Below are positions 1 to 64,000 of a stretch of DNA of 64,000 bases, one piece after another. The first letter of the stretch is position 1, and every line of letters begins with the position of its first letter. The translations under genes were made by a program, and so were the position numbers. The notes under the pieces were generated by a model, which saw only the letters and a list, made by a program, of their open reading frames with translations, had not been told where the DNA came from and did not search any database. Source of the DNA: Agarophyton chilense (taxonomy: Eukaryota; Rhodophyta; Florideophyceae; Gracilariales; Gracilariaceae). Where the stretch lies: contig JARGXX010000004.1 of assembly GCA_030374765.1 (NCBI GenBank), forward strand, positions 1,674,001 through 1,738,000, written 5' to 3'.

Positions 1-816
1 GGAAACCGATTTCTCTTGGTTTGTGTTGAGCATCTTACTGGATGGCCGATTGCCGCCCCGACAAGGAATTCAACGTCAGAAACTGTAGTAGAATTTGTGA
101 AAAGTGGAATCATCGCCCCTTTTGGCCTTCCCCGTGTCATCGTATCCGACAATGCGACCTGTTTCACGTCCATGTCACTCGTTTCGTTCATGAAAGAGAA
201 AGGAATCAAGTGGAAAACTGTTCTGGCTTACGCACCTATGTCCAATGGTAGGGCTGAGAGAATGGTTGGTACACTTAAACGAGCTCTTGGAAAGACTGTC
301 TTAGCCCGTGGTTCAAGCTGGGATGATGACCTCCCTTCAGTTCTATATGGATATCGACGTCGCCATCTTGCCAGCGGAATATCGCCTTTTGAATTGCTTT
401 ATGGCGTGAAACCACGTATGACATCGTATGACTCGGGTGTGGCGGTGCAGCATGGGGATTCTTCACAGATATTTAGGACCTTGGAGACTTTAGCTTCATC
501 TAATCCTCGGGCAGCGCGTGCTGAGATGAGAGTTACTAGGGATATTCCGGAGAAGAAGATAAGAAAGTTCCAGGTTGGAGATGAGGTTTTGGTGGCGAAG
601 GGGAAGGCGCTGAATACCACAGTGAAGTGGCCGGCATTCTCCTCAAAGTACTTTGGACCTTGCCGTGTTGTCCGTGCAGATCACCCCAGGTACACTTTGG
701 TCTCACCACACAACCGCTATACTCGTCAAGGGATACATTGTCGACGCCTCAAAATCTATCTGCCGCGACCATTGGATGCTAAGGTTTCCGGGTTGCCGCG
801 GCGTAGCAACCGTTGA
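1..816 (+). CDS. Integrase, C-terminal part (element D)
   Basis: The frame is open from the first base, so the protein starts before the window. It shows the second half of a retroviral-type integrase core. It holds VSDNATCF around the second catalytic Asp, then SNGRAERM with the catalytic Glu, the YGYRRR and PFELLYG blocks and a GPY/F-like C-terminal module (YFGPCRVV). Integrases of this family join element cDNA to host DNA in the nucleus. No chromodomain follows. It is the closest relative in the window of the element C integrase. Confidence 0.85.
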   Translation, partial: GNRFLLVCVEHLTGWPIAAPTRNSTSETVVEFVKSGIIAPFGLPRVIVSDNATCFTSMSLVSFMKEKGIKWKTVLAYAPMSNGRAERMVGTLKRALGKTVLARGSSWDDDLPSVLYGYRRRHLASGISPFELLYGVKPRMTSYDSGVAVQHGDSSQIFRTLETLASSNPRAARAEMRVTRDIPEKKIRKFQVGDEVLVAKGKALNTTVKWPAFSSKYFGPCRVVRADHPRYTLVSPHNRYTRQGIHCRRLKIYLPRPLDAKVSGLPRRSNR

Positions 817-1089
817 GCTTGGGGCTGTGTGGGTCGCGGAACGTGTGGAATGTTCCGGCACTGCTGTAACACACGTGTAGGATGTGCCAGCAGCGCCGGG
901 AGTTCCTACATCTTTGTTGACGCCGACGTTGCAGTGGTATTCTGGTGATGTCAGGCGTAGTTGTTACATTTTAATTGGTTAGTGTGCTGCTGTACTGGCT
1001 TCTAGAAGCCAATAGAGTAACCTAGAAGCACACCGTAGTAATAAGTGAGTATCAATGCGTTGCAGCCCATTCTGTGGGTTCTAGATCTC

Positions 1090-1098
1090 TATAAAAGG
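1090..1098 (+). promoter_or_regulatory. TATA box of the element D LTR
   Basis: TATAAAAGG lies in the LTR at the position expected for the U3 promoter, and the solo LTR keeps an equivalent CTATAAAAA at about 3680. Its function is inferred from position and conservation between the two copies. Confidence 0.5.
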
Positions 1099-1198
1099 GC
1101 CTCTGAAGTCTCCGAACACCATCTCGGACGACCTCAAGCCAACAAACACCCAATTCAACTATTTCCTTTGGCTTCGAGCCCTTCAACTATAACAAAAG

Positions 1199-1321
1199 GT
1201 GAGGCGTTTGCCGCCTAGGGTCCAGTGAGGCGCTTGCCGCTGGAGGAGCAACCCTATAATTATCTAAAATCGGTGAGGCGTTTGCCGCCGTATAGAGGAC
1301 CAGTGAGGCGTTTGCCGCTGG
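1199..1321 (+). repeat. Four iterated GTGAGGCGTTTGCCGC motifs in the LTR
   Basis: Four near-identical 16-base motifs start at about 1199, 1225, 1272 and 1302. Copies 2 and 4 are followed by TGGA and copies 1 and 3 by C. They lie downstream of the TATA box, so they would fall in the R/U5 part of the element transcript. In the solo LTR they are largely eroded. Their role is unknown; protein or RNA binding sites are possible. Confidence 0.6.
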
Positions 1322-2281
1322 AAGGTGCACCCTCTATCAGCCCACTGTACCGGTTGAAGCGCCTTTGGCGTGGACGGGAGACGGCTTGTGTGTACCAACG
1401 GTACTGCGTCTGGCAAGGGGTCCCCCACAGAGTGAAAAGCCTGTGTCGGTCGGTAAGACCTGGAGGATTCCTGGGATTCAGTACTGGACGGGAAGCTGCC
1501 GCAAGTGGTGCCGCGTAACCTTTCCTGCAAAAGGCCAGCTTGGGTATATGAGTGAAGGCATATCTCGCTGTCATTAGCTCTCCTCGGGAAGCCTTGTAGG
1601 GATTGTATACGCGTGCTTCTGGTTGGCGCAGAAGTACGTAGGCTGCAGAAATCGTCTCACATCCGGAGTGTCTTATCGGAAGTCGGGAGTCTGACTCCTA
1701 GTGACCATTGACATAAGTCTTTCGTTGCGTATCGTCCTAAGAAGATTTTGGAGAATTATCGCTAGGTTGAGCTTCGTTCTCCCCTTGTCATTTTATCTAT
1801 TTTTATCTGACGGGTTGAGTATTGTCCCTGTCTTGCCGTTCTACTTATCTCTTTGCGAAACCGAACTACACTTATCTGTACGGGCCTTTTTTTGGCTACG
1901 AGGGACTCCCATTTACATTGACTTTTACTGTCAAGTTGGCCCACCGCGTCACACTCCCAAGATGGCGCCCACAGATACTTTGCAAAAAGCAATCGTGGCG
2001 TAAATCACTTTCCATCAATACGCCTCGTTGAAAGCCTTCCTGTTGAAATGGGCAATTATACCACCCGTATGGCAAATACCCAAATTTCTTGAACCAATAC
2101 TTTCCATTTCAACCGACTCAGTATATCTTAGTTTTATCGCTCGCGGAGCACATAGTCTCTAGGAAAAGAAATTTGTTCCCAGATTTGATTTTGGCACAGC
2201 TTCTGTCACTGATACAAAAATATCTTGCTTAGTCTACATATTTGTAGCATACTCGCAGCATTAAAACAGAAAGGCGAACTG

Positions 2282-2446
2282 ATACGATTTGGGGGGTGAT
2301 AGCTTGCAGATTTAGACTACCCCGGGGGTTACACTGCCTGAGGGTTGTTTTTGGAGTTTTAGCTTTAGGGGGTTTTGGGGTTGTTTGCACCTGTCACCCC
2401 GAGGGTGATCTAAAATTCGGCAAGCAGTCACCCCCCGAATCGTACA
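2282..2446. repeat. MITE-like element with about 55-bp terminal inverted repeats
   Basis: The left end reads ATACGATTTGGGGGGTGA and the right end, on the other strand, reads GTACGATTCGGGGGGTGA. The match continues inward with mismatches to TACCCCGGGGGTTACA against CACCCTCGGGGTGACA, giving inverted repeats of about 55 bases around a G/T-rich centre of about 55 bases. The total is about 165 bases with no coding potential. This is the structure of a miniature inverted-repeat transposable element; its parent family is unknown. Confidence 0.65.
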
Positions 2447-3555
2447 ATCTCCCAAAATGAAAAGACTGGCCAAGAGTTAATTTGCCCTAATAGCACTTTG
2501 CCAACTTCTCCGTGGTCAGAAGAAGTCATGAATTTGAGTATATTTTACAACTTAGTTACTCTACATTTTGAGCAAAGAGCGGAGACAGCTTGCAAGGGCC
2601 GCCGTTCTACGAGTTGACGCAGATGAGAGGCGGAAACTGGAAACATTGTAATAACCAAAAGAAAGAATCCACGTTTCCGCTCAGCTTTTCCAAGTAATAA
2701 TCTTGTAGGCAGCCCACAAGTTTCCGCCTACAAGATGATAACAACGATGACATTGAATGAGCTCTCTATTACTGGAAGAACACCTGTCGTGCTCTTCCCT
2801 TTTCTGATGGACCAATGGAAGCACGAGCACCTTCCCTCCACGAGCCCGCCCTCTCCAAATGCGAACAGAACTATGAAAATGTCTCTAAGCAAAGCTGCGT
2901 TCAACCAAAACACAGAACCAAGCCAAGCGGATATTAAAATTAGATAAGCTTAACTAACCACCCCTTTACTCTATCAAAAGCATGCAAAGTATTCAGCTCA
3001 TGTTCTTATGGTAATTACCAGTGCAAACAGGCCTCCAAAGCACTGAAACTTATCAAAGCTCAATATGCAAAAACTGAAACAAAAAGTAGTCATTGCACAA
3101 AAAAATCTCAATTATAAATCTCACTAAACAAATTTAAAAAAATGGATAGCACCTAGATCCCAACAAAAAAAAATACTCAACTTCTTGTAACGTCTAGTAT
3201 CTACGGTAGTTAAAATAAGCCGAAATACAGAAAATATTGGAAACAGTGGAATGGGTTCGTAATCACGTATCCAACATTAAAATTGATGTAGTTATCCTAA
3301 ATAAGCCTTGCATTTGTAAGCTGGAACCAACAATCAGTGTCTCCGTGCATAGACATCTTGTGGCATTCTGGATGCATATTGATTCGAAAAATCTAAAACC
3401 ATCCAAGTCGATGTAGTGTGGGTCCCGTAATGCGTACTGTATAGTGTTCCAACATTGCTGGAACACGCGGTAATAGAGTGTCAGCAAGATCTGCACTCCG
3501 TATGTCACCGCTGGCGTTGAAAGCCACAATGGCGCATTGATGAAAATAATATAGT
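2447..3555. other. Gene-free decayed stretch
   Basis: No convincing coding region is seen, only short frames without family resemblance. One perfect 10-base hairpin stem (TCTTGTAGGC at 2701-2710 against its complement at 2726-2735) is the only structure noted. Confidence 0.5.
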
Positions 3556-4492
3556 TGTTCTGATTATATTGGTTAGTGTGCTGCTTTACACGCTGCTAGC
3601 AGCAATAAAAGTAACCTAGAAGCACAAAGTAGTAACTATCGCGTACCATTGCGTTTCAGCTTCTTTTAGGAATTCCAAATTTCTATAAAAAAAGCTTTGA
3701 TGTCTTCGAGCTCTCTCCCGAACGACTTTGACTAACAATGAAGACCATCATACAATTTTTTCTTTTGGCTTTGAGCTCTTAAATCCTAAGAAAAGGTAAT
3801 TCGTTTGCTGCATGGGGTCCAGTGCGGCGATTGACGCTGGAAGAAGAAATCTATATATTATAAAGACCTTTGAGGCGTTTATCGCAATAGAGAAGTCTTA
3901 TGAGGCATCAGCCGCTGAGCTGGGCACCCTTTGTAAGCCAGCTACACCTGTTGAAGTGCCGCTGGCGTGGACGGGAGACGTTCTGTGTTTACCAACGGTA
4001 CTTAGTCTCTACAGAAAGCTCTTACAGGGTGTCATTCTTGTGGCAGTCGTTAAAACCTGGTGGCAATTTTGAAACTAGTAGCTAACGGGAAGCCGCTGCC
4101 AGTGGTGCCGCGTAACCTATCTCTGAAAAAACGAGCTTCGGCTATAGAGCGTAAACGTACCCTTTTGTTCGTACTCTCCTTGGGAAGACTTGTAAGGATT
4201 GTACGTGCCTGCTTAAGATTACTGCAGAAATAAGAAGGCTAAAGAAATATTTACACAACCAAAGTATTTGACCGGAAACTAGTGTGTCTCACCCCTATTG
4301 ATTATTTACATAAGGCTTTGGTTGCGTTGGTTTAAGAAGATCAAGAAGAAGAAGTTTATATCGAAATATTTATTTCTCATTTCATCTATCTGGGCCATTC
4401 AGTAACGGAAAAGGCTTATTCTCGCCGAAGTGTACTGTAACTTTTAGCCCAAAGCGTCCCGTTCAAAGATGGCGCCCACGTATAGTACGTCA
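3556..4492 (+). repeat. Diverged solo LTR of the element D family
   Basis: This stretch aligns along its whole length with the LTR at 962-1985. Shared blocks include TTGGTTAGTGTGCTGCT, GTAACCTAGAAGCACA, the TATA box, TGGACGGGAGACG and the closing AGATGGCGCCCAC. No element coding sequence flanks it, so it looks like a solo LTR left by recombination. It is much more decayed than the first copy and therefore old. Confidence 0.65.
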
Positions 4493-5145
4493 TTCATGAG
4501 CTATTTTTGGTACGGTACTCAATAACGAGATGTTACGAGAAGAATACTTCAGAGTATAATTGGATATTAGTATTCATTTTGTATCCCTGTTTTACTGTAC
4601 ACTTGCAAGTGTGACCACCAAATAAATAATATGTTTATTTATAGTAACTGTTTTGTGTCACACCACAGTGTAGAAATTACATTTAAATAGCTTCTTAACC
4701 TTTTACCACAATTTAGAGATGAAGCCCAGGCATTTGTGACTAAGTTCTGACTGAAAAATCTTCCCAATGTTGGAAAACATTTAAGATCGTAGATATTAAG
4801 AAGTACTTCTTACGCTCTCACCAGTTGTAGTATACTTGTGAGTATTACAATTCAACATACATTTAGATTATGCCCCCATCCCCTCGCGTTTCCAATTTCA
4901 CGGACTTCATGAGCCACGGACGTCAAAAGGATCATTCCATTACCCTTGTAAAACGCCGATCACGGCGCTGGCGCGTCGCACTGGCTTTTCTAGTCCGGCG
5001 TCGACAATTAATTAGATCGGTAAGCACCTCTCGTCCCATCATAATTTTTCAACCCGTACTATGGCCTACCGAGCTGAGCGGGCGCGTTGCCTGCCTCATT
5101 CCAGCTTCATTTCTGTGTCTTCATTCGGCTTTAATTTTGAACGGC

Positions 5146-6086
5146 TAACGGATGTTTCATGTCTGTCATTCTTTCGATTTGACAGGGCACATTTTGAAAA
5201 GGTGATTGAAGCTCTCAGTTGGTGAAAAGGGCACACACAATATAGCCGTTACGAAGAAAGTCCACTGCTAGTTATATACGATATACTACGAAGATTGAAG
5301 ACTCGAGAAAGTTAGAGCGATATAAAAATTTCGCTTGCAAAACATGCCGTACAGCTATCCGAACTATTTTGGGAAGGGATCGAAGCGTTTTTTTTTAATT
5401 AGACAGAACACCTGATCATGGGATTGATGAGTTCGATTTTAATTCAGACCTGTGCGTTTCTTTATGAAGCGGCAGTGCAAGAGAGAATTCATGGCTTGTG
5501 GGAAATAGTTGGATATATAGATGGAACCGTAATTGCGATCGCGGGACCCTCGCGTGGAATAGTCCAGCGTTTTGACAATAATGGCCATAAACGCAAACAT
5601 TTTCTAAAGTATAAAGCTGTTACAGCATCTGAAGGTTTAATTTTGCAAGCGGCTGGTCGAATTGAGAGCGTTCGTCACGATTAGACGTTTTATTTTAGAA
5701 GCGGTTTGGAAGAAGCGCTGGAATCACTATTGTTCATTGATGGGATTTAATACACCCTGTTTCGCAACTGCGAGTATAGCAGGCGCTCATTTCTTGATAT
5801 TCCGTATCAAGGTGAAAAATAGACACCGTCACATTCTGCTCTAAATGCGGATATGTCAAGATCGCGTGTCACCGTGGAGTGGTTTATCAAAAAGGTGAAG
5901 CTTTGCAGGTCCTTTGTGGACTTCAAAGGCAAAATGCATATCGGTGAATTCCCAGTTGACGCTCTCTATCGTGCTGCTTTGCTACTTAAACGCTTTCGAA
6001 ACTATGTTTACCCTACCCCTTTTTGGCAGTACTTCAAATATGCGCTACCATTCTTTGAACGCTACCTGCTCCACAAAGACTTGTGA
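5146..6086 (+). pseudogene. PIF/Harbinger-like DDE transposase, broken
   Basis: The pieces follow the order of a Harbinger-type (DDE_4 superfamily) transposase. An N-terminal piece contains FFRFDRAHFEKVIEAL (about 5150-5220) and then LLVIYDILRRL (about 5265-5300). The catalytic region has YIDGTVIAIAGPS and GHKRKHFLKYKAV (5514-5630), where family members carry the first catalytic Asp. The C-terminal piece has VEWFIKKVK and FVDFKGKMHIGEFPV (5853-6086). The reading frame shifts at about 5670 and again before 5853, and there are stops at about 5315 and 5842, so the gene is dead. Terminal inverted repeats were not identified. A DNA-transposon origin is well supported. Confidence 0.75.
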
Positions 6087-6169
6087 GTCTTTCAATAAAA
6101 TCTATTTGTGCTTCGTCCTACTTCTTTCCGAATGCTTCCATAAGAAGTTCAAAATTCTCTAATTAAAGA

Positions 6170-7183
6170 GCGTAATGTGCCTCAAGTTTTTCTCTTCTCA
6201 AGACCCTCTCTTTGTCTCTGTCTGCCACATCTATTGCCATTCGTTCCCGCTCTAATTTCAACCTCTCTTTTTCCATTTCAACTCTACCCAGATCCCTCTC
6301 TTAGATCGCATTCCCAAACACCGCCATCTCACCGCTTCCAAAGTCAGTAGGTCGGCACACAACACGTCGGCTCTTTCTACGAGAACTATACACATCTGAC
6401 CCCAGCTCCCCCTCTTCATCATTGATATCATCCGATAGACTGGCACTGCCCCTTCGAAAGAGAGACCGCGCAACAAGCGCTCTTCCAATCTGCTCCTTCT
6501 CAGCCGCACGTTACTATTCAGCCTCTTTCAATGCATTACATTCACGTACGCGATCATCGCATGCCTCTCCCATCGCTCGCAGAAGCTCATCGAGCTCACC
6601 AATGTCGCCCCGCATTCCTGACAACCGCATCTCGGTTGCATCACATCGTTTTAAAACGTCTTGATTCTTTTTATATCGATTCTGTCTTTCCTTCGCCGTT
6701 ACCGTGACGGACAGAAGTCAGGTCCGGTTCGCCTTTTCCGCCGCTTCCCCGTATTTTGTGTTGATCTCACCATACCCTGCAACATGGGCTCTTGCAGCAC
6801 TGCCCTCTCTGGCGCAGACGAAGTCATCGGCGGTAGATAACTTTGTGCGCTGGATTTTGTGCGATGGGAGGAGGCTGACGTAGAAGAGGAAAAGAGCGGG
6901 AGACTTGGGCGCCAACAATTTTCTCAGCTTCAGTATTGACGGGTGTAGCTGGCGCTGTGCGATTGGTAGTAGAGCTAGAACGAAGACGCTGAGTTTCGAA
7001 ATCCTTATCAAGGTGTGCAACGAAAGAAGAAATATCTGCAGTGAGTTCGCCGGTGTAGGTGAAACCATTCTCTACAGAATGCCGAACGGCGCTCGAGGGC
7101 GGCGACGACGACAGGAATTTGGGCTCCGAGCAAATGAGGGTCAGGTCGTTTTGTGTTCTGATGAAGGTGCGGGCCGCAGACAT
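6170..7183 (-). pseudogene. Broken coiled-coil gene, possibly the transposon accessory protein
   Basis: On the minus strand, successive open pieces read like one decayed protein. An N-terminal piece (6824-7183) contains FTYTGELTADISSFVAHL. A middle piece (about 6480-6660) reads MRGDIGELDELLRAMGEACDD, abridged here, with heptad character. A C-terminal piece (about 6190-6300) is charged and contains EKERLKLERERMAIDVADR. The frame is interrupted several times. Such a C-terminal coiled coil resembles the Myb-like partner proteins of PIF/Harbinger transposons, and the gene converges on the Harbinger-like transposase at 5146-6086, but no Myb domain is visible. The association is inference. Confidence 0.4.
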
Positions 7184-9505
7184 ACGATCGAATGTACTTA
7201 GAGGGTTTCAGAGCTCAACCTCGAGATTATTCTGCAAACCAATTGATGCGAAAGGAATCGAAATAGATTTATATGGTTGAAGAGACGGTTGGGCCTGATT
7301 GCTTTTGTCACTGGGCAGAAGGCCAGCCGGCAACGTCGCCGGGGTGCGATGCGACTCGGAGACGTCACCTGCAAAGATAGACCGGATTGGTGTGGGTGCT
7401 AGTTTCATGTGCGGTTGTGATAATGAAGGAGAAAGCGTATGACAGCTGCGATTTGTGAGCGCACAAAGGCACCGTCGGTACGTGATTCGAGGTGATAGAA
7501 CAGAAGTGGCAGTGAAGTGGGAGTATGTCGTGTATGTGACCGACGGAGGTACGTACGGTGAGGTACAGAATGCCTGAATGGGGGCTCAACCGGTTGGGGA
7601 GATCCCCGTGGACAGAGATGGAGAGACAGAGATTAAACAGGAAGTAATGGGAGCGTGATGTGCTCAGTGAGTGTACACGGGATGGGGGCAGCAGCGGATG
7701 GGAGTAGATCAAAGGTTGAAGGTGTAGTAGATCGCAGGATGCAGTCAGATAGGAATAGAGCGATGGATGCAAACGAAGTAGATTAGAAGATGCAGGCAGA
7801 GTAGATCACAGGATGCAGAATGATGGGAGTATATAGGTGGATGCATTCAGAGTAGATCGCAGTATGAACGAAGGGGAATGAAGAATGTAAATGATGGAAC
7901 TGGGAGGGGAATGGATCTGGACGCTGAGTTGTAATGAGATTTCAGTGAAGTAGACCTTTCACAAACTAACCGTATTTCACGACATTTTGTCACAAAGATT
8001 TTTTACTTTTCACCACGAGTTCAATTTGTAGTCACAATTTAGTCACAGTGAGCGAATTGTGGCGGGCGTCAATTCCCTAATAAAGGGCGCTTGGCCGCAA
8101 GTGAGAAAGGAAGAGGCAAACCAACTTATCATCATCTTGGTGTTTGCTAGAAAGCTTAAGTCGTTACCGACGAAAAAGCATGAATGGCATCAATGCTAAC
8201 CGAATTTGAGCTATGGATCTTGTTCTGAGGATCTCCTCAAATATTGTGTTGTTTTTATTTGTTCCTCACTGTGTTACGTGCATGTTTTGAGGTTATTTAT
8301 TGTTCTTCTGTATTTTGCACAGAGTTGTTCAGCTCATTCCGTTCTCTATGCGTACTGTTGTACCTAGACTACTGTCTTATGTCTACACGTATCGTTCTCT
8401 TCATCAAACTTTGTGCGTCTTTTACTTCAAACACATTCCTTTCAATAATAGTCGCTCGCAAAGTGACATCCGTTCTCTAAGGTGCTTTATTCTAACATCT
8501 ACTCTCCTACTGACCACTTCAATCATTAGTAGAAACCCACACATTTTATTTTTTTAACTTTTGATTACTGTAAAGTACTACAAGTTTTCGCTGATAGAAT
8601 ACTTACAGCACCTGGAATTTTTTAATGAAATAAGTAGATCAAAAGCAGCTTTATAAAGACATTTTTAACGCGTGGACCGACAATATGGGACCATTTTTAA
8701 TGATGCCGATTTCGAGCCATAATATTACCCCTTTTCAGTAGCTGGGGTTACTCTCAGCAACATGTGTACGTATAACCTCGTCTTCGGGCACAAGTAGGAG
8801 GTGTTAGTGTTTTGAAATAGAAATTGATTGAATTGAAAAGCTTTTATGGTACATGCTTATCGCGTTGTAACTCTTCAGAGCAAAGAGGTCCGGAAATTTT
8901 TGCGGCTTATGCAGATGATATGTCTTACATTATGTACTCTTTTCGTTTCCTTAAACTATATTCGATTTTTAAGCCGCTGCCAACACGCGCTCTTAATTAG
9001 GATGCTCAAAAAGAGAGGAAAGCGTTGGTGGTGGCGTTGGTTCTAGCGTTGGCCTTAAGTTTTTTGGGAAAGTGAATTCGGAACGTTTGCGAAGAAGAAG
9101 TCTAATCACGAAGAACTCGTGTGATTTTCTTCCATATCGAAATAGACTTTTTTGATGGACGAATGTCAAACAAATTGTATGTTCGGGTCTGTGAGATCTT
9201 CCCAGGTCTCTGGTTTGGTACGCGGATATGTCACATGACGTCGGATGAATTTGATGCCCGTTCATGTCCACTTTTAGGTCACGCCTTAGTCACGGGCTTG
9301 CGTGGCTTGTTTTACGAAATGCCAAGCCATAGCTCTATAAAACCAACTGTCCTTGATATCAGATTTCTCCATTGAACGGTGTCATGGACTTTTTCCGCAC
9401 CTTTTGGAATGTCTCCCTCTCTGCCAACCAGCTCAGGTTCACTCTTGGCCAGTGTGCAGCCACATCCCGGAAAATTTTTGTTGATTGTTTTCTTTATTGT
9501 TCCGT
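7184..9505. other. Gene-free stretch with a degenerate short repeat
   Basis: No credible gene is seen. Between about 7690 and 7870 a degenerate repeat of the type AGAGTAGATCGCAGGATGCA recurs about five times (near 7696, 7726, 7771, 7799 and 7850). The long frame on the minus strand at 7365-7772 is low-complexity and overlaps this repeat. From 8100 to 9500 the sequence is AT-rich without recognisable content. Confidence 0.5.
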
Positions 9506-9855
9506 TGATGGTCTGCATCAACAGAACAATAAAGAAATTATGGCAACAGACGTCCAGGGGAACCGATATTGATGATATTGAGAACACGTCAGATAGTAAC
9601 AGCTCGAGAACATTAGGTGGTAAAATGACTGGAGACAATTAGTATCGTGTACAAATGCCACAAAGCTCAGCTACTCTACACATGATAGGTCGTTGCAGTG
9701 CCAGTCAAAAAGTACTGGCGTGTTTGGCCATTCTGCTGGCGTTGGACGAAGGATTCTGCTCGGATTGTGTCATTCTATCTTTGGACGAGCCAACAACAAA
9801 TTTTGATCGAGAGAATATTGAAATCCTGGCGTGTGCGTTGAGAGCAATTATGTAG
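9506..9855 (+). pseudogene. RAD50 C-terminal ATPase fragment, broken
   Basis: One frame reads INRTIKKLWQQTSRGTDIDDIEN, abridged from 9506, then after a stop codon at 9640-9642 it continues YRVQM and [19 protein letters not shown]. It ends with [17 protein letters not shown]. This is the RAD50 C-terminal lobe: the ABC signature region (normally RGRCSAGQKVLAS), Walker B and the D-loop (LDEPTTNLDRENIE). RAD50 is the SMC-like ATPase of the MRE11 DNA-repair complex. The remnant stops before the final ITHDE motif, has no N-terminal half nearby and has an internal stop, so it is a dead duplicate or a captured piece. Confidence 0.8.
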
Positions 9856-10265
9856 CTCAATCAGTGTGCACATCCCACTGAATTGAATCGCACAAGAGCC
9901 CGCCAGGGCACGGCCGTCGAACTCATGTTGAGCAGCGAACAGGCACAGCCAATTTCGCTGCTGCAAATACAATACAGTTTCAGTCAGTGCTTAGGTTGTT
10001 GTCCCGTAGATCCATAATAGCAATACGGCACAGCCCTGGTACTCTGATTGAGCATCAAACAGGCACAGCGCGGTTTGGTGCCCTCGCAAAAATACAATAT
10101 CGGGCCCAGTCCGGAGTTGTGTTCATGTAGAAAAACCCCAGGCACAGCCCAAAGTTTTAGTTATGCATCGCAATCAGTGAGCATAACCCACTTTACTTCA
10201 TCGAAAAAGAGCACCAGGACACAGCCATTGATCTCTTGCGAACAGAAGCAGCCAAGTTTTGTGGA
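9856..10265. repeat. Degenerate tandem repeat, period about 160 bp
   Basis: Three related blocks follow the RAD50 relic. The first (about 9858-9950) and third (about 10174-10255) align well: TCAGTG, then CCCACT, then GAGC/AAGAGC, then CAG, then ACAGCC, then GCGAACAG. The middle block (about 10000-10075) keeps GGCACAGCCC and CATCAAACAGGCACAGC. The motif ACAGGCACAGC recurs throughout. There is no coding potential. Confidence 0.5.
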
Positions 10266-10448
10266 TAAATCAACGACACTTTTGCTTTGCCAATAATTGA
10301 ACACAAAAGACAACATCGCTAAAAAAACGAGATATGCTTGTTTGGGTACAGATATTGGTTCTGTATTGAAAATCAAAGAAAGGAAAAGAATTATTTTGGA
10401 GTCTGAACCCACGCTTGTACCCATCGAAATTCTTTTTTTTTGTTTTTG

Positions 10449-10530
10449 TGAAAGCTCTAAATTCAAAGATTATGATCTAAATTCAAATATTATGATCCAA
10501 ATTCAAATATTATGATCTAAATTCAAAGAT
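10449..10530. repeat. 20-bp minisatellite, about four units
   Basis: The unit AAATTCAAATATTATGATCT repeats about four times with single-base variants, the last unit being partial. Confidence 0.75.
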
Positions 10531-10660
10531 TCCCATCAAAAATAAAAGATTATGATCACCGAGAACTTGAAAGAGTGAGTGTTTATAAAAAAATAAAAAA
10601 CATTACCAGTTGTACTCAGAATTTGAGGAACTATTGAGTTTAACTAGCCGGTCAGCCGTT

Positions 10661-10782
10661 GATCTGTACGGCTGTGTGACGAAAGATTGTAGGATGTACG
10701 ATCTGTACCTCTGCGTGACGAAAGATTGTTAGCCGCTTTCACCCTTACGTCACGCAGATTACCTTGCAAAGGTACAGATCGG
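10661..10782. repeat. Direct and inverted repeat cluster flanking element A
   Basis: A 30-base motif (GATCTGTAC, then GTGACGAAAGATTGT) occurs at 10661-10690 and 10700-10729. An inverted partner follows at about 10747-10782 (ACGTCACGCAGA, then GGTACAGATC). The structure suggests a small foldback or MITE remnant. Confidence 0.5.
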
Positions 10783-10930
10783 ACATCAATATACCATTGT
10801 TCTCCGGTGTGATATTCAGCTTCCGTTGCGTTGCTTGGAGATGTAAGCATGATTATATTCGAAAGTACCGGAATTTCAAAGTTGTGTTCAACCGTTACTT
10901 TTCTCTCGTTGCCTAGCATCCAATTGAAAA

Positions 10931-11818
10931 TGTAGGACAACGCTTGGAGCGGAGACACCACGAAGATGTTCGGGATCTTCCTCTCTTGAGAGACACGCCT
11001 CAGGCGGAGAAGACGCGTCCCAGCGGAGCACAGAAACAGAGCCACTCTGGAAAGGTACGACGAAGTCGGGTGTAACACCGAGACCAATCCGGCGGGATAT
11101 ACCTAGAGTGTTTAGATGAGCACGGCACAGTCCGGGGTGTGACCAGTCTTAGGCGGAGCGGTTTCACGGCGATTGTAGGAAAAGGAGCGAGGAAACACTC
11201 GTATGAGGAGGGACGATCAAGGTGAGTGAGGCGGCCACTCACGAGAGCCAAAAAAGAGAACAAGAGGAAAACAGGGGCGAACCCCTATATAGGGCGAGAC
11301 TACGACAAGTGTCGGCGATTAAATATGAACCCACGGTGGTGGTAGCACTCTGGTCGACAGAGGGGTGGATAAACTAACGTGCAACGGGCGCTCACGCAGT
11401 ATGCGGTGAAGACGCGCCGAAGGCGAAAACTTCAGAGCCAAGACTCCCTCCTTGGGATCTCCCAAGAGGGTGTTTACTGGGGAGTAGTGCTCAACCTCCT
11501 AAGTAGTGTGGCGCACGGCCCCTGACAGTGGGTGCGCGCCCAAAACATAGACACTAAATAGCGATAGCGTAGCTAAATAAATACTAAAAAATACTAAATA
11601 ATACTATCCATTAAGTAGAATCCGGGCCACGTGTGGCACGCTTCGTACTCGAGCGTGGGCATCCGTGCAGTCCACGTGTTCCACCAGTGTGCACCTCCGG
11701 TCCTAACCGGCCGTCGGCACGCAATAGCGGTATAGCTTGTCATAGACCAAGCTAGTCCTCAAGCGAGCGAAACCTCTAAGTCCTGGGAAGAAACCCCCTT
11801 GAAGGGCATTGTCCTTTA
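10931..11818 (-). repeat. Element A 3' LTR (888 bp)
   Basis: It starts TGTAGGACAA on the plus strand and matches 21170-22057 along its full length. A purine-rich tract (minus strand AAGGAGGGGGATA) abuts it at about 11819-11831, as expected of a polypurine tract. A CTATATAGG box at about 11285 is a candidate LTR promoter element. Confidence 0.9.
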
Positions 11819-11853
11819 TATCCCCCTCCTTAGGTGACGAACACGCCGTCGAC

Positions 11854-13720
11854 ATGGCGGGGAGGCAACGGTCCAACCGGCATAAAAGCGAGCCGCGTAA
11901 CGCGTCCAGCGACCACTCGACTGTCGAAGGCAGAGCTGCACAACCGAACGACAAAGGCACCAACGCGGTAACTACTCCTCGAACTTGGAGCGTTCTTCCG
12001 CATCGTACGCCAACTTCCAGCAAACACATTCTGATACCTCGGCGGCCAGTACTCCCGATGAATGGTGGTAACAATCCCCGCCGAGGTCACTTCTCCGGTT
12101 TCCATTCTGCTCCTCTTCCGCGGGGGAGTGCCTCGTCAACCGCGCCGAGCCGATCCTGGGGTTCCGTTGAAGCTTCAAGCCACATCACTCCTGCGGAGGT
12201 CACCTGGCCCAGTTACGACGAACTCGTCGGATTAAACCCGCGTCAACATGCGGCGATTCTCCGGAGAGTTCCGTGGTCCCATCCGACAGCGGTCTTCGAC
12301 GAAGAACTCGTGGCGTCTTATGCTTATGGCAATGCGCGTCTCCCGGGCGAGCTGCCGGCTTTGATCACCACTTCGTGGGACTGGCGACGCCGTGTGGCGG
12401 TTCCCATTCACGCGATTCTGCGGCGAAGGCGCGAGTCGGCAGAAGAGGCGCATTGTACCTTCGTCCGCATCGGCTACTCACGGATCAACCGGGCAATCTT
12501 TCAATACCCCATCCCAGACGAATTCGGCTTCGACCTAAGGATGTACCGGACGCAGGGTGAGGTCGGCTATTGTGACCGCCTTGCGGCGTTGGAAACTTAC
12601 GCATGGCGCAGCCAACCACGAGCGCGTCAAGAAGCGATCTGCTGGGTCCGTCCGATCATTCGTGCCGAGTTCCGTCACCTTCGTCGTGAGTCCCGATATC
12701 GGTGGTTACACAACTTTATCTGCGAGCAGCGTCGGGGCAGATCCCGCTTTGGGTTCTTTGTCCCTTATCAGAACACGGAGATAAACCGGATTAGCCCCTT
12801 CTACCAGTTTGGGCGATACGTTCCCCTGCCTGTGTGGTGTTCCTCCGTCGAGGTGTGCCGGGTATGTTACGTGGAGTTGCCTCCAGTCGTCTCCTATCTG
12901 GGCTCGTACCTCATCGAGGATCCGCACTCCGGCTTATGGTCCGTGATCCAAACCGAATGGGCAGTCCGTGCCGCGGCGTACGTCTTGTGGGAAGCCTACG
13001 ACCAGTATCGACTGTGGTATCTTCCTCCGCGTTTGCGTGGTTACATCCGGCAGCTGGACCTTCAACTCCCTCTTGGAGGTGTCAATAACGCTGATGAAGC
13101 TCAGGAGCTCATCGACATCATTAGGCGTGTCGACTGGGCTGTCGTGCCTGTCCGGCAGAGAAACTGTGGTCAAGAAGCCGGTGGGGCTGATCGGTCTCCG
13201 GGGCGTCGCACGCCGTTGGCGGGAGATTTCATATTCTTTAACCCATGGGAGCAGCAAGAGATCTCCGAGGCGGAGGCGTCGGCACTCCAGATGGCTCCGC
13301 GAGGCATACCATACGGGCACCCCGTGGGGTTTGTCAACTCGGATGACTTCTACTACTCCTATGGCGGTGATGATCTCCAGGAGGAGGCGGGCGAATACCG
13401 TGGCGACGAGGTCATGGAAGACGTGGGAGACCGATGGCGCCGATACTATGGCGCAGCCGGCGCAGGGAGCGACTCACGCAGGTGCGGTCATCGATCCAGT
13501 GGCGGCGGCGTTGCCGGACGAACCGGAAGTTATCGAGGTTCCCATAAGCCCAGAGGCAGTCGTGATCTCCCAGTTCCTTCCGGGTGTTGGACTGAACGGG
13601 CAAGCGGCGAGCGGCGACATCGGTGGAATTAGAGACGCCCTCGTGGCACGCCTGACCGGCGGGAGTAACTCCGCTAGGGATTCGGTTGGGGCGCACGGCA
13701 ATCCGGGTTCTTCCAACTAA
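11854..13720 (+). CDS. Antisense accessory ORF of element A (about 610 codons), unknown family
   Basis: This long plus-strand coding region runs opposite to gag-pol, between the chromodomain and the 3' LTR. The preferred start is the ATG at 11854, about 35 bases inside the LTR, because the homologous ORF in element B starts at the equivalent place with the same MA[GA]R beginning. The protein has a disordered, Ser/Thr/Pro-rich N-terminus of about 110 residues. An aromatic- and Arg-rich central domain follows (blocks SWDWRRRVAVPIH, QEAICWVRPIIRAEFR, FFVPYQNTEINRI and AYDQYRLWYLPPR). The tail is acidic, then Gly/Ala-rich, and the C-terminal patch is conserved with B. I recognise no domain and see no transmembrane segment or zinc motif. 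It looks nearly whole, with about one break. Antisense ORFs are known in some plant Ty3/gypsy elements, for example maize Grande. Confidence 0.75.
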
Positions 13721-13890
13721 TCTCTTGTGATCTTGGTTGGTATATCCCGCTATGCGGTAGTGTGTGCAGCAACATCAAAAATAGTAAACTGCTTCCGTCT
13801 ATGACGTATTTGTTTGCTTTCTTCTCTTCCACTTCTTCTGAGTGTCCTTCTACAGGTCTTCTGTGCATCTTCTCCTTCTTCCAAGGGTCC

Positions 13891-14631
13891 TTATCCAGAT
13901 CTTCTGTTCCTTAATCCCCATCGGGTGTCTTCTTTTCCCACTTGGGCTCGGTCTATGGTAGCCGGCAAAGCCGTGACAGTACGACGATGATACTGTACCA
14001 CCTTTGACCGAGGTAGGTGCTCTATCGGTTCGTCTGAATCCCATTCGGGGCCGTAACCGTGCCAACGGACCAAGTATTGGATATACCCCTTTAGGTGGTA
14101 GGAGTGCTCCAAAATGCGTCCGACCACGAACTCTTGTCGGTACACTTCCCGGCCATCCCGGATGACGGTGTCACTATTTACGGGTGGTACCCGTCCTGAG
14201 CCAGGGGGTACCGAAGTGATCACGCATTGGGCGGTTTCGCTCCGGTCGGACCGTGTAGCGCGCAAGGCAGTCCTCGGCTGAGTAGAATGTCGACCCGACT
14301 TCGGCGGTTCATTTTCCCCAAGTACCAGGCTTGTTTCGGCGCTTCCCACTCCGGTTGGAGGGCCCACACCGGCAGGTGACCCGGGTGGCCGTTTCGCTAA
14401 TCGGCATGGTGAAGCTCGCTTCGGCGGTGAGATTGGCTGGGGCGGTGGCGCATTCTCGCACCTCTCTGTCCCACGGCGAGGTTCCGTGTAGTCACGTGAA
14501 TGTTCCAATGGCTGGCTGTCCGGCGTTGGCGCCGTGGATGTATCCGCCTCTCTGTGCGGAGTACTTGGCGGTGCGTCGTCCACTCGTACTGTATCAGGCT
14601 GCAGTGCATCGAGCGCATTTGCATTCCGCAT
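13891..14631 (-). CDS. Integrase tail with chromodomain (element A)
   Basis: A Pro/Ser/Thr-rich segment leads into a chromodomain at about 13981-14133. It reads EFVVGRILEHSY, then YLVRWHGYGPEWDSDEPIEH, which matches the aromatic-cage and WxGYG pattern of retrotransposon chromodomains. In chromoviruses this domain binds modified histones and steers integration. The equivalent in element B is at 34963-35169. Its position at the end of pol agrees with the family order. Confidence 0.85.
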   Translation of the reverse strand: MRNANALDALQPDTVRVDDAPPSTPHREADTSTAPTPDSQPLEHSRDYTEPRRGTERCENAPPPQPISPPKRASPCRLAKRPPGSPAGVGPPTGVGSAETSLVLGENEPPKSGRHSTQPRTALRATRSDRSETAQCVITSVPPGSGRVPPVNSDTVIRDGREVYRQEFVVGRILEHSYHLKGYIQYLVRWHGYGPEWDSDEPIEHLPRSKVVQYHRRTVTALPATIDRAQVGKEDTRWGLRNRRSG

Positions 14632-15045
14632 TGCACGTGTGGTGACACCTCAGCGAGTGTTGGTGGCGTTATCCGCAGCTGCGTTCTGAGGCTTGGATAG
14701 CGAATGCGTCCAGTCGTGCAGGACGTCGGTATCAGGCACCCCTGATGGGCAAAGAATGACACGCGACGGTGCGGCGTTTCCAGCGACGGTATCGACTGGA
14801 TTAGGACGGCTGTCGGGCGCCTCCCCCTCCTTAGACGATGCACCGGAGTTGGTGTCCGTCGGGTGGACTGGGGAGGAGCGACGAATGCGCAACACGATTC
14901 CTTGCGGGTTGGGCGCCGTGGGTAGCGGAAGGTCAGACAAACCCCGAGATGGGTGTGGTAAGGCGTAGGGGCGCGGGTGGACCTGGGGTAGGGGGGTCGA
15001 TGAATCCGTTTCAACGGGAGCAGTCACACCAGTAGGTTGGGATGT

Positions 15046-16833
15046 TTACGGCGGAGGAGCCGATACCACGCGATCGCGGGAGATGCGTTCGTGATTACCA
15101 GCGAGGTCAACAACGACAGTGTCGAGAGCCACCGAAATAACCCGAAAGGGGCCGTTGGCAACGGGTGACAGCTTGTGGCGTTTCTCCTTGTCTGGGTTCC
15201 AATACTCCTTGCGGATGAATACATAACCGTCGGGGGCGAGTCGGGGGGGCGAGCGAGGGGCTTTGGTATCAAAGTCACGCTTGTAAGCGGCCTGGGCTCG
15301 GCCCATTGAACGCCGTGCGGCGGGAACGAGCTTCGTTAGCCAAGGTTTCCACGCTTCGTGGTAAGCAGTCGGTGACGGAAAGGTATCCAGCGTGGGCTGT
15401 GGCTCCAGCGCCACGGGCGGTGGGGTACGGGACAGTACCAGCTCGAAGGGCGTTAATCCAGTTGTCCTGTGCATTTGCGCTTTGTACGAAAAGGTTAGCG
15501 CATAAGTGAACAAGCCCCAATCTTTGGGGTGGTCTGCAACGTATGAACGGAGTGTCGCAAGTAATGTCCGTTTGAACCGTTCGGCCTTCCCATTAGTTTG
15601 CGGGTGGTAAGTGGTCGTGAACCGGTTCTTAATGTCCAAGATGCGACACACATCCTCGAAGAAACGAGAGGCGAACTGTCTCCCGTTATCGGAGAGGAGG
15701 TTGACCGGTGGACCGTAGACGAAGAACCAGTGTAGGACGAAGGCTTGAGCCACGCTCATAGCGGAGATCTTCCGTAACGGTACGGTCCGGACCAGCTTGG
15801 AGAAGCAATCCGTAATTACGAGTAAGAACTTGTAATTCCGCTTAGTGGAAAGGAAGGGACCGAGTATATCGATGGCCACAAACTCCAATGGAGCGCGAGA
15901 TGAAAACAGCTTCAACTTCGTCGCGTGACGGCGGAGTTTGACACGGTTCCGAGCGGAATCGGTACAAAACCGCACCGTTGCGTAGCAGTCCACTACCATG
16001 GCAGGCCCGTAGAAGTTACGGCGTAGGGTGAGGTAAAGTTTCCGTCCCCCGACGTGGCCACTCAGTTTGGAGTAGTGCGTCAACTGCAATACTCTCGACT
16101 GGAGGATATGTGGTACCACGAATTGTGGGTGCAATCCGACAGTCCGTACAAGGTATCCGGCGTCATTCACCTGAAAGGGGAGAGTACCTCCTCCATTGAG
16201 TTGAGCGCGGACCTTCGCGCAGAACGGGTCAGCGAATTGCTCCCGTATCATCTCCTCTGGAGTAATAGGCACGAAGTTCCCTGGTAAGGGTTTCTCGGAA
16301 TTTTCCGAGAGAAGAAAGTCGTCCAATTCAGAACCGGAATCTGAAGAGTCCGTGTCTCGTTCCTCGTCCTTGATGGTAGCGTCGTCGCCATTCACTGCAA
16401 AGAAGGGTATTTCATCGTCTTGGACGGGTAGTGATTCGCCAGTATGGACCAGGCGGGAGAGAGCATCGGCTTGGGTGTTGAACGATCCATTTCGGTACTG
16501 CACGTCAAAGTCAAATTCCGCTAGACGAAGACGCCAACGCATCCAGCGGCCTGAAGGCTCCGAGATGGAGAGTAGCCATCGAAGCGATGCGTGGTCCGTG
16601 AAAACGGTGAAATGATTACCCATGAGATAGGGGCGCAACGTTTGTAATGCCCACACTACTGCAAGGCATTCCTTCTCCGAGACGGAGTAATTCTTCTCGT
16701 GGACGTTTAGCGATCGGGACCAGTACCCTACGGGGCATCCTTCCCCATTGGGTGCAGTTTGGAACAGTGCACAAACTACTTGGTAGTCGCTGGCGTCCGT
16801 ATCTACGGTGAAGGGCCTTCCAGGCTTGGGCAA
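15046..16833 (-). CDS. RNase H and integrase (element A)
   Basis: The N-terminal part is a Ty3-type RNase H (VDTDASDYQV, SEKECLAVVWAL, FTDHASLRWLL, DALSRL). The integrase follows, with a zinc-binding region, a core beginning FVAIDILGPF, the second Asp in LLSDNGRQFASRF and the Glu in NGKAERF. Its C-terminal end carries a GPF motif (PVANGPFRVIS). RNase H removes template RNA and integrase inserts the cDNA. Order and motifs match element B closely. Confidence 0.9.
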   Translation of the reverse strand: MPKPGRPFTVDTDASDYQVVCALFQTAPNGEGCPVGYWSRSLNVHEKNYSVSEKECLAVVWALQTLRPYLMGNHFTVFTDHASLRWLLSISEPSGRWMRWRLRLAEFDFDVQYRNGSFNTQADALSRLVHTGESLPVQDDEIPFFAVNGDDATIKDEERDTDSSDSGSELDDFLLSENSEKPLPGNFVPITPEEMIREQFADPFCAKVRAQLNGGGTLPFQVNDAGYLVRTVGLHPQFVVPHILQSRVLQLTHYSKLSGHVGGRKLYLTLRRNFYGPAMVVDCYATVRFCTDSARNRVKLRRHATKLKLFSSRAPLEFVAIDILGPFLSTKRNYKFLLVITDCFSKLVRTVPLRKISAMSVAQAFVLHWFFVYGPPVNLLSDNGRQFASRFFEDVCRILDIKNRFTTTYHPQTNGKAERFKRTLLATLRSYVADHPKDWGLFTYALTFSYKAQMHRTTGLTPFELVLSRTPPPVALEPQPTLDTFPSPTAYHEAWKPWLTKLVPAARRSMGRAQAAYKRDFDTKAPRSPPRLAPDGYVFIRKEYWNPDKEKRHKLSPVANGPFRVISVALDTVVVDLAGNHERISRDRVVSAPPP

Positions 16834-16864
16834 CGACAGGATCGGGGCGGAGACGACAGAATCC

Positions 16865-17728
16865 TTAAGAGAGTTGAAAGATTCCGTTTGAACTGGGGGT
16901 TAAGGGGTCCAGTTTTGGTGGTTGGCCTTTCCCCAAAAGCGCGTTTAACGGTGCAGCCTTGTCCGCAAAGTGCGGGATGACTCGTCGGTAGACGTTTGCG
17001 AGTCCCATAAAGGAACGAAGCTCGGTTTGCCTCCGCGGTTCTTTAGCCTCTTTGAGTGACTTAACACGAGTCTCCTCGATTGTAACACGTCCTGGACGGA
17101 TAAAATGGCCGAGATACTTCACGATGTCGGTCAAGAAGTCACATTTCTTCAACTTAACAGTGACACCCGCATCTCGAAGCGTGGTCATTGTATCTCTCAC
17201 ATGAGTGAGATGTTTGTCCAGATTATCTGATAAGACGATTATATCATCCAGGTAGACCAGGCAGGTACGCCATTTGAAGCGGGCCAATAGGATGTTGATG
17301 GCTCGCTGGAAAGTAGCGGGGGCGTTGGGAAGACCAAAACGCATCCGTTTGAAACGGTAGAGACCGGAGTGACACGCGAAAGCGGTTTTATCCTGGTCTT
17401 GCTTCCTTACCGGAACTTACCAGTATCCCCAATTGGCGTCCAGGGTTGTAAAGACGGTGGCGGTGCCCAGCGAGTCAATTTACTCGTCCATTCTTGGGAT
17501 TGGATACACGTCCTTGACTGTGACGGCATTCAACCGACGGTAGTCGACGCAAAACCCCCAGGAACCATCCTGCTTTGGAGCCAGTACTACTGGAGAAGCC
17601 CAAGGCGACTGAGCCGGTTCAATGACTCCTGCTCGAAGCATTTTATCCACTTCTGCCTTTTCCTTCGGGCGTGCGGCGGGTCCGGCACGGTTTGGGTGCT
17701 GAGAGATGGGTCGGGTGTCCGGTAGCAA
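16865..17728 (-). CDS. Reverse transcriptase region (element A)
   Basis: The Ty3-type motifs run in order: AGVIEPAQSPWASPVVL, CVDYRRLNAVT, MRFGLPNAPATFQRAIN and the catalytic LVYLDDIIVLS (YxDD). The end is KYLGHFIRPGRV and LRSFMGLANVYRRVIPHF, which lead into RNase H. The region is broken. Confidence 0.85.
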
Positions 17729-17773
17729 ATCAATCCGGTGTTCCGTAGTAACAATCTCACCAAGGGAGCCGTC

Positions 17774-18940
17774 TCACATAGTGGTGAAGTCCCTCAAGAG
17801 TTCTTGCAATCGATGGCGGTATGACTCCGGGACGTGGCTGAGATCCAGGTCCTCGAGTTCTTGGACTGGATCGGGGCGGTCACCACTCGTTGAAATGGGC
17901 TGCGTCCCTGATGTTACAGGCTGAGCCCCGGGTACCGGCGATGAAACGGGTTCCGGGCTGTCCCCCTCCTTAGAGTGAACGAGCCCGAGAACGTCAGCTG
18001 CGGTCAGCTTTGTAGGCACCATAGCGATGGGGTGCGGCATGACGGACCCTATCACTGGGTTCTTCACCAGATACTGGGATACAGTCCCTCGATTGGCGAT
18101 CAGCACGTGAAACGGTTGGTTTGGCTCCACATGGACGATTCCATTCGCAATTGCGAGGCTGTGCCTGTCATACAGTGACGACAATGGTTGCAAAACCCGG
18201 AGTCCGTGTTGACGGGAGGTTACTTTCACCATCATTTGTGACTCAGGCGGGACGCACAACGACGCTGCGACGCGGAGCTTATTAGATTCACGTTTATGCG
18301 GTCTAGGTTCCGGTGCTGCCGGTAGCAGGACATGCTTCTTCGTGGCACGCCTAAGCGGACGACGAACAATCGGAGTGGACGATCCATCCTCCATCTCGAC
18401 ACGCCGCTGGCGGGGAAAGATCGCTTCGACGAAGCTGTCGCAAAAGTTGCAATCCAAGATGACTGGGGCGGCTAATTTCCGACATACGACGAAGTCGAGT
18501 TTCACCACGCGAGCGCCAACGCAGACTACCAGTTCTATGAACCCCACCGTATCCAACGGTTTGTTGTTCGCGTCAGCTACCTCCGGGACGTGGCAGCGGC
18601 GGATCCTAGACTGTAAAGAAGGCGGTAACACTTCCTCCACGACAAAGTTCGGACCGGCACCGGTGTCTAAGACAGTAACGTGTCGCACCATGAACTGGGG
18701 TGAAAGGCCAAGGTCAGCATAGACCTTGTAGTTTGTCTTGGCCATCACCAGAACTCTATCCGGGAACCGGTTATGGGAAACACGTTTCCACGGACGACGC
18801 AGAACACTAAAGTGTTCCGAGTTCACGTCATTGACGGCCTCCTTCCTTGAAAAGATTTCGACCGGGGAGCGAGGCTTGGACGCCTCGGGCGCCGTCGACC
18901 TCAACTCTGAGGGCGCCCCTCCTTGAGAGGAGACTCCCAC
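17774..18940 (-). CDS. Protease region (element A)
   Basis: A retroviral-type aspartic protease signature (VLDTGAGPNFVVE) lies about 90 residues in, followed by the second hydrophobic block VILDCNFCDSFV. A long linker with paired basic residues leads to the reverse transcriptase. The same arrangement is seen in element B at 38676-40178. Confidence 0.8.
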   Translation of the reverse strand: MGVSSQGGAPSELRSTAPEASKPRSPVEIFSRKEAVNDVNSEHFSVLRRPWKRVSHNRFPDRVLVMAKTNYKVYADLGLSPQFMVRHVTVLDTGAGPNFVVEEVLPPSLQSRIRRCHVPEVADANNKPLDTVGFIELVVCVGARVVKLDFVVCRKLAAPVILDCNFCDSFVEAIFPRQRRVEMEDGSSTPIVRRPLRRATKKHVLLPAAPEPRPHKRESNKLRVAASLCVPPESQMMVKVTSRQHGLRVLQPLSSLYDRHSLAIANGIVHVEPNQPFHVLIANRGTVSQYLVKNPVIGSVMPHPIAMVPTKLTAADVLGLVHSKEGDSPEPVSSPVPGAQPVTSGTQPISTSGDRPDPVQELEDLDLSHVPESYRHRLQELLRDFTTM

Positions 18941-19189
18941 ATTTAGTTTTTCTGGGCCTACTCCGCCGGATGCGGCTGCTCAAGACATTGATCAGGCAAC
19001 GCCGGGGCATCAGGTCCAGAAGGTACCGCAGAAGCGGTGGGGTGACCGACCACGTCGGTGACACGGGAATCCGGTGCAGGTACGACCCGAGCTCGGGGAA
19101 GCGACACGTGACGTGGAACATCCGCTCGAGCACGGATATACGATGCAATCGGGACAGCTGCTTTGTCCTCCGGAGATAGGGCCTCGTAA

Positions 19190-21081
19190 TTGACTACGAC
19201 TTGTGCCCATTCTCAGAGAAACAACACACATTGTGGAGAAGTATGGCCTGGTTTGTAGCAGAGATGACAAACCAGACCAGAAGCCGGCGTTGGGTGGCGA
19301 GGCTCGGCGAACTTCACCGCGGGGCGGGTATCTCGCCAACCAGGACGCTAAAAGCGGACATTACCACTCTCGTATGGGACGCGTGACTAACGAACGCGAC
19401 CATTATCGGCATAGAGTAGCGTGTCATCCCCAATCACGTATTGTGACTCGTCCAAGGTTGAGGGTAACTCCGTTGTCGGGATGGAATAAACGTCGCTATA
19501 GGCTAGCTGCACGTTATCATAATCCCTTCGAAAGGCCTGTTTGTCGATCATCGAAGCTGACGGGGTACCCGGTTGTAACATCAACGCTTTTGCGGACCTA
19601 CCCCTGGAGCCAGGAGTGCGTGCGCGCAGGGCTTCACCTTCTGCACGAGCGAACAGCACTAGTTCCAAATACGTGGCTTTAGGACTATCTTCTCGACGTC
19701 GAGCAACAAGAGTCCGGATCGCCGGGCCCAAACCATCGACAAACGTGGTACAACGCTCTTCAGCGGGGTAAACATTGCCACATAGGTGGAAGGCCTTGTT
19801 AAGGCGCGACGAATAATCGGTTTCCGACTCGCCTGGACGTTGGCGAGTGTCCCGGAGGGCTAGTATAGCCTGCTTAATGGCGGAATTAGTAGCATACGAC
19901 CTCAGGAGGTATTGAAATGCTTCAGGCCAGCATGTGACTCCTCCTTCGGAGGCGCATGATGAACCTCTGACAGAGTGATACTGATCTTCTGCAAGCCCAC
20001 GTAAGAAGTACGGTAAGGAAATGTAGGCCTGTCCCTCGTTCATTCCAAGGATGTCAGCTTCCGCGACAAAGTGTGCCAAGAAATCCAACACCAATATTGG
20101 GTCTTCTCCAGAAAACAACTGGTTGCGAAGTGAGAGCTGCATTCGCTTAATGCAGTCCTTCACTCTTCCCGTACCACGGGGTGTACGATCCAAAGAGGAG
20201 TCCTCCAAACAGTAGTACCGGTATGATAAGAGCTTCTTAAAGAGCGAATTGGTCGGTTTCAGCTCCTTCAAACCTGTGTGCTTCCTTCCCTTCGTGCGGG
20301 CGCGGATGACACCATGTGTGGCTGTTGACCGCTTAGAGCATGAGGAACGCTCACGGCGAGCTACTTCCACCGATGAATCGGAAGAGTCGGACTCCGAGGA
20401 TGAGGAGTATGAAGGTTCGGGATCCGTGTTTCTTCGCTTCCCTCGAGCCTGGCGGTTCTCTTCCTTACTTCCCTTGTAGGATACTGCAACCGGCTCGGCC
20501 GGATCATCCCCCGACATTAGGGTTTGTTCCAACGTCTCAAGACGGCTTCGGACGCGCGAGAACTTGTCCGCGTCGTCCTTGACAAAGGCCGAGGGTCCAC
20601 CAAGGGACTCTAGAATCGAGTTCACGTCCGCACGGAGGACACCGAGGTCCTCAGAAAAATCCTGCGTAGCAGTGTCATTTACCTTCTTGCGAGGGGAATC
20701 GAACTCCTCTGCAAGGATGACTTGAGCTTCCCGCATAGAGCGGAGTCGCTCTTCTACAGCTGCAAAGCTGGGAGGGAGATTGACGTCCCTAGCAGGGGAG
20801 AGCATCTGGGCAGCGGCAGACGCCGGTCCTGCTCCACTTGCTGGGGGTGTCGAATCAGAGACAGGAGGTCTCGAGGTCCTTCCACCTGGCACGCCAGTCA
20901 ATCCACCGGTTTGAGACCGTGAACGGACCGGGATACGGGATGGTTGCGATGGAGCCGGTGCACCGGTTTGACTCCGCGTCCTCGGACGGTCTTTGGACGA
21001 CATGAGATCAGAATCCGTTACAACGTGAATATCCAAACCCGATCGGCTAGTGGGGCCTAGAAACTTTTTCAAAGAGAGCAA
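19190..21081 (-). CDS. Gag region (element A)
   Basis: The N-terminus is Ser/Arg/Pro-rich and a coiled-coil segment follows (FAAVEERLRSMREAQVILAEE, abridged). The conserved capsid-like domain contains DCIKRMQLSLRNQLFSG, TCWPEAFQYLLRSYATNS and RLNKAFHLCGNVYP. A CCHC zinc knuckle (CHLCYKPGHTSPQC) lies at about 19215-19260. The homologous gag of element B has the same order. Confidence 0.85.
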
Positions 21082-21150
21082 CTGAGATCAACATCAATTT
21101 GCGAGTCTTCTTTTCTATTAATCGTGACTGAATGTGCCCGACTCAAACAT

Positions 21151-21166
21151 CTAAGTCGGGAGACCA
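21151..21166 (-). other. Primer-binding site of element A
   Basis: Three bases inside the 5' LTR, the minus strand reads TGGTCTCCCGACTTAG, complementary to a tRNA 3' end finishing in CCA. Element B has the identical 16 bases at 42457-42472. Confidence 0.7.
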
Positions 21167-21169
21167 GTT

Positions 21170-22057
21170 TGTAGGACAAAGCTTGGAGCGGAGACACCAC
21201 GAAGATGTTCGGGATCTTCCTCTCTTGAGAGACACACCTCAGGCAGAGGAGACGCGTCCCAGCGGAGAACAGAAACAGAGCCACTCTGGAAAGGCACGAC
21301 GGAGTCGGGTGTAAGACCGAGGCCAATCCGGCGGGATATACCTAGAGTGTTTAGGTGACCACGGCATAGTCCGGGGTATGACCAGTCCTAGGCGGAGCGG
21401 TACCACGGCGATTGTCGGAAAAGGAGCGAGGAAACACTCGTATGAGGGGGGACGAGCGAGGTGAGTGAGGCGGCCACTCACGAGAGCCAAAAAGGAGAAC
21501 AAGAGGAAAACAGAGGCGAACCCCTATATAGGGCGAGACTACGCCAAGTGTCGGCGATTAAATATGAACCCACGGTGGTGGTAGCACTCTGGTCGACAGA
21601 GGGGTGGATGAACTAACGTGCAAAGTGCGCTCACGCAGTATGCGGTGAAGACGCGCCGAAGGCGAAAACTTCAGAGCCAAGACTCCCTCCTTGGGATCTC
21701 CCAAGAGGGTGTTTACTGGGGAGTAGTGCTCAACCTCCTAAGTAGTGTGGCGCGCGGCCCCTGACAGTGGGTGCGCGCCCAAAACATAGACACTAAATAG
21801 CGATAGCGTAGCTAAATAAATACTAAATAATACTAAATAATACTAACCATTAGGTAGAATCCGGGCCACGTGTGGCACGCCTCGTACTCGAGCGTGAGCA
21901 TCCGTGCAGTCCACGTGTTCCACCAGTGTTCATCTCCGGTCCTAACCGGCCATCGGCACGCAATAGCGGTATAGCTTGTCATAGACCAAGCTTGTCCTCA
22001 AGCGAGCGAAACCTCTAAGTCCTGGGAAGAAACCCCCTTGAAGGGCATTGTCCTTCA
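21170..22057 (-). repeat. Element A 5' LTR (888 bp)
   Basis: This is the pair of 10931-11818, with the short inverted termini TGTAGGACAA and TTGTCCTTCA. It is followed by the target duplication GAAAA at 22058-22062. Confidence 0.92.
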
Positions 22058-22064
22058 GAAAAGC

Positions 22065-24677
22065 TTAAATTTCTTGTGAGAAGAGGTTTTCTGTTACATC
22101 AGATGTTTGCTGAACACGTTTCCTAGTTTTCCCCAACAATCCTTTAACAAAAAATTGCGGCGTGATCGGTAGAGGACCACAATACCCAAAAAGATCCGGT
22201 AAGTGCAAGAATACTTGTGTAGTTGGCGTTTGGAAATACCGAACAAATGGTGCGTAAAACTCCTCCACAATCAGCATACAAGATCGAACGTCATATTCGC
22301 TACAGTTTCACTCGAAAACAAGAGTTACAATACATGGAGTTCTATTGCAAAGATGCGAAACATTCTTTCTGCATTTGGAGCCATGAAAGAACGACACAAG
22401 ACATAGTTGGGCATGACGTTTGAAGTGCTCCGCTTTCAAACATATAAGTTTGACTATCGATAACGGAGATCAAACCCTTTCGATAGGAATTCCAACGGAC
22501 AAGGACATCATGGCGTCACTGATCTTTTGTAGCGTTGAATCGTGGATCCAGCATGACAGAAGTGCTCTCATCCTCTTACATCTCGCATGCGACCGACAAA
22601 GAAGTCTTAGAATATATTTGGTCTATACAAAAAGAACGAAATACATTACATCGTGCGGGAAGGTTTTCGTGCCTTCGATATACAAGGAATGTGGACAGTA
22701 GCATTTCTTTGTGTCTGGGGTGTCTGTTAGTTCTTTTCGGGTTTTTTCGTCAGGTTCCGAATGTAATATTCTCCAAAACGGTTTTATCTCTTTGGGAGCC
22801 CAATTCTCAGCATATTCAGAAATAATTAAGGCTTCTTGGTGGAATCGTTGCTCAGAGAAACATTTCGAACACAGAGTTTCCGAAGGAATGGCGCACAAAA
22901 ATTGAAATGTCTTGACATAAACCTTTTGTTTATCACAAAAATGGCAAAACAATCTCCCTGTGTGGCCGACGTATCCTACAACTGTAGAAGCCGCAGGGCA
23001 ATTGGCGGTGAATAACAAAATGAACACCTTTTAGTTTCGAATCTATCTTTCGTAGCAAACCGCTGGAATCCCGTTTCCAAGCCTTTTGAAATCGAGAGTT
23101 ATATTGGCCAATAACGTATCAACATACTTGGAGTCGTAAGAATCTGGTACTAGGCTGTGGATCAAAATGGTGGACGCCCGACTCCGATATGCAGGGGTAT
23201 TGTTCATCACAGTACAAAAAAATGGCTATAAAGAAATCTCTTCACCCTTTCTGTTCTTCGTGCACTCAAATCCATCAGTTGATATCGACAGGAACACAAT
23301 GATTTCCTTTCCTTCCGATGTCCTGTTTTGAAGCCTTACACCATGTAAAGGTTGGAATATCTTCCCGTCGTAGTAGTCATGAACTACCGCATTAGATGGT
23401 CCGCCTATACACGCATTTATTGCTTGAAAATATCCTTCCATGATTGTCGGGAAAGACTGGCGAGCTTGAAAGAGGCCCTAAAGGACTGTGAATGTCTTCA
23501 TGAACCAGAACCTTTTTTCAATTCGTGGTAATTGTCCATCGCAGCTTTGACATGATTCTGCGGCTCGTAGGACTGCGGCACGTGCGGCATGACCCTCTCG
23601 ACACATTTTCACCTAATACTTCTTCACCAGAGCTACGCTGGAGACATAAAGTATCAAAGATATGGACGAATACCGAAAATTGATGTGAGTTCCCGGAATT
23701 AGTTTCGTTGCATTACGTTGTGAAAGTTCGGATAGCTCAGCTGTGTTTGGAAAGCTGGAGAGACATCTCTATTCGTTTACTTTTGAAAGTAGGTCCCTCG
23801 ATTCAATATTACCGTAGCTCGAACAAAACGTAGACCGAGTCAGGTGGAAACAAGAACCATTAGATGAAGAAAGGGCACTCATCGCAGACGATTCAACAAA
23901 AAAATCTGTGTCGGATGACGTCAATCTATGAAAAACGATGTCGAACATACCGTCATGTTCTAAATTCGAGGGTTGCAGTTTATGCGGCTCTTCCTTTTCA
24001 TTAGGTGAGGTTGAGAGTGTTTCATCATTAAAGGGGAATTTTATGTCTCTTTCACTTCATTAAATTCACTCATCTCGGTACAATCTACATCTGGCATCGA
24101 AGCTCTTCTATCAGGAAAATGGTTGTAAACTTGCCCTTAATATCTCCATCCTCGTCTTTCTTGGTGTGGACTACCTTCAACTGAATGATCACCCTGCAAG
24201 CTGTTGGTGATATCAAACGGGTTCCTGAGCTTCTCACGTTGCGATATGTCCCATTTATATCTTTCCCTGCCCCTCTTCAACTTTTCACAGAAGATAGAAA
24301 GCCCCGACAAAGTCAGGAACTATATATCGAAATCAGGATATGCGGAGGCCTCCACACGGGAGACCACAGAGATATTGCGCAGCTTTAGGATACGTCAATC
24401 CAAAATTCTTTCTTAGGCTAATTTAAAATTTTCCATCTGCTCCCAAAATTTTCGAAACACACTCCCCGCTTTTCACTATAATGAATCTTTTCTTTTCGTA
24501 AGAGTGCACGGGGAAGATGTGCCATCTCCTTCCCTCATGTGTTATCCTTATTTCATGCACTTTTTTCTGTATAAAAGTCGTCTCAGCTCCTAGATGTCTG
24601 TGGTCACTGGTGATCGTTTCCCCACATTGAGTTCTGCAACACAAAAAAGCTGCCAGTTCGAGATCTTCATCTTCCAT
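22065..24677 (-). pseudogene. Tnp2-type (CACTA superfamily) transposase, broken
   Basis: On the minus strand the pieces follow a Tnp2-family transposase. One block at 23226-23441 contains YDGKIFQPLHG and IVFLSISTDGFE, the DG region of the family. Next come TPAYRSRASTILIHSLVPDS and a piece at 22623-23027 with ANCPAASTVVGYVGHTGRLF, then CHFCDK, matching the typical D-PA-RKV-GF-GH then CxxC. A C-terminal piece at 22065-22277 contains FLHLPDLFGYCGPLPITPQFF. At least three frame changes and stops separate the pieces (stops near 23226 and 23045). The N-terminal limit is uncertain; 24423-24677 holds one more open piece of possible membership. LTR element A is inserted at the C-terminal end. Confidence 0.7.
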
Positions 24678-24679
24678 TC

Positions 24680-27190
24680 CGCTCTCTCATCCAGTGTATC
24701 TGAACCAATATACTGCGTCTGCGTTTTTTAGCTCCGGTTGTGGATACAGCTCGCTATCAATGTAAGTTACATTCATCAAGCCTATCCAGAGTTTGTCATT
24801 ACCGAAATTTTTCAAGGAATACTGACAAGAAATGCTGACGAGCTCTCACCACGGTTTCAACAAGGCATCGTTCTCCCTTCAGAGGTATTCGAACTAACAA
24901 TTACCTCTCTAAAGGTATCTTTAGCATTTCGGGAAATCCGAAGCTATTGAATCCTGATACGTCGTAATTGAATCTGATCTATATATTCACCTCAGTCTTT
25001 TGCAATCGCAACGTCATGGCCAGTAGAACACAGAACCAACTCATCGATGTGCACAGTGCTATCTAAGATCTGCTGCAGAATAGCGCCCCGAACCAGAGGC
25101 CTTATCAGACTGCGGTTGAATCTAGCCTCGCGCGCAGCAGTGTCAACTGGAATAGGAAGAGGCGAAAAAACTCGTTCATCATTCTAAATTCCTATACGCT
25201 ACCACCAGTCTCTGTCAAAAGTCCAACTGTTGCTTTCAAGAGATAAATCAGCTCTTTTATGAGCCCCGGAGAGGAGAAAAGAGGAACGGAAACCGCTCGA
25301 ACACTCTTCAATCGTATGTGTCAGAAGCAAATGGGATAAACCTTCGAAACGATGGAGATTGACTTCTCAATCTACATCTAGATGGCTAACTGTATCAAGG
25401 ACGACATACGCGTATTCTTCTATAAACGTCTGAACACGAAGAGCGGCTGTCGCAAGTACCCTTCAGTGAAGGGCGAGTTTGTCAAATTACTGTCGCACCT
25501 GAAGGGCCTTCTGGTTGAAATATATTCTGTATTAAAAACGACTGAGAGAGGGTGGTTGATGGATGATTTCTTCAGAGAAGCCATACAGAGAGAGACAAAA
25601 AGGCCGTCGCCGAAGCTTCAAAGCACAAGAATAAGAAAAGAAATAACAAAAACGAGTACGAAAGCGTTGTATTTTCTTAGCAGATGAAGTCTTTGCATTG
25701 AAATGGAAAAGGAAACGAAACGAATGAGCGGAACGAGAATGAAGTCAGTTCTCTGGCCCAAAGAAATACAAGAGAAGTACATATTTCTCATTCGAACGCT
25801 GATGAAGGCTATTCCTTTCCCGCTAGAAACACAGAAGGTATATATGTAGATAGATACAAATATATTCCTTTTACCAGTGAAGGAGGAGAAGATATTTATT
25901 CGCGTGCTGTTTATCGTAAAGATTGCAGTCCTGTTGAAACGAAAGGCAAAGAGGTTGGTCGAGGTATAGAGCACGATGAAGAACATGAGGCGAGGTTAGA
26001 GATGAAGAAAGACTGTCATTGGCCAGAAAATACCCCAGAGGTCCATTATAGAGCAGAACATCAGCGTGCGTGGCAGGGTCCTAAACTTTCGCTGATCAAA
26101 AACAAAAGGATGCTGTTTCAAAATTCCTGCACAATCCTGATGATTACAAAGAAGAGGATTGCAGTCCAGTGCTTCGCGAAGTGATGAAGGCTCTCAGCAG
26201 CAAAAAAAGACTGTGTACGTGCTACGAAACGCACCCCGAGATCTACGAAAGCAAAGAGAGTGGTGCATATGATGTTATTAGTGACTCTCTGAAGATCGTA
26301 CGCTCTTGCTATCGTAACATTTCTCAAAACGGGGATAACAAGAATCAAGATCGTCCCTCTTTAGGACGGCAACATAAAAAATTATTTTAGTGAGAGACTA
26401 TAAGCTGGTCGCAAGGCGTACAAGGTTTTTATTCATTGTGAGGTCTTATTGATCTCTTTTAGGAATGAATATTAAGCCTGCAAAAACATCCCGGACACCG
26501 ACCCCATTGGAAGAGATCTGGAATGTTTAAACCGAATTAGTGCGTGCACAAAGTGGCCATAATTCTTCCTAAATTCTGTTCAGATTAAGGACCATTTTCG
26601 TACTTAACTAGGCCTTGAGCGTCGTACATTTTCTTTTCTTAGACACCAAACTGATTCTGTTCCGGTTTCATCATGGCACATCTATGATATTCAAGTGAAG
26701 ACTCAATTGACAGAATCGGAACTCTTTAATGGACATGGAGAAACTATAAGCCCTTAGATTTGCGGTAAGTTTAGCATTGATATAAACTGAACTGGTCTTA
26801 AGGCCGGTCCAGAGCCGTAACAATGTCCACTTTTTTGCAACATAAAAAGGTTACAAGCCAGAGTACTAAGCTTTTCCATATGAAGGACACAATTAGGCCA
26901 TGTTCGCCAACGTGCCTTACTTGGACACGTAGGGGATGTCATTGGGTCATTTACGCCGAAGTACTACACTTGGCCACGTCACGGATATACTTAAAACATA
27001 TAGGCCCACGTACCACACTTGACTACGCAGCGCGTCTATATCGGCCATGTGAATGAGGACTTTCCTCGGCCATACTTAAGCGACATGTTTCGGCCTACTG
27101 CAAGTCTCATTTTTGTATCTTTCTTGGCACCCAACCTGGCGTACAGTTACCTACTTGTTCAGCTTTTATGGCGAGTTTTTACACCCTAAA
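24680..27190. other. Decayed stretch, no gene recognised
   Basis: Short open pieces on the plus strand (25382-25687, 26002-26184 and 26169-26390) share a Lys/Arg-rich composition and could be remains of one dead ORF, but no family is recognisable. A degenerate repeat lies at 26885-27110. Otherwise nothing is seen. Confidence 0.4.
26885..27110. repeat. Degenerate tandem repeat, about 55-bp units
   Basis: Blocks of the type GGCCACGT, then ACACTTGGCCACGT, recur about four times with heavy variation (TTGGACACGT, TTGGCCACGT, TTGACTACGC and CGGCCATACTTAAG). Confidence 0.4.
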
Positions 27191-28400
27191 TTTCTTCATA
27201 GGTCTAACGCGCGACTGGGAGCAGACAGAAACAGGGATGATCTGAAGAGCGGGATCAGGAAAGATCGCTCTAAAGCCGACATGATAACCGTGCGATTGCT
27301 GAGTAGCATTGCTCTCTCTCTCTTGATTTGTTCTTTGAAGTCACATCCATCAAAGTTGCAGTTATTCAAATCGGCTTGGTACAGCACAATATCTACGTCC
27401 GTCCTGCCCCAGAATTCCGAAAAAAGAACAAAGTCTAATGGAAACTCATGAAGCTGTCATTTGAGATTGTAAAAGCTGTAAAGCAATGGAAGAAGCGTAT
27501 TGAGTCATACATGATTTTCACGACAGAGCTTTAAAGAGTGTGCGGATTTAACCAGCTCTTCAAGAAAAAGGAAAAAGATTGTTCTTCCTCAATAATTATA
27601 GCAAAAATATTCCGCGATCTTTTAGTTTCTGGACGAGGATAGGACATTTTTATTTTCATGAACGCCATACAGAATGAGTTTGAACTCGGAAAAGTCCGAA
27701 TCGAAGCAAAACTAAACTTTTCAGGGTGTTACATTACAAAGGATACAGATCAAAACATCTTCTTATCAATGCTTCCCTAGATAGAACGTCTCAAACCAAT
27801 TGAGCTATCAAAACCAAGAATAAGGGATCGGACAACCGAGCGAACGATGACAAGATCAGACAGTATCGTTCTCTTGCTTGAACTCTCATGTATCTAGGCT
27901 CTAGACTGTTTCTATCAGCATCATTCACGACATCAGAAATTCAACAAAAACTAGAGAATTTGAAAGTGAAGCATCTCATGGAGGCAAATGCAATACTGTA
28001 AGAAATAAGAAACCTTAGGCCTATGATCAAGTGTATTCGGCACGTTGGTGTCAAAAGTACAACACTTATTACCCTATCTGATGCATCTCATGGTTCTCAA
28101 GATCTCGCATACGGAAAACAAGGAATTATATGAGAATTCGGGCTTACCACCAGTGTGGACGATAACCATGTTTTCCATCCTCCGTACTGGTCAAGTACGA
28201 AACAGAAACGCGTGACATATTCCTCGTTAGGTGCCAAGATCCTTGCATGTGCCGAAACAAAAGATAGAGGATATGACATGGAGACGGCATTCGCGAACAT
28301 TTTCTTAAAGCTCAAGATCATACATCACATTCTCGAGGATTCAAAAATGCTGTTAATGTGGTATTTCACTGAAGACTTTAGAGGTCTCGGTGCAGTGGGT
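27190..28400 (+). mobile_element. Ty1/copia-like element, fossil pol remnant
   Basis: Plus-strand pieces match the order of a copia-type reverse transcriptase and RNase H. ARLGADRNRDDLKS stands at the RT start. A later segment has the YRSL-type block before the RNase H. The RNase H end reads PPYWSSTKQKRVTYSSLGAK, then ILACAETKDRGY (28170-28270), the familiar W-S-S-K-Q and S-S-E region of copia elements. The element is heavily broken (more than five breaks), has no recognisable LTRs here and is old. Confidence 0.65.
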
Positions 28401-28618
28401 ATTCACAGAAATAACCGCGAAGAGCGGGTGTCGCCTTGCGAGCGACAGTCCTTAGATAAGAACAGAGTGCGCAGAAAGCACCCATATGTGCCTGAACAAT
28501 GGTGAAAGTACGTGTATTCACGAGGCAGATGTCCAGATGCGGCAGTACGTGATGCACACGAGATCGGCTCGACAAACCTTGTGACAACACAAACAACCAG
28601 GTAACAATAGAGAAAACA

Positions 28619-28645
<27 letters not shown>
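28619..28645. repeat. (AC)n microsatellite
   Basis: An uninterrupted AC dinucleotide run of about 27 bases. Confidence 0.95.
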
Positions 28646-28650
<5 letters not shown>

Positions 28651-31600
28651 CTGTAAAAAAAGGGCGGTAAACGCGCAACAGTAGAGGGTATCCTCGGAAC
28701 AAGAGCTACAGCTGAGAAAGGTTAAGAAGTGATACTATAGAGGCCCCTTTGTGGTAAACCACTTTAGGATTTCTAGGACTCACCAAGATGGTGTTTAGGT
28801 TGGTTGGTTGTTGGTTGGCCTTCGCCGTCTTCACCTGGGCCTTGCGCCCTTTAATACGCCAAGAGGCAAATCAAGTACTGTACAGTAAGGAATACACGTG
28901 GCGTGCCACTACATAATTATCTAAATAATACCAAATAAAATATTTGGTGATGGCACCTTACAGAGTACACTAAATACAGTACTTCCTCATTCAAATTCTC
29001 GTATACCAATCTTTCCATGAAGTAATTCTTCTCATAACTCCTTGTAATCGAGTATAGCCCAAGAAACAGCTTATGAATGCCGTATCGCGACTTCGTAGTA
29101 TCTTTGAACGATCGAACTCAGGTGCATCCAGAATGGTACAGTGGTTGTTTGTGTGAGTGCACAAGGGTTGCTGACTTCTTATGTCCTAAAAACTGCTGTA
29201 CGTGAAATCTTCTTTCTTTTATATATATATCTCGCTCCGTTTGTCGGGCTTGCCTGACCATTTTGTTTCTGATTTTTTCTTAGTCATTTTATAAAAAGTC
29301 GTTCCTAACGCAACGCCCGGTTTTTGCGGTTGTTTTTTTGTGAACATCCACTTTTTCTCTTGAAACTTACAGTCATTCGTAAAATACCACATTTCGTAAA
29401 CATTTTTTCCTGCAGAATTCCACCAATGCCTCTCGTTTGAAAGAGACCATATCAAGAGTATTTTCTGCAGAATCAAAAACGCTGTCCTGCATTGATGCGT
29501 TTTTAGAATGCATACAAAGCCTTAGCAAAGTCTCTTGGCTGATAGCTTTAGGCACAACAGATATAATAATTTCCTTCTTCAATAAATTTAACGCAATAAT
29601 TGTTTATCATCATAAACAAACTTGTGATAAATGAAAGAAATTAAAATTTGTACCGAAAAGTGTTAATTATACGCAATCGTGCCACAAAATTTCTGACCGA
29701 TTGCTCAAAATGCACATTCATGGAAGATAAGTAGTTATTAAAACGGTCTTCTTAGCAAAATTGATTTGCAGACATTAAAATGGGCGTTAGAAAACGTTTG
29801 CGTCAAATTTACGCCCTTCAAACTACTCTTCAAAAGTCTGAATGCAGGGTATTATTGTCAAGAAAATCCCCAAGCTTCAAACCGCATGATCTAAAACCTC
29901 ATGGGGGAAATCAACAAATCAAATACAGATCTCGTTAAAACGATTAAATGAGTGTAATAGTGTCTATAGGACCGGAAAAATTGTTTCAAAAGTATTATAT
30001 TTTTTTAAAGGATAATTCTGATCGTTAAACAGCTCCAGAACGATGTTTTAAGTACAAGCACTGTTTTGGAATTCCCAAAGGCCCGATTTATGTTCTTATG
30101 TAAAACATAGTCTACTTGTCATTGAAATGTAAAACTTTTATTACTTGGTTTCTTCAAATTTATTTTTACGAATAAGCGAAATTTCATGAAGCGGAGAGTT
30201 TCATAAAAAGCTGTAAAAGAGACATAAATGCTTGGAGATCAAAACAAGAAAAACATTTTGTCATAATTTCTAAAAAACAGCACAAAAAGTACGATTAGTC
30301 ATCATATTAGACTATGTTCTATTTCCGTGTAATCAAGGAATAAATGCAATCTACAGACTCTAAATAACTGGAACATACAGCCAAAAACTCTTCCTTTGAT
30401 GGTTTTAAATTTTGAAGTATGAATTACTTGATGATTGAAGGAGATATTTCCTTTTGACATGCTTTTTTGGATAATGTGATGCCAAAAATATTTGCTTGTT
30501 GGTGTTCTGCAAATACTCAATTTTGCTACTCCAAAAGTATATCGTTTTAAAGAAGAGTATTAAAGACTTGTTTGAATAGGTTCTAAAGTCTTTTTGTCAA
30601 CGAGAAAGTTGTATGATTTTTACTTTCGTTTTCTTTCTTTCTGCTCTTAATTTGAAAATTCAGATCTTGAATGGATTTCAGTTAGTTTTTAAGAGAAATG
30701 CTGGCCTTATATGAGACCAAGCTGGCTTCAGGTAAGGCCAATCCTCCGAACGTGTAGACACTAGTGTCTTAACGACCGCTGGCCTCATATGAGGCCAATC
30801 TGTAAATTTAGGTGCTGATTTTTAGTTATTTTGACCAGATTTTTTCCTGTTTTGACCTCCAAACAGTAAAGACTTGGTATAGACTGCTCAAAAGAATATG
30901 CGCTTCACGAAACTGCTACCATGTGAAAGAATGCAACTTAAGGAATAAAACAGTATGGAATATATGTTTAACTGATAAGCAGGCTAATTTCTATCTTAGA
31001 ATATGAAACAGATACTTTTGGGTGGAAAACCCGTGGTTGCACTCTAAAAAATCGTTTTGGAGCTGTGTATGAAACAAAACTACCTTTCAAAACATAACCA
31101 ATTTCGAATTGTCTCTCCGGTCGTATAGACACTAGGTCTTGTACTGACAGCAAATAATAGCATTTACGGCAATAGCAGGTTGAGCATTACCATAATTAGG
31201 TTTCTTGATATTGATTGCAATTCTATGAATTGACCAGATGCAGCCGTGAAATAGACTAAACTTTTTGCGAAATTGCTAAACTCTGAAAGCCAGAGCTTGA
31301 CATTTTTCAACGGTTACTGAAATTTTAGACAGTTTGGGACCTTTTTACAAAACTTTACATGTCTCATGAAGATTTTTTTACGGCGCTGACGCTTACCCCT
31401 GAAACCCAAGCATAAAGTTTAAGTAGTTCGATACTGCCAGAATTCGAAAGTTATAGCCAATCGCATTTGAGAAAATATTGTGGGACGCTTCGATTTTTGA
31501 CCGATTAGGGCATCTATTTGACGAAATGACTCAACCATCTCATGTAGCATGCTGTTTTCTACCCTCACTAATCCTACTTATATTCAGCCTTGAATCCAAT

Positions 31601-31942
31601 TCTTTGAAGGCGACATTCCGTTTGACTAAAGAAGGGCATCGGGCCTGACGGGTTTTCCATTCGCTGTTGCTTTCAGAATAGATACTAAACAGCGTAATAG
31701 ACTTACAGCAACAGAGGCGTGAAGCAGTAATGGAGTTTCAGAAGCTACGGTAGTAACCATTAGAAAAACAGCTGTCGATAATTAGCGATTGGGATGTTGT
31801 CGATAACGCACTATGTTGTAATCGAAGATTACATCAAAGAATAGCTGATGAGAGAGCTACACAATTAGGCGGATCGAGGACCAGAGATCGAAGGAGTAGC
31901 AGGGAGTAGCGGGTGATATAGTTCATGCAAAAGCTGCACATT
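28646..31942. other. AT-rich gene-free stretch
   Basis: No credible gene is seen. Short minus-strand open pieces at 29219-29582 belong to no family I recognise. A dispersed repeat recurs at 30703-30802 and 31101-31140. The stretch ends at the target site of element B. Confidence 0.5.
30703..30802. repeat. Dispersed repeat with palindromic GGCCTCATATGAGGCC
   Basis: A 45-base block (30721-30765) contains AAGGCCAATCC, then GTGTAGACACTAG. It recurs on the opposite strand at 53571-53614 and in part at 31101-31140. The palindrome CTGGCCTCATATGAGGCCA adjoins it at about 30779-30798, and a variant begins the block. This is probably a MITE family end. Confidence 0.55.
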
Positions 31943-32807
31943 TGTAGGACAATGCTCCCAAGGGGGAAAACCTACGAAGACGTCCAGATCTTCCTCTCAC
32001 GAGGTAACCGGCGCGGTAGAGCCCTCCCAGGGATCGGCGCGCAATGCCGGGTGTAAGCCGGAGCCGAACCGTCGCGACGGGCGCAGGGAGGCTGAAAGAA
32101 GCCGAGAATATCCGCCGAAGCGGTGCTTGCGTATCCTCTGAGGAGGCAAAACCCACGAGAGTGGCGAGCACGACAGGTGTCAGTGCGAGCCGCAAGAGCG
32201 GGAATTGCCCAATGAAGGGGAGGAAAAGGGAAGGAAAATGGGAACGGAGGCAAGAGGGCGAGGTTGACCACGAGTCGCAAGAGGGGACTCGGGAATAGCC
32301 GGCACTGCCGGGTGTAGCAAACCGTATACACGGGCGGAACCACGAAAGTGGGAATAGATACCCAACACACGAAGGCTGCTTGAACGTCCAAGGGGGTTGG
32401 GAAGCCGTGCACCACGAGAAATCCTTCCGTAAGGAGTTGTATATCCGCGCAGGCGGTTCGACCCAGAGCCAAGATCTGGAAGACCAAGATCACCCTTGTT
32501 GGGGAGACTTTACTGGACCGGCGGCCGCGAGGCCGGCGGCCTAAGTACTGTAGTCACCGTAGAATAGAATAAATAAAGTCTATCCTAAATAGCTAAATGT
32601 CCGTCTAACAAAGGGGCCAATCAGGCGGCCACGTGTCGCGCGGGCGCTGCGGCCACGTGTATGGCACCCGGTCCCGCCGGTGCATCACCGGCGTTCCGGC
32701 CATCGCCGTGAAAACGGATTACTCCTACTCATAACGAGGTTGCACGCCGGAGGCTTCGGAAAAAACTTAAGTCCCCAAAAACCTCTCTAGAGGACGTTGC
32801 TCTTCAT
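31943..32807 (-). repeat. Element B 3' LTR (865 bp)
   Basis: It begins TGTAGGACAATGC on the plus strand and ends GTTGCTCTTCA. The polypurine tract (minus strand AAGGGGGGGATA) abuts it at about 32808-32820. Confidence 0.92.
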
Positions 32808-32853
32808 ATCCCCCCCCTTAAGACAGGGCGAACACCTCGAAGAGGAAGTCGGC

Positions 32854-34629
32854 ATGGCAGCTCGTCATGATAAGAGCGCGTCCGACACAGGGTCTCCGGA
32901 AACCAACACACCTTCACCAAGGATCCCACGCACGCTCTTCGCATCGGATTCCAACCACAGCACACCAACACGCACCATGTCCAACCCCGACCGTCATAAC
33001 ACATCCGCGACTCCCGCCCTTGGCGGTTCCACCGGCTTCCGGTCCGCGCCCCACCCTGGGGATGTTACCAACCTCGCGTACGAAAACCGCCGTATTGGCG
33101 CCCGCTTTCGCGGACAGGCGGACCCACCGCAGTGGCCGACCTACGACGCCCTTGTGGGTGAAAATCCGAGAACTCGGCATGGCTCCGCGATGTTGCGGTA
33201 TGCGCCTTGGTTTCACCCATTGGCTGTCCACGACGAGGATTTGATCCAAACCTACACCGATAATTCGGAGATGCTCCCGGGCGACCTGCCCGGCGTGGTG
33301 ACCATGTCCTGGGATTGGCGTAATCGTATCGCCATCCCGGTACACGACATACTCCGCCGACGCGGTGAATCCTCTGCGGAGGCTCAGGCCGCGCTTGTGC
33401 GGATCGCTTATCTCAGGCACCATCGGGCGCCTTTCGAGTTCCCGATACCGCCAAAGGTCGAATTCGACGTCCACCTTTACCGCACTCGCGGGGAAACGTC
33501 GTACTGTGACCGTCTTAACGGATTGGAAACCCTCGCTTGGAGGGGCACACCGATCGCTCGGCAAGAAGCCCTTTGCTGGGCACGACCGATTCTTCGGGCA
33601 GAGTTTCGCTACCAACCGCGGCAGTCGCGCTCGAACTTCCTTCAAAACTTCATCCGCGATGAGCGGCGTTGGCGGGCCCGGACCGGGTATTTCGTACCGT
33701 ACCAGAACACGGAGATTGAGCGCATCCCGCCTGCTCACCGACGTGATCGGTACGTCAGTCTTCCAGACTGGTGGTCCTCCTTGGAGGCGTGCTGGGGTTG
33801 CTTCATTGAGCTGCCCCCAGTCTTCACCTATGTAGGGTCGTCGTTCTTGAACGATCTCCAGTCGGGGTGGTGGTCCGTCGTGGTAAGCGAATGGGCCGTC
33901 CGCACTGCGGCTTTTATCCTCGCTGAGGCGTACGACCAATACCGATTGTGGTACGTGCCACCGCGTGTGCGGGCTACGATCCGCCGTTTGGACATGCGCA
34001 TCCCCCTCGGGGGCGAGGCGAACGAAGAAGAGATGCTGGGCCTCCTCGACTTTGTGGAGGGGGTCCAGTGGGATGAGGTCCCGCTGGAGAACTCCCAACG
34101 CATTCAACCGCGTCGCGGGTCTGGCCCCGGATTCGGGAGGAATACCGCGTTAGCGGGGGATTTCTTCTACTTCAACCCCTGGGATTACCACGAGATCAGC
34201 CGCGAGGAAGCGGAAGCCAACCGGCATGCGCCGCGTGAAGTCCCGGCCGACCACCCGCGAGGGTATGTCGACTCGGGCGACTATTACCGCGACTATGCGG
34301 ATGGTGACCCGATGGTCGACAACGAACCGGAGGGTCCGGGTTACGCTCCGATGGAGGGTGACGAGTCCGGCGAGGCCGGTGAGCAGTCCGTTGAATACGG
34401 TGGTGCGGCTCCATCCGGAGCTGCTGATGAAGTGCGATCGGATTCCTATCCGACTCCATCGGTGGCGGGCCCTCCCGCAACCGCCGCTGGCACGGAGCGG
34501 GGCGAGGTCATCGCGCGCTTCCTTCGGGAGGTGGGGCTTCGCCCTTCCGAGATCTCGAGTGATGTGGCCGCCATGCGGGATGCCTTAGCCAACCGCCTGG
34601 GCGGGGGTCCACCTCGTGCGGAGGAATGA
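32854..34629 (+). CDS. Antisense accessory ORF of element B (591 codons), homologue of the element A ORF
   Basis: An uninterrupted plus-strand ORF runs opposite to gag-pol. The frame opens upstream at 32797, but the ATG at 32854 is preferred because it aligns with the element A start and begins MAAR. The protein has a polar N-terminus of about 100 residues and a conserved central domain of about 330 residues. Its blocks are YDALVGENPR, MSWDWRNRIAIPVHDILRRR, YRTRGETSYCDRL, ARQEALCWARPILRAEFR, YFVPYQNTEIERI and EAYDQYRLWYVPPRVR. The tail is acidic and the conserved C-terminus contains VIARFLREVGL and AAMRDALANRLGGG. By eye roughly half the residues in the centre match element A, so the protein was under selection after the two lineages parted. 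No known fold is recognised. Confidence 0.85.
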   Translation: MAARHDKSASDTGSPETNTPSPRIPRTLFASDSNHSTPTRTMSNPDRHNTSATPALGGSTGFRSAPHPGDVTNLAYENRRIGARFRGQADPPQWPTYDALVGENPRTRHGSAMLRYAPWFHPLAVHDEDLIQTYTDNSEMLPGDLPGVVTMSWDWRNRIAIPVHDILRRRGESSAEAQAALVRIAYLRHHRAPFEFPIPPKVEFDVHLYRTRGETSYCDRLNGLETLAWRGTPIARQEALCWARPILRAEFRYQPRQSRSNFLQNFIRDERRWRARTGYFVPYQNTEIERIPPAHRRDRYVSLPDWWSSLEACWGCFIELPPVFTYVGSSFLNDLQSGWWSVVVSEWAVRTAAFILAEAYDQYRLWYVPPRVRATIRRLDMRIPLGGEANEEEMLGLLDFVEGVQWDEVPLENSQRIQPRRGSGPGFGRNTALAGDFFYFNPWDYHEISREEAEANRHAPREVPADHPRGYVDSGDYYRDYADGDPMVDNEPEGPGYAPMEGDESGEAGEQSVEYGGAAPSGAADEVRSDSYPTPSVAGPPATAAGTERGEVIARFLREVGLRPSEISSDVAAMRDALANRLGGGPPRAEE

Positions 34630-34962
34630 CCGGAGCTTCCGGTAGAATGTAGGGTGGCGCCACAAGGGCGCCTTTGCCAGTAGTGAGAAATAAAAAGAAG
34701 AGGGTCGCCTTTCCGACGCCCTTTCCCCAGTCTGCTTCTTTCTTTCCGGGGTACCGGCCTTCTACCAGGGTTGCGGCGTTGCAGGGAACCAGCCTAGCTG
34801 GGAGTTCCGTGTTTAACGGTGGGCGCTTCGCGCGCGGACCAGGTAACTGGCACGACCACCAAAGACGTTGGGATAGCGTGAGCGGTTGCTTCCTTCCCCG
34901 CGTTGGGGCATGGACGGAGATGGCGCGTGGCGCCATCAGCCATTCCATTCCGTGTTCACGGT

Positions 34963-35169
34963 TTATCCCTCTTGGGCGTTTACCAGCGTGACTGGGAGGG
35001 CGGTCCCCGCAAGGCGGTGGTATCTCATTACCGCAGAGCGCGGGAGGTGCTCGATGGGCTCCGGAGTGTCCCACTGCGGCCCGTATCCGTACCAGCGGGT
35101 CCGGTACTGGAGCACCCCGTGCCCATCGTAGCTATGTCCGACGATTCCGTCGAGGACGTACTCCTGCAC
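34963..35169 (-). CDS. Chromodomain (element B)
   Basis: EYVLDGIVGHSY, then YRTRWYGYGPQWDTPEPIEHL and RYHR, is a retrotransposon chromodomain. It aligns residue for residue with that of element A (YLVRWHGYGPEWDSDEPIEHL there, abridged). Confidence 0.85.
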   Translation of the reverse strand: MQEYVLDGIVGHSYDGHGVLQYRTRWYGYGPQWDTPEPIEHLPRSAVMRYHRLAGTALPVTLVNAQEG

Positions 35170-35244
35170 GTAAACTTGCCGGCCTTGCCGGGTGGTGGTG
35201 ACCCGAGCCTCAGCGCCGCGTGATGCTGCGCTCGTTGTCGCCTG

Positions 35245-38200
35245 TTACGGGTCACCAGGTTTGTGATTCCGCTCTGCGGTTGTTGCCGGGTTGCCGGGGC
35301 TGCCGTACCGCTTCGCGGAAGTTGCCGGCGCGGCCGGGTTGTGTTTCCGCTGGGCGGTAGGGGCTTCCCTGAAGTCCGCTCTAACCGCGAGTTTGCGGGG
35401 GTCTTTCCGTCTTGGTGACAGTTCGCCGCAGGCCTCCGCTTGATTTGCGGCATGCGGCGTTCCCATTGGTGGGCAGTTTCCGCTGTGCGGTGCGCCGTGG
35501 GCGGTGAGTGGTTCACCGTCCCGGCGATCCGCCTCCGCGGGGTGGCTGTCAGCGAATGACCGGGATGCCGGGTGCCCATTGGTCTGATCTCCCGCCCGGG
35601 TCACGTGACCTTGAGGACGGGTGGTCGGACCGTCGCGGACGGTTGGCTCCGATTGTTCGGCAAGGGAGGCGGTTTTCGACTTGTCGTCGCGCCCCTTTTC
35701 CCCCATGGGGTTCGTACCGTTCTCAACGGAGTGGCTCGCTAGACCTGCTTGCGCAGCGTCCGCCGGAGTACTGGTATCGACCGAAACGCTCGGTGTGCGA
35801 CCGCGAATGTGCGGGGAGCCCTCAGTTGCTTCCACGCGATGCGGAGCGTCCGTAGGGTTTCGCTTCCCGGCTTTGGGTCTTCGAGCGCCTTGGTTCCCCT
35901 TGCGGGGTTGCGTGGCAGTCGGGTTGACCGCTGCGTCCCGCGGGAGCGGATTGGCGTCCGGCGACGATGCCGGTTGCCCGCTCGGGGGCCTTGCCCGGGG
36001 TGTCCGGTTAAACTTCCGTTGCGACGGCGATGCTTCCGCGATTGAGCGGGTCCCCTCCCCCTCCTTAGACGGAGCGACGGGTGATGGTGGGCTAACCGCA
36101 TGGCGGGTATAAATACCGCTGCGCGGCGCCCGTAAGGGTAGCTGGCCGCGAGGGCCAGGTGTTTCCGGCATTGCCGGTGGTTCCAATAAAGTCGGTATAT
36201 CGAAGAGACCCCGTGAGGGGTGCGGTACCACGGCGGGGCGTGGTGCCACCGTTGTACCCGTGGTATCCGAGGCCGTTTCGACGGGGGCTGATGCGTTTTC
36301 CGCCTGCGGCGGTGGGGCGGCTACGATGCGGTCTTGTGAAAGACGTTCGTCGTCGCCGTTTTTGTCCACCACAACGGTGCCGGGGAGGGAGGAAACGACC
36401 CGGAACGGACCTTCAGCGACAGGCGAGAGCTTGTGACGCTTGTCGGTCCGGGGGTTGTAGTACTCCCGGCGAACGAACACGTAGGTTCCCGGCTTGGGCG
36501 GTGCCGGTAGTGGTCCGCGTAAGCGGCTATCAAAGTCCCGCTTGTAGGCGGCCTGGGCACGTTCCATGGACTTCCGGGCGACCGGTACGAGCTTAGTAAG
36601 CCAGTTCTTCCACTTGAGGCGGTATTGACCCACGGATGGGAAAGAGTTGACCCTGTGTTGGGGTTCGACCGCCACTGGCGGGGGTGTCCTGGAGAGCACA
36701 AGCTCGAAGGGAGTCAGACCGGTTGTCCGGTGAACCTGCGTGTTGTAGGCGTAGGTGATAGCATCAGAATAAATGTCCCACGTCATTGGGTGATCGGATA
36801 CGTAGGAGCGTAGCGACGCGAGTAGGGTGCGGTTGAAGCGTTCCACCTGCCCGTTTGTTTGCGGGTGGTAGGTGGTAGTAAACAGGTTCTTGACGTCGAG
36901 GATGCGGCAGACGTCCTGAAAGAACTTAGAGGCGAACTGCTTACCGTTATCGGATAGAACCTCTATCGGAGGGCCATAAACGAACGCCCAGTGCGTAACG
37001 AAGGCGTTCGCAACCGTGAAAGCGGTGATCTTCCGTGAAGGCACGGTGCGCACCAGCTTCGAAAAGCGGTCAGTGATAACCAAGAGGAACTTGTTTCCCT
37101 TGCGCGTCTTGAGTAGAGGCCCGAGAATGTCGATTGCGACAAACTCGAGGGGCGCCCTTGCGGGGAGAAGCTTCATCCGTTTGGAGTGCTTCCGGAGTTT
37201 CACCCGGTTCTTTGCGCATTGGGTGCAGAACTGCACCGTAGCGTAGCAATCAACCGCCATAGCGGGCCAATAAAAGTCCCTTAGCAGGGTTAGATAAAGT
37301 TTTCTCCCACCCGAGTGTCCCCCGAGGGTCGGGTAGTGTGAGAGGTGGAGCACCCTGGTTTGCAGAGTGTGGGGGACCACGATCTGGGATCGGTGGTCCA
37401 CCGTCCGGACGAGGTAACCGATGTCGTTTACCTCGAACGGGAGGTCCTCTCCACCGTTTAGGCAGGCCCGTATGCGCGTGCAGAACGGGTCGCCGAACTG
37501 TTCTCGGATCATCTCCTCGGTGGAGATGGGTACAAAGGTCCCGGGTACGGGTGTTTCATTCTCGCGCACTGCGAGTAGCTCATCCATTTCCATGGTGTCT
37601 TCCCCGGTTTCGGGCCAATCCGACTCCGTCGGTGTTTCCCCTTCCAAGGTAAAGCACGGGATCTCGTCGACCTCCGGGTCGGCAAGTGCTTCACCTGTCG
37701 TAGGTAATCGAGAGAGGGCGTCTGCTTGGGTGTTCTGGACACCCTTCTTGTAGACGACCTCGAAGTCGAATTCCGCTAAGCGGAGGCGCCACCGCATTAA
37801 GTGGCCAGAAGGATCTGCGATGTTCAGCAGCCACCTCAACGAGGCATGGTCCGTGTACACGGTGAAATGAACGCCCATGAGGTATGGGCGCAGAGTGGAT
37901 AGCGCCCAGACCACTGCGAGGCACTCCTTCTCGGAGACCGAGTAGTTGCGCTCGTGGACGTTCAGCGTGCGGGACCAATAGCCAATTGGTTTGCGTTCCC
38001 CCTCGGGGGTGGTTTGGAACAGTGTGCCGCCCACCTGGTGGTCGCTGGCGTCGGTGTCGATGGAGTAGGGAAGCCCAGGTCTGGGCAAGGATAGGATGGG
38101 AGCTGTCGTAACTGCCTTAATCAAGGAGCGAAAAGATTCCGACTGATCGGTGGTAAATGGCGCAAGCTTTGGTGGCTGGCCCTTCCGCAGTAGTGCGTTT

Positions 38201-38676
38201 AGCGGAGCGGTGATATCCGAGAAACTCGGTATAAACCGTCGATAGACGTTGACCAGACCTAAAAAGGATCGGAGCTCCGTTTGAGTACAGGGCTCCTTCG
38301 CCTCGCAGAGGGACTTGATACGAACTTGTTCGATCATTAACCGTCCTGGACGGATGACGTGCCCGAGATACTTCACCGTGTCGGTGAAGAACTCGCACTT
38401 CCTCAACTTGAGGGTTATTCCTGCGTCTCGCAGTACGGTCATCACGTCCCGCACGTGGGTCAGGTGATCGTCCAGGTTTCTGGAAAAGACAATGATGTCG
38501 TCCAATAGACAAGGCACGTGCGCCACTTGAAACGCGACATCAGTATGTCTATTGCCCTTTAAAAGGTGGCCGGTGCATTGGTTAAACCAAACGGCATCCG
38601 CTTGAAGCGGTAGGAACCCGAGTGGCAAACAAACGCGGTTTTGTCTCGTTCCTCTTCCCAGACTGGGACTTGCCAT
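35245..38676 (-). CDS. Reverse transcriptase (part), RNase H and integrase with long tail (element B)
   Basis: The N-terminal part has the catalytic Asp pair in LLDDIIVFSRNL, then KYLGHVIRPGRL. RNase H follows (IDTDASDHQVGG, SEKECLAVVWAL, YTDHASLRWLLN, DALSRL). The integrase has a zinc region (H, H, then CTQCAKN), the core start FVAIDILGPLL, VLSDNGKQFASKFF and TNGQVERFNRTLL, and the GPF motif EGPFRVV. About 300 residues of Pro/Ser/Arg-rich tail precede the chromodomain. This is the best preserved pol part of the A/B family. Confidence 0.9.
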   Translation of the reverse strand: MASPSLGRGTRQNRVCLPLGFLPLQADAVWFNQCTGHLLKGNRHTDVAFQVAHVPCLLDDIIVFSRNLDDHLTHVRDVMTVLRDAGITLKLRKCEFFTDTVKYLGHVIRPGRLMIEQVRIKSLCEAKEPCTQTELRSFLGLVNVYRRFIPSFSDITAPLNALLRKGQPPKLAPFTTDQSESFRSLIKAVTTAPILSLPRPGLPYSIDTDASDHQVGGTLFQTTPEGERKPIGYWSRTLNVHERNYSVSEKECLAVVWALSTLRPYLMGVHFTVYTDHASLRWLLNIADPSGHLMRWRLRLAEFDFEVVYKKGVQNTQADALSRLPTTGEALADPEVDEIPCFTLEGETPTESDWPETGEDTMEMDELLAVRENETPVPGTFVPISTEEMIREQFGDPFCTRIRACLNGGEDLPFEVNDIGYLVRTVDHRSQIVVPHTLQTRVLHLSHYPTLGGHSGGRKLYLTLLRDFYWPAMAVDCYATVQFCTQCAKNRVKLRKHSKRMKLLPARAPLEFVAIDILGPLLKTRKGNKFLLVITDRFSKLVRTVPSRKITAFTVANAFVTHWAFVYGPPIEVLSDNGKQFASKFFQDVCRILDVKNLFTTTYHPQTNGQVERFNRTLLASLRSYVSDHPMTWDIYSDAITYAYNTQVHRTTGLTPFELVLSRTPPPVAVEPQHRVNSFPSVGQYRLKWKNWLTKLVPVARKSMERAQAAYKRDFDSRLRGPLPAPPKPGTYVFVRREYYNPRTDKRHKLSPVAEGPFRVVSSLPGTVVVDKNGDDERLSQDRIVAAPPPQAENASAPVETASDTTGTTVAPRPAVVPHPSRGLFDIPTLLEPPAMPETPGPRGQLPLRAPRSGIYTRHAVSPPSPVAPSKEGEGTRSIAEASPSQRKFNRTPRARPPSGQPASSPDANPLPRDAAVNPTATQPRKGNQGARRPKAGKRNPTDAPHRVEATEGSPHIRGRTPSVSVDTSTPADAAQAGLASHSVENGTNPMGEKGRDDKSKTASLAEQSEPTVRDGPTTRPQGHVTRAGDQTNGHPASRSFADSHPAEADRRDGEPLTAHGAPHSGNCPPMGTPHAANQAEACGELSPRRKDPRKLAVRADFREAPTAQRKHNPAAPATSAKRYGSPGNPATTAERNHKPGDP

Positions 38677-40178
38677 TAGCCCCAGTTAGCATCCAGAGCC
38701 GTTAACACGGTAGCGTCCCCGAGCGAGTCTATACACTCGTCCATGCGCGGAACCGGGTAGGTGTCCCTCACGGTGACGGCATTGAGGCGGCGGTAGTCAA
38801 CGCAAAACCGCCACATGCCGTCAGCCTTGAGGGCCAGCACCACCGGTGAAGCCCAAGGAGATTGGGCGGGCTCGATGACTCCAGCACGGAGCATCTTGTC
38901 CACCTGAAATACTTCCTCCTCCCGAGCTTTCGGTCCCGCCCTGTAAGGGGGTTGTGCAACCGGACGTGCGTCCGGTAGCAAGTCTATCCGATGTTCGGTT
39001 GTATTGATCTCACCCAGTGAGCCGTCCCACATTGTGGTAAACTCGCGTAGCATTCCGCGTAAGCGGTCCCGGTGTGAGACCGGTCCATGACTCAGATCCA
39101 GGTCCTCGAGGGCCTTGATCGGGTCTATCTTATCGTAGCTCGTAGGCTGTGCCCTGGTGTCAGGTGTAGGAACCGACGAGGTCGGAAATGCATCCGTCTT
39201 GATGGTTTTATCGAGCGCCAATTGCTGTGCCTCCCCGGAGGTTTCTGCACCGGATACCGGGAGACCATCCTCGGTAGAGGGAGTTATTCCGAGTACTTCG
39301 GCAGCCGTCACCTTTGTAGGGAGCATCGCGAGCGGGTGCGGCGTCACAGACCCAATGACTTGGTTCTTTGCCAGCGTCTGGGGAGCCTTTCCCAGATTGG
39401 CAACCAACACCCTGAAAGGGGAATTCGGCGTGACTTGCACGATTCCGTTCGCAACAATTAACTGAAATTTCTCGTACAACGAGGGCAAGGGCTGAACAAC
39501 CCGAAGACCGTGTTGACGGGAATTGACTGAAACCATAACCTGGCTCTCCGGGGGTATGGTGACTGACGAGGCAACGCGTAGCTTCGTAGAATCCCGGTTC
39601 GCCGGTGTGGGTTCCTGCGCAGCAGGTAGAGGAACGTGTTTCCTCGATGCCCGCTTCAGCGGTTGACGAACAATGGGGACGGTCGATCCGTCCTCAAGTT
39701 CCACCTGCTTAAGGCGTGGGCGGATGGCGTCGACAAACCTGTCGCAGTAGTCACATCCCAGTATAACTGGCGCGGCCAGCGAGCGGCACACAATAAAATT
39801 TAGTTTAACCACCATCCGCCCTAGCCTGACGACCAGGTCGATCACACCAACCGTTTTCAACGGGTTGTTTTTGGCGTCTGAGACGTCGGGTACCGTTTCA
39901 GAACGGATGAGTGACCGCAATGGCGGGGGTAAAACCGATTCCACAATAAAGTTCGTCCCAGCACCTGTATCCAGGACAGTGAGATATCTCACCATAAACT
40001 GCGTGTGCAGACCAAGGTCAGCGTAAACCTTGTAGTTACGCTTGGCCATTACCAAGAATCTATCCGGGATCCGGTTATTTCTAATCCGTATCCACGGTCG
40101 ACGCAAAACACCGAGGTGTTTAGAGTCCGCGTCTGCGTTGTCCTTCCTTGTCAGGATTTTCATTGAGGAGCGAGGCAC
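38676..40178 (-). CDS. Protease and start of reverse transcriptase (element B)
   Basis: The aspartic protease signature is TVLDTGAGTNFIVE, with the second block PVILGCDYCDRFVD. The reverse transcriptase entry motifs follow a linker of about 200 residues: AGVIEPAQSPWASPVVL, FCVDYRRLNAVTVRD and TALDAN. It aligns with 17480-18940 of element A. Confidence 0.88.
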   Translation of the reverse strand: MPRSSMKILTRKDNADADSKHLGVLRRPWIRIRNNRIPDRFLVMAKRNYKVYADLGLHTQFMVRYLTVLDTGAGTNFIVESVLPPPLRSLIRSETVPDVSDAKNNPLKTVGVIDLVVRLGRMVVKLNFIVCRSLAAPVILGCDYCDRFVDAIRPRLKQVELEDGSTVPIVRQPLKRASRKHVPLPAAQEPTPANRDSTKLRVASSVTIPPESQVMVSVNSRQHGLRVVQPLPSLYEKFQLIVANGIVQVTPNSPFRVLVANLGKAPQTLAKNQVIGSVTPHPLAMLPTKVTAAEVLGITPSTEDGLPVSGAETSGEAQQLALDKTIKTDAFPTSSVPTPDTRAQPTSYDKIDPIKALEDLDLSHGPVSHRDRLRGMLREFTTMWDGSLGEINTTEHRIDLLPDARPVAQPPYRAGPKAREEEVFQVDKMLRAGVIEPAQSPWASPVVLALKADGMWRFCVDYRRLNAVTVRDTYPVPRMDECIDSLGDATVLTALDANWG

Positions 40179-40501
40179 CGGCGCCTAGGGCGTCGTCAGC
40201 CTCAACTCTGAGGACGCCTCTCCCGAAGGGGAGACTCCCTCTATTCTTTTCCCTGTACAGGGTCCTGGTCGGGCAAAGGCCCGACTTCCTCGGCAACGAG
40301 TGCATGATTCCGTTGCACGGTAGCTACCGCAGGAGCGGGTTGAGATCCACCAGCGTGGTTTGGCGCTGGTGCGGCGCGTGCCGGCTGAGCCGGTTTGTAC
40401 CGAGTATTCGGAGTGTGAGCCAATGCGTTGGGGAAGTCCGTCTTCGCGCGGAGATATGACGTGAGTGGCACGGAGCCCTTCTCCTGCGGGGAGAGGGCTT
40501 C

Positions 40502-42361
40502 CTAATTATCCACCACTCGCGCCATATCGCGTAGCGATAAAATGCATTGCGGGGAGGTGTGCCCGCGCTCGTAGCACAAGTGGCACACCAACGTCACTCC
40601 CGCGTTTCGCAGTACGGCATTCCGAGCATCGGTGTATCTTCCGGGTTCCCGGTTTCCAACCCATCCAGGGCGCTGACTTCGTGTCATTCCGTTCGAGTAC
40701 GGCATACGGGGGGGCGGAGTGCGGCGGTCATTAAGATAAAAGACCTGCCCGTTCTCCGTGTCCCTTGCGGTTGAGTCAACCGAGCCATCCGTCGTAGACG
40801 GTAATTCCGTTGTCGGAATAGATAAACCATCGTGATGGATGACATTCATATTGTAATAACCCTGTTTGGGGATGCCATCCGTCGCAAATGACGGTTAAGA
40901 AGAGTCCGACTCAAGCAGCAATGCCTTAGCGGCCTTCGACCGGGTTCCCGGATTGCGTGCACGTAGTGCATCTCCCTCTGCGCGGGCAAACTGTACGAGT
41001 TCAAGGTAGGTCACCTTCGGCTCTTGTTCCCTGTAACGGGCGACAAGAGTCTTGATGGCTGGATCCAAGCAATCAATGAACATCGTACAGCGTTCCCCAA
41101 CGGGGTATACATTACCACAACGGTGGAAAGCCTTATTCAGGCGTACCGAGTAATCGGTCTCGAGCTCGCCGGAGCGTTGTCGAGTGTCTCGCAAAGCGAG
41201 TATTGCCGCTTGTATCGCGGAGTTGGTTGCGTAGGAATGCAGGAGGTACTGCACGGCCTCGGGCCAGCAGGTCACACCTCCTTCAAAGGCTCGCGAAGAG
41301 CCCCGAACCGACAAAAACTGATCTTCAGCGACACCCCGTAGAAAGTAGGGTAGCGCCACGTAGGCTTGTACTTCGTTCATTCCGAGTATATTGGCTTCCG
41401 CTACAAAGTGGTGTAGGAAATCCAAGACCAGAATTGGATCATCCCCAGTAAACGACTGGTTACGAAGTGAAAGCTGCATCCGCTTGATGCAGTCTTTTAC
41501 TTTACCCGTGTCACGCGGTGTCCGACCTAAAGAGGAATCTTCTAGCCGGTAATACCGGGAGGACAGGAGTGTCCTGTACAGAGGGTTGGTGGGCTTCAAG
41601 GGTTTGAGGCCCGGATGTCGCCGACCCTTGGGGCGCGACCGGATGGCCCCGTAGGTGGCAGAGGACCGCTTTGAGCGGGAAGAGCGCCCATAACGATCCT
41701 GTGGGTCATCGCTCGCCGAGGAATCGGAACTCTCCGAGTCACTCGGTTTACCGTCCGACTCAGATGATGAATCGGACGGGTGTCCGTGCTTACGGTTGGA
41801 ATCCCGGTTCTTCCGGCTCTTCCGGTTCCGCGGCTGGGTCTCTCAATGAGAGACAACCGGTCTAGCCGCGTTCGCGGGCTAGGTTAACGTCCTCTCGACC
41901 GACTCCAGTCGGCTTCGGAGACGCTCGAAGCGATTCTCCATACCTTCTGCGAAGGAAGACGGAGCGCCAAAACACTCGAGTAGTGTATTGACGTCCGACC
42001 GCAATACGCGGATATCCTCGGCTAACTCACTTGGAGGGGGGTTAGCGAGGCTTCCTCGTAAAGAGGTGAACTCCCTCGAGAGGGTATTGTGAGCAGCCCG
42101 CAGGGAGCGGAGCTGCTCTTCCAAGCGTACAACCCGCGCTTGGTCGACCAACCGCGGAGGCGGAGAAACCACCGTTGCGACGGTCGTTAACCCGGAATCG
42201 GGCTGCGGGTGTTCAGTGCCGGTGACCGGTATCTCCCGGGAATGGGGTGTTGGAGCCAGGGCCTGTGGAACATCAGTGCCCCTGGCATCACCGCTTTGGC
42301 GGGAACGGCTGCGTGTTGCAGGAGGCTCCATGCTAGGCGGTTTCCTCGGCATTGGCCACAC
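40502..42361 (-). CDS. Gag region (element B)
   Basis: A polar N-terminus and a leucine-rich coiled coil (VVRLEEQLRSLRAAHNTL, abridged) lie at 41879-42361. The capsid-like domain lies at 40895-41599 (DCIKRMQLSLRNQSFTG, TCWPEAVQYLLHSYATNS). The CCHC knuckle CHLCYERGHTSPQC lies at about 40540-40590. All parts have counterparts in element A. The region is broken. Confidence 0.85.
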
Positions 42362-42456
42362 CGTCTCGACGGAAGAATAGAAAGCAAACCGGTGAGACCA
42401 GAGAAAACCCGTTAAACGGAAAACAACCTCAGAGAGGTCACAAGCGGTCTTGACTT

Positions 42457-42472
42457 CTAAGTCGGGAGACCA
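42457..42472 (-). other. Primer-binding site of element B
   Basis: The minus strand reads TGGTCTCCCGACTTAG three bases inside the 5' LTR, identical to element A. Confidence 0.7.
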
Positions 42473-42475
42473 ATT

Positions 42476-43262
42476 TGTAGGACAATGCCCCCAAGGGGGA
42501 AAACCTACGAAGACGTCCGGATTTTCCTCTCACGAGGTAACCGGCGCGGTAGAGCCCTCCCAGGGATCGGCGCGCAATGCCGGGTGTAAGCCGGAGCCGA
42601 ACCGTCGCGACGGGCGCAGGGAGGCTGAAAGAAGCCGAGAATATCCGCCGAAGCGGTGCTTGCGTATCCTCTGAGGAGGCAGAACCCACGAGAGTGGCGA
42701 GCACGACAGGTGTCAGTGCGAGCCGCAAGAGCGGGAATTGCCCAATGAAGGGGAGGAAAAGGGAAGGAAAACGGGAACGGAGGCAAGAGGGCGAGGTTGA
42801 CCACGAGTCGCAAGAGGGGACTCGGGAATAGCCGGCACTGCCGGGTGTAGCAAACCGTATACACGGGCGGAACCACGAAAGTGGGAATAGATACCCAACA
42901 CACGAAGGCTGCTTGAACGTCCAAGGGGGTTGGGAAGCCGTGCACCACGGGAAATCCCTCCGTAAGGAGTTGTATATCCGCGCAGGCGGTTCGACCCAGA
43001 GCCAAGATCTGGAATACCAAGATCACCCTTGTTGGGGAGACTTTACTGGACCGGCGGCCGCGAGGCCGGCGGCCTAAGTACTGTAGTCACCGTAGAATAG
43101 AATAAATAAAGTCTATCCTAAATAGCTAAATGTCTGTCTAACAAAGGGGCCAATCTGGCGGCCACGTGTCGCGCGGGCGCTGCGGCCACGTGTAAGGCAC
43201 CCGGTGAGGCTCCGGAAAAAACTTAAATCCCCAAAAACCTCCCTAGAGGACGTTGCTCTTCA
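42476..43262 (-). repeat. Element B 5' LTR (787 bp)
   Basis: This is the pair of 31943-32807 with the same ends, followed directly by the target duplication ACATT. Confidence 0.92.
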
Positions 43263-43412
43263 ACATTAGGCGGGGATCAAGCGAGCAATAGAGAAAGAGC
43301 GGAAAAACTTCCTGTTATTTACATAAGCGTCTTACATACGTTAGTTTTCTGTGCCTAATGTCTGAAAATTTCAAAGAATGAATCACGTCAACGTTTAATC
43401 GAAAGTGATCTA

Positions 43413-43613
43413 CAGTGCCCGAAACTCCTATACGACACCCCCCTTTTTCTGGTATTGTGGGGTACTGCGTCAAAAGTTTTCAATGAAACTGGACCAGCTC
43501 GTCTCATTCGAACAATTATATAAAAGAGCCAATCCTCATCAGAAATCACTAATTATTTCATTACTTGTTTTGAATTCGGCTACCATAGACGGCGAAATTC
43601 CTATACGACACTT
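43413..43613 (+). repeat. Left terminal inverted repeat of the Tc1/mariner element
   Basis: About 200 bases match the complement of 44757-44958 at about 85-90% by eye, with a transposase-binding-like direct repeat at both ends. Confidence 0.88.
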
Positions 43614-43724
43614 CTCAGTAAACGGTCAAGAGCGACCCAAATGTGTTTCTTGTAGCTCTGCACTTTCTCACAGAGGTATAATCCGTCCTTCTGCGTTGCC
43701 CAAACACCCTTTCAATGAATAAAA

Positions 43725-44719
43725 ATGCCGAAAACTCTTCTCCTGGCAGAAAAAGAGCGAGGTTACATTAAAGCCATGCACGAGCAGAAGATATCTGTTA
43801 ATGCAATTCACAAGCGTAAAAAAAGGTCTCGCGACGTCATTGCACGATATTTGAAGGACCCCGAGAACTACGGAAAGCGCGCCATCACAGTTGAAAACAG
43901 CAAAATGACCCAACAAGACCGTCTTCATTTGATTTGAGAAGCATAAAAAGGCCATTAAACAGCTTTTCAGCTAAAGAAAGCTCTCAACATGCCGGTATCA
44001 CAACGACGTGTGAAGCAAGTGATCTCTTCTGCCCCATTTCTTCAATACAAAAAGATGAAACGGGCCCCAGTTTTGACTGAATCGCACAAATGGAATCGTC
44101 TAAACTAAATGCGGGAGAGGTATGCATGGAATAAGAGAGAGTGGGGTAAAATAATCTTTTCGGATGAAAAGAAGTTCACCTCGGACGGCCAGGATGAGTT
44201 CGCGTTTTACTGGCATGATCTACGACGCGATGAAAAGGTCATATCAAAACGCCAGAAAGGAGGTGGTGGCGTAATGGTACGGGGTGTATTTTCAGAGCTT
44301 AGGACGAGCGCTTTGGAAATTCTTTTTGGTAACCAAAATGCAAAGAAGTACACTGAGACGCTTGAAAACCTCCTGTTACCGTTTTCCTGCGAAAAATATC
44401 TGGAATCCTGGACATTTCAACAAGAAAATACTGCTATACATACCGCGAAACTTACTAAGAGTGGTTTGAAGATCAAAATGCTAAAGTTATGGACTGACCT
44501 GCTCAGAGTCTTGACTTGAATCCAATTGAGAACGTACGGAGCATACTTGCTAGACGTGTTCACGCCAATGGACGGCAGTTTGAGAATCTGGAAGAGCTGA
44601 AAAGTTGTGTGTTAGAAAAATGGGGTAATAGTAAGACCCAAGAGTGTTATAAACTAGCGCAAAGTATGCGCAAACGTTCCAAGGTGCTGGAGAGTAAAGG
44701 CAGTAAGATAGACTACTAA
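43725..44719 (+). pseudogene. Tc1/mariner transposase, broken
   Basis: The N-terminal part (43725-43937) is a helix-turn-helix DNA-binding region (LLLAEKERGYIKAMHEQ, then SRDVIARYLKDPENYGK). The catalytic part has IIFSDEKKFTSDG with the first Asp. The second motif reads FQQENTAIH, where the family has QQDN, so the second catalytic Asp is replaced by Glu. The third region is SLDLNPIENV. A stop at 43935-43937, a decayed stretch to about 44108, a frame change between about 44470 and 44516 and a stop where DWPAQS is expected (about 44486) show that it is inactive. The end is at 44719. Confidence 0.88.
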
Positions 44720-44756
44720 TATAATCAACATCGTTCAGAAGAGATCTAAGTCTTTG

Positions 44757-44958
44757 CACTGTCGTATAGGAATTTCGCCGTCTATGGTAGCCAAATTCAA
44801 AACAAATAATTAAAAATTTTGTGTTTTCTGATGCGGATTGGCTCTCTTATATAATTGCACGAATGGGACAAGCTGGCCCAGTTTCATTTAAAACTTTTGA
44901 CGCAGTACCCCCACAATGCCAGAAAAAGGGGGGTGTCGTATAGGAATTTCGGGCACTG
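44757..44958 (-). repeat. Right terminal inverted repeat of the Tc1/mariner element
   Basis: The partner of the left repeat, containing GTCGTATAGGAATTTC at its inner (44761) and outer (about 44935) ends. Confidence 0.88.
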
Positions 44959-45007
44959 TACCTCTCTTAAGAACGGCCTTGACAAAAGCAATCGTTGAAA
45001 AGCATGG

Positions 45008-48000
45008 TCAGGCCGCTGTCACCGGAAATGGACTTCTATCATCTCGGATGATATCTGTTAGTCCATCCTTGTACACGTTCAAATTCCATCGAACAATTTG
45101 AGCTGCTTCCTCTACATATTTGTTCATCGGCACATCGGAGACATCATACCCGAAAGGATTTCCTAACTCTTCCGACCATTTTTCGATACCTACTACCCCA
45201 TAGGCAATGAACCCAATCCAAAGAATGGTCAACCACCCACTTGTTTCTACAAGACCGAGAGGCAACAACAATATCCAAATAACCAAAAAGATTCTCAAAT
45301 GCTGTACATATCCGAAAGGCATGGGGATATTCACTATCTCCTCACAGTCTATTGCTGCGTTCTTCAGCAAATGAATGTAGTACATGATGCTCCAATGTTC
45401 ATCGAAGCTCGCTGGATCTACTTTCTCCTTTGAATTACGCCAATAATCGCTTTGAATGATATAGTGATGCATTACATCTAGGCAGTAGTCCGACTTATCA
45501 GGTGCCCTGAGCAACTTCTCCGTATCTTCTTCGCTTAGATACTTTCTGAATTCTTCCACACATTCTTCACGCCGAAGTTTGGCCATCATAGCTACAGAAA
45601 AGGCAGTCAAATGTGCAGCAAATCGTTCCTGATCCTGCTTATGCCATTCATCTCCATAGTAGCTTTCGAAGAATCTGTTGGATAGAATTCGAGTAGTTCC
45701 CAAAATATGGCTCCAACTTTGAATGGCAGATACATATCGCCCATGACTTTCATAAAGGCGGAAACCAAGAAGAAGAAACAATGCAAATCCGACGTACTCC
45801 TTCACAGCGTCACAGACTGCTATTCTTGAACAGAACCACAGTCCACAATCAGATTCTACCTCATCAGCAAAGGGAAATGCCTTCGAGACGCCCCACGCAA
45901 TCAAGAGCGTGACAACAGTCCAGAGTAGAATTGCACCAGTTTGAATTGGAGAAAAGGTGTGCAGTGCCAAACGAATGAATTCGCGCGCCATCGGTATGCA
46001 AGATTGCTTCTCGAGCTTCTTCGGCGGCTCTTTCCAGCCTTCGGTCCAATAGGAATTGATTTCAGATGAATGTACAAACGTTTCCAAACGTGGCTTGCAG
46101 TGCTTTTCAACAAAAATGATGTCAGACACGATTAAGTCTGCCATAGCGGTAAGATCCAAGTCGTTCAAATCGGTTCCAAACGGAAATTGGAGTTCTTTCG
46201 CGATCTGATACATACTGGGGAGGAAGTTAGTATTTGTTATTGCATTTCATCAGCAATAGTATGCGTAAAGAGGTCGCTATGCTTACCCGAGCACTCCATA
46301 AGCAATAACTGGGACCCACAAAATCGTGAACCACCCTGGCATATTCAAAAGTTCGAAGACTCAAGGTCAGTTATTCTGGAAGCATGGAAAAAGGACGAAA
46401 GAATATTTTCCGAGCTGCAACAAACCTGAATATTCTGCTAGAGCAAAAGGAAGGATCAAAAACCATATTCCCATGAAGCAATTGAGCAAAATTAGAAATC
46501 CGGGTGCAATATCAAATGACCGTAAGAACTTTGACTGACGAATCATTTTTTCCAGTGCTATGATCTCCATTTTAACGAAAGCAACTCCACTTCCATATAC
46601 CACAGGTTTTCGTAGTCGGTCCGAGTGGTGCAAGTAGACCAAAAAGTACGAGCGGAGTACATCGACGCAGTGGCTGACCATGCTATCGGCACACTGAATT
46701 TTCGAGATGTCGTGGTGTGACAGCAGACCCTTAACCTCTTGGATATTACGGGAGTTGCGAAGTTCGCTCTTGAGCACCAAGGGAATTGCTGCAATGTGTG
46801 ATAGAATTCTGCGGTGATCTCCATCATGAATAGAACCTTCAGGAAACAATGTTTGGAATTGTACTGCGAGAGTATGGCAAGAGGCACGTAGACGAGCTCC
46901 CCAAACACCTCCTGCAGAGATGTATCGAACAAAGGCGGCCTGAACGAAGAATCCAAGAACCATAAATGCTTTTCGAAAAAAACACAAAAAAACGAGTAGT
47001 CAGCAAAAACTAAAGGACAATACGCCAAACCTATTGTTGAAAATTTTGACAGCAAATCATACCTGCAAAAGAAACATATGTGACCACAGTGGTATTCACG
47101 ATGAAGTTTGATTTCCACCATCTCGCAACAACGGTGCTATCTCTAGCAAAGTATGATATGCCAGTTGCCAATATAGTCCATGCTGTGACAAAGAGTAGAA
47201 TCCACCAGGGAACAGATCGAAGAAGATGAGAGTACAAGTGTGGCTTGATTTTTTTCTCATCAGGGCTTTCGAAGTGCAGGCACGGACCTTCGCCAAAGGA
47301 CAAAGAGACATTACCATCTGCCTCGAAGTGGGCAAGGGTATGCTCATGTTTCACTTCCTTTTCTTGAAGAACAGCGCCTAACTGAGGGTCCCCATCAAAA
47401 GGAGTTGATTGAGTGTGATGCATCGCGCCCCATTTGACACTATCCACCCCCTCTATGACCGAATTTGCTGCGTCGCTACACATTTTGTTCAAGGGGATGT
47501 CAAGCTCGTCGTTCCCATAAGGATCTACCAGCTTGGAGGCCAACTCCTCAAGCCCAAGCACACCGAATGAAATGACCGGAGCCCAGAGAATAGTAAAGAA
47601 TCCAGTGCTCGGGGCCATGGCTAGGGGAAGGAGAAGCAGCCACAGAATGGCGAATATATGTTGATGCTGTGTATAACTGGCAATGACCGGATAGCGTTTG
47701 ACACCAAATGCGCGCGATATTGTTTCACGAATTGTTGAGATGCGAGAAATCATGGACACAGCCACGGAACAGCTAACCCTGTTGTTTGGAAGATGTTCAA
47801 AACCATCTCTATGGACGTTATCTTGAATCAAAATGTATGCCTCGATAGTATGAAGCAGATACTGTATCGAAGATTTGCTGGAGAGCATTCGACTGCCGTC
47901 ATCATCAGAAAGTAATCCTTCGTCACTCAGACTTCGATCAATCGTCAAGAGCTCGTTCCGGAAACAGAGAGGAACTTGAATGATGTGTGCAACTATTCGC

Positions 48001-50786
48001 TCTTTGTCATTCTCATGAAAGTAGCCATCTTCAAAGCATTGCACGATTTCAATGGCCAAGTTTCGAAGATTCATTTCGATGTCGAAGATAAGCATGGCAC
48101 CTTCCTCGTATCTTCCGATCGCATCAGAGGCACGGAAACTGAGGATCATAAACAATGCAAAACCGATATTTGCCAATATAGATACTTCGATATCTATTGG
48201 ACTGCACCAGGCGCCACAAGCATTACGTCTCGATTCATCCCATGTGAAAGAAAATCCATAAGACAGAAGAACTGCAATGACAGACCACAATAGAACCAGA
48301 GCCATGCCTCGAACAGAAACAGATGGTAAAGAGGCCACCATTTTTTTCAGAGACCCAAAGGGTGTAGGGTTTTTGTCGTGGCCGGCGGTCTTAAATGACA
48401 GCAGAATTCGTTTAACGAGACCAGCAGACCTGGGATCATTGACCGGTTTATCTTCATTGAGAGAGTTGTCGATAGCCTTGGGCTTAAACGTGTCTCGAGA
48501 ATAGGTTGATGGACGTACAAAGTCAGCCGCTCCTCCCAATGACTCGTTGTATAATGCATGCACGGAAGCTCGGATTTCGTCACACAGCAGGTCAAGTGGT
48601 ATATCTTCCTTGTCATAACCAAAGGGATCGGCGAGATCGCTTCCAATTTTGATGAGATTAATTATTGAATAACTGATGGGGAAAATGTAGAGGAAAGAAA
48701 GGAAACCAGCAAATTGAACTAGCGATAGTGGAAGAAGTGCCAACCAAAAGAACGTAAATAGCTTCAAATGAGTAGTAAAAGACTCTGAAATGGGAAATTT
48801 GCGGATTGATTTGCACTCCTGTATGGCTGTTTCCAAAGCCCAAAGGGTATATTCAATAGTATACACGGAGGCGTTCAGTGGGGAGGACTCAATCTCAGTG
48901 GCTTCCGCATGAGCGCAATCAAGACTGTTCAGATATCCATAAACGACATCTGTCGCATGTGCAAAGAAATCATCTGTTTCGTCAAATGCTGCAATGTCCT
49001 GAGGTGATAGGAAGCTCTCCATCACTGAAGCGTTCCTGTTGTTGCGCAAATCCTGCTTGGCACCGTACGCTAGTGCTACCAAATGAGAGAAAAGACGCTC
49101 TCGGTCTCTGTGATGCCAAGTTCCACGCTTAGTAGTTATGGCGAATTGGAGTGCAAGTTCTTCAATGCAAGTTCTGACCTTGCTCTGCCAGAGTTGCAAC
49201 GATCTCCAATAGCGGCCATATGCGACATTGAGCCAGAATCCTAGAGTCAAGAAAAGTCCGAGACTTACGTACGAAGTGATTGAGGAATCGACTGGGATGT
49301 AGACACACCACCATCTGCAAGCTCCATTTTCGTTCTCCCCTCTCGCACTGTATGTGATGAGCAAGAGAAAAGCAGCCCAAGCCATGGCAACAAAAAGATA
49401 AGTGAGCAAACCTTTGCTGAGACTGCCTAAACGAAACGAACCGAACCGAGCCAAGAAGCTTTTCTTGGAAGCTGGCTGGGTTCCTTGTTCTGATTCGCTC
49501 AGAGGCTTCTCCAGCCATTTAGGAGTATCATGGTCCTTCTTTACCACCGTGGCAATATCCAGACGATCACGAGAATAGGCGTCCAAGGTTTTGAGAGCAG
49601 CTTCAGCGGAAAGCTGATTGAGTTTGATGTCTTGCATGTCAAAACCAAAAGGATCACTGAGAGCTTGGCCGATAGTGAAGAGCATACCGACACCATAGGA
49701 AGTAAGAACTGCCCAAAGGGGTGTGAACCTTAAGTAAAAAGACGAACGAGCAAGCAGGCAAGAAAGAAGGAGATGACGGAAAGGGTTGGGGTTGAGTCAG
49801 GATTCAGGATATTCGTCGGAGTTTGTGGCAAAACGGGACAAAAACGATAAATACATGGCAACTTACCAACCACTACTTTGCACGAGAGCAAGCGGTAAAA
49901 AGAACATCCACAAATAGAGGAAGACAGTCAGATGAGTGACATAGCCTCTAGAGGGACTCGATGTGGCTATCTTAACCAGATCGTTGGCGTTAAAATCAAC
50001 AGCATCTATCATGTCCATGACCAAATAGCGGACACCCCATCCAGCAGGCGTTTTGTCAGCTGCGAGCAATTTGAACGAATGGGGGGCATCATCTTCAGAC
50101 GCACTGATATAAGTCCTAACAACCCTCATACAATGCACATGCATGGAATCTGCTTCGAGCATTTGCTCAATATCGCTTTTATGAAGAATATCTGCGACTT
50201 GAGCTGCTTCCTTTTCCCCTCGAAGGGTCATTTTCAGTGCGATGGGGCAGGCGACAAGATGTGCTACCAGACGCTCAACATCGGCACGGTGCCAAGTGCC
50301 GGAGGGGTATGCCTGACGGATGTGGCGGGTGATTTGGCGAAGATTGGCGCCAAGGCTGGACCAATTCAACTGAGCGTCGAAGTAACGATTGCTCGCCTCC
50401 CGAATGAAAAAACCGAGCAAGACGAAGAGCGCCCATCCGACACCGTAGGAAACTGAGGATGATACAGAAAGCCTGGAGGTCCAAAAGGGAACCGAGAACC
50501 AGCTGAATTGGGTGTCAGCCAATGCAAAGGCGATGAGAGTAACGGCGATGCTCCATGCGGTCTGAAAGAGAAGGATAGTGTATGGAATGGTTCTGAGCAC
50601 GGAAAGGAGGGCGGAATAGTCCGCTTGTCCTATCTCGGCACGTCCGGAGCCTAGTTTGCCGGTGAGGGCGGCGCTTCTCAAACGAAGTGCCACGACTGTG
50701 TGCTGAAAGCTTAGGTAGGACGTGCACGGCCCAGGGTCTTCTGGAGAGCGTTGAGCTCCGAGGGTGGGTATGTATTCAGCTGCCAT
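45008..50786 (-). CDS. Five-module tandem bestrophin-like anion channel, one 1794-residue chain
   Basis: Five exons are 50786-49867, 49728-47063, 46968-46426, 46335-46287 and 46214-45008. The four GT-AG introns (138, 94, 90 and 72 bp) keep frame exactly, total 5385 nt. The start ATG has a good context (AACCATGGC). The protein holds five successive bestrophin modules, about residues 58-370, 405-710, 775-1065, 1140-1430 and 1483-1770. Each has a first membrane helix, a second with an F-x-x-L-G/S-F motif, and H-x-x-D-x-x-R in a cytosolic helix (for example WHRADVERLVAHL at 165). A late helix pair follows LPLAL-like. The C-terminal motif is DPFG at 332, DPFG at 674, DPYG at 1042, FPFG at 1403 and NPFG at 1745. 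Known bestrophins are single-module pentameric chloride/bicarbonate channels; in algae some act in the thylakoid. Five modules per chain suggest a covalent pentamer (inference). No carbonic anhydrase or other fused domain is seen. Confidence 0.9.
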
Positions 50787-51768
50787 GGTTAGAGGCTAGA
50801 TTGATGGTTACGCAGTCAAAGATGCAAAACGGGGAGTTTGGGGAAAGGCCGGGAACTCCGCCCCGCAAGCAGAGAATGCCGGGGGTGGGGGGCGGGTAAT
50901 GGAGGCAGGGGATTGAGATGGTGATGGTTATTGTTTGTTTCATAGGGAGAATAAAAGCAGGCTGGGAAGATTGGGAGTGCGTGGAATTTTCAACGCACGC
51001 ACACGCAATCTTCCCAGCCTTAACAAACCGTGGGACATACAAGGCTGCGGTCGTGACGTGAACATTATTGGGCGCTGTGGAAAGATGAAGAAGTGAGCAG
51101 GGGCGACATTCTGCGATCTGGATCCGGGTTGTTGTCGTCGAACTTCATCGGTAATTGAGGAAGGGGCGCGGAATGGCCGAAGGGCAGCAGTGAAGGGCGG
51201 GGGCATGTTCCATTGGATTGGGGTGCAGCGGGATGAATAGTAGATTGCAAACCTTCCAACGTTTTAATGATTACGCGTAGATAACCCGTTACAGTAGATA
51301 TGTCTGCGCTGTTGATATACGTGCGCCTCATGCTAGGCGAAGGCGTAGCACGTGCGCCATGCGCATCATATCGTGTGCACTGCGCCGTGTGCCGTAGTTT
51401 GCACTGAAACAAAAAAATTGCACAGCTGACGGCTGAGACGCCCACCGGGCGGACAGGGTGTGCATGAGGAGGCTCCGACCCCTTCGTTTTCTGCATGCGC
51501 TTAGCGTTTACGTGCACGTGTCGGCGCGATGTAAGGAGTGTAATTGCGTATGCGCCAATTCCGATTCGGCCTGTGCTCGAGCGCGAAGCCTCGAGGGCAT
51601 GCTCGTGCACGAGGGCGTGCGCGTGCGCGAGGGCGTGCGCGTGCGCGAGGTGTGTGGGTGCGGAGGCAGAAGGCCTAAACGAAGCGCGCGCCGCCGAAGC
51701 AATCGAAACGAATTTCACCCATTCCCCCTTCCCCCCTTCCCCCTTTCCCCCAGCGCCGCTGCGCAGCC
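50787..51768. promoter_or_regulatory. Shared 5' region between divergent genes
   Basis: This 982-bp interval separates the start codons of the minus-strand bestrophin gene and the plus-strand ORF at 51769, so it probably holds both promoters. Frames here are low-complexity (GC-rich, with CGTGCGCGTGCG runs) and are not taken as genes. A pyrimidine-rich CCCCCTTCCCCC tract lies just before 51769. No TATA box is clear. Confidence 0.5.
51611..51650. repeat. 18-bp GC-rich minisatellite
   Basis: GAGGGCGTGCGCGTGCGC occurs twice in tandem with a partial third unit. Confidence 0.8.
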
Positions 51769-53352
51769 ATGACGCTCAATCTCCGCGAAATCGAGCGCGG
51801 TATCGGTATCGACCTGTTGAGACGCCCCGTGCTGACCGCCACCGTCAACGCCTTCCTGCTGCGCTTGTTCGTTGAGGCGTTTCTGCAGCCAACGGATGAA
51901 GACGACCAAGACGCCCACTCGACCGCCTACAAGCACCAAGATGACGTTGGCTGCGCCGACAGCGCCCTGTCCGAGAAGCTGGCCGCCTCCGCCATCTTCT
52001 TGCTGACGCAGCTCGTGCAGCTCATCGGCCTGGCAGAAAGCGCCGTGTGGGCCGTCCTTGCAGTCGTGTACAAGGCCATCAAGCTACCGCGCGTTTACGG
52101 CTTCGAAAAGCTCGTGTTGGACCTGTTGGTGCTGCTGGCCAAACCGTCCGTGTACTATGTGAAGAAGACGTTGCGCTTCCAGTGTCGCCCAGGTCAAAAG
52201 GTGCCACACCTGCAGCTCACGCGATCGGGCTACGGTCGCATGGTTATCACCGTCGTCAGTAGCACCGAGTCGCTTACGCGCGACACTCGCGCGTTGCTGC
52301 AGATGCTGCGCTACGTCAACTACAGCACCGTGGCGTTTTGGACGGAGGACTCGGTCGTCATGGTGGGCGTCAACAAACCCGTGGAGCGCGCCCTGTGCCA
52401 TCTGGGTAGCGAGCCCATCAGGATCGACCTGGGCTGGCACAAGGACGTCGTCGAGGGCACCAACTTCAAAATAGAGGCTGTATTCACCAAGGAACACCTG
52501 CGCGTTGTGGAGAGCGGGATCCAGTCGGTCGGTCGCCGCGCTGTCATTGTGGAGCTGTGCGCCGAGCTGCGCACGACCAACCTGGAGCTACTGGTCAAGT
52601 CCATGGGACAGTTTGCGGCCGTGTGCGAGGCGTACGAGCGCGGACTGCGCCTGTTCAACGGCAAGCGCGTCACCATTTACGTGGTGGGGCTGGCGCTGTG
52701 CGTGGCGCTCATTGTGTTCTACGATGGGCTGCCGGGGCTGCTGCAGCCGTCCGTGGACGTATTGCCACTGGCCATCGGCGCCTTCACGCTGTGGATGACG
52801 CTGGGCAAGAGCGCCGCTCTGGGCGAGACGGAGGAGGAGACGATTTTCACACCGCATACGAGCGAGAATGTGCTGCTGGCGTACCACGGGCTGGCGCGCA
52901 TCGAGCCGCACGTGCGCAATGTGTGCTGGGTGCCGGAGGTGCATCGCGAGCCGCAGGCGCCCGATGTTGCCGACGGTGGCGACGACGGCGGCGAAGGCGA
53001 CGGCGGCGTGGACTTCGACTACGACGAACAACACGACAAACCATATGAGCTCAGGCGCCGGCGCAGCGGCGTGGACGGGTCGCTGTCCGTGCTGGAGGCA
53101 GCCGTGTGCCTCAGCATCTTCGAGCACTACGGCAACTTCGTCAAGTGGAAAGGATCGCGTCTGCGCATCGACCTGTACCACGTGCGCGCCGGGCCCACCG
53201 TCGGGCTGGCGCATATTGTAGGCGTGCAGCGCATACGCAGTCTGGCCGCGATGCGCCTGCACGAACACGCGCCGCTGGTGCGTCACCTCGGCGCCCCTGC
53301 CCCCGCCCACCCCGCGCTGCCTCTAGACCATGTCGCCGATGCCGCCGTGTGA
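51769..53352 (+). CDS. Unknown membrane protein, 527 residues, GC-rich
   Basis: A single uninterrupted ORF has a strong G/C bias at third positions, unlike the bestrophin gene next door. Hydrophobic stretches at about residues 70-105 (AIFLLTQLVQLIGLAE, VWAVLAVVYKAI) and 112-130 suggest a membrane hairpin. Another pair lies at about 305-345 (VTIYVVGLALCVALIVFYDG, then PLAIGAFTLWMTLG). Between them is a soluble region of about 170 residues. After 345 come a cytosolic-looking part, an acidic Gly/Asp stretch (about 400-425) and a basic ELRRRRSG segment. I recognise no family. The start ATG at 51769 follows a C-rich leader. The divergent arrangement with the bestrophin gene might mean shared expression. 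An overlapping frame on the other strand exists (52588-53310) but looks like a GC shadow. Confidence 0.65.
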   Translation: MTLNLREIERGIGIDLLRRPVLTATVNAFLLRLFVEAFLQPTDEDDQDAHSTAYKHQDDVGCADSALSEKLAASAIFLLTQLVQLIGLAESAVWAVLAVVYKAIKLPRVYGFEKLVLDLLVLLAKPSVYYVKKTLRFQCRPGQKVPHLQLTRSGYGRMVITVVSSTESLTRDTRALLQMLRYVNYSTVAFWTEDSVVMVGVNKPVERALCHLGSEPIRIDLGWHKDVVEGTNFKIEAVFTKEHLRVVESGIQSVGRRAVIVELCAELRTTNLELLVKSMGQFAAVCEAYERGLRLFNGKRVTIYVVGLALCVALIVFYDGLPGLLQPSVDVLPLAIGAFTLWMTLGKSAALGETEEETIFTPHTSENVLLAYHGLARIEPHVRNVCWVPEVHREPQAPDVADGGDDGGEGDGGVDFDYDEQHDKPYELRRRRSGVDGSLSVLEAAVCLSIFEHYGNFVKWKGSRLRIDLYHVRAGPTVGLAHIVGVQRIRSLAAMRLHEHAPLVRHLGAPAPAHPALPLDHVADAAV

Positions 53353-53652
53353 GCCTTCGCGCCGCCTTTTCCTTCTTCGCTGCCCGGTCCTGCTTGTACA
53401 GACACGTCTTTTCAACATCGCTTCTAGTTTCTGCTTTGAGCTGTTAGACTCCGCGACGGTACGCACGTTGCGCTGCCCTTCCTCCTTTCCACACACCAGC
53501 ACCTACATCAACAAATAGTGTTTTGGTCCTACATTTTGATTCGTACCCTTCGGTAAATTTTGGTTTTACGCCTAGTGTCTACACGCCCGATGGATTGGCC
53601 TCACATGAGGCCAGTTCTATTTTCCAAAAAATTAGTAAAAATCGCTGGTTTC
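53353..53652. other. 3' flank of the ORF, with dispersed repeat end
   Basis: It holds the probable 3' untranslated region and a 44-base copy (53571-53614) of the dispersed repeat seen at 30721-30765, in opposite orientation. It ends with the target-site copy GTTTC (53648-53652) of element C. Confidence 0.5.
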
Positions 53653-53816
53653 TGTAAGGCTTGTTACGGGCAAGCGTACCCTCTGTTTACTTTTCGTTGT
53701 CTTTCTTGTCCCCCTCCCCTACCAATTCCACCGCTCGCAGGAAGGTTTTGATATTTCAGCTCGCGAGGGGCTGCGTCCGCGTCACACGTGGACACAGCCC
53801 CAAACAGAGGCCGACA
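53653..53816 (-). repeat. Element C 3' LTR (164 bp)
   Basis: It begins TGTAAGGCTTGTTACGG and ends GGCCGACA on the plus strand, identical to 60557-60720. Its shortness is notable for a Ty3/gypsy element. Confidence 0.95.
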
Positions 53817-54395
53817 CGCCCCACAACTCAAACTACGCCACACGGTGGCGTAGCGAGTGGGGTCGAGGTCTGTCACGGTGCAATCCCTCCAGCAATGTCT
53901 CAAAATTGCTGGAGGGCAATTATACGCGCCAAGCGTCCTGCGATCGCGTGCTATAGTTGTAAATAGCGCAACGCTTGCTTGACACTTGCGCCGTCGCCTC
54001 TCCCTCGCCTTGTCCTTCACACCTCGTAGCCTGCGCACTGCTCGCGCTCCTGCTCACGCCTCTCTCGCGCTTAGCTCGCGCTTTGTCGGTTTTCCGCGCT
54101 TTGTCGGTTTTCCGCGCCTTCTCCGCGCATCGCGTCCTCTCGTTTTCCGTGCCTGGTCCGCGCATCGCGCTCGTTCGCTCGCTCCCGCGTTGCGGTTTGT
54201 CCGCGCCCGGTTGCTCACGTCTGCGCTGCGCTCCCCCTGCGCTGCGTCGCTTGAACCGTCCCGCCTTCCGCTGTGCTTCGCCATCCTACGCGCTCTCTCC
54301 GACGACTGACGTGCACAGGTTGGTGTTTTAGTCCCAGTGCATACGGTTGTCGGACATCGCTCTTCGGCGGAGCCAGTGGTAGGCGTGGTACGACC
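53817..54395. other. Untranslated part of element C, low-complexity
   Basis: A pyrimidine/CG-rich tract lies between the 3' LTR and the antisense ORF. It contains a tandem pair of GCGCTTTGTCGGTTTTCC at about 54080-54115 and many CGCGCTC-type words. On the plus strand it would be the 5' leader or promoter of the antisense ORF. No gene is seen. Confidence 0.5.
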
Positions 54396-55670
54396 ATGGC
54401 TGTTACCAGGCAGCGAGTGAGAGCCCAGCGGACGCGCCGGGTTCCTCGCTCACATGTGCGGGGGCTGGCGATGCGCGTGTCGCAGCGACTTCGTAACGAA
54501 CGCCGGGACCTCATGGCTCTTCTCCACGATAGGGAAGACATCGTAGCCATCTCCCTTGATTCCCATCGGACCCATCGGCATCCTGCGTACAACGTTTTCC
54601 TTTCCAATCCGGATGAGATCGTTCGACTCTACCGCGAAGAGCTCGTCAAGATCGTGGGGAAACAAATCGTATTGTTTCTTGAGGCCACCCATGACTACGT
54701 GCTGTCGGATATCATGTTGCGAGAACTTGGGTTGACTGAGTCCGTTCATGATTCGAACAACTATTCGTCTCAGCGTTCCGGTGCGGATTGGAACATTACA
54801 ACCATGTATTGGGACAATACTCATTTCGGATTTGTTGGGATCGATCAAGCTACCGACGACCATTACTCGATCCTTCTCTACACCCTGTTCTTCGAAGGTG
54901 CCGAAGAAGGAATTCCACACCGCGTGGAGAGCAAACAAGGGCGCTTCGTTCATGGAAGTCAAAGCCGAGAACTTGCCATACTCCAAATTCACACTTGGTG
55001 TATGAAGACAGGGAACCAAGGACGCCACTTACTCATGGCTCATTCCCGTTCTCGAAGGAAGAGTTCCATTACGCCGAAGTATCGCGAGTTGTCTTATCGG
55101 TGCGTTCCTTTTCAGGATCGTTTCGACCTTTGCATCCAGGCCGCCATATGCAACGGCCTCGATCTTCTTGGTTCAAATGATTCTGAGAAGTACTGGAAGT
55201 ACTTCTGCCGGATTGCGCGCTTCTTCGAAACCGAAAACGAGCTTCCGCCGCGCATCCGCGACTTCTGTGATGCTCAGAAGCATCTGCAACAATGGAATGT
55301 GACTCTCCGCCACGTCACTCGTGGTAACTGTCCGAGTGTTCGAGATGTTCTTGCTCTCCCGTCCGGTGTGTATGTTCTCACTATCGACGGAACCAACGGC
55401 GTTATCCACAGTCTGGTAATCGACACCGGCCGTCGAATCATCCTCGATTGTGTTGAGGAGTTTCCGTTGACTTTATGCGAAAGGGCCCTCGAGGGTTGCG
55501 TTGACGATACTTCGACTTTCACCGGCATCCGAGAAGTGCGGATGGTCCATGTCCCCGATACTGAAGGACGCTCTAAGAAGCCTCGTCATCGTAATGGAAC
55601 GAACAATAAGAAGAAGCGTCGCAAGCTCGCAATCGAGCGCGAGAGGGCTAAGGAGACTCGTGCAGCGTAG
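54396..55670 (+). CDS. Antisense accessory ORF of element C, papain-like cysteine protease candidate (424 aa)
   Basis: A plus-strand ORF opposite to gag-pol, open throughout, lies between integrase and the 3' LTR. The frame opens at 54273, but the ATG at 54396 has a strong context (ACGACCATGGC) and is preferred. The N-terminus is Arg-rich. The middle contains ITTMYWDNTHFGFVGID. The second half has FDLCIQAAICNGLDLLG (Cys246), SGVYVLTIDGTNGVIHSLVI (His338) and RIILDCVEEF (Asp351). That Cys, then His after a strand pair, then Asp order is typical of papain-fold peptidases. The C-terminus is very basic (KKPRHR, then KKKRRK), like a nuclear localisation signal. It shows no similarity to the antisense ORFs of A and B. 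The protease reading is inference from motif order; an alternative is an inactive papain-fold binding protein. Confidence 0.7.
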   Translation: MAVTRQRVRAQRTRRVPRSHVRGLAMRVSQRLRNERRDLMALLHDREDIVAISLDSHRTHRHPAYNVFLSNPDEIVRLYREELVKIVGKQIVLFLEATHDYVLSDIMLRELGLTESVHDSNNYSSQRSGADWNITTMYWDNTHFGFVGIDQATDDHYSILLYTLFFEGAEEGIPHRVESKQGRFVHGSQSRELAILQIHTWCMKTGNQGRHLLMAHSRSRRKSSITPKYRELSYRCVPFQDRFDLCIQAAICNGLDLLGSNDSEKYWKYFCRIARFFETENELPPRIRDFCDAQKHLQQWNVTLRHVTRGNCPSVRDVLALPSGVYVLTIDGTNGVIHSLVIDTGRRIILDCVEEFPLTLCERALEGCVDDTSTFTGIREVRMVHVPDTEGRSKKPRHRNGTNNKKKRRKLAIERERAKETRAA

Positions 55671-55892
55671 CTTCATTGATAGATGTAGAATCCATATGCT
55701 AAGGCATCGCTGTACATCGGCGTCATGCAATGCTACAATTAGATGTTCCACATGTCCCCTTCGCAAAGCCCGCCTGCCCACAGACATCAGCTCAAGCTTT
55801 ATGGCTCTGAACCCGCTCGATGAGAGCAACTTCTCAATATACTAGGTCTTCTTTCGTCCCTTCTTCCGTTTACTCACCTGTCTGCTCATCCT

Positions 55893-57779
55893 TTAACTGC
55901 GTAGGTGGACAGGTTTCCTTTTGCAAAGAACTAACCTTCTCGCATGGACGGCTGTGCGCGTTATACGTCCTGTCGAGGACAAAAGTTCGTAGCGGGGGTG
56001 GGTCGCCTTCGTGACGCGGCATGGGCCATAGTAGTATGACTCGAACGCCGGCCACTTGCGCGACTTATTAAAGGCGGGTCCATGTGCAACTAACACTTCG
56101 TCTCCGATATCATAGTATTTGACTTTCCCCTTGGGCACACGAGGAATGCACGCTCTTTCGATTTGCATCGCGCGGGTTCCAGACTCGCCCATTAATTCTA
56201 ACGCTCGGTGATGCGGCGTGCCACCCTGCAAGAGGGCCACCGTGTCATTCGCCATCATCCTTGGTTTGATTCCGTACATCAACTGAAACGGGGACGGAAC
56301 TGTTCCCCTATCGCGACGACGGTAACCATACAAAACCTGCGGTAGAGAGTCTGCCCAGTCCAAGTCAGTACGCACTACTGTCCTCTTGATGGCCAATTTG
56401 ATCGTAGGCACCATACGTTCAGCTCTTCCATTCGCCATAGGCGCGTACGGGAGTACGGTTTTCCACACGATCCCATGCTTCGTCATGAAGTTCCTGACTG
56501 CTCCAGCGGTAAAGGCGTTGGCGTTATCCGAAACGATCTTCTTCGGTGGTCCAAATGGCAGTATGATCTCCTTCCAAACGAATTCTATCACCGTGCTCGC
56601 AGTGGAGTTCTCCGTGGCCCCTGCAATAGGCCATCCTGTGAGATGCTCCACTGCAATGATAGCGAATCTCTTACCATTCTTCGATGCGCCGAGGGGACCT
56701 GCGAAGTCTATCGAGAACGTTTCGAACAGTCCCGTTATAGGAGCTCGAAGGTTCGTGTAGTAGGTCGGGATCCTCTGCGCGTGCTGGCACCCATCACAAC
56801 CTCGGACATAATCCGTGACATCTCTGCAGACACCGGGCCACCAGAACCTGTCCCGAACAAAGTTCCTCGTCGTCGTGGCATCCCAATGTCCGATCTCGTC
56901 GTGGAACATTCTTATGATCTCTCTGCGATCATCGACAGGTGGGACGGCGCGCAGCCCAGCGGCCTCTCTCCGGAAAAGCGTATCGTTCCAGAGCATGAAT
57001 CTCTTCGCGTTCCTCTTGATCGACTTCTTTCTTTTCGGGTCCTCATCCTGGACTTGAACTCCGGCCAGGAACCTGGCGACATTAAGCAAGTACGGCTCAA
57101 GTCCCGACAGCCTAGGGTCTGCCCACGAAATTGTGGCGACTACCTCTGATTGTAAGTCTCCTTCAACAGTCTCTGGCTCCCGTGAAAGACCAGTCATGCG
57201 GGACAGGTAATCCGCCGCACCATTTACTATCCCCGGGCGATACTTAATCTCGAAGTCGTATTCGGCCATCAAGTCCATCCATCGGGCCAACCTCCCATGC
57301 ACATCCTTCTTCTTAAACGCGTACTGCAGAGCCTGATGGTCTGTCAGCACAGTGAAGGGAATATCAGAGAGGAGATACACTCTGAACTTCTTCAAAGCGA
57401 ACACGACTGCGAGCGCTTCCCGTTCACTCGTAGAGTAGCGTCTCTCTACTTCCGTCATCGTACGCGAAGCGTACTGTATGGGATGTACTTTCCCATCCTT
57501 CTTCTTCTGAGAGAGGACAATTCCCAATGCGACCGACGACGCATCGGTCTCCACTATGAACGGAGCGTCAAAGTCAGGGAAGGCCAGCACGGGGGGCGTC
57601 GTAAGTTTATCTTTCAGATGCTCAAACGCAATCTGCATTTCCCTCGTCCATTCAAACTTTTTCTTGCCAGAGGTGGCGGCGTGCAACACCGCCGAGCTCC
57701 TTGCGAAGTTCTTGATAAAGCGGCGATAGTATCCCGCCAGCCCAAGGAAACTCCTCAACTCCGTGACGTTGGTAGGCAC
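55893..57779 (-). CDS. RNase H and integrase (element C)
   Basis: It begins with the connection motif LRSFLGLAGYYRRFI. RNase H follows (VETDASSVALGIVLSQ, SEREALAVVFALKKF, LTDHQALQYAF, ADYLSRM). The integrase zinc region is HDEIGHWDATTT, then CDGCQHA. The core has FSIDFAGPL, IVSDNANAFTAG and ANGRAERM. The C-terminal module is YYGPCRVTKATHPRYELLS. It is closely related to the element D integrase at 1-816. Confidence 0.93.
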   Translation of the reverse strand: MPTNVTELRSFLGLAGYYRRFIKNFARSSAVLHAATSGKKKFEWTREMQIAFEHLKDKLTTPPVLAFPDFDAPFIVETDASSVALGIVLSQKKKDGKVHPIQYASRTMTEVERRYSTSEREALAVVFALKKFRVYLLSDIPFTVLTDHQALQYAFKKKDVHGRLARWMDLMAEYDFEIKYRPGIVNGAADYLSRMTGLSREPETVEGDLQSEVVATISWADPRLSGLEPYLLNVARFLAGVQVQDEDPKRKKSIKRNAKRFMLWNDTLFRREAAGLRAVPPVDDRREIIRMFHDEIGHWDATTTRNFVRDRFWWPGVCRDVTDYVRGCDGCQHAQRIPTYYTNLRAPITGLFETFSIDFAGPLGASKNGKRFAIIAVEHLTGWPIAGATENSTASTVIEFVWKEIILPFGPPKKIVSDNANAFTAGAVRNFMTKHGIVWKTVLPYAPMANGRAERMVPTIKLAIKRTVVRTDLDWADSLPQVLYGYRRRDRGTVPSPFQLMYGIKPRMMANDTVALLQGGTPHHRALELMGESGTRAMQIERACIPRVPKGKVKYYDIGDEVLVAHGPAFNKSRKWPAFESYYYGPCRVTKATHPRYELLSSTGRITRTAVHARRLVLCKRKPVHLRS

Positions 57780-57803
57780 GGCAGCATCAACAATGTCCTT
57801 GAT

Positions 57804-60524
57804 CTAGTCCGTGTCCACCTGAATTCCGTCAACATTAATGACGTGTCCCAATAACTTTATCTCTGATTGTGCAAAACTGCACTTGGTGACCTTAACTTTC
57901 AAGTTGGCTTCCAGAATTCGTTCGAACACTGCCCTACAATGACGGAGGTGCTCTTCGGTCGTCTTCGAGAAGATAACCACATCATCCACATAGACCATTG
58001 CGAATGGAAGATCCTGTAGGACTCCATCCATCATTCTCTGAAACGTCGAGGGGGCGTTCATCAATCCGAACGGCATCACCTCGAACTTGTACGTTCCATA
58101 GCGGCATGCAAACGTCGTCATCTCCTTGCAAGTCTCCGACATGCGAACTTGCCAGTACCCAGTGTACAAGTCTAGAGTTGTGAATATCTTCGACCCAGCT
58201 AAGTCGTCGAAGATCTCCTCGATCTTCGGTAACGGCCACCTGGTTGGCTTCATTACCCTGTTCAATTGACGGTAATCAACACAGAATCGTGGTCTTCCGT
58301 CCTTTTTGGTAGCTATGACTACTGGAAAGGACCAAGCTGAACTTGAAGGCGTGATTACTCCAGCCTCAAGCAGCTCATCAACTTCTTTACGCACAATTGC
58401 GTTGTGCTTCGGGGGCATCCTGCGCACTCTCGAATGAATCGGATTGTCGTCCGTCAACTCAAAAGAGTGCACCACAGGAACGTCAGCCGGCTGGAGGTCA
58501 CTAATGTCCCAGGCGGTAATATTGGTCTCCCTCAAGGCATTCGTCAAGTCCTCTTGTGCTTCCCGAGGAAGATGCCTCATCTTTGACGCTAGTAGAGCTG
58601 AATGATCACCCTCTTCATCAACATCGGAGATATCCACGTTGCAATCGAAGTCCTGTAAATCCGGTTCATACGGCTCCTTGTTCACTATTGCCAATACCAA
58701 GTCCGGCTCACCGTCAGATTCATCCCCGGAGCTCGATGGTGATGACGATGACGCGTTAATAGACCGCTCAGCATCAGATTCTTCAGGAGATGTGAAGTCC
58801 TCGCTATCTGTGCGAGCTCCATCGATAACAGGGGGTTCGTTATAGAATGGTAACAGAACCTCTTCTGCTCCGACTGCAAGAGTAACTTGCTGGCGACTAA
58901 AATCCAGTCGCGCCTGCAAGGCATCCAGCGTCGGGCTACCAACAATGACATCAAACGGAGTATTCTGGACGACAAGGAAGTCTAAGGGGATGCTCATCGT
59001 CCCAAACGAGACTGGCACATCTTCGACACAGCCTAACACCTGGGCGACAGTCCCATCGGCGACCGTGACCTTCCTTGACGTGGCCAGGGGCGATAAAGTC
59101 AACTGTTCGCATAGCTCCAGCGAGAGTAGATTCGGAACAGCTCCAGTGTCGAGTAGGGCGTGTGTTCTCGTGCCATAAAGCTTCACAGACACGACTTTCA
59201 AACGACGGGGGAGGCCAGAGGCGCTCAAGACAGACACATGGCTCTTAGGCACACTCCCAGCCAGTAGGCGCTTCAGAAGCTTCTTGGCCTCTTCAGCGTC
59301 ACCACGGAGTAGCTGCCCAAACGTGAGCCCGCACGATGCGGCAGCCAGCTCGGCTACCACATTATACTTCCCGACGTGCTCCTGAAGGCCCTGTGAGGGC
59401 TTCTTCACCTTGCGGGACTTCCTACGCTTACCCCTCGATTTCGGCCTTGCAGCCGCTCGGGGCTCGCCCGGATTCTTGTTCACCAGAACGTCAATATCCA
59501 TGACATTCGTGCGAGGTTGCTTCGGAAGAGCTTGGCCCTCGGCGTTTCTCTTCGCTGCAGCCACGACATCAACTAAAGCAGACTCTTGCACAACTGCAAC
59601 ATGATTAGAGTCGCCATCGGACTTGAGTTTCATCTCTTCCTGCGACTCTGACCTCGCTCCATCGAACCCAACAGAGCGAGAATCACTCCTTCTAGGTTTA
59701 GACCAACAAGTAGACTCCGAATGGCCCATCTTGCCGCAACGCGAACACTTCGTGTCACGATGCGGATTCGAAGGACAACGGTTTGCACCGTGTCCCGTCT
59801 TCTTACAATAACTACAAGTCCAGTCCTTGTCCGCCGTTGCCGGAGTTCCGCTGTCAAACTTCTTCTTCACCAGCAGGTGCAGCTCGGAAAAGTTCTTGGT
59901 CAACTGCTCGACCTGGCTTTGGAGCTGCTGAGTAGTCCCGGAACGAGCATCCGGCCTTGGTAAAATATTCTTCACACCAAGCGCCGCGGAGGATGAGGAA
60001 CCGACTCCAGAAAAGTAAGCCTTTCGACCAACGTGATACTCCACAATGGCCTTCTTCAATGACTGATAGTCAGAAGGCGCCCTGTACATGACAAACTGAG
60101 CCATGTAAGGAATAGAGGCCACCGCGTTCCTAAGCAACCCGAAGGAAGCGGTATCGTTAAAGCCTACACGCTTGTAAAGCGCGTCCAATTCGGCCAAAGA
60201 GGATAACAGATTCTCAGGGTCTAAGCGGCCAGAGACTGCATCATAGACATCGTCTTCTGGCTGGCTCTTCTGGATGAATTCAGCCATAATCTTCTTCTTT
60301 ACAGCGGTGTAGTCCATTGCTTCCTTGGTCAAAGAACCTGACTCTGCGAATGTCCTATAATAGAAGTCAAACGCAGAGCCCTCTAAGTGACAGAGAAGCT
60401 CTACTGCCTTCTCTTCGTCCGTCTTTCCGCGCATGGCGACATTTTCGTACGCAAAGAAGAAACGCTCGACCTCCGCTCCTTCGGAACCATCGAACATAAC
60501 GCGAGTAGTGTTAGCTTCAGACAT
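57804..60524 (-). CDS. Gag, protease and reverse transcriptase (element C)
   Basis: The frame opens at the LTR edge (60557); the second Met at 60524 (MSEANTTRVMFDG) is the likely start because the first overlaps the primer site. A capsid-like helical region spans about 220 residues (AVELLCHLEGSAFDFYYR). Two CCHC knuckles, CSYCKKTGHGANRC and CSRCGKMGHSESTC, lie at 59720-59830. A basic linker precedes the protease with LLDTGAVPNLLS (about 59130-59165). The reverse transcriptase has EAGVITPSSSAWSFPVV, FCVDYRQLN, FEVMPFGLMNAPSTFQRMM and the catalytic MVYVDDVVIFS. Confidence 0.93.
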   Translation of the reverse strand: MSEANTTRVMFDGSEGAEVERFFFAYENVAMRGKTDEEKAVELLCHLEGSAFDFYYRTFAESGSLTKEAMDYTAVKKKIMAEFIQKSQPEDDVYDAVSGRLDPENLLSSLAELDALYKRVGFNDTASFGLLRNAVASIPYMAQFVMYRAPSDYQSLKKAIVEYHVGRKAYFSGVGSSSSAALGVKNILPRPDARSGTTQQLQSQVEQLTKNFSELHLLVKKKFDSGTPATADKDWTCSYCKKTGHGANRCPSNPHRDTKCSRCGKMGHSESTCWSKPRRSDSRSVGFDGARSESQEEMKLKSDGDSNHVAVVQESALVDVVAAAKRNAEGQALPKQPRTNVMDIDVLVNKNPGEPRAAARPKSRGKRRKSRKVKKPSQGLQEHVGKYNVVAELAAASCGLTFGQLLRGDAEEAKKLLKRLLAGSVPKSHVSVLSASGLPRRLKVVSVKLYGTRTHALLDTGAVPNLLSLELCEQLTLSPLATSRKVTVADGTVAQVLGCVEDVPVSFGTMSIPLDFLVVQNTPFDVIVGSPTLDALQARLDFSRQQVTLAVGAEEVLLPFYNEPPVIDGARTDSEDFTSPEESDAERSINASSSSPSSSGDESDGEPDLVLAIVNKEPYEPDLQDFDCNVDISDVDEEGDHSALLASKMRHLPREAQEDLTNALRETNITAWDISDLQPADVPVVHSFELTDDNPIHSRVRRMPPKHNAIVRKEVDELLEAGVITPSSSAWSFPVVIATKKDGRPRFCVDYRQLNRVMKPTRWPLPKIEEIFDDLAGSKIFTTLDLYTGYWQVRMSETCKEMTTFACRYGTYKFEVMPFGLMNAPSTFQRMMDGVLQDLPFAMVYVDDVVIFSKTTEEHLRHCRAVFERILEANLKVKVTKCSFAQSEIKLLGHVINVDGIQVDTD

Positions 60525-60556
60525 CTTCGTATTTGAAGACCTTGGATGCGGTACCA

Positions 60557-60720
60557 TGTAAGGCTTGTTACGGGCAAGCGTACCCTCTGTTTACTTTTCG
60601 TTGTCTTTCTTGTCCCCCTCCCCTACCAATTCCACCGCTCGCAGGAAGGTTTTGATATTTCAGCTCGCGAGGGGCTGCGTCCGCGTCACACGTGGACACA
60701 GCCCCAAACAGAGGCCGACA
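60557..60720 (-). repeat. Element C 5' LTR (164 bp)
   Basis: Identical to the copy at 53653-53816 and followed by the target duplication GTTTC. The adjacent minus-strand bases TGGTACCGCATCC form the primer-binding site. Confidence 0.95.
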
Positions 60721-60823
60721 GTTTCTATACTGCGGCGGCGTATTCTATTTTCTAAGTAAAAAACTAATTTTCAAACCATGTTTCTCCTGCTCTAAAGTAC
60801 AATCTTTAGACAGTTGTCTTCAG

Positions 60824-60900
60824 TAACAGCAGCTCAGTGGTTTCACGACCGCTCGGAGACTGATACACACACGGTTCAAACCTCCCTGAGTTCAGAGTAA
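60824..60900 (+). repeat. tRNA-like pol III promoter, SINE head or tRNA pseudogene
   Basis: An A-box-like AGCTCAGTGG (60831-60840) and a perfect B box GGTTCAAACC (60873-60882) lie 42 bases apart, the spacing inside a tRNA gene. The flanking CCTCCCTGAG does not close a clean acceptor stem and no certain anticodon loop can be assigned, so a functional tRNA is unlikely. A tRNA-derived SINE head is the better reading. Confidence 0.4.
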
Positions 60901-62133
60901 ATCGAGAGCTCTTAAGGCAGCTCGACAAATTCCAATAATTATTGTGGTCTAAGAACGCACTTACGTACTTTTAAACAGCAGAAAAAATAATGTGACACCT
61001 GCCAAAAGAATTGTTTTCTCAGAGACCATAATAAATTTAGCAAGCTGAAGAAAATGGATTGCATTGATAAAAAGGTTAATGTAATTTGAATTTTTGTTTT
61101 ATATCTTTACAATGTGCCTCTCAAAAGCCTTAAAAACTCATTTTCACACACAATAATCAATGCTGATGACTAACTGCCGCTCAAAATGTGATAAAAATCA
61201 CGCAGATGATCTATAAAATAATCACGACCGGTTCCACTGTGACATATGTATACGTCCATATCATTGTACTTTTTGCATTCTTAACAAACAAATTATGATT
61301 TGTAAGTAGTTTCGCAGACTTTGCATGGTCCTTGATATGTTTAAGGCGTCAAAGAACCATCTAGTTTCTTTTGTATCTGATTGATCTCCATTCAACAAAT
61401 GCCAGTTTTAGCCATAAATAGGTTTTCTATTTCATCTTCATCCTTACATTTTCTTTTCATAGTTCTGTAGAGCAACGCCCAGTCAGGGGATACTTGAAGA
61501 TGCAACTCATAGAATGAGGATTGAACCCTCCGAGGGTTATGATTATGATCCCCTCTAAGGTGTGCTGAGGTGGCACTGTTTTCCGGTTATATTTCGCCTA
61601 TAAGGGAAAATTCGGATGGCCCATGGTTGGATTGGCCCCGTGATACACATGGATTAATTTTGGCACCGATTTTCGGATATTTGTAGAACGTTGGACTTTT
61701 GGGCCCTACTACTAGGATCAGGTTGGGTTCTATGATTTTACATGCGTTTGGGCTGCTTACATGTTGTCATTGCTCTGACGCCAACCATGGAACGCAGCGC
61801 AGAATAAGTGTATGTGCGTTTTTGACAGCGCCTGATGGATGCAATGGAACGCGATTAAAATTTTAATTTTTTGGAGAACCAGTTGTATGCCAAGGCGCTC
61901 CGGTAAATTGAGCCCCGTTCCATTGTTGATCATTCTACGATACCAAAACCATAGAACACGGCGAAATGGAGCATGGTCTTTACTTCAAGCATCACACGGT
62001 TCATATAACTCGCATTTCATATCTCTGATCGGTAATGGTGCAGTACTGCCCTAAAACATGTACGTGTGAAACGAATGTGAAAGTTTATACTTACGTACAG
62101 CTGCATTTACTTTCATATCTGCCTAAGCTCGTT
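60901..62133. other. Gene-free AT-rich stretch
   Basis: No coding region or recognisable repeat is seen between the tRNA-like motif and the helicase stop codon. Confidence 0.5.
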
Positions 62134-64000
62134 TTACTCCTTCCTCACATTTGAAAACCAAACGCCAATCCTTAGAACATTGGGAGTTTCGTCGTCCGAC
62201 GACGATAACCATTTCGCAAACACCCGGTCTTGTTCGTGAAACATAGTAGAGTCAGAACGTAAGCTTGCCACTTGTGATTCGTTGAAGAGACTGCAGTCTC
62301 TGTCGCAGAAAAGATCCTGTACCAAACGCGCCCTTTTCATCGGCGATGATCTCCACAGAAACCAGCCAAGTTCCCTGAGAAGAACCAGTCTACAAGTAGG
62401 ACCGAAACCCAGCCCATCCCTGTGTACTTTGAATCCTTTCGCGTAAGACAGACCACACTTGAAACAACCTCCAGATGGTATTGCAAGATCTTTGTCACAC
62501 AAGCGGTACCTGTGATCCTTTGAGTAGCATCTGAAGCATCGGTTCCTTTTCCACCCGCAACTTTGATTACCGTGTTTCACAACTGCTTTGTGTGAAACAT
62601 AGCAAGCAATGCAATCATGTTCAAATTCTCTAATGAGGGACTCGCAAGTCCCTACAACATGACTCATTGAGTCTTCTTCATGAGAAGATGTAAATTGTAG
62701 TGCCCGACTAGAAGCTTCATATGCTTGAGAGAAGGCGTTAGTAGGACCTTCCGCTTCCAAGGCGTGGGGTTTCGGTCTCCATTTCGGCCCAGCAGGGCTG
62801 CAATTCTCCCAACTCTGTCGCTTATCACCGTCATCAAATTTTGGTGCACCATTGCTTCGAGTGTCGCAAATGTCACAATTCTCCGACTCGCTATCCAGCA
62901 AGCACATGCCACTTTGTTCCCCGTCCATGACACCATACATCCAGTTCTTTCGGCACAACAAAGTGTTTTCGAGCCATTTCTGTTCTTCCCTCCACTGCTC
63001 TAGTTTAATATAGTTTTCTTCATTTTGGATCTGCAATGCCTTTCGCTCTAGTTCAGCCTCGAAGGAACGTGCAAGACTACTGGAGTAGACGGTGATACAA
63101 AAAGCGAGCCTTCCATCCCTCCCTGCTCTTCCAGACTCCTGTGCATGGTCCGAAAGTGACGTAGATCCACCTACATGCAAGACTAGTCTCACATTAGGGG
63201 CGTCTATTCCAGCTCCAAACGCACACGTGCACACCATGAGGACCACTGTGCACTGAGATGAATCCGTAGTATCTTTTTCACCTTGACTGTTTTGCTGTCT
63301 CCAAGCTTTGTATATCTGGATCCGTTGAATCTTGTCCATGCCGGCGTGATAGCAAAGAACAGAGACCTTTTTCGAAAGTGGTTTCCTGGGGCTTCCGTTG
63401 TCTAAACCTTGTTCCTCCTCGTATAAGGCTGATAGAATATCACTGAGCTGCTCGGCGTCCTTCCTTCGAGTGACGTAAAGGAGAACCCGGAAAGCAGGCG
63501 AGTTTTGATGAGCATTGGCGTTAAGCCTAACTTGTTGACCTATCTCTTCTAACTTTTCTTCAAGAACGGAGAGAGTCTTCTCGAGGATCTTCTGCTTCGC
63601 ACTTTGAAACCTTCCGCCCTCTGAACGATCTTGCGAACATGGTGAATCGCTTTCGACGTTGATCACGGCAAAACAAAGGTTCTTGCGGACTGTGGGCATG
63701 CTGAGAACAGAAGCTTTACGCATTCCATGCTTTGCGACAAGGGCAGAGCGATCTCGTGGTGGAATAGTCCCAGTTAATAAGATGCGTGGGATGTTTTTCG
63801 GTACTTCAAGTAGTCCGTATCTCAAATCACGCAGACTTTGTCGAAAAGAAGACCAAGATGCAGTGAGATGGGCTTCGTCGATTACAACGCGGGCCAGTCT
63901 TCTCTCCGCCACAAGTTTTTGAACCAACTGCTTGAATCGTTGGTCCCGAACCTGCTCGGGAACGAGCATGTAAACGTCGGCTGGCTCTCCGATGTTTCCA
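62134..64000 (-). CDS. RecQ-family DNA helicase with Cys-rich C-terminus, 5' part outside window
   Basis: The minus-strand frame is open to the window edge (VY immediately precedes MLVPEQ), so the Met at 63969 is internal and the ATP-binding motif I lies outside. Helicase motifs appear in order: II VVIDEAHLTASW, III RILLTGTIP, IV FRVLLYVTRRKDAEQL, V CAFGAGIDAPNVRLVLHVG and VI HAQESGRAGRDGR. The DEAH box and GRAGRDG with GIDxPxVR are RecQ-like. The tail of about 300 residues lacks a clear HRDC domain but has Cys clusters: CDICDTR, CIACYVSHKAVV, CFRCYSKDHRYRLC and CFKCGLSYAKGF. RecQ enzymes unwind DNA 3' to 5' in recombination and repair. Cys-rich RecQ copies also occur in repeated, telomere-linked or mobile families in fungi, so a multicopy element gene is possible. 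No intron is seen in the visible part. Confidence 0.85.
   Translation of the reverse strand, partial: GNIGEPADVYMLVPEQVRDQRFKQLVQKLVAERRLARVVIDEAHLTASWSSFRQSLRDLRYGLLEVPKNIPRILLTGTIPPRDRSALVAKHGMRKASVLSMPTVRKNLCFAVINVESDSPCSQDRSEGGRFQSAKQKILEKTLSVLEEKLEEIGQQVRLNANAHQNSPAFRVLLYVTRRKDAEQLSDILSALYEEEQGLDNGSPRKPLSKKVSVLCYHAGMDKIQRIQIYKAWRQQNSQGEKDTTDSSQCTVVLMVCTCAFGAGIDAPNVRLVLHVGGSTSLSDHAQESGRAGRDGRLAFCITVYSSSLARSFEAELERKALQIQNEENYIKLEQWREEQKWLENTLLCRKNWMYGVMDGEQSGMCLLDSESENCDICDTRSNGAPKFDDGDKRQSWENCSPAGPKWRPKPHALEAEGPTNAFSQAYEASSRALQFTSSHEEDSMSHVVGTCESLIREFEHDCIACYVSHKAVVKHGNQSCGWKRNRCFRCYSKDHRYRLCDKDLAIPSGGCFKCGLSYAKGFKVHRDGLGFGPTCRLVLLRELGWFLWRSSPMKRARLVQDLFCDRDCSLFNESQVASLRSDSTMFHEQDRVFAKWLSSSDDETPNVLRIGVWFSNVRKE

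What the first reader, a model, noticed from the sequence alone, without database searches (positions are those of the whole stretch)
45008..50786. A single gene encoding five tandem bestrophin channel modules: a possible one-chain pentamer
Five exons join in frame into a 1794-residue protein with five bestrophin-like modules. The C-terminal x-P-F/Y-G motif recurs at 332, 674, 1042, 1403 and 1745, a spacing of 342-368 residues. Structurally known bestrophins are pentamers of identical single-module subunits around one pore. Exactly five modules in one chain suggests a pre-assembled, asymmetric pentamer in which each position around the pore can evolve separately. I know of no described protein of exactly this form but cannot search; multi-module bestrophins may have been noted in other algae.
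Basis: partly seen in the sequence, partly recalled or inferred. Interest (0 to 1): 0.95.

Follow-up and report, generated by a model that had tools for sequence, protein, structure and literature searches.

The report
Five-in-one bestrophin channel of red algae
This red-alga gene encodes five different bestrophin channel modules in one protein chain, where known bestrophins use five separate chains, and the single chain likely folds into one lopsided five-part pore in which each position has gone its own evolutionary way.

Summary
Five exons on the minus strand (50786-45008) join through four GT-AG introns into 1794 residues; Pfam Bestrophin_2 matches five times. The alga is Agarophyton chilense or very close. 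It is not a one-off: the genome has five loci of five modules each and two single-module genes. Of 74 related proteins returned, 61 (many are exon pieces) span two or more modules; all 61 run in consecutive M1-M5 order and none exceeds five. On a tree each module position is its own clade, so the five modules were fixed before these genes diverged. The pore neck differs by position: its first residue is Trp in M1 (13 of 13), Leu in M2 (43 of 44) and mostly Phe in M3-M5. AlphaFold2 models holding three and two whole modules place them confidently relative to each other (pTM 0.80 and 0.79). Ring closure, conduction and location are untested. No description turned up in the paper listings searched, two of which were long and seen only in part.

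The parts
49867..50786 (-). exon 1: start codon, residues 1-306 plus two bases of codon 307; most of module 1
47063..49728 (-). exon 2: end of module 1, whole modules 2 and 3, start of module 4
46426..46968 (-). exon 3: middle of module 4
46287..46335 (-). exon 4: 49 nt, part of the last hydrophobic stretch of module 4
45008..46214 (-). exon 5: end of module 4, whole module 5, stop codon
49539..50639 (-). module 1 (residues 50-370, spans intron 1)
48513..49463 (-). module 2 (residues 396-712)
47409..48401 (-). module 3 (residues 750-1080)
46070..47261 (-). module 4 (residues 1130-1441, spans introns 2-4)
45044..45982 (-). module 5 (residues 1471-1783)
50409..50441 (-). neck helix of module 1: W118, V122, F126
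49236..49268 (-). neck helix of module 2: L463, L467, F471
48135..48167 (-). neck helix of module 3: F830, M834, F838
46949..47075 (-). neck helix of module 4: F1194, M1198, F1202 (interrupted by intron 2)
45761..45793 (-). neck helix of module 5: F1536, L1540, F1544

Best explanation
This red-algal gene encodes five distinct bestrophin modules in one chain, and the chain likely folds by itself into a single pentamer-like ring around one pore. Shown: the gene, the five modules, their fixed order, their separate evolution, and neck residues that differ by position. Predicted: neighbouring modules pack in a defined arrangement. Inferred: module 5 would close onto module 1; the linkers (83-107 residues from the PFG motif to the next TM1) would lie on the same membrane side as both termini; and the pore would be an anion channel whose first neck ring is Trp, Leu, Phe, Phe, Phe instead of five equal residues. 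Fusing the subunits would guarantee one copy of each per channel and let each position specialise, as in four-domain sodium and calcium channels (recalled).
Against: No transcript of this gene itself was seen; P0004 departs with a frame change in module 4. High pTM may partly reflect AF2's memory of bestrophin pentamers. Only P0002, P0003, P0006, P0007, P0009, P0026 and the window show five modules each over 200 profile positions; P0005 does if its split M5 is accepted (the script admitted it by name). Three of these (P0005, P0006, P0026) are paralogues from this species. At the looser E <= 0.01, 7 of 63 proteins showed hits out of order. Nothing tests conduction, selectivity or location.
Confidence: 0.75

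Rival explanations
1. Several five-module chains combine, so that rings are built from modules of different chains (domain swapping or a chain bridging two pores).
For: Linkers are long (83-107 residues from the PFG motif to the next TM1) and have low-confidence stretches, so a chain could reach into a neighbouring ring.
Against: The count is five in every tandem locus found in the genome and more in none of 29 long homologues; a linear polymer would tolerate other counts. Position-specific neck residues suggest that each position has a fixed place in a ring.
Confidence: 0.12
2. The chain is a polyprotein cut in the linkers into five single-module subunits that then assemble as a 1:1:1:1:1 heteropentamer.
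For: Linkers carry low-pLDDT stretches that a protease could reach.
Against: Fixed order and number are not needed for cleaved subunits (inference). Cleavage signals were not searched for.
Confidence: 0.07
3. The gene model is wrong: adjacent single-module genes, each with its own transcript.
For: No RNA evidence from this species was available.
Against: Exon 2 alone carries two whole modules and two part-modules without a stop. P0004 joins junctions 1 and 2 at the same residues. Many homologues are given as single proteins running from M1, part of M1 or M2 through M5.
Confidence: 0.02
4. The ring forms but no longer conducts; it serves as a scaffold, regulator or receptor in the membrane.
For: A conserved Trp in the neck of module 1 (13 of 13) could plug the pore.
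Against: The third neck residue is Phe in nearly all rows of every position (12/13, 40/44, 44/46, 26/27, 36/42), as in KpBest, BEST1 and VCCN1.
Confidence: 0.08

Closest known systems
KpBest, bacterial bestrophin homologue of Klebsiella pneumoniae (PDB 4wd7, 6iv*)
   Different: KpBest is a homopentamer of single-module chains with one neck type (I-I-F; PMC8496536 passages); here five different modules in one chain.
VCCN1 thylakoid chloride channel (PDB 7ek1-3)
   Different: Symmetric homopentamer of separate chains.
Bestrhodopsins (PDB 7pl9)
   Same: Bestrophin domain in a very large algal protein; sequence and fold match.
   Different: Their tandem part is rhodopsin, and the proteins form pentamers (PMC12291454 passages). 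No rhodopsin domain here.
Single-module bestrophins P0045, P0047-P0050, P0052, P0053 (unnamed sources) and L037 in the same genome
   Same: Closest single-module relatives found; neck F-L-F in all 7 proteins; with L037 they branch beside module 5 (96/86).
   Different: One module per protein.
Four-domain voltage-gated sodium and calcium channels (recalled, no call)
   Same: Natural fusion of the subunits of a symmetric channel, followed by position-specific change.
   Different: Four-fold and an unrelated family; no natural five-fold case is known to me.

Membership tests
Bestrophin superfamily (PF25539 Bestrophin_2) | profile match above the curated cut-off in each module | tested here: met
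   five stretches; single modules 107-153 bits against a cut-off of 27. All 28 homologues of alignment A1 match PF25539 too.
Bestrophin superfamily (PF25539 Bestrophin_2) | bestrophin fold | tested here: met
   on AF2 models; only one module per model filled the lists (module 1 of P0029, module 2 of the window)
Bestrophin superfamily (PF25539 Bestrophin_2) | three hydrophobic neck residues, i/i+4/i+8, on the pore helix | tested here: met
   for the window's five modules; among homologues there are exceptions, e.g. Thr at the second M4 position in 15 of 27
Bestrophin superfamily (PF25539 Bestrophin_2) | five modules around one pore | not testable with these tools
   five modules in one chain; closure not modelled (length limit)
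Symmetric homopentamer of single-module subunits | one module per chain | tested here: not met
   five modules in one chain
Animal BEST1-4 (Ca2+-activated) | PF01062 match above cut-off | tested here: not met
   only module 2 shows a trace (11.7 bits, cut-off 24.2). Against this, 1 of 28 homologues matches PF01062 at E 0.00032.
Animal BEST1-4 (Ca2+-activated) | Asp-rich run after the NPFG motif (Ca2+ clasp) | tested here: not met
   the five motifs are followed by FDMQDIK, YDKEDIP, NDELDIP, TDLNDLD, YDVSDVP, no acidic run; the Asp-rich tract is from the abstract of PMC2650406 as listed, its exact place recalled
Bestrhodopsin | fused rhodopsin domain | tested here: not met
   PF25539 is the only significant Pfam family in the 1794 residues
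Bestrophin anion channels | anion conduction | not testable with these tools
   needs electrophysiology or flux assays

The most novel reading that the evidence does not exclude
A naturally covalent pentameric ion channel: red algae fused five bestrophin subunits into one polypeptide, fixed the order and number before the sampled genes diverged, and then specialised each position, giving an inherently asymmetric pore with an obligatory Trp from position 1 and Leu from position 2 in the gate.
Probability: 0.7. Interest if true: 0.92.

Novelty: new variant of a known kind. Interest (0 to 1): 0.87.

Why it matters
Fused subunits are known from pseudo-tetrameric channels (recalled), but I know of no natural five-fold case, and the listings showed none (one search listed 30 of 121 papers, one search listed 15 of 24, one search listed 7 of 8; the others were complete or empty). 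It makes an open question testable: what happens to a symmetric pore when each of its five positions may evolve alone. It also supplies a ready-made concatemer in which one neck residue at a time can be changed, which is hard with homopentameric bestrophins. At least five such genes in one alga, of unknown role, may bear on red-algal photosynthesis or osmoregulation (speculation).

Tried and rejected
PF01062 over the whole genome found nothing, but it rang in no control either, so it says nothing. Rfam: no match in the window at gathering thresholds. NCBIfam: no match for modules 2, 3 and 5, the three given. A joining error at intron 4 that I suspected early was my misreading of three Gs as two; the junction is canonical.

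Aperture residues (KpBest I180) were not compared: the loop alignment is too unsure. The inter-subunit Glu195-Tyr332 pair of VCCN1 (PMC9076864 section 9) could not be placed on the modules without its sequence. Arc angles could not be measured, as no coordinates are handed out. The source species of the 'lgn' and 'ena' proteins are not shown, so the spread beyond the named species is unknown. The second and third protein searches scored only the 7998 and 7992 candidates sharing most words, and each search admits only a range of lengths, so relatives with other module counts may be missed.

Looser thresholds: at E <= 0.01 seven of 63 proteins (P0016, P0023, P0024, P0025, P0055, P0070, P0071) showed hits out of order. 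From the coordinates I read six of them as weak extra hits on or beside the short module-1 stub; P0055 is a distant single-module protein that also splits into two hits at E <= 1e-5. P0001 was left out of the neck counts as the same gene as the window, and rows with a gap at any neck column were dropped. The tree used 58 of 121 full modules.

Literature seen: listings only; passages of PMC8496536, PMC5948301, PMC11142338, PMC12291454, PMC11638005 and PMC9076864, and section 9 of the last. PMC11142338 says that red algae have bestrophin homologues but no orthologues of the BST1-3 group; its supplement was not seen. Most subscription papers and bioRxiv are not in that library.

Full report
What is there. 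On the minus strand, exons 50786-49867, 49728-47063, 46968-46426, 46335-46287 and 46214-45008 join into one frame of 1794 residues; all four introns are GT-AG. Intron 4 carries TACTAAC, like a branch point, before its CCCCAG end (sequence). Pfam PF25539 Bestrophin_2 matches in five stretches (E 4.7e-173), and every module alone is significant. The modules are 25-32% identical to each other. In the PDB by sequence, KpBest entries are best (E 1.3e-17); bestrhodopsin and VCCN1 also match.

Which organism. P0001, named Agarophyton chilense, is the same gene in another annotation: its modules are 100% identical to the window's, with module 2 partly missing. The species is a red alga of the Gracilariaceae. 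The assembly held has 79.76 Mb in 135 contigs.

Not a one-off. A whole-genome scan with PF25539 gave 30 hits; its counts are lower bounds. Twenty-six fall in five loci with five modules each: this one, C4:591-597k, C4:706-711k (with one extra fragment hit), C16:268-273k and C75:231-237k. Four hits make two single-module genes on C13. tblastn shows the four other tandem loci co-linear with this protein, at about 61-62% (L032), 44-53% (L033), 43-53% (L034) and 33-35% (L035) identity in the main stretches. L033, L034 and L035 correspond to the annotated proteins P0006, P0005 and P0026.

Spread and constancy. Searching the full chain found 29 long homologues, with Gracilariopsis chorda (64%) and Gracilaria domingensis (62%) among the named ones. 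None has more than five modules; P0005 gives six hits only because its module 5 is split. In all 30 proteins, window included, the best-matching window modules run in consecutive order. Two more searches brought 45 further proteins. With position-specific profiles at E <= 1e-5, 61 of the 74 proteins span two or more positions and all 61 are in consecutive order (my count); P0055, a distant single-module protein, splits into two hits and is not counted among them. These are not 61 genes: P0001 is the window's gene, three are paralogues from the same species, and many are exon pieces, some apparently of one gene (P0031 and P0057 share a longest-contig length of 10887, P0034 and P0068 one of 20402). 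At E <= 0.01, 56 of 63 are in order and 7 are not. In 16 of 75 proteins the match ends at module-4 profile position 66-73, where the window's intron 2 lies (about 68), and in 12 it starts at 266-275, just after intron 4 (about 265). That hints at a shared gene structure, though such starts may only mark the first Met after an intron.

Age and separate evolution. I built a tree of 58 of the 121 full modules (14 of 30 proteins), nine single-module rows and three outgroups. M1 to M5 are each one clade (100/100, 100/99, 100/100, 100/100, 100/100). So the five modules existed before these genes diverged and have not been homogenised since. Eight of nine single-module rows branch beside M5 (96/86); L036 falls outside. 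Long branches make the root unsure. Singles beside M5 could mean that the tandem was built from such a gene, or that singles arose from a tandem; the data do not decide.

The pore. The alignment of module 3 to KpBest places its neck residues in GIAIAIFLGF. The matching residues here are W118-V122-F126, L463-L467-F471, F830-M834-F838, F1194-M1198-F1202 and F1536-L1540-F1544. Across homologues, P0001 and gapped rows left out, the first neck residue is Trp in 13 of 13 M1, Leu in 43 of 44 M2, Phe in 44 of 46 M3, 21 of 27 M4 and 38 of 42 M5. The second is Thr in 15 of 27 M4 but Leu in 38 of 42 M5. The third is Phe in 12/13, 40/44, 44/46, 26/27 and 36/42. The single-module proteins are F-L-F in 7 of 7. 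These rows are related and not independent. The gating ring would thus be asymmetric in a conserved way. In KpBest, a Na+ channel, changing the middle neck residue shifts selectivity towards Cl- (PMC8496536 passages), while VCCN1, a chloride channel, has Leu there (PMC9076864 passages). Anion conduction is my favoured guess, not a result.

Mechanism. Solved bestrophins are homopentamers of four-helix subunits. With five modules per chain, conserved position-specific pore residues and confident neighbour placement, the simplest reading is one chain, one pentamer-like channel. Chain-swapped assembly, a cleaved polyprotein and a non-conducting ring remain possible. Novelty: the family is known; the architecture did not appear in the listings seen (three of them partial). 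Named homologues are deposited as 'unnamed protein product', 'hypothetical protein' or 'Bestrophin/UPF0187'.

Noticed in passing
43403-44968: A transposon-like element with inverted repeats at its ends (blocks of 152 nt, 90%, and 60 nt, 92% complementary) and a weak transposase trace (DDE_3, E 0.0045, below cut-off); it ends 40 nt beyond the stop codon of the bestrophin gene.
   Followed up: partly
51769-53349: A 527-residue open frame on the plus strand, divergent from the bestrophin gene and about 1 kb away, without a Pfam match at E <= 1.
   Followed up: partly
window 47337-47384 (residues 1089-1104), and P0029 residues 1056-1069: Both AF2 models place a pair of beta strands just after module 3, in the M3-M4 linker, in an otherwise almost all-helical protein.
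   Followed up: no
L036 (C13:1038k) and L037 (C13:847k): Two single-module bestrophin genes in the same genome; L037 groups with unnamed single-module proteins beside module 5, L036 is divergent.
   Followed up: partly
P0001 against the window gene: The deposited Agarophyton chilense annotation of this gene lacks part of module 2, so the five-module form is easy to miss in databases.
   Followed up: yes
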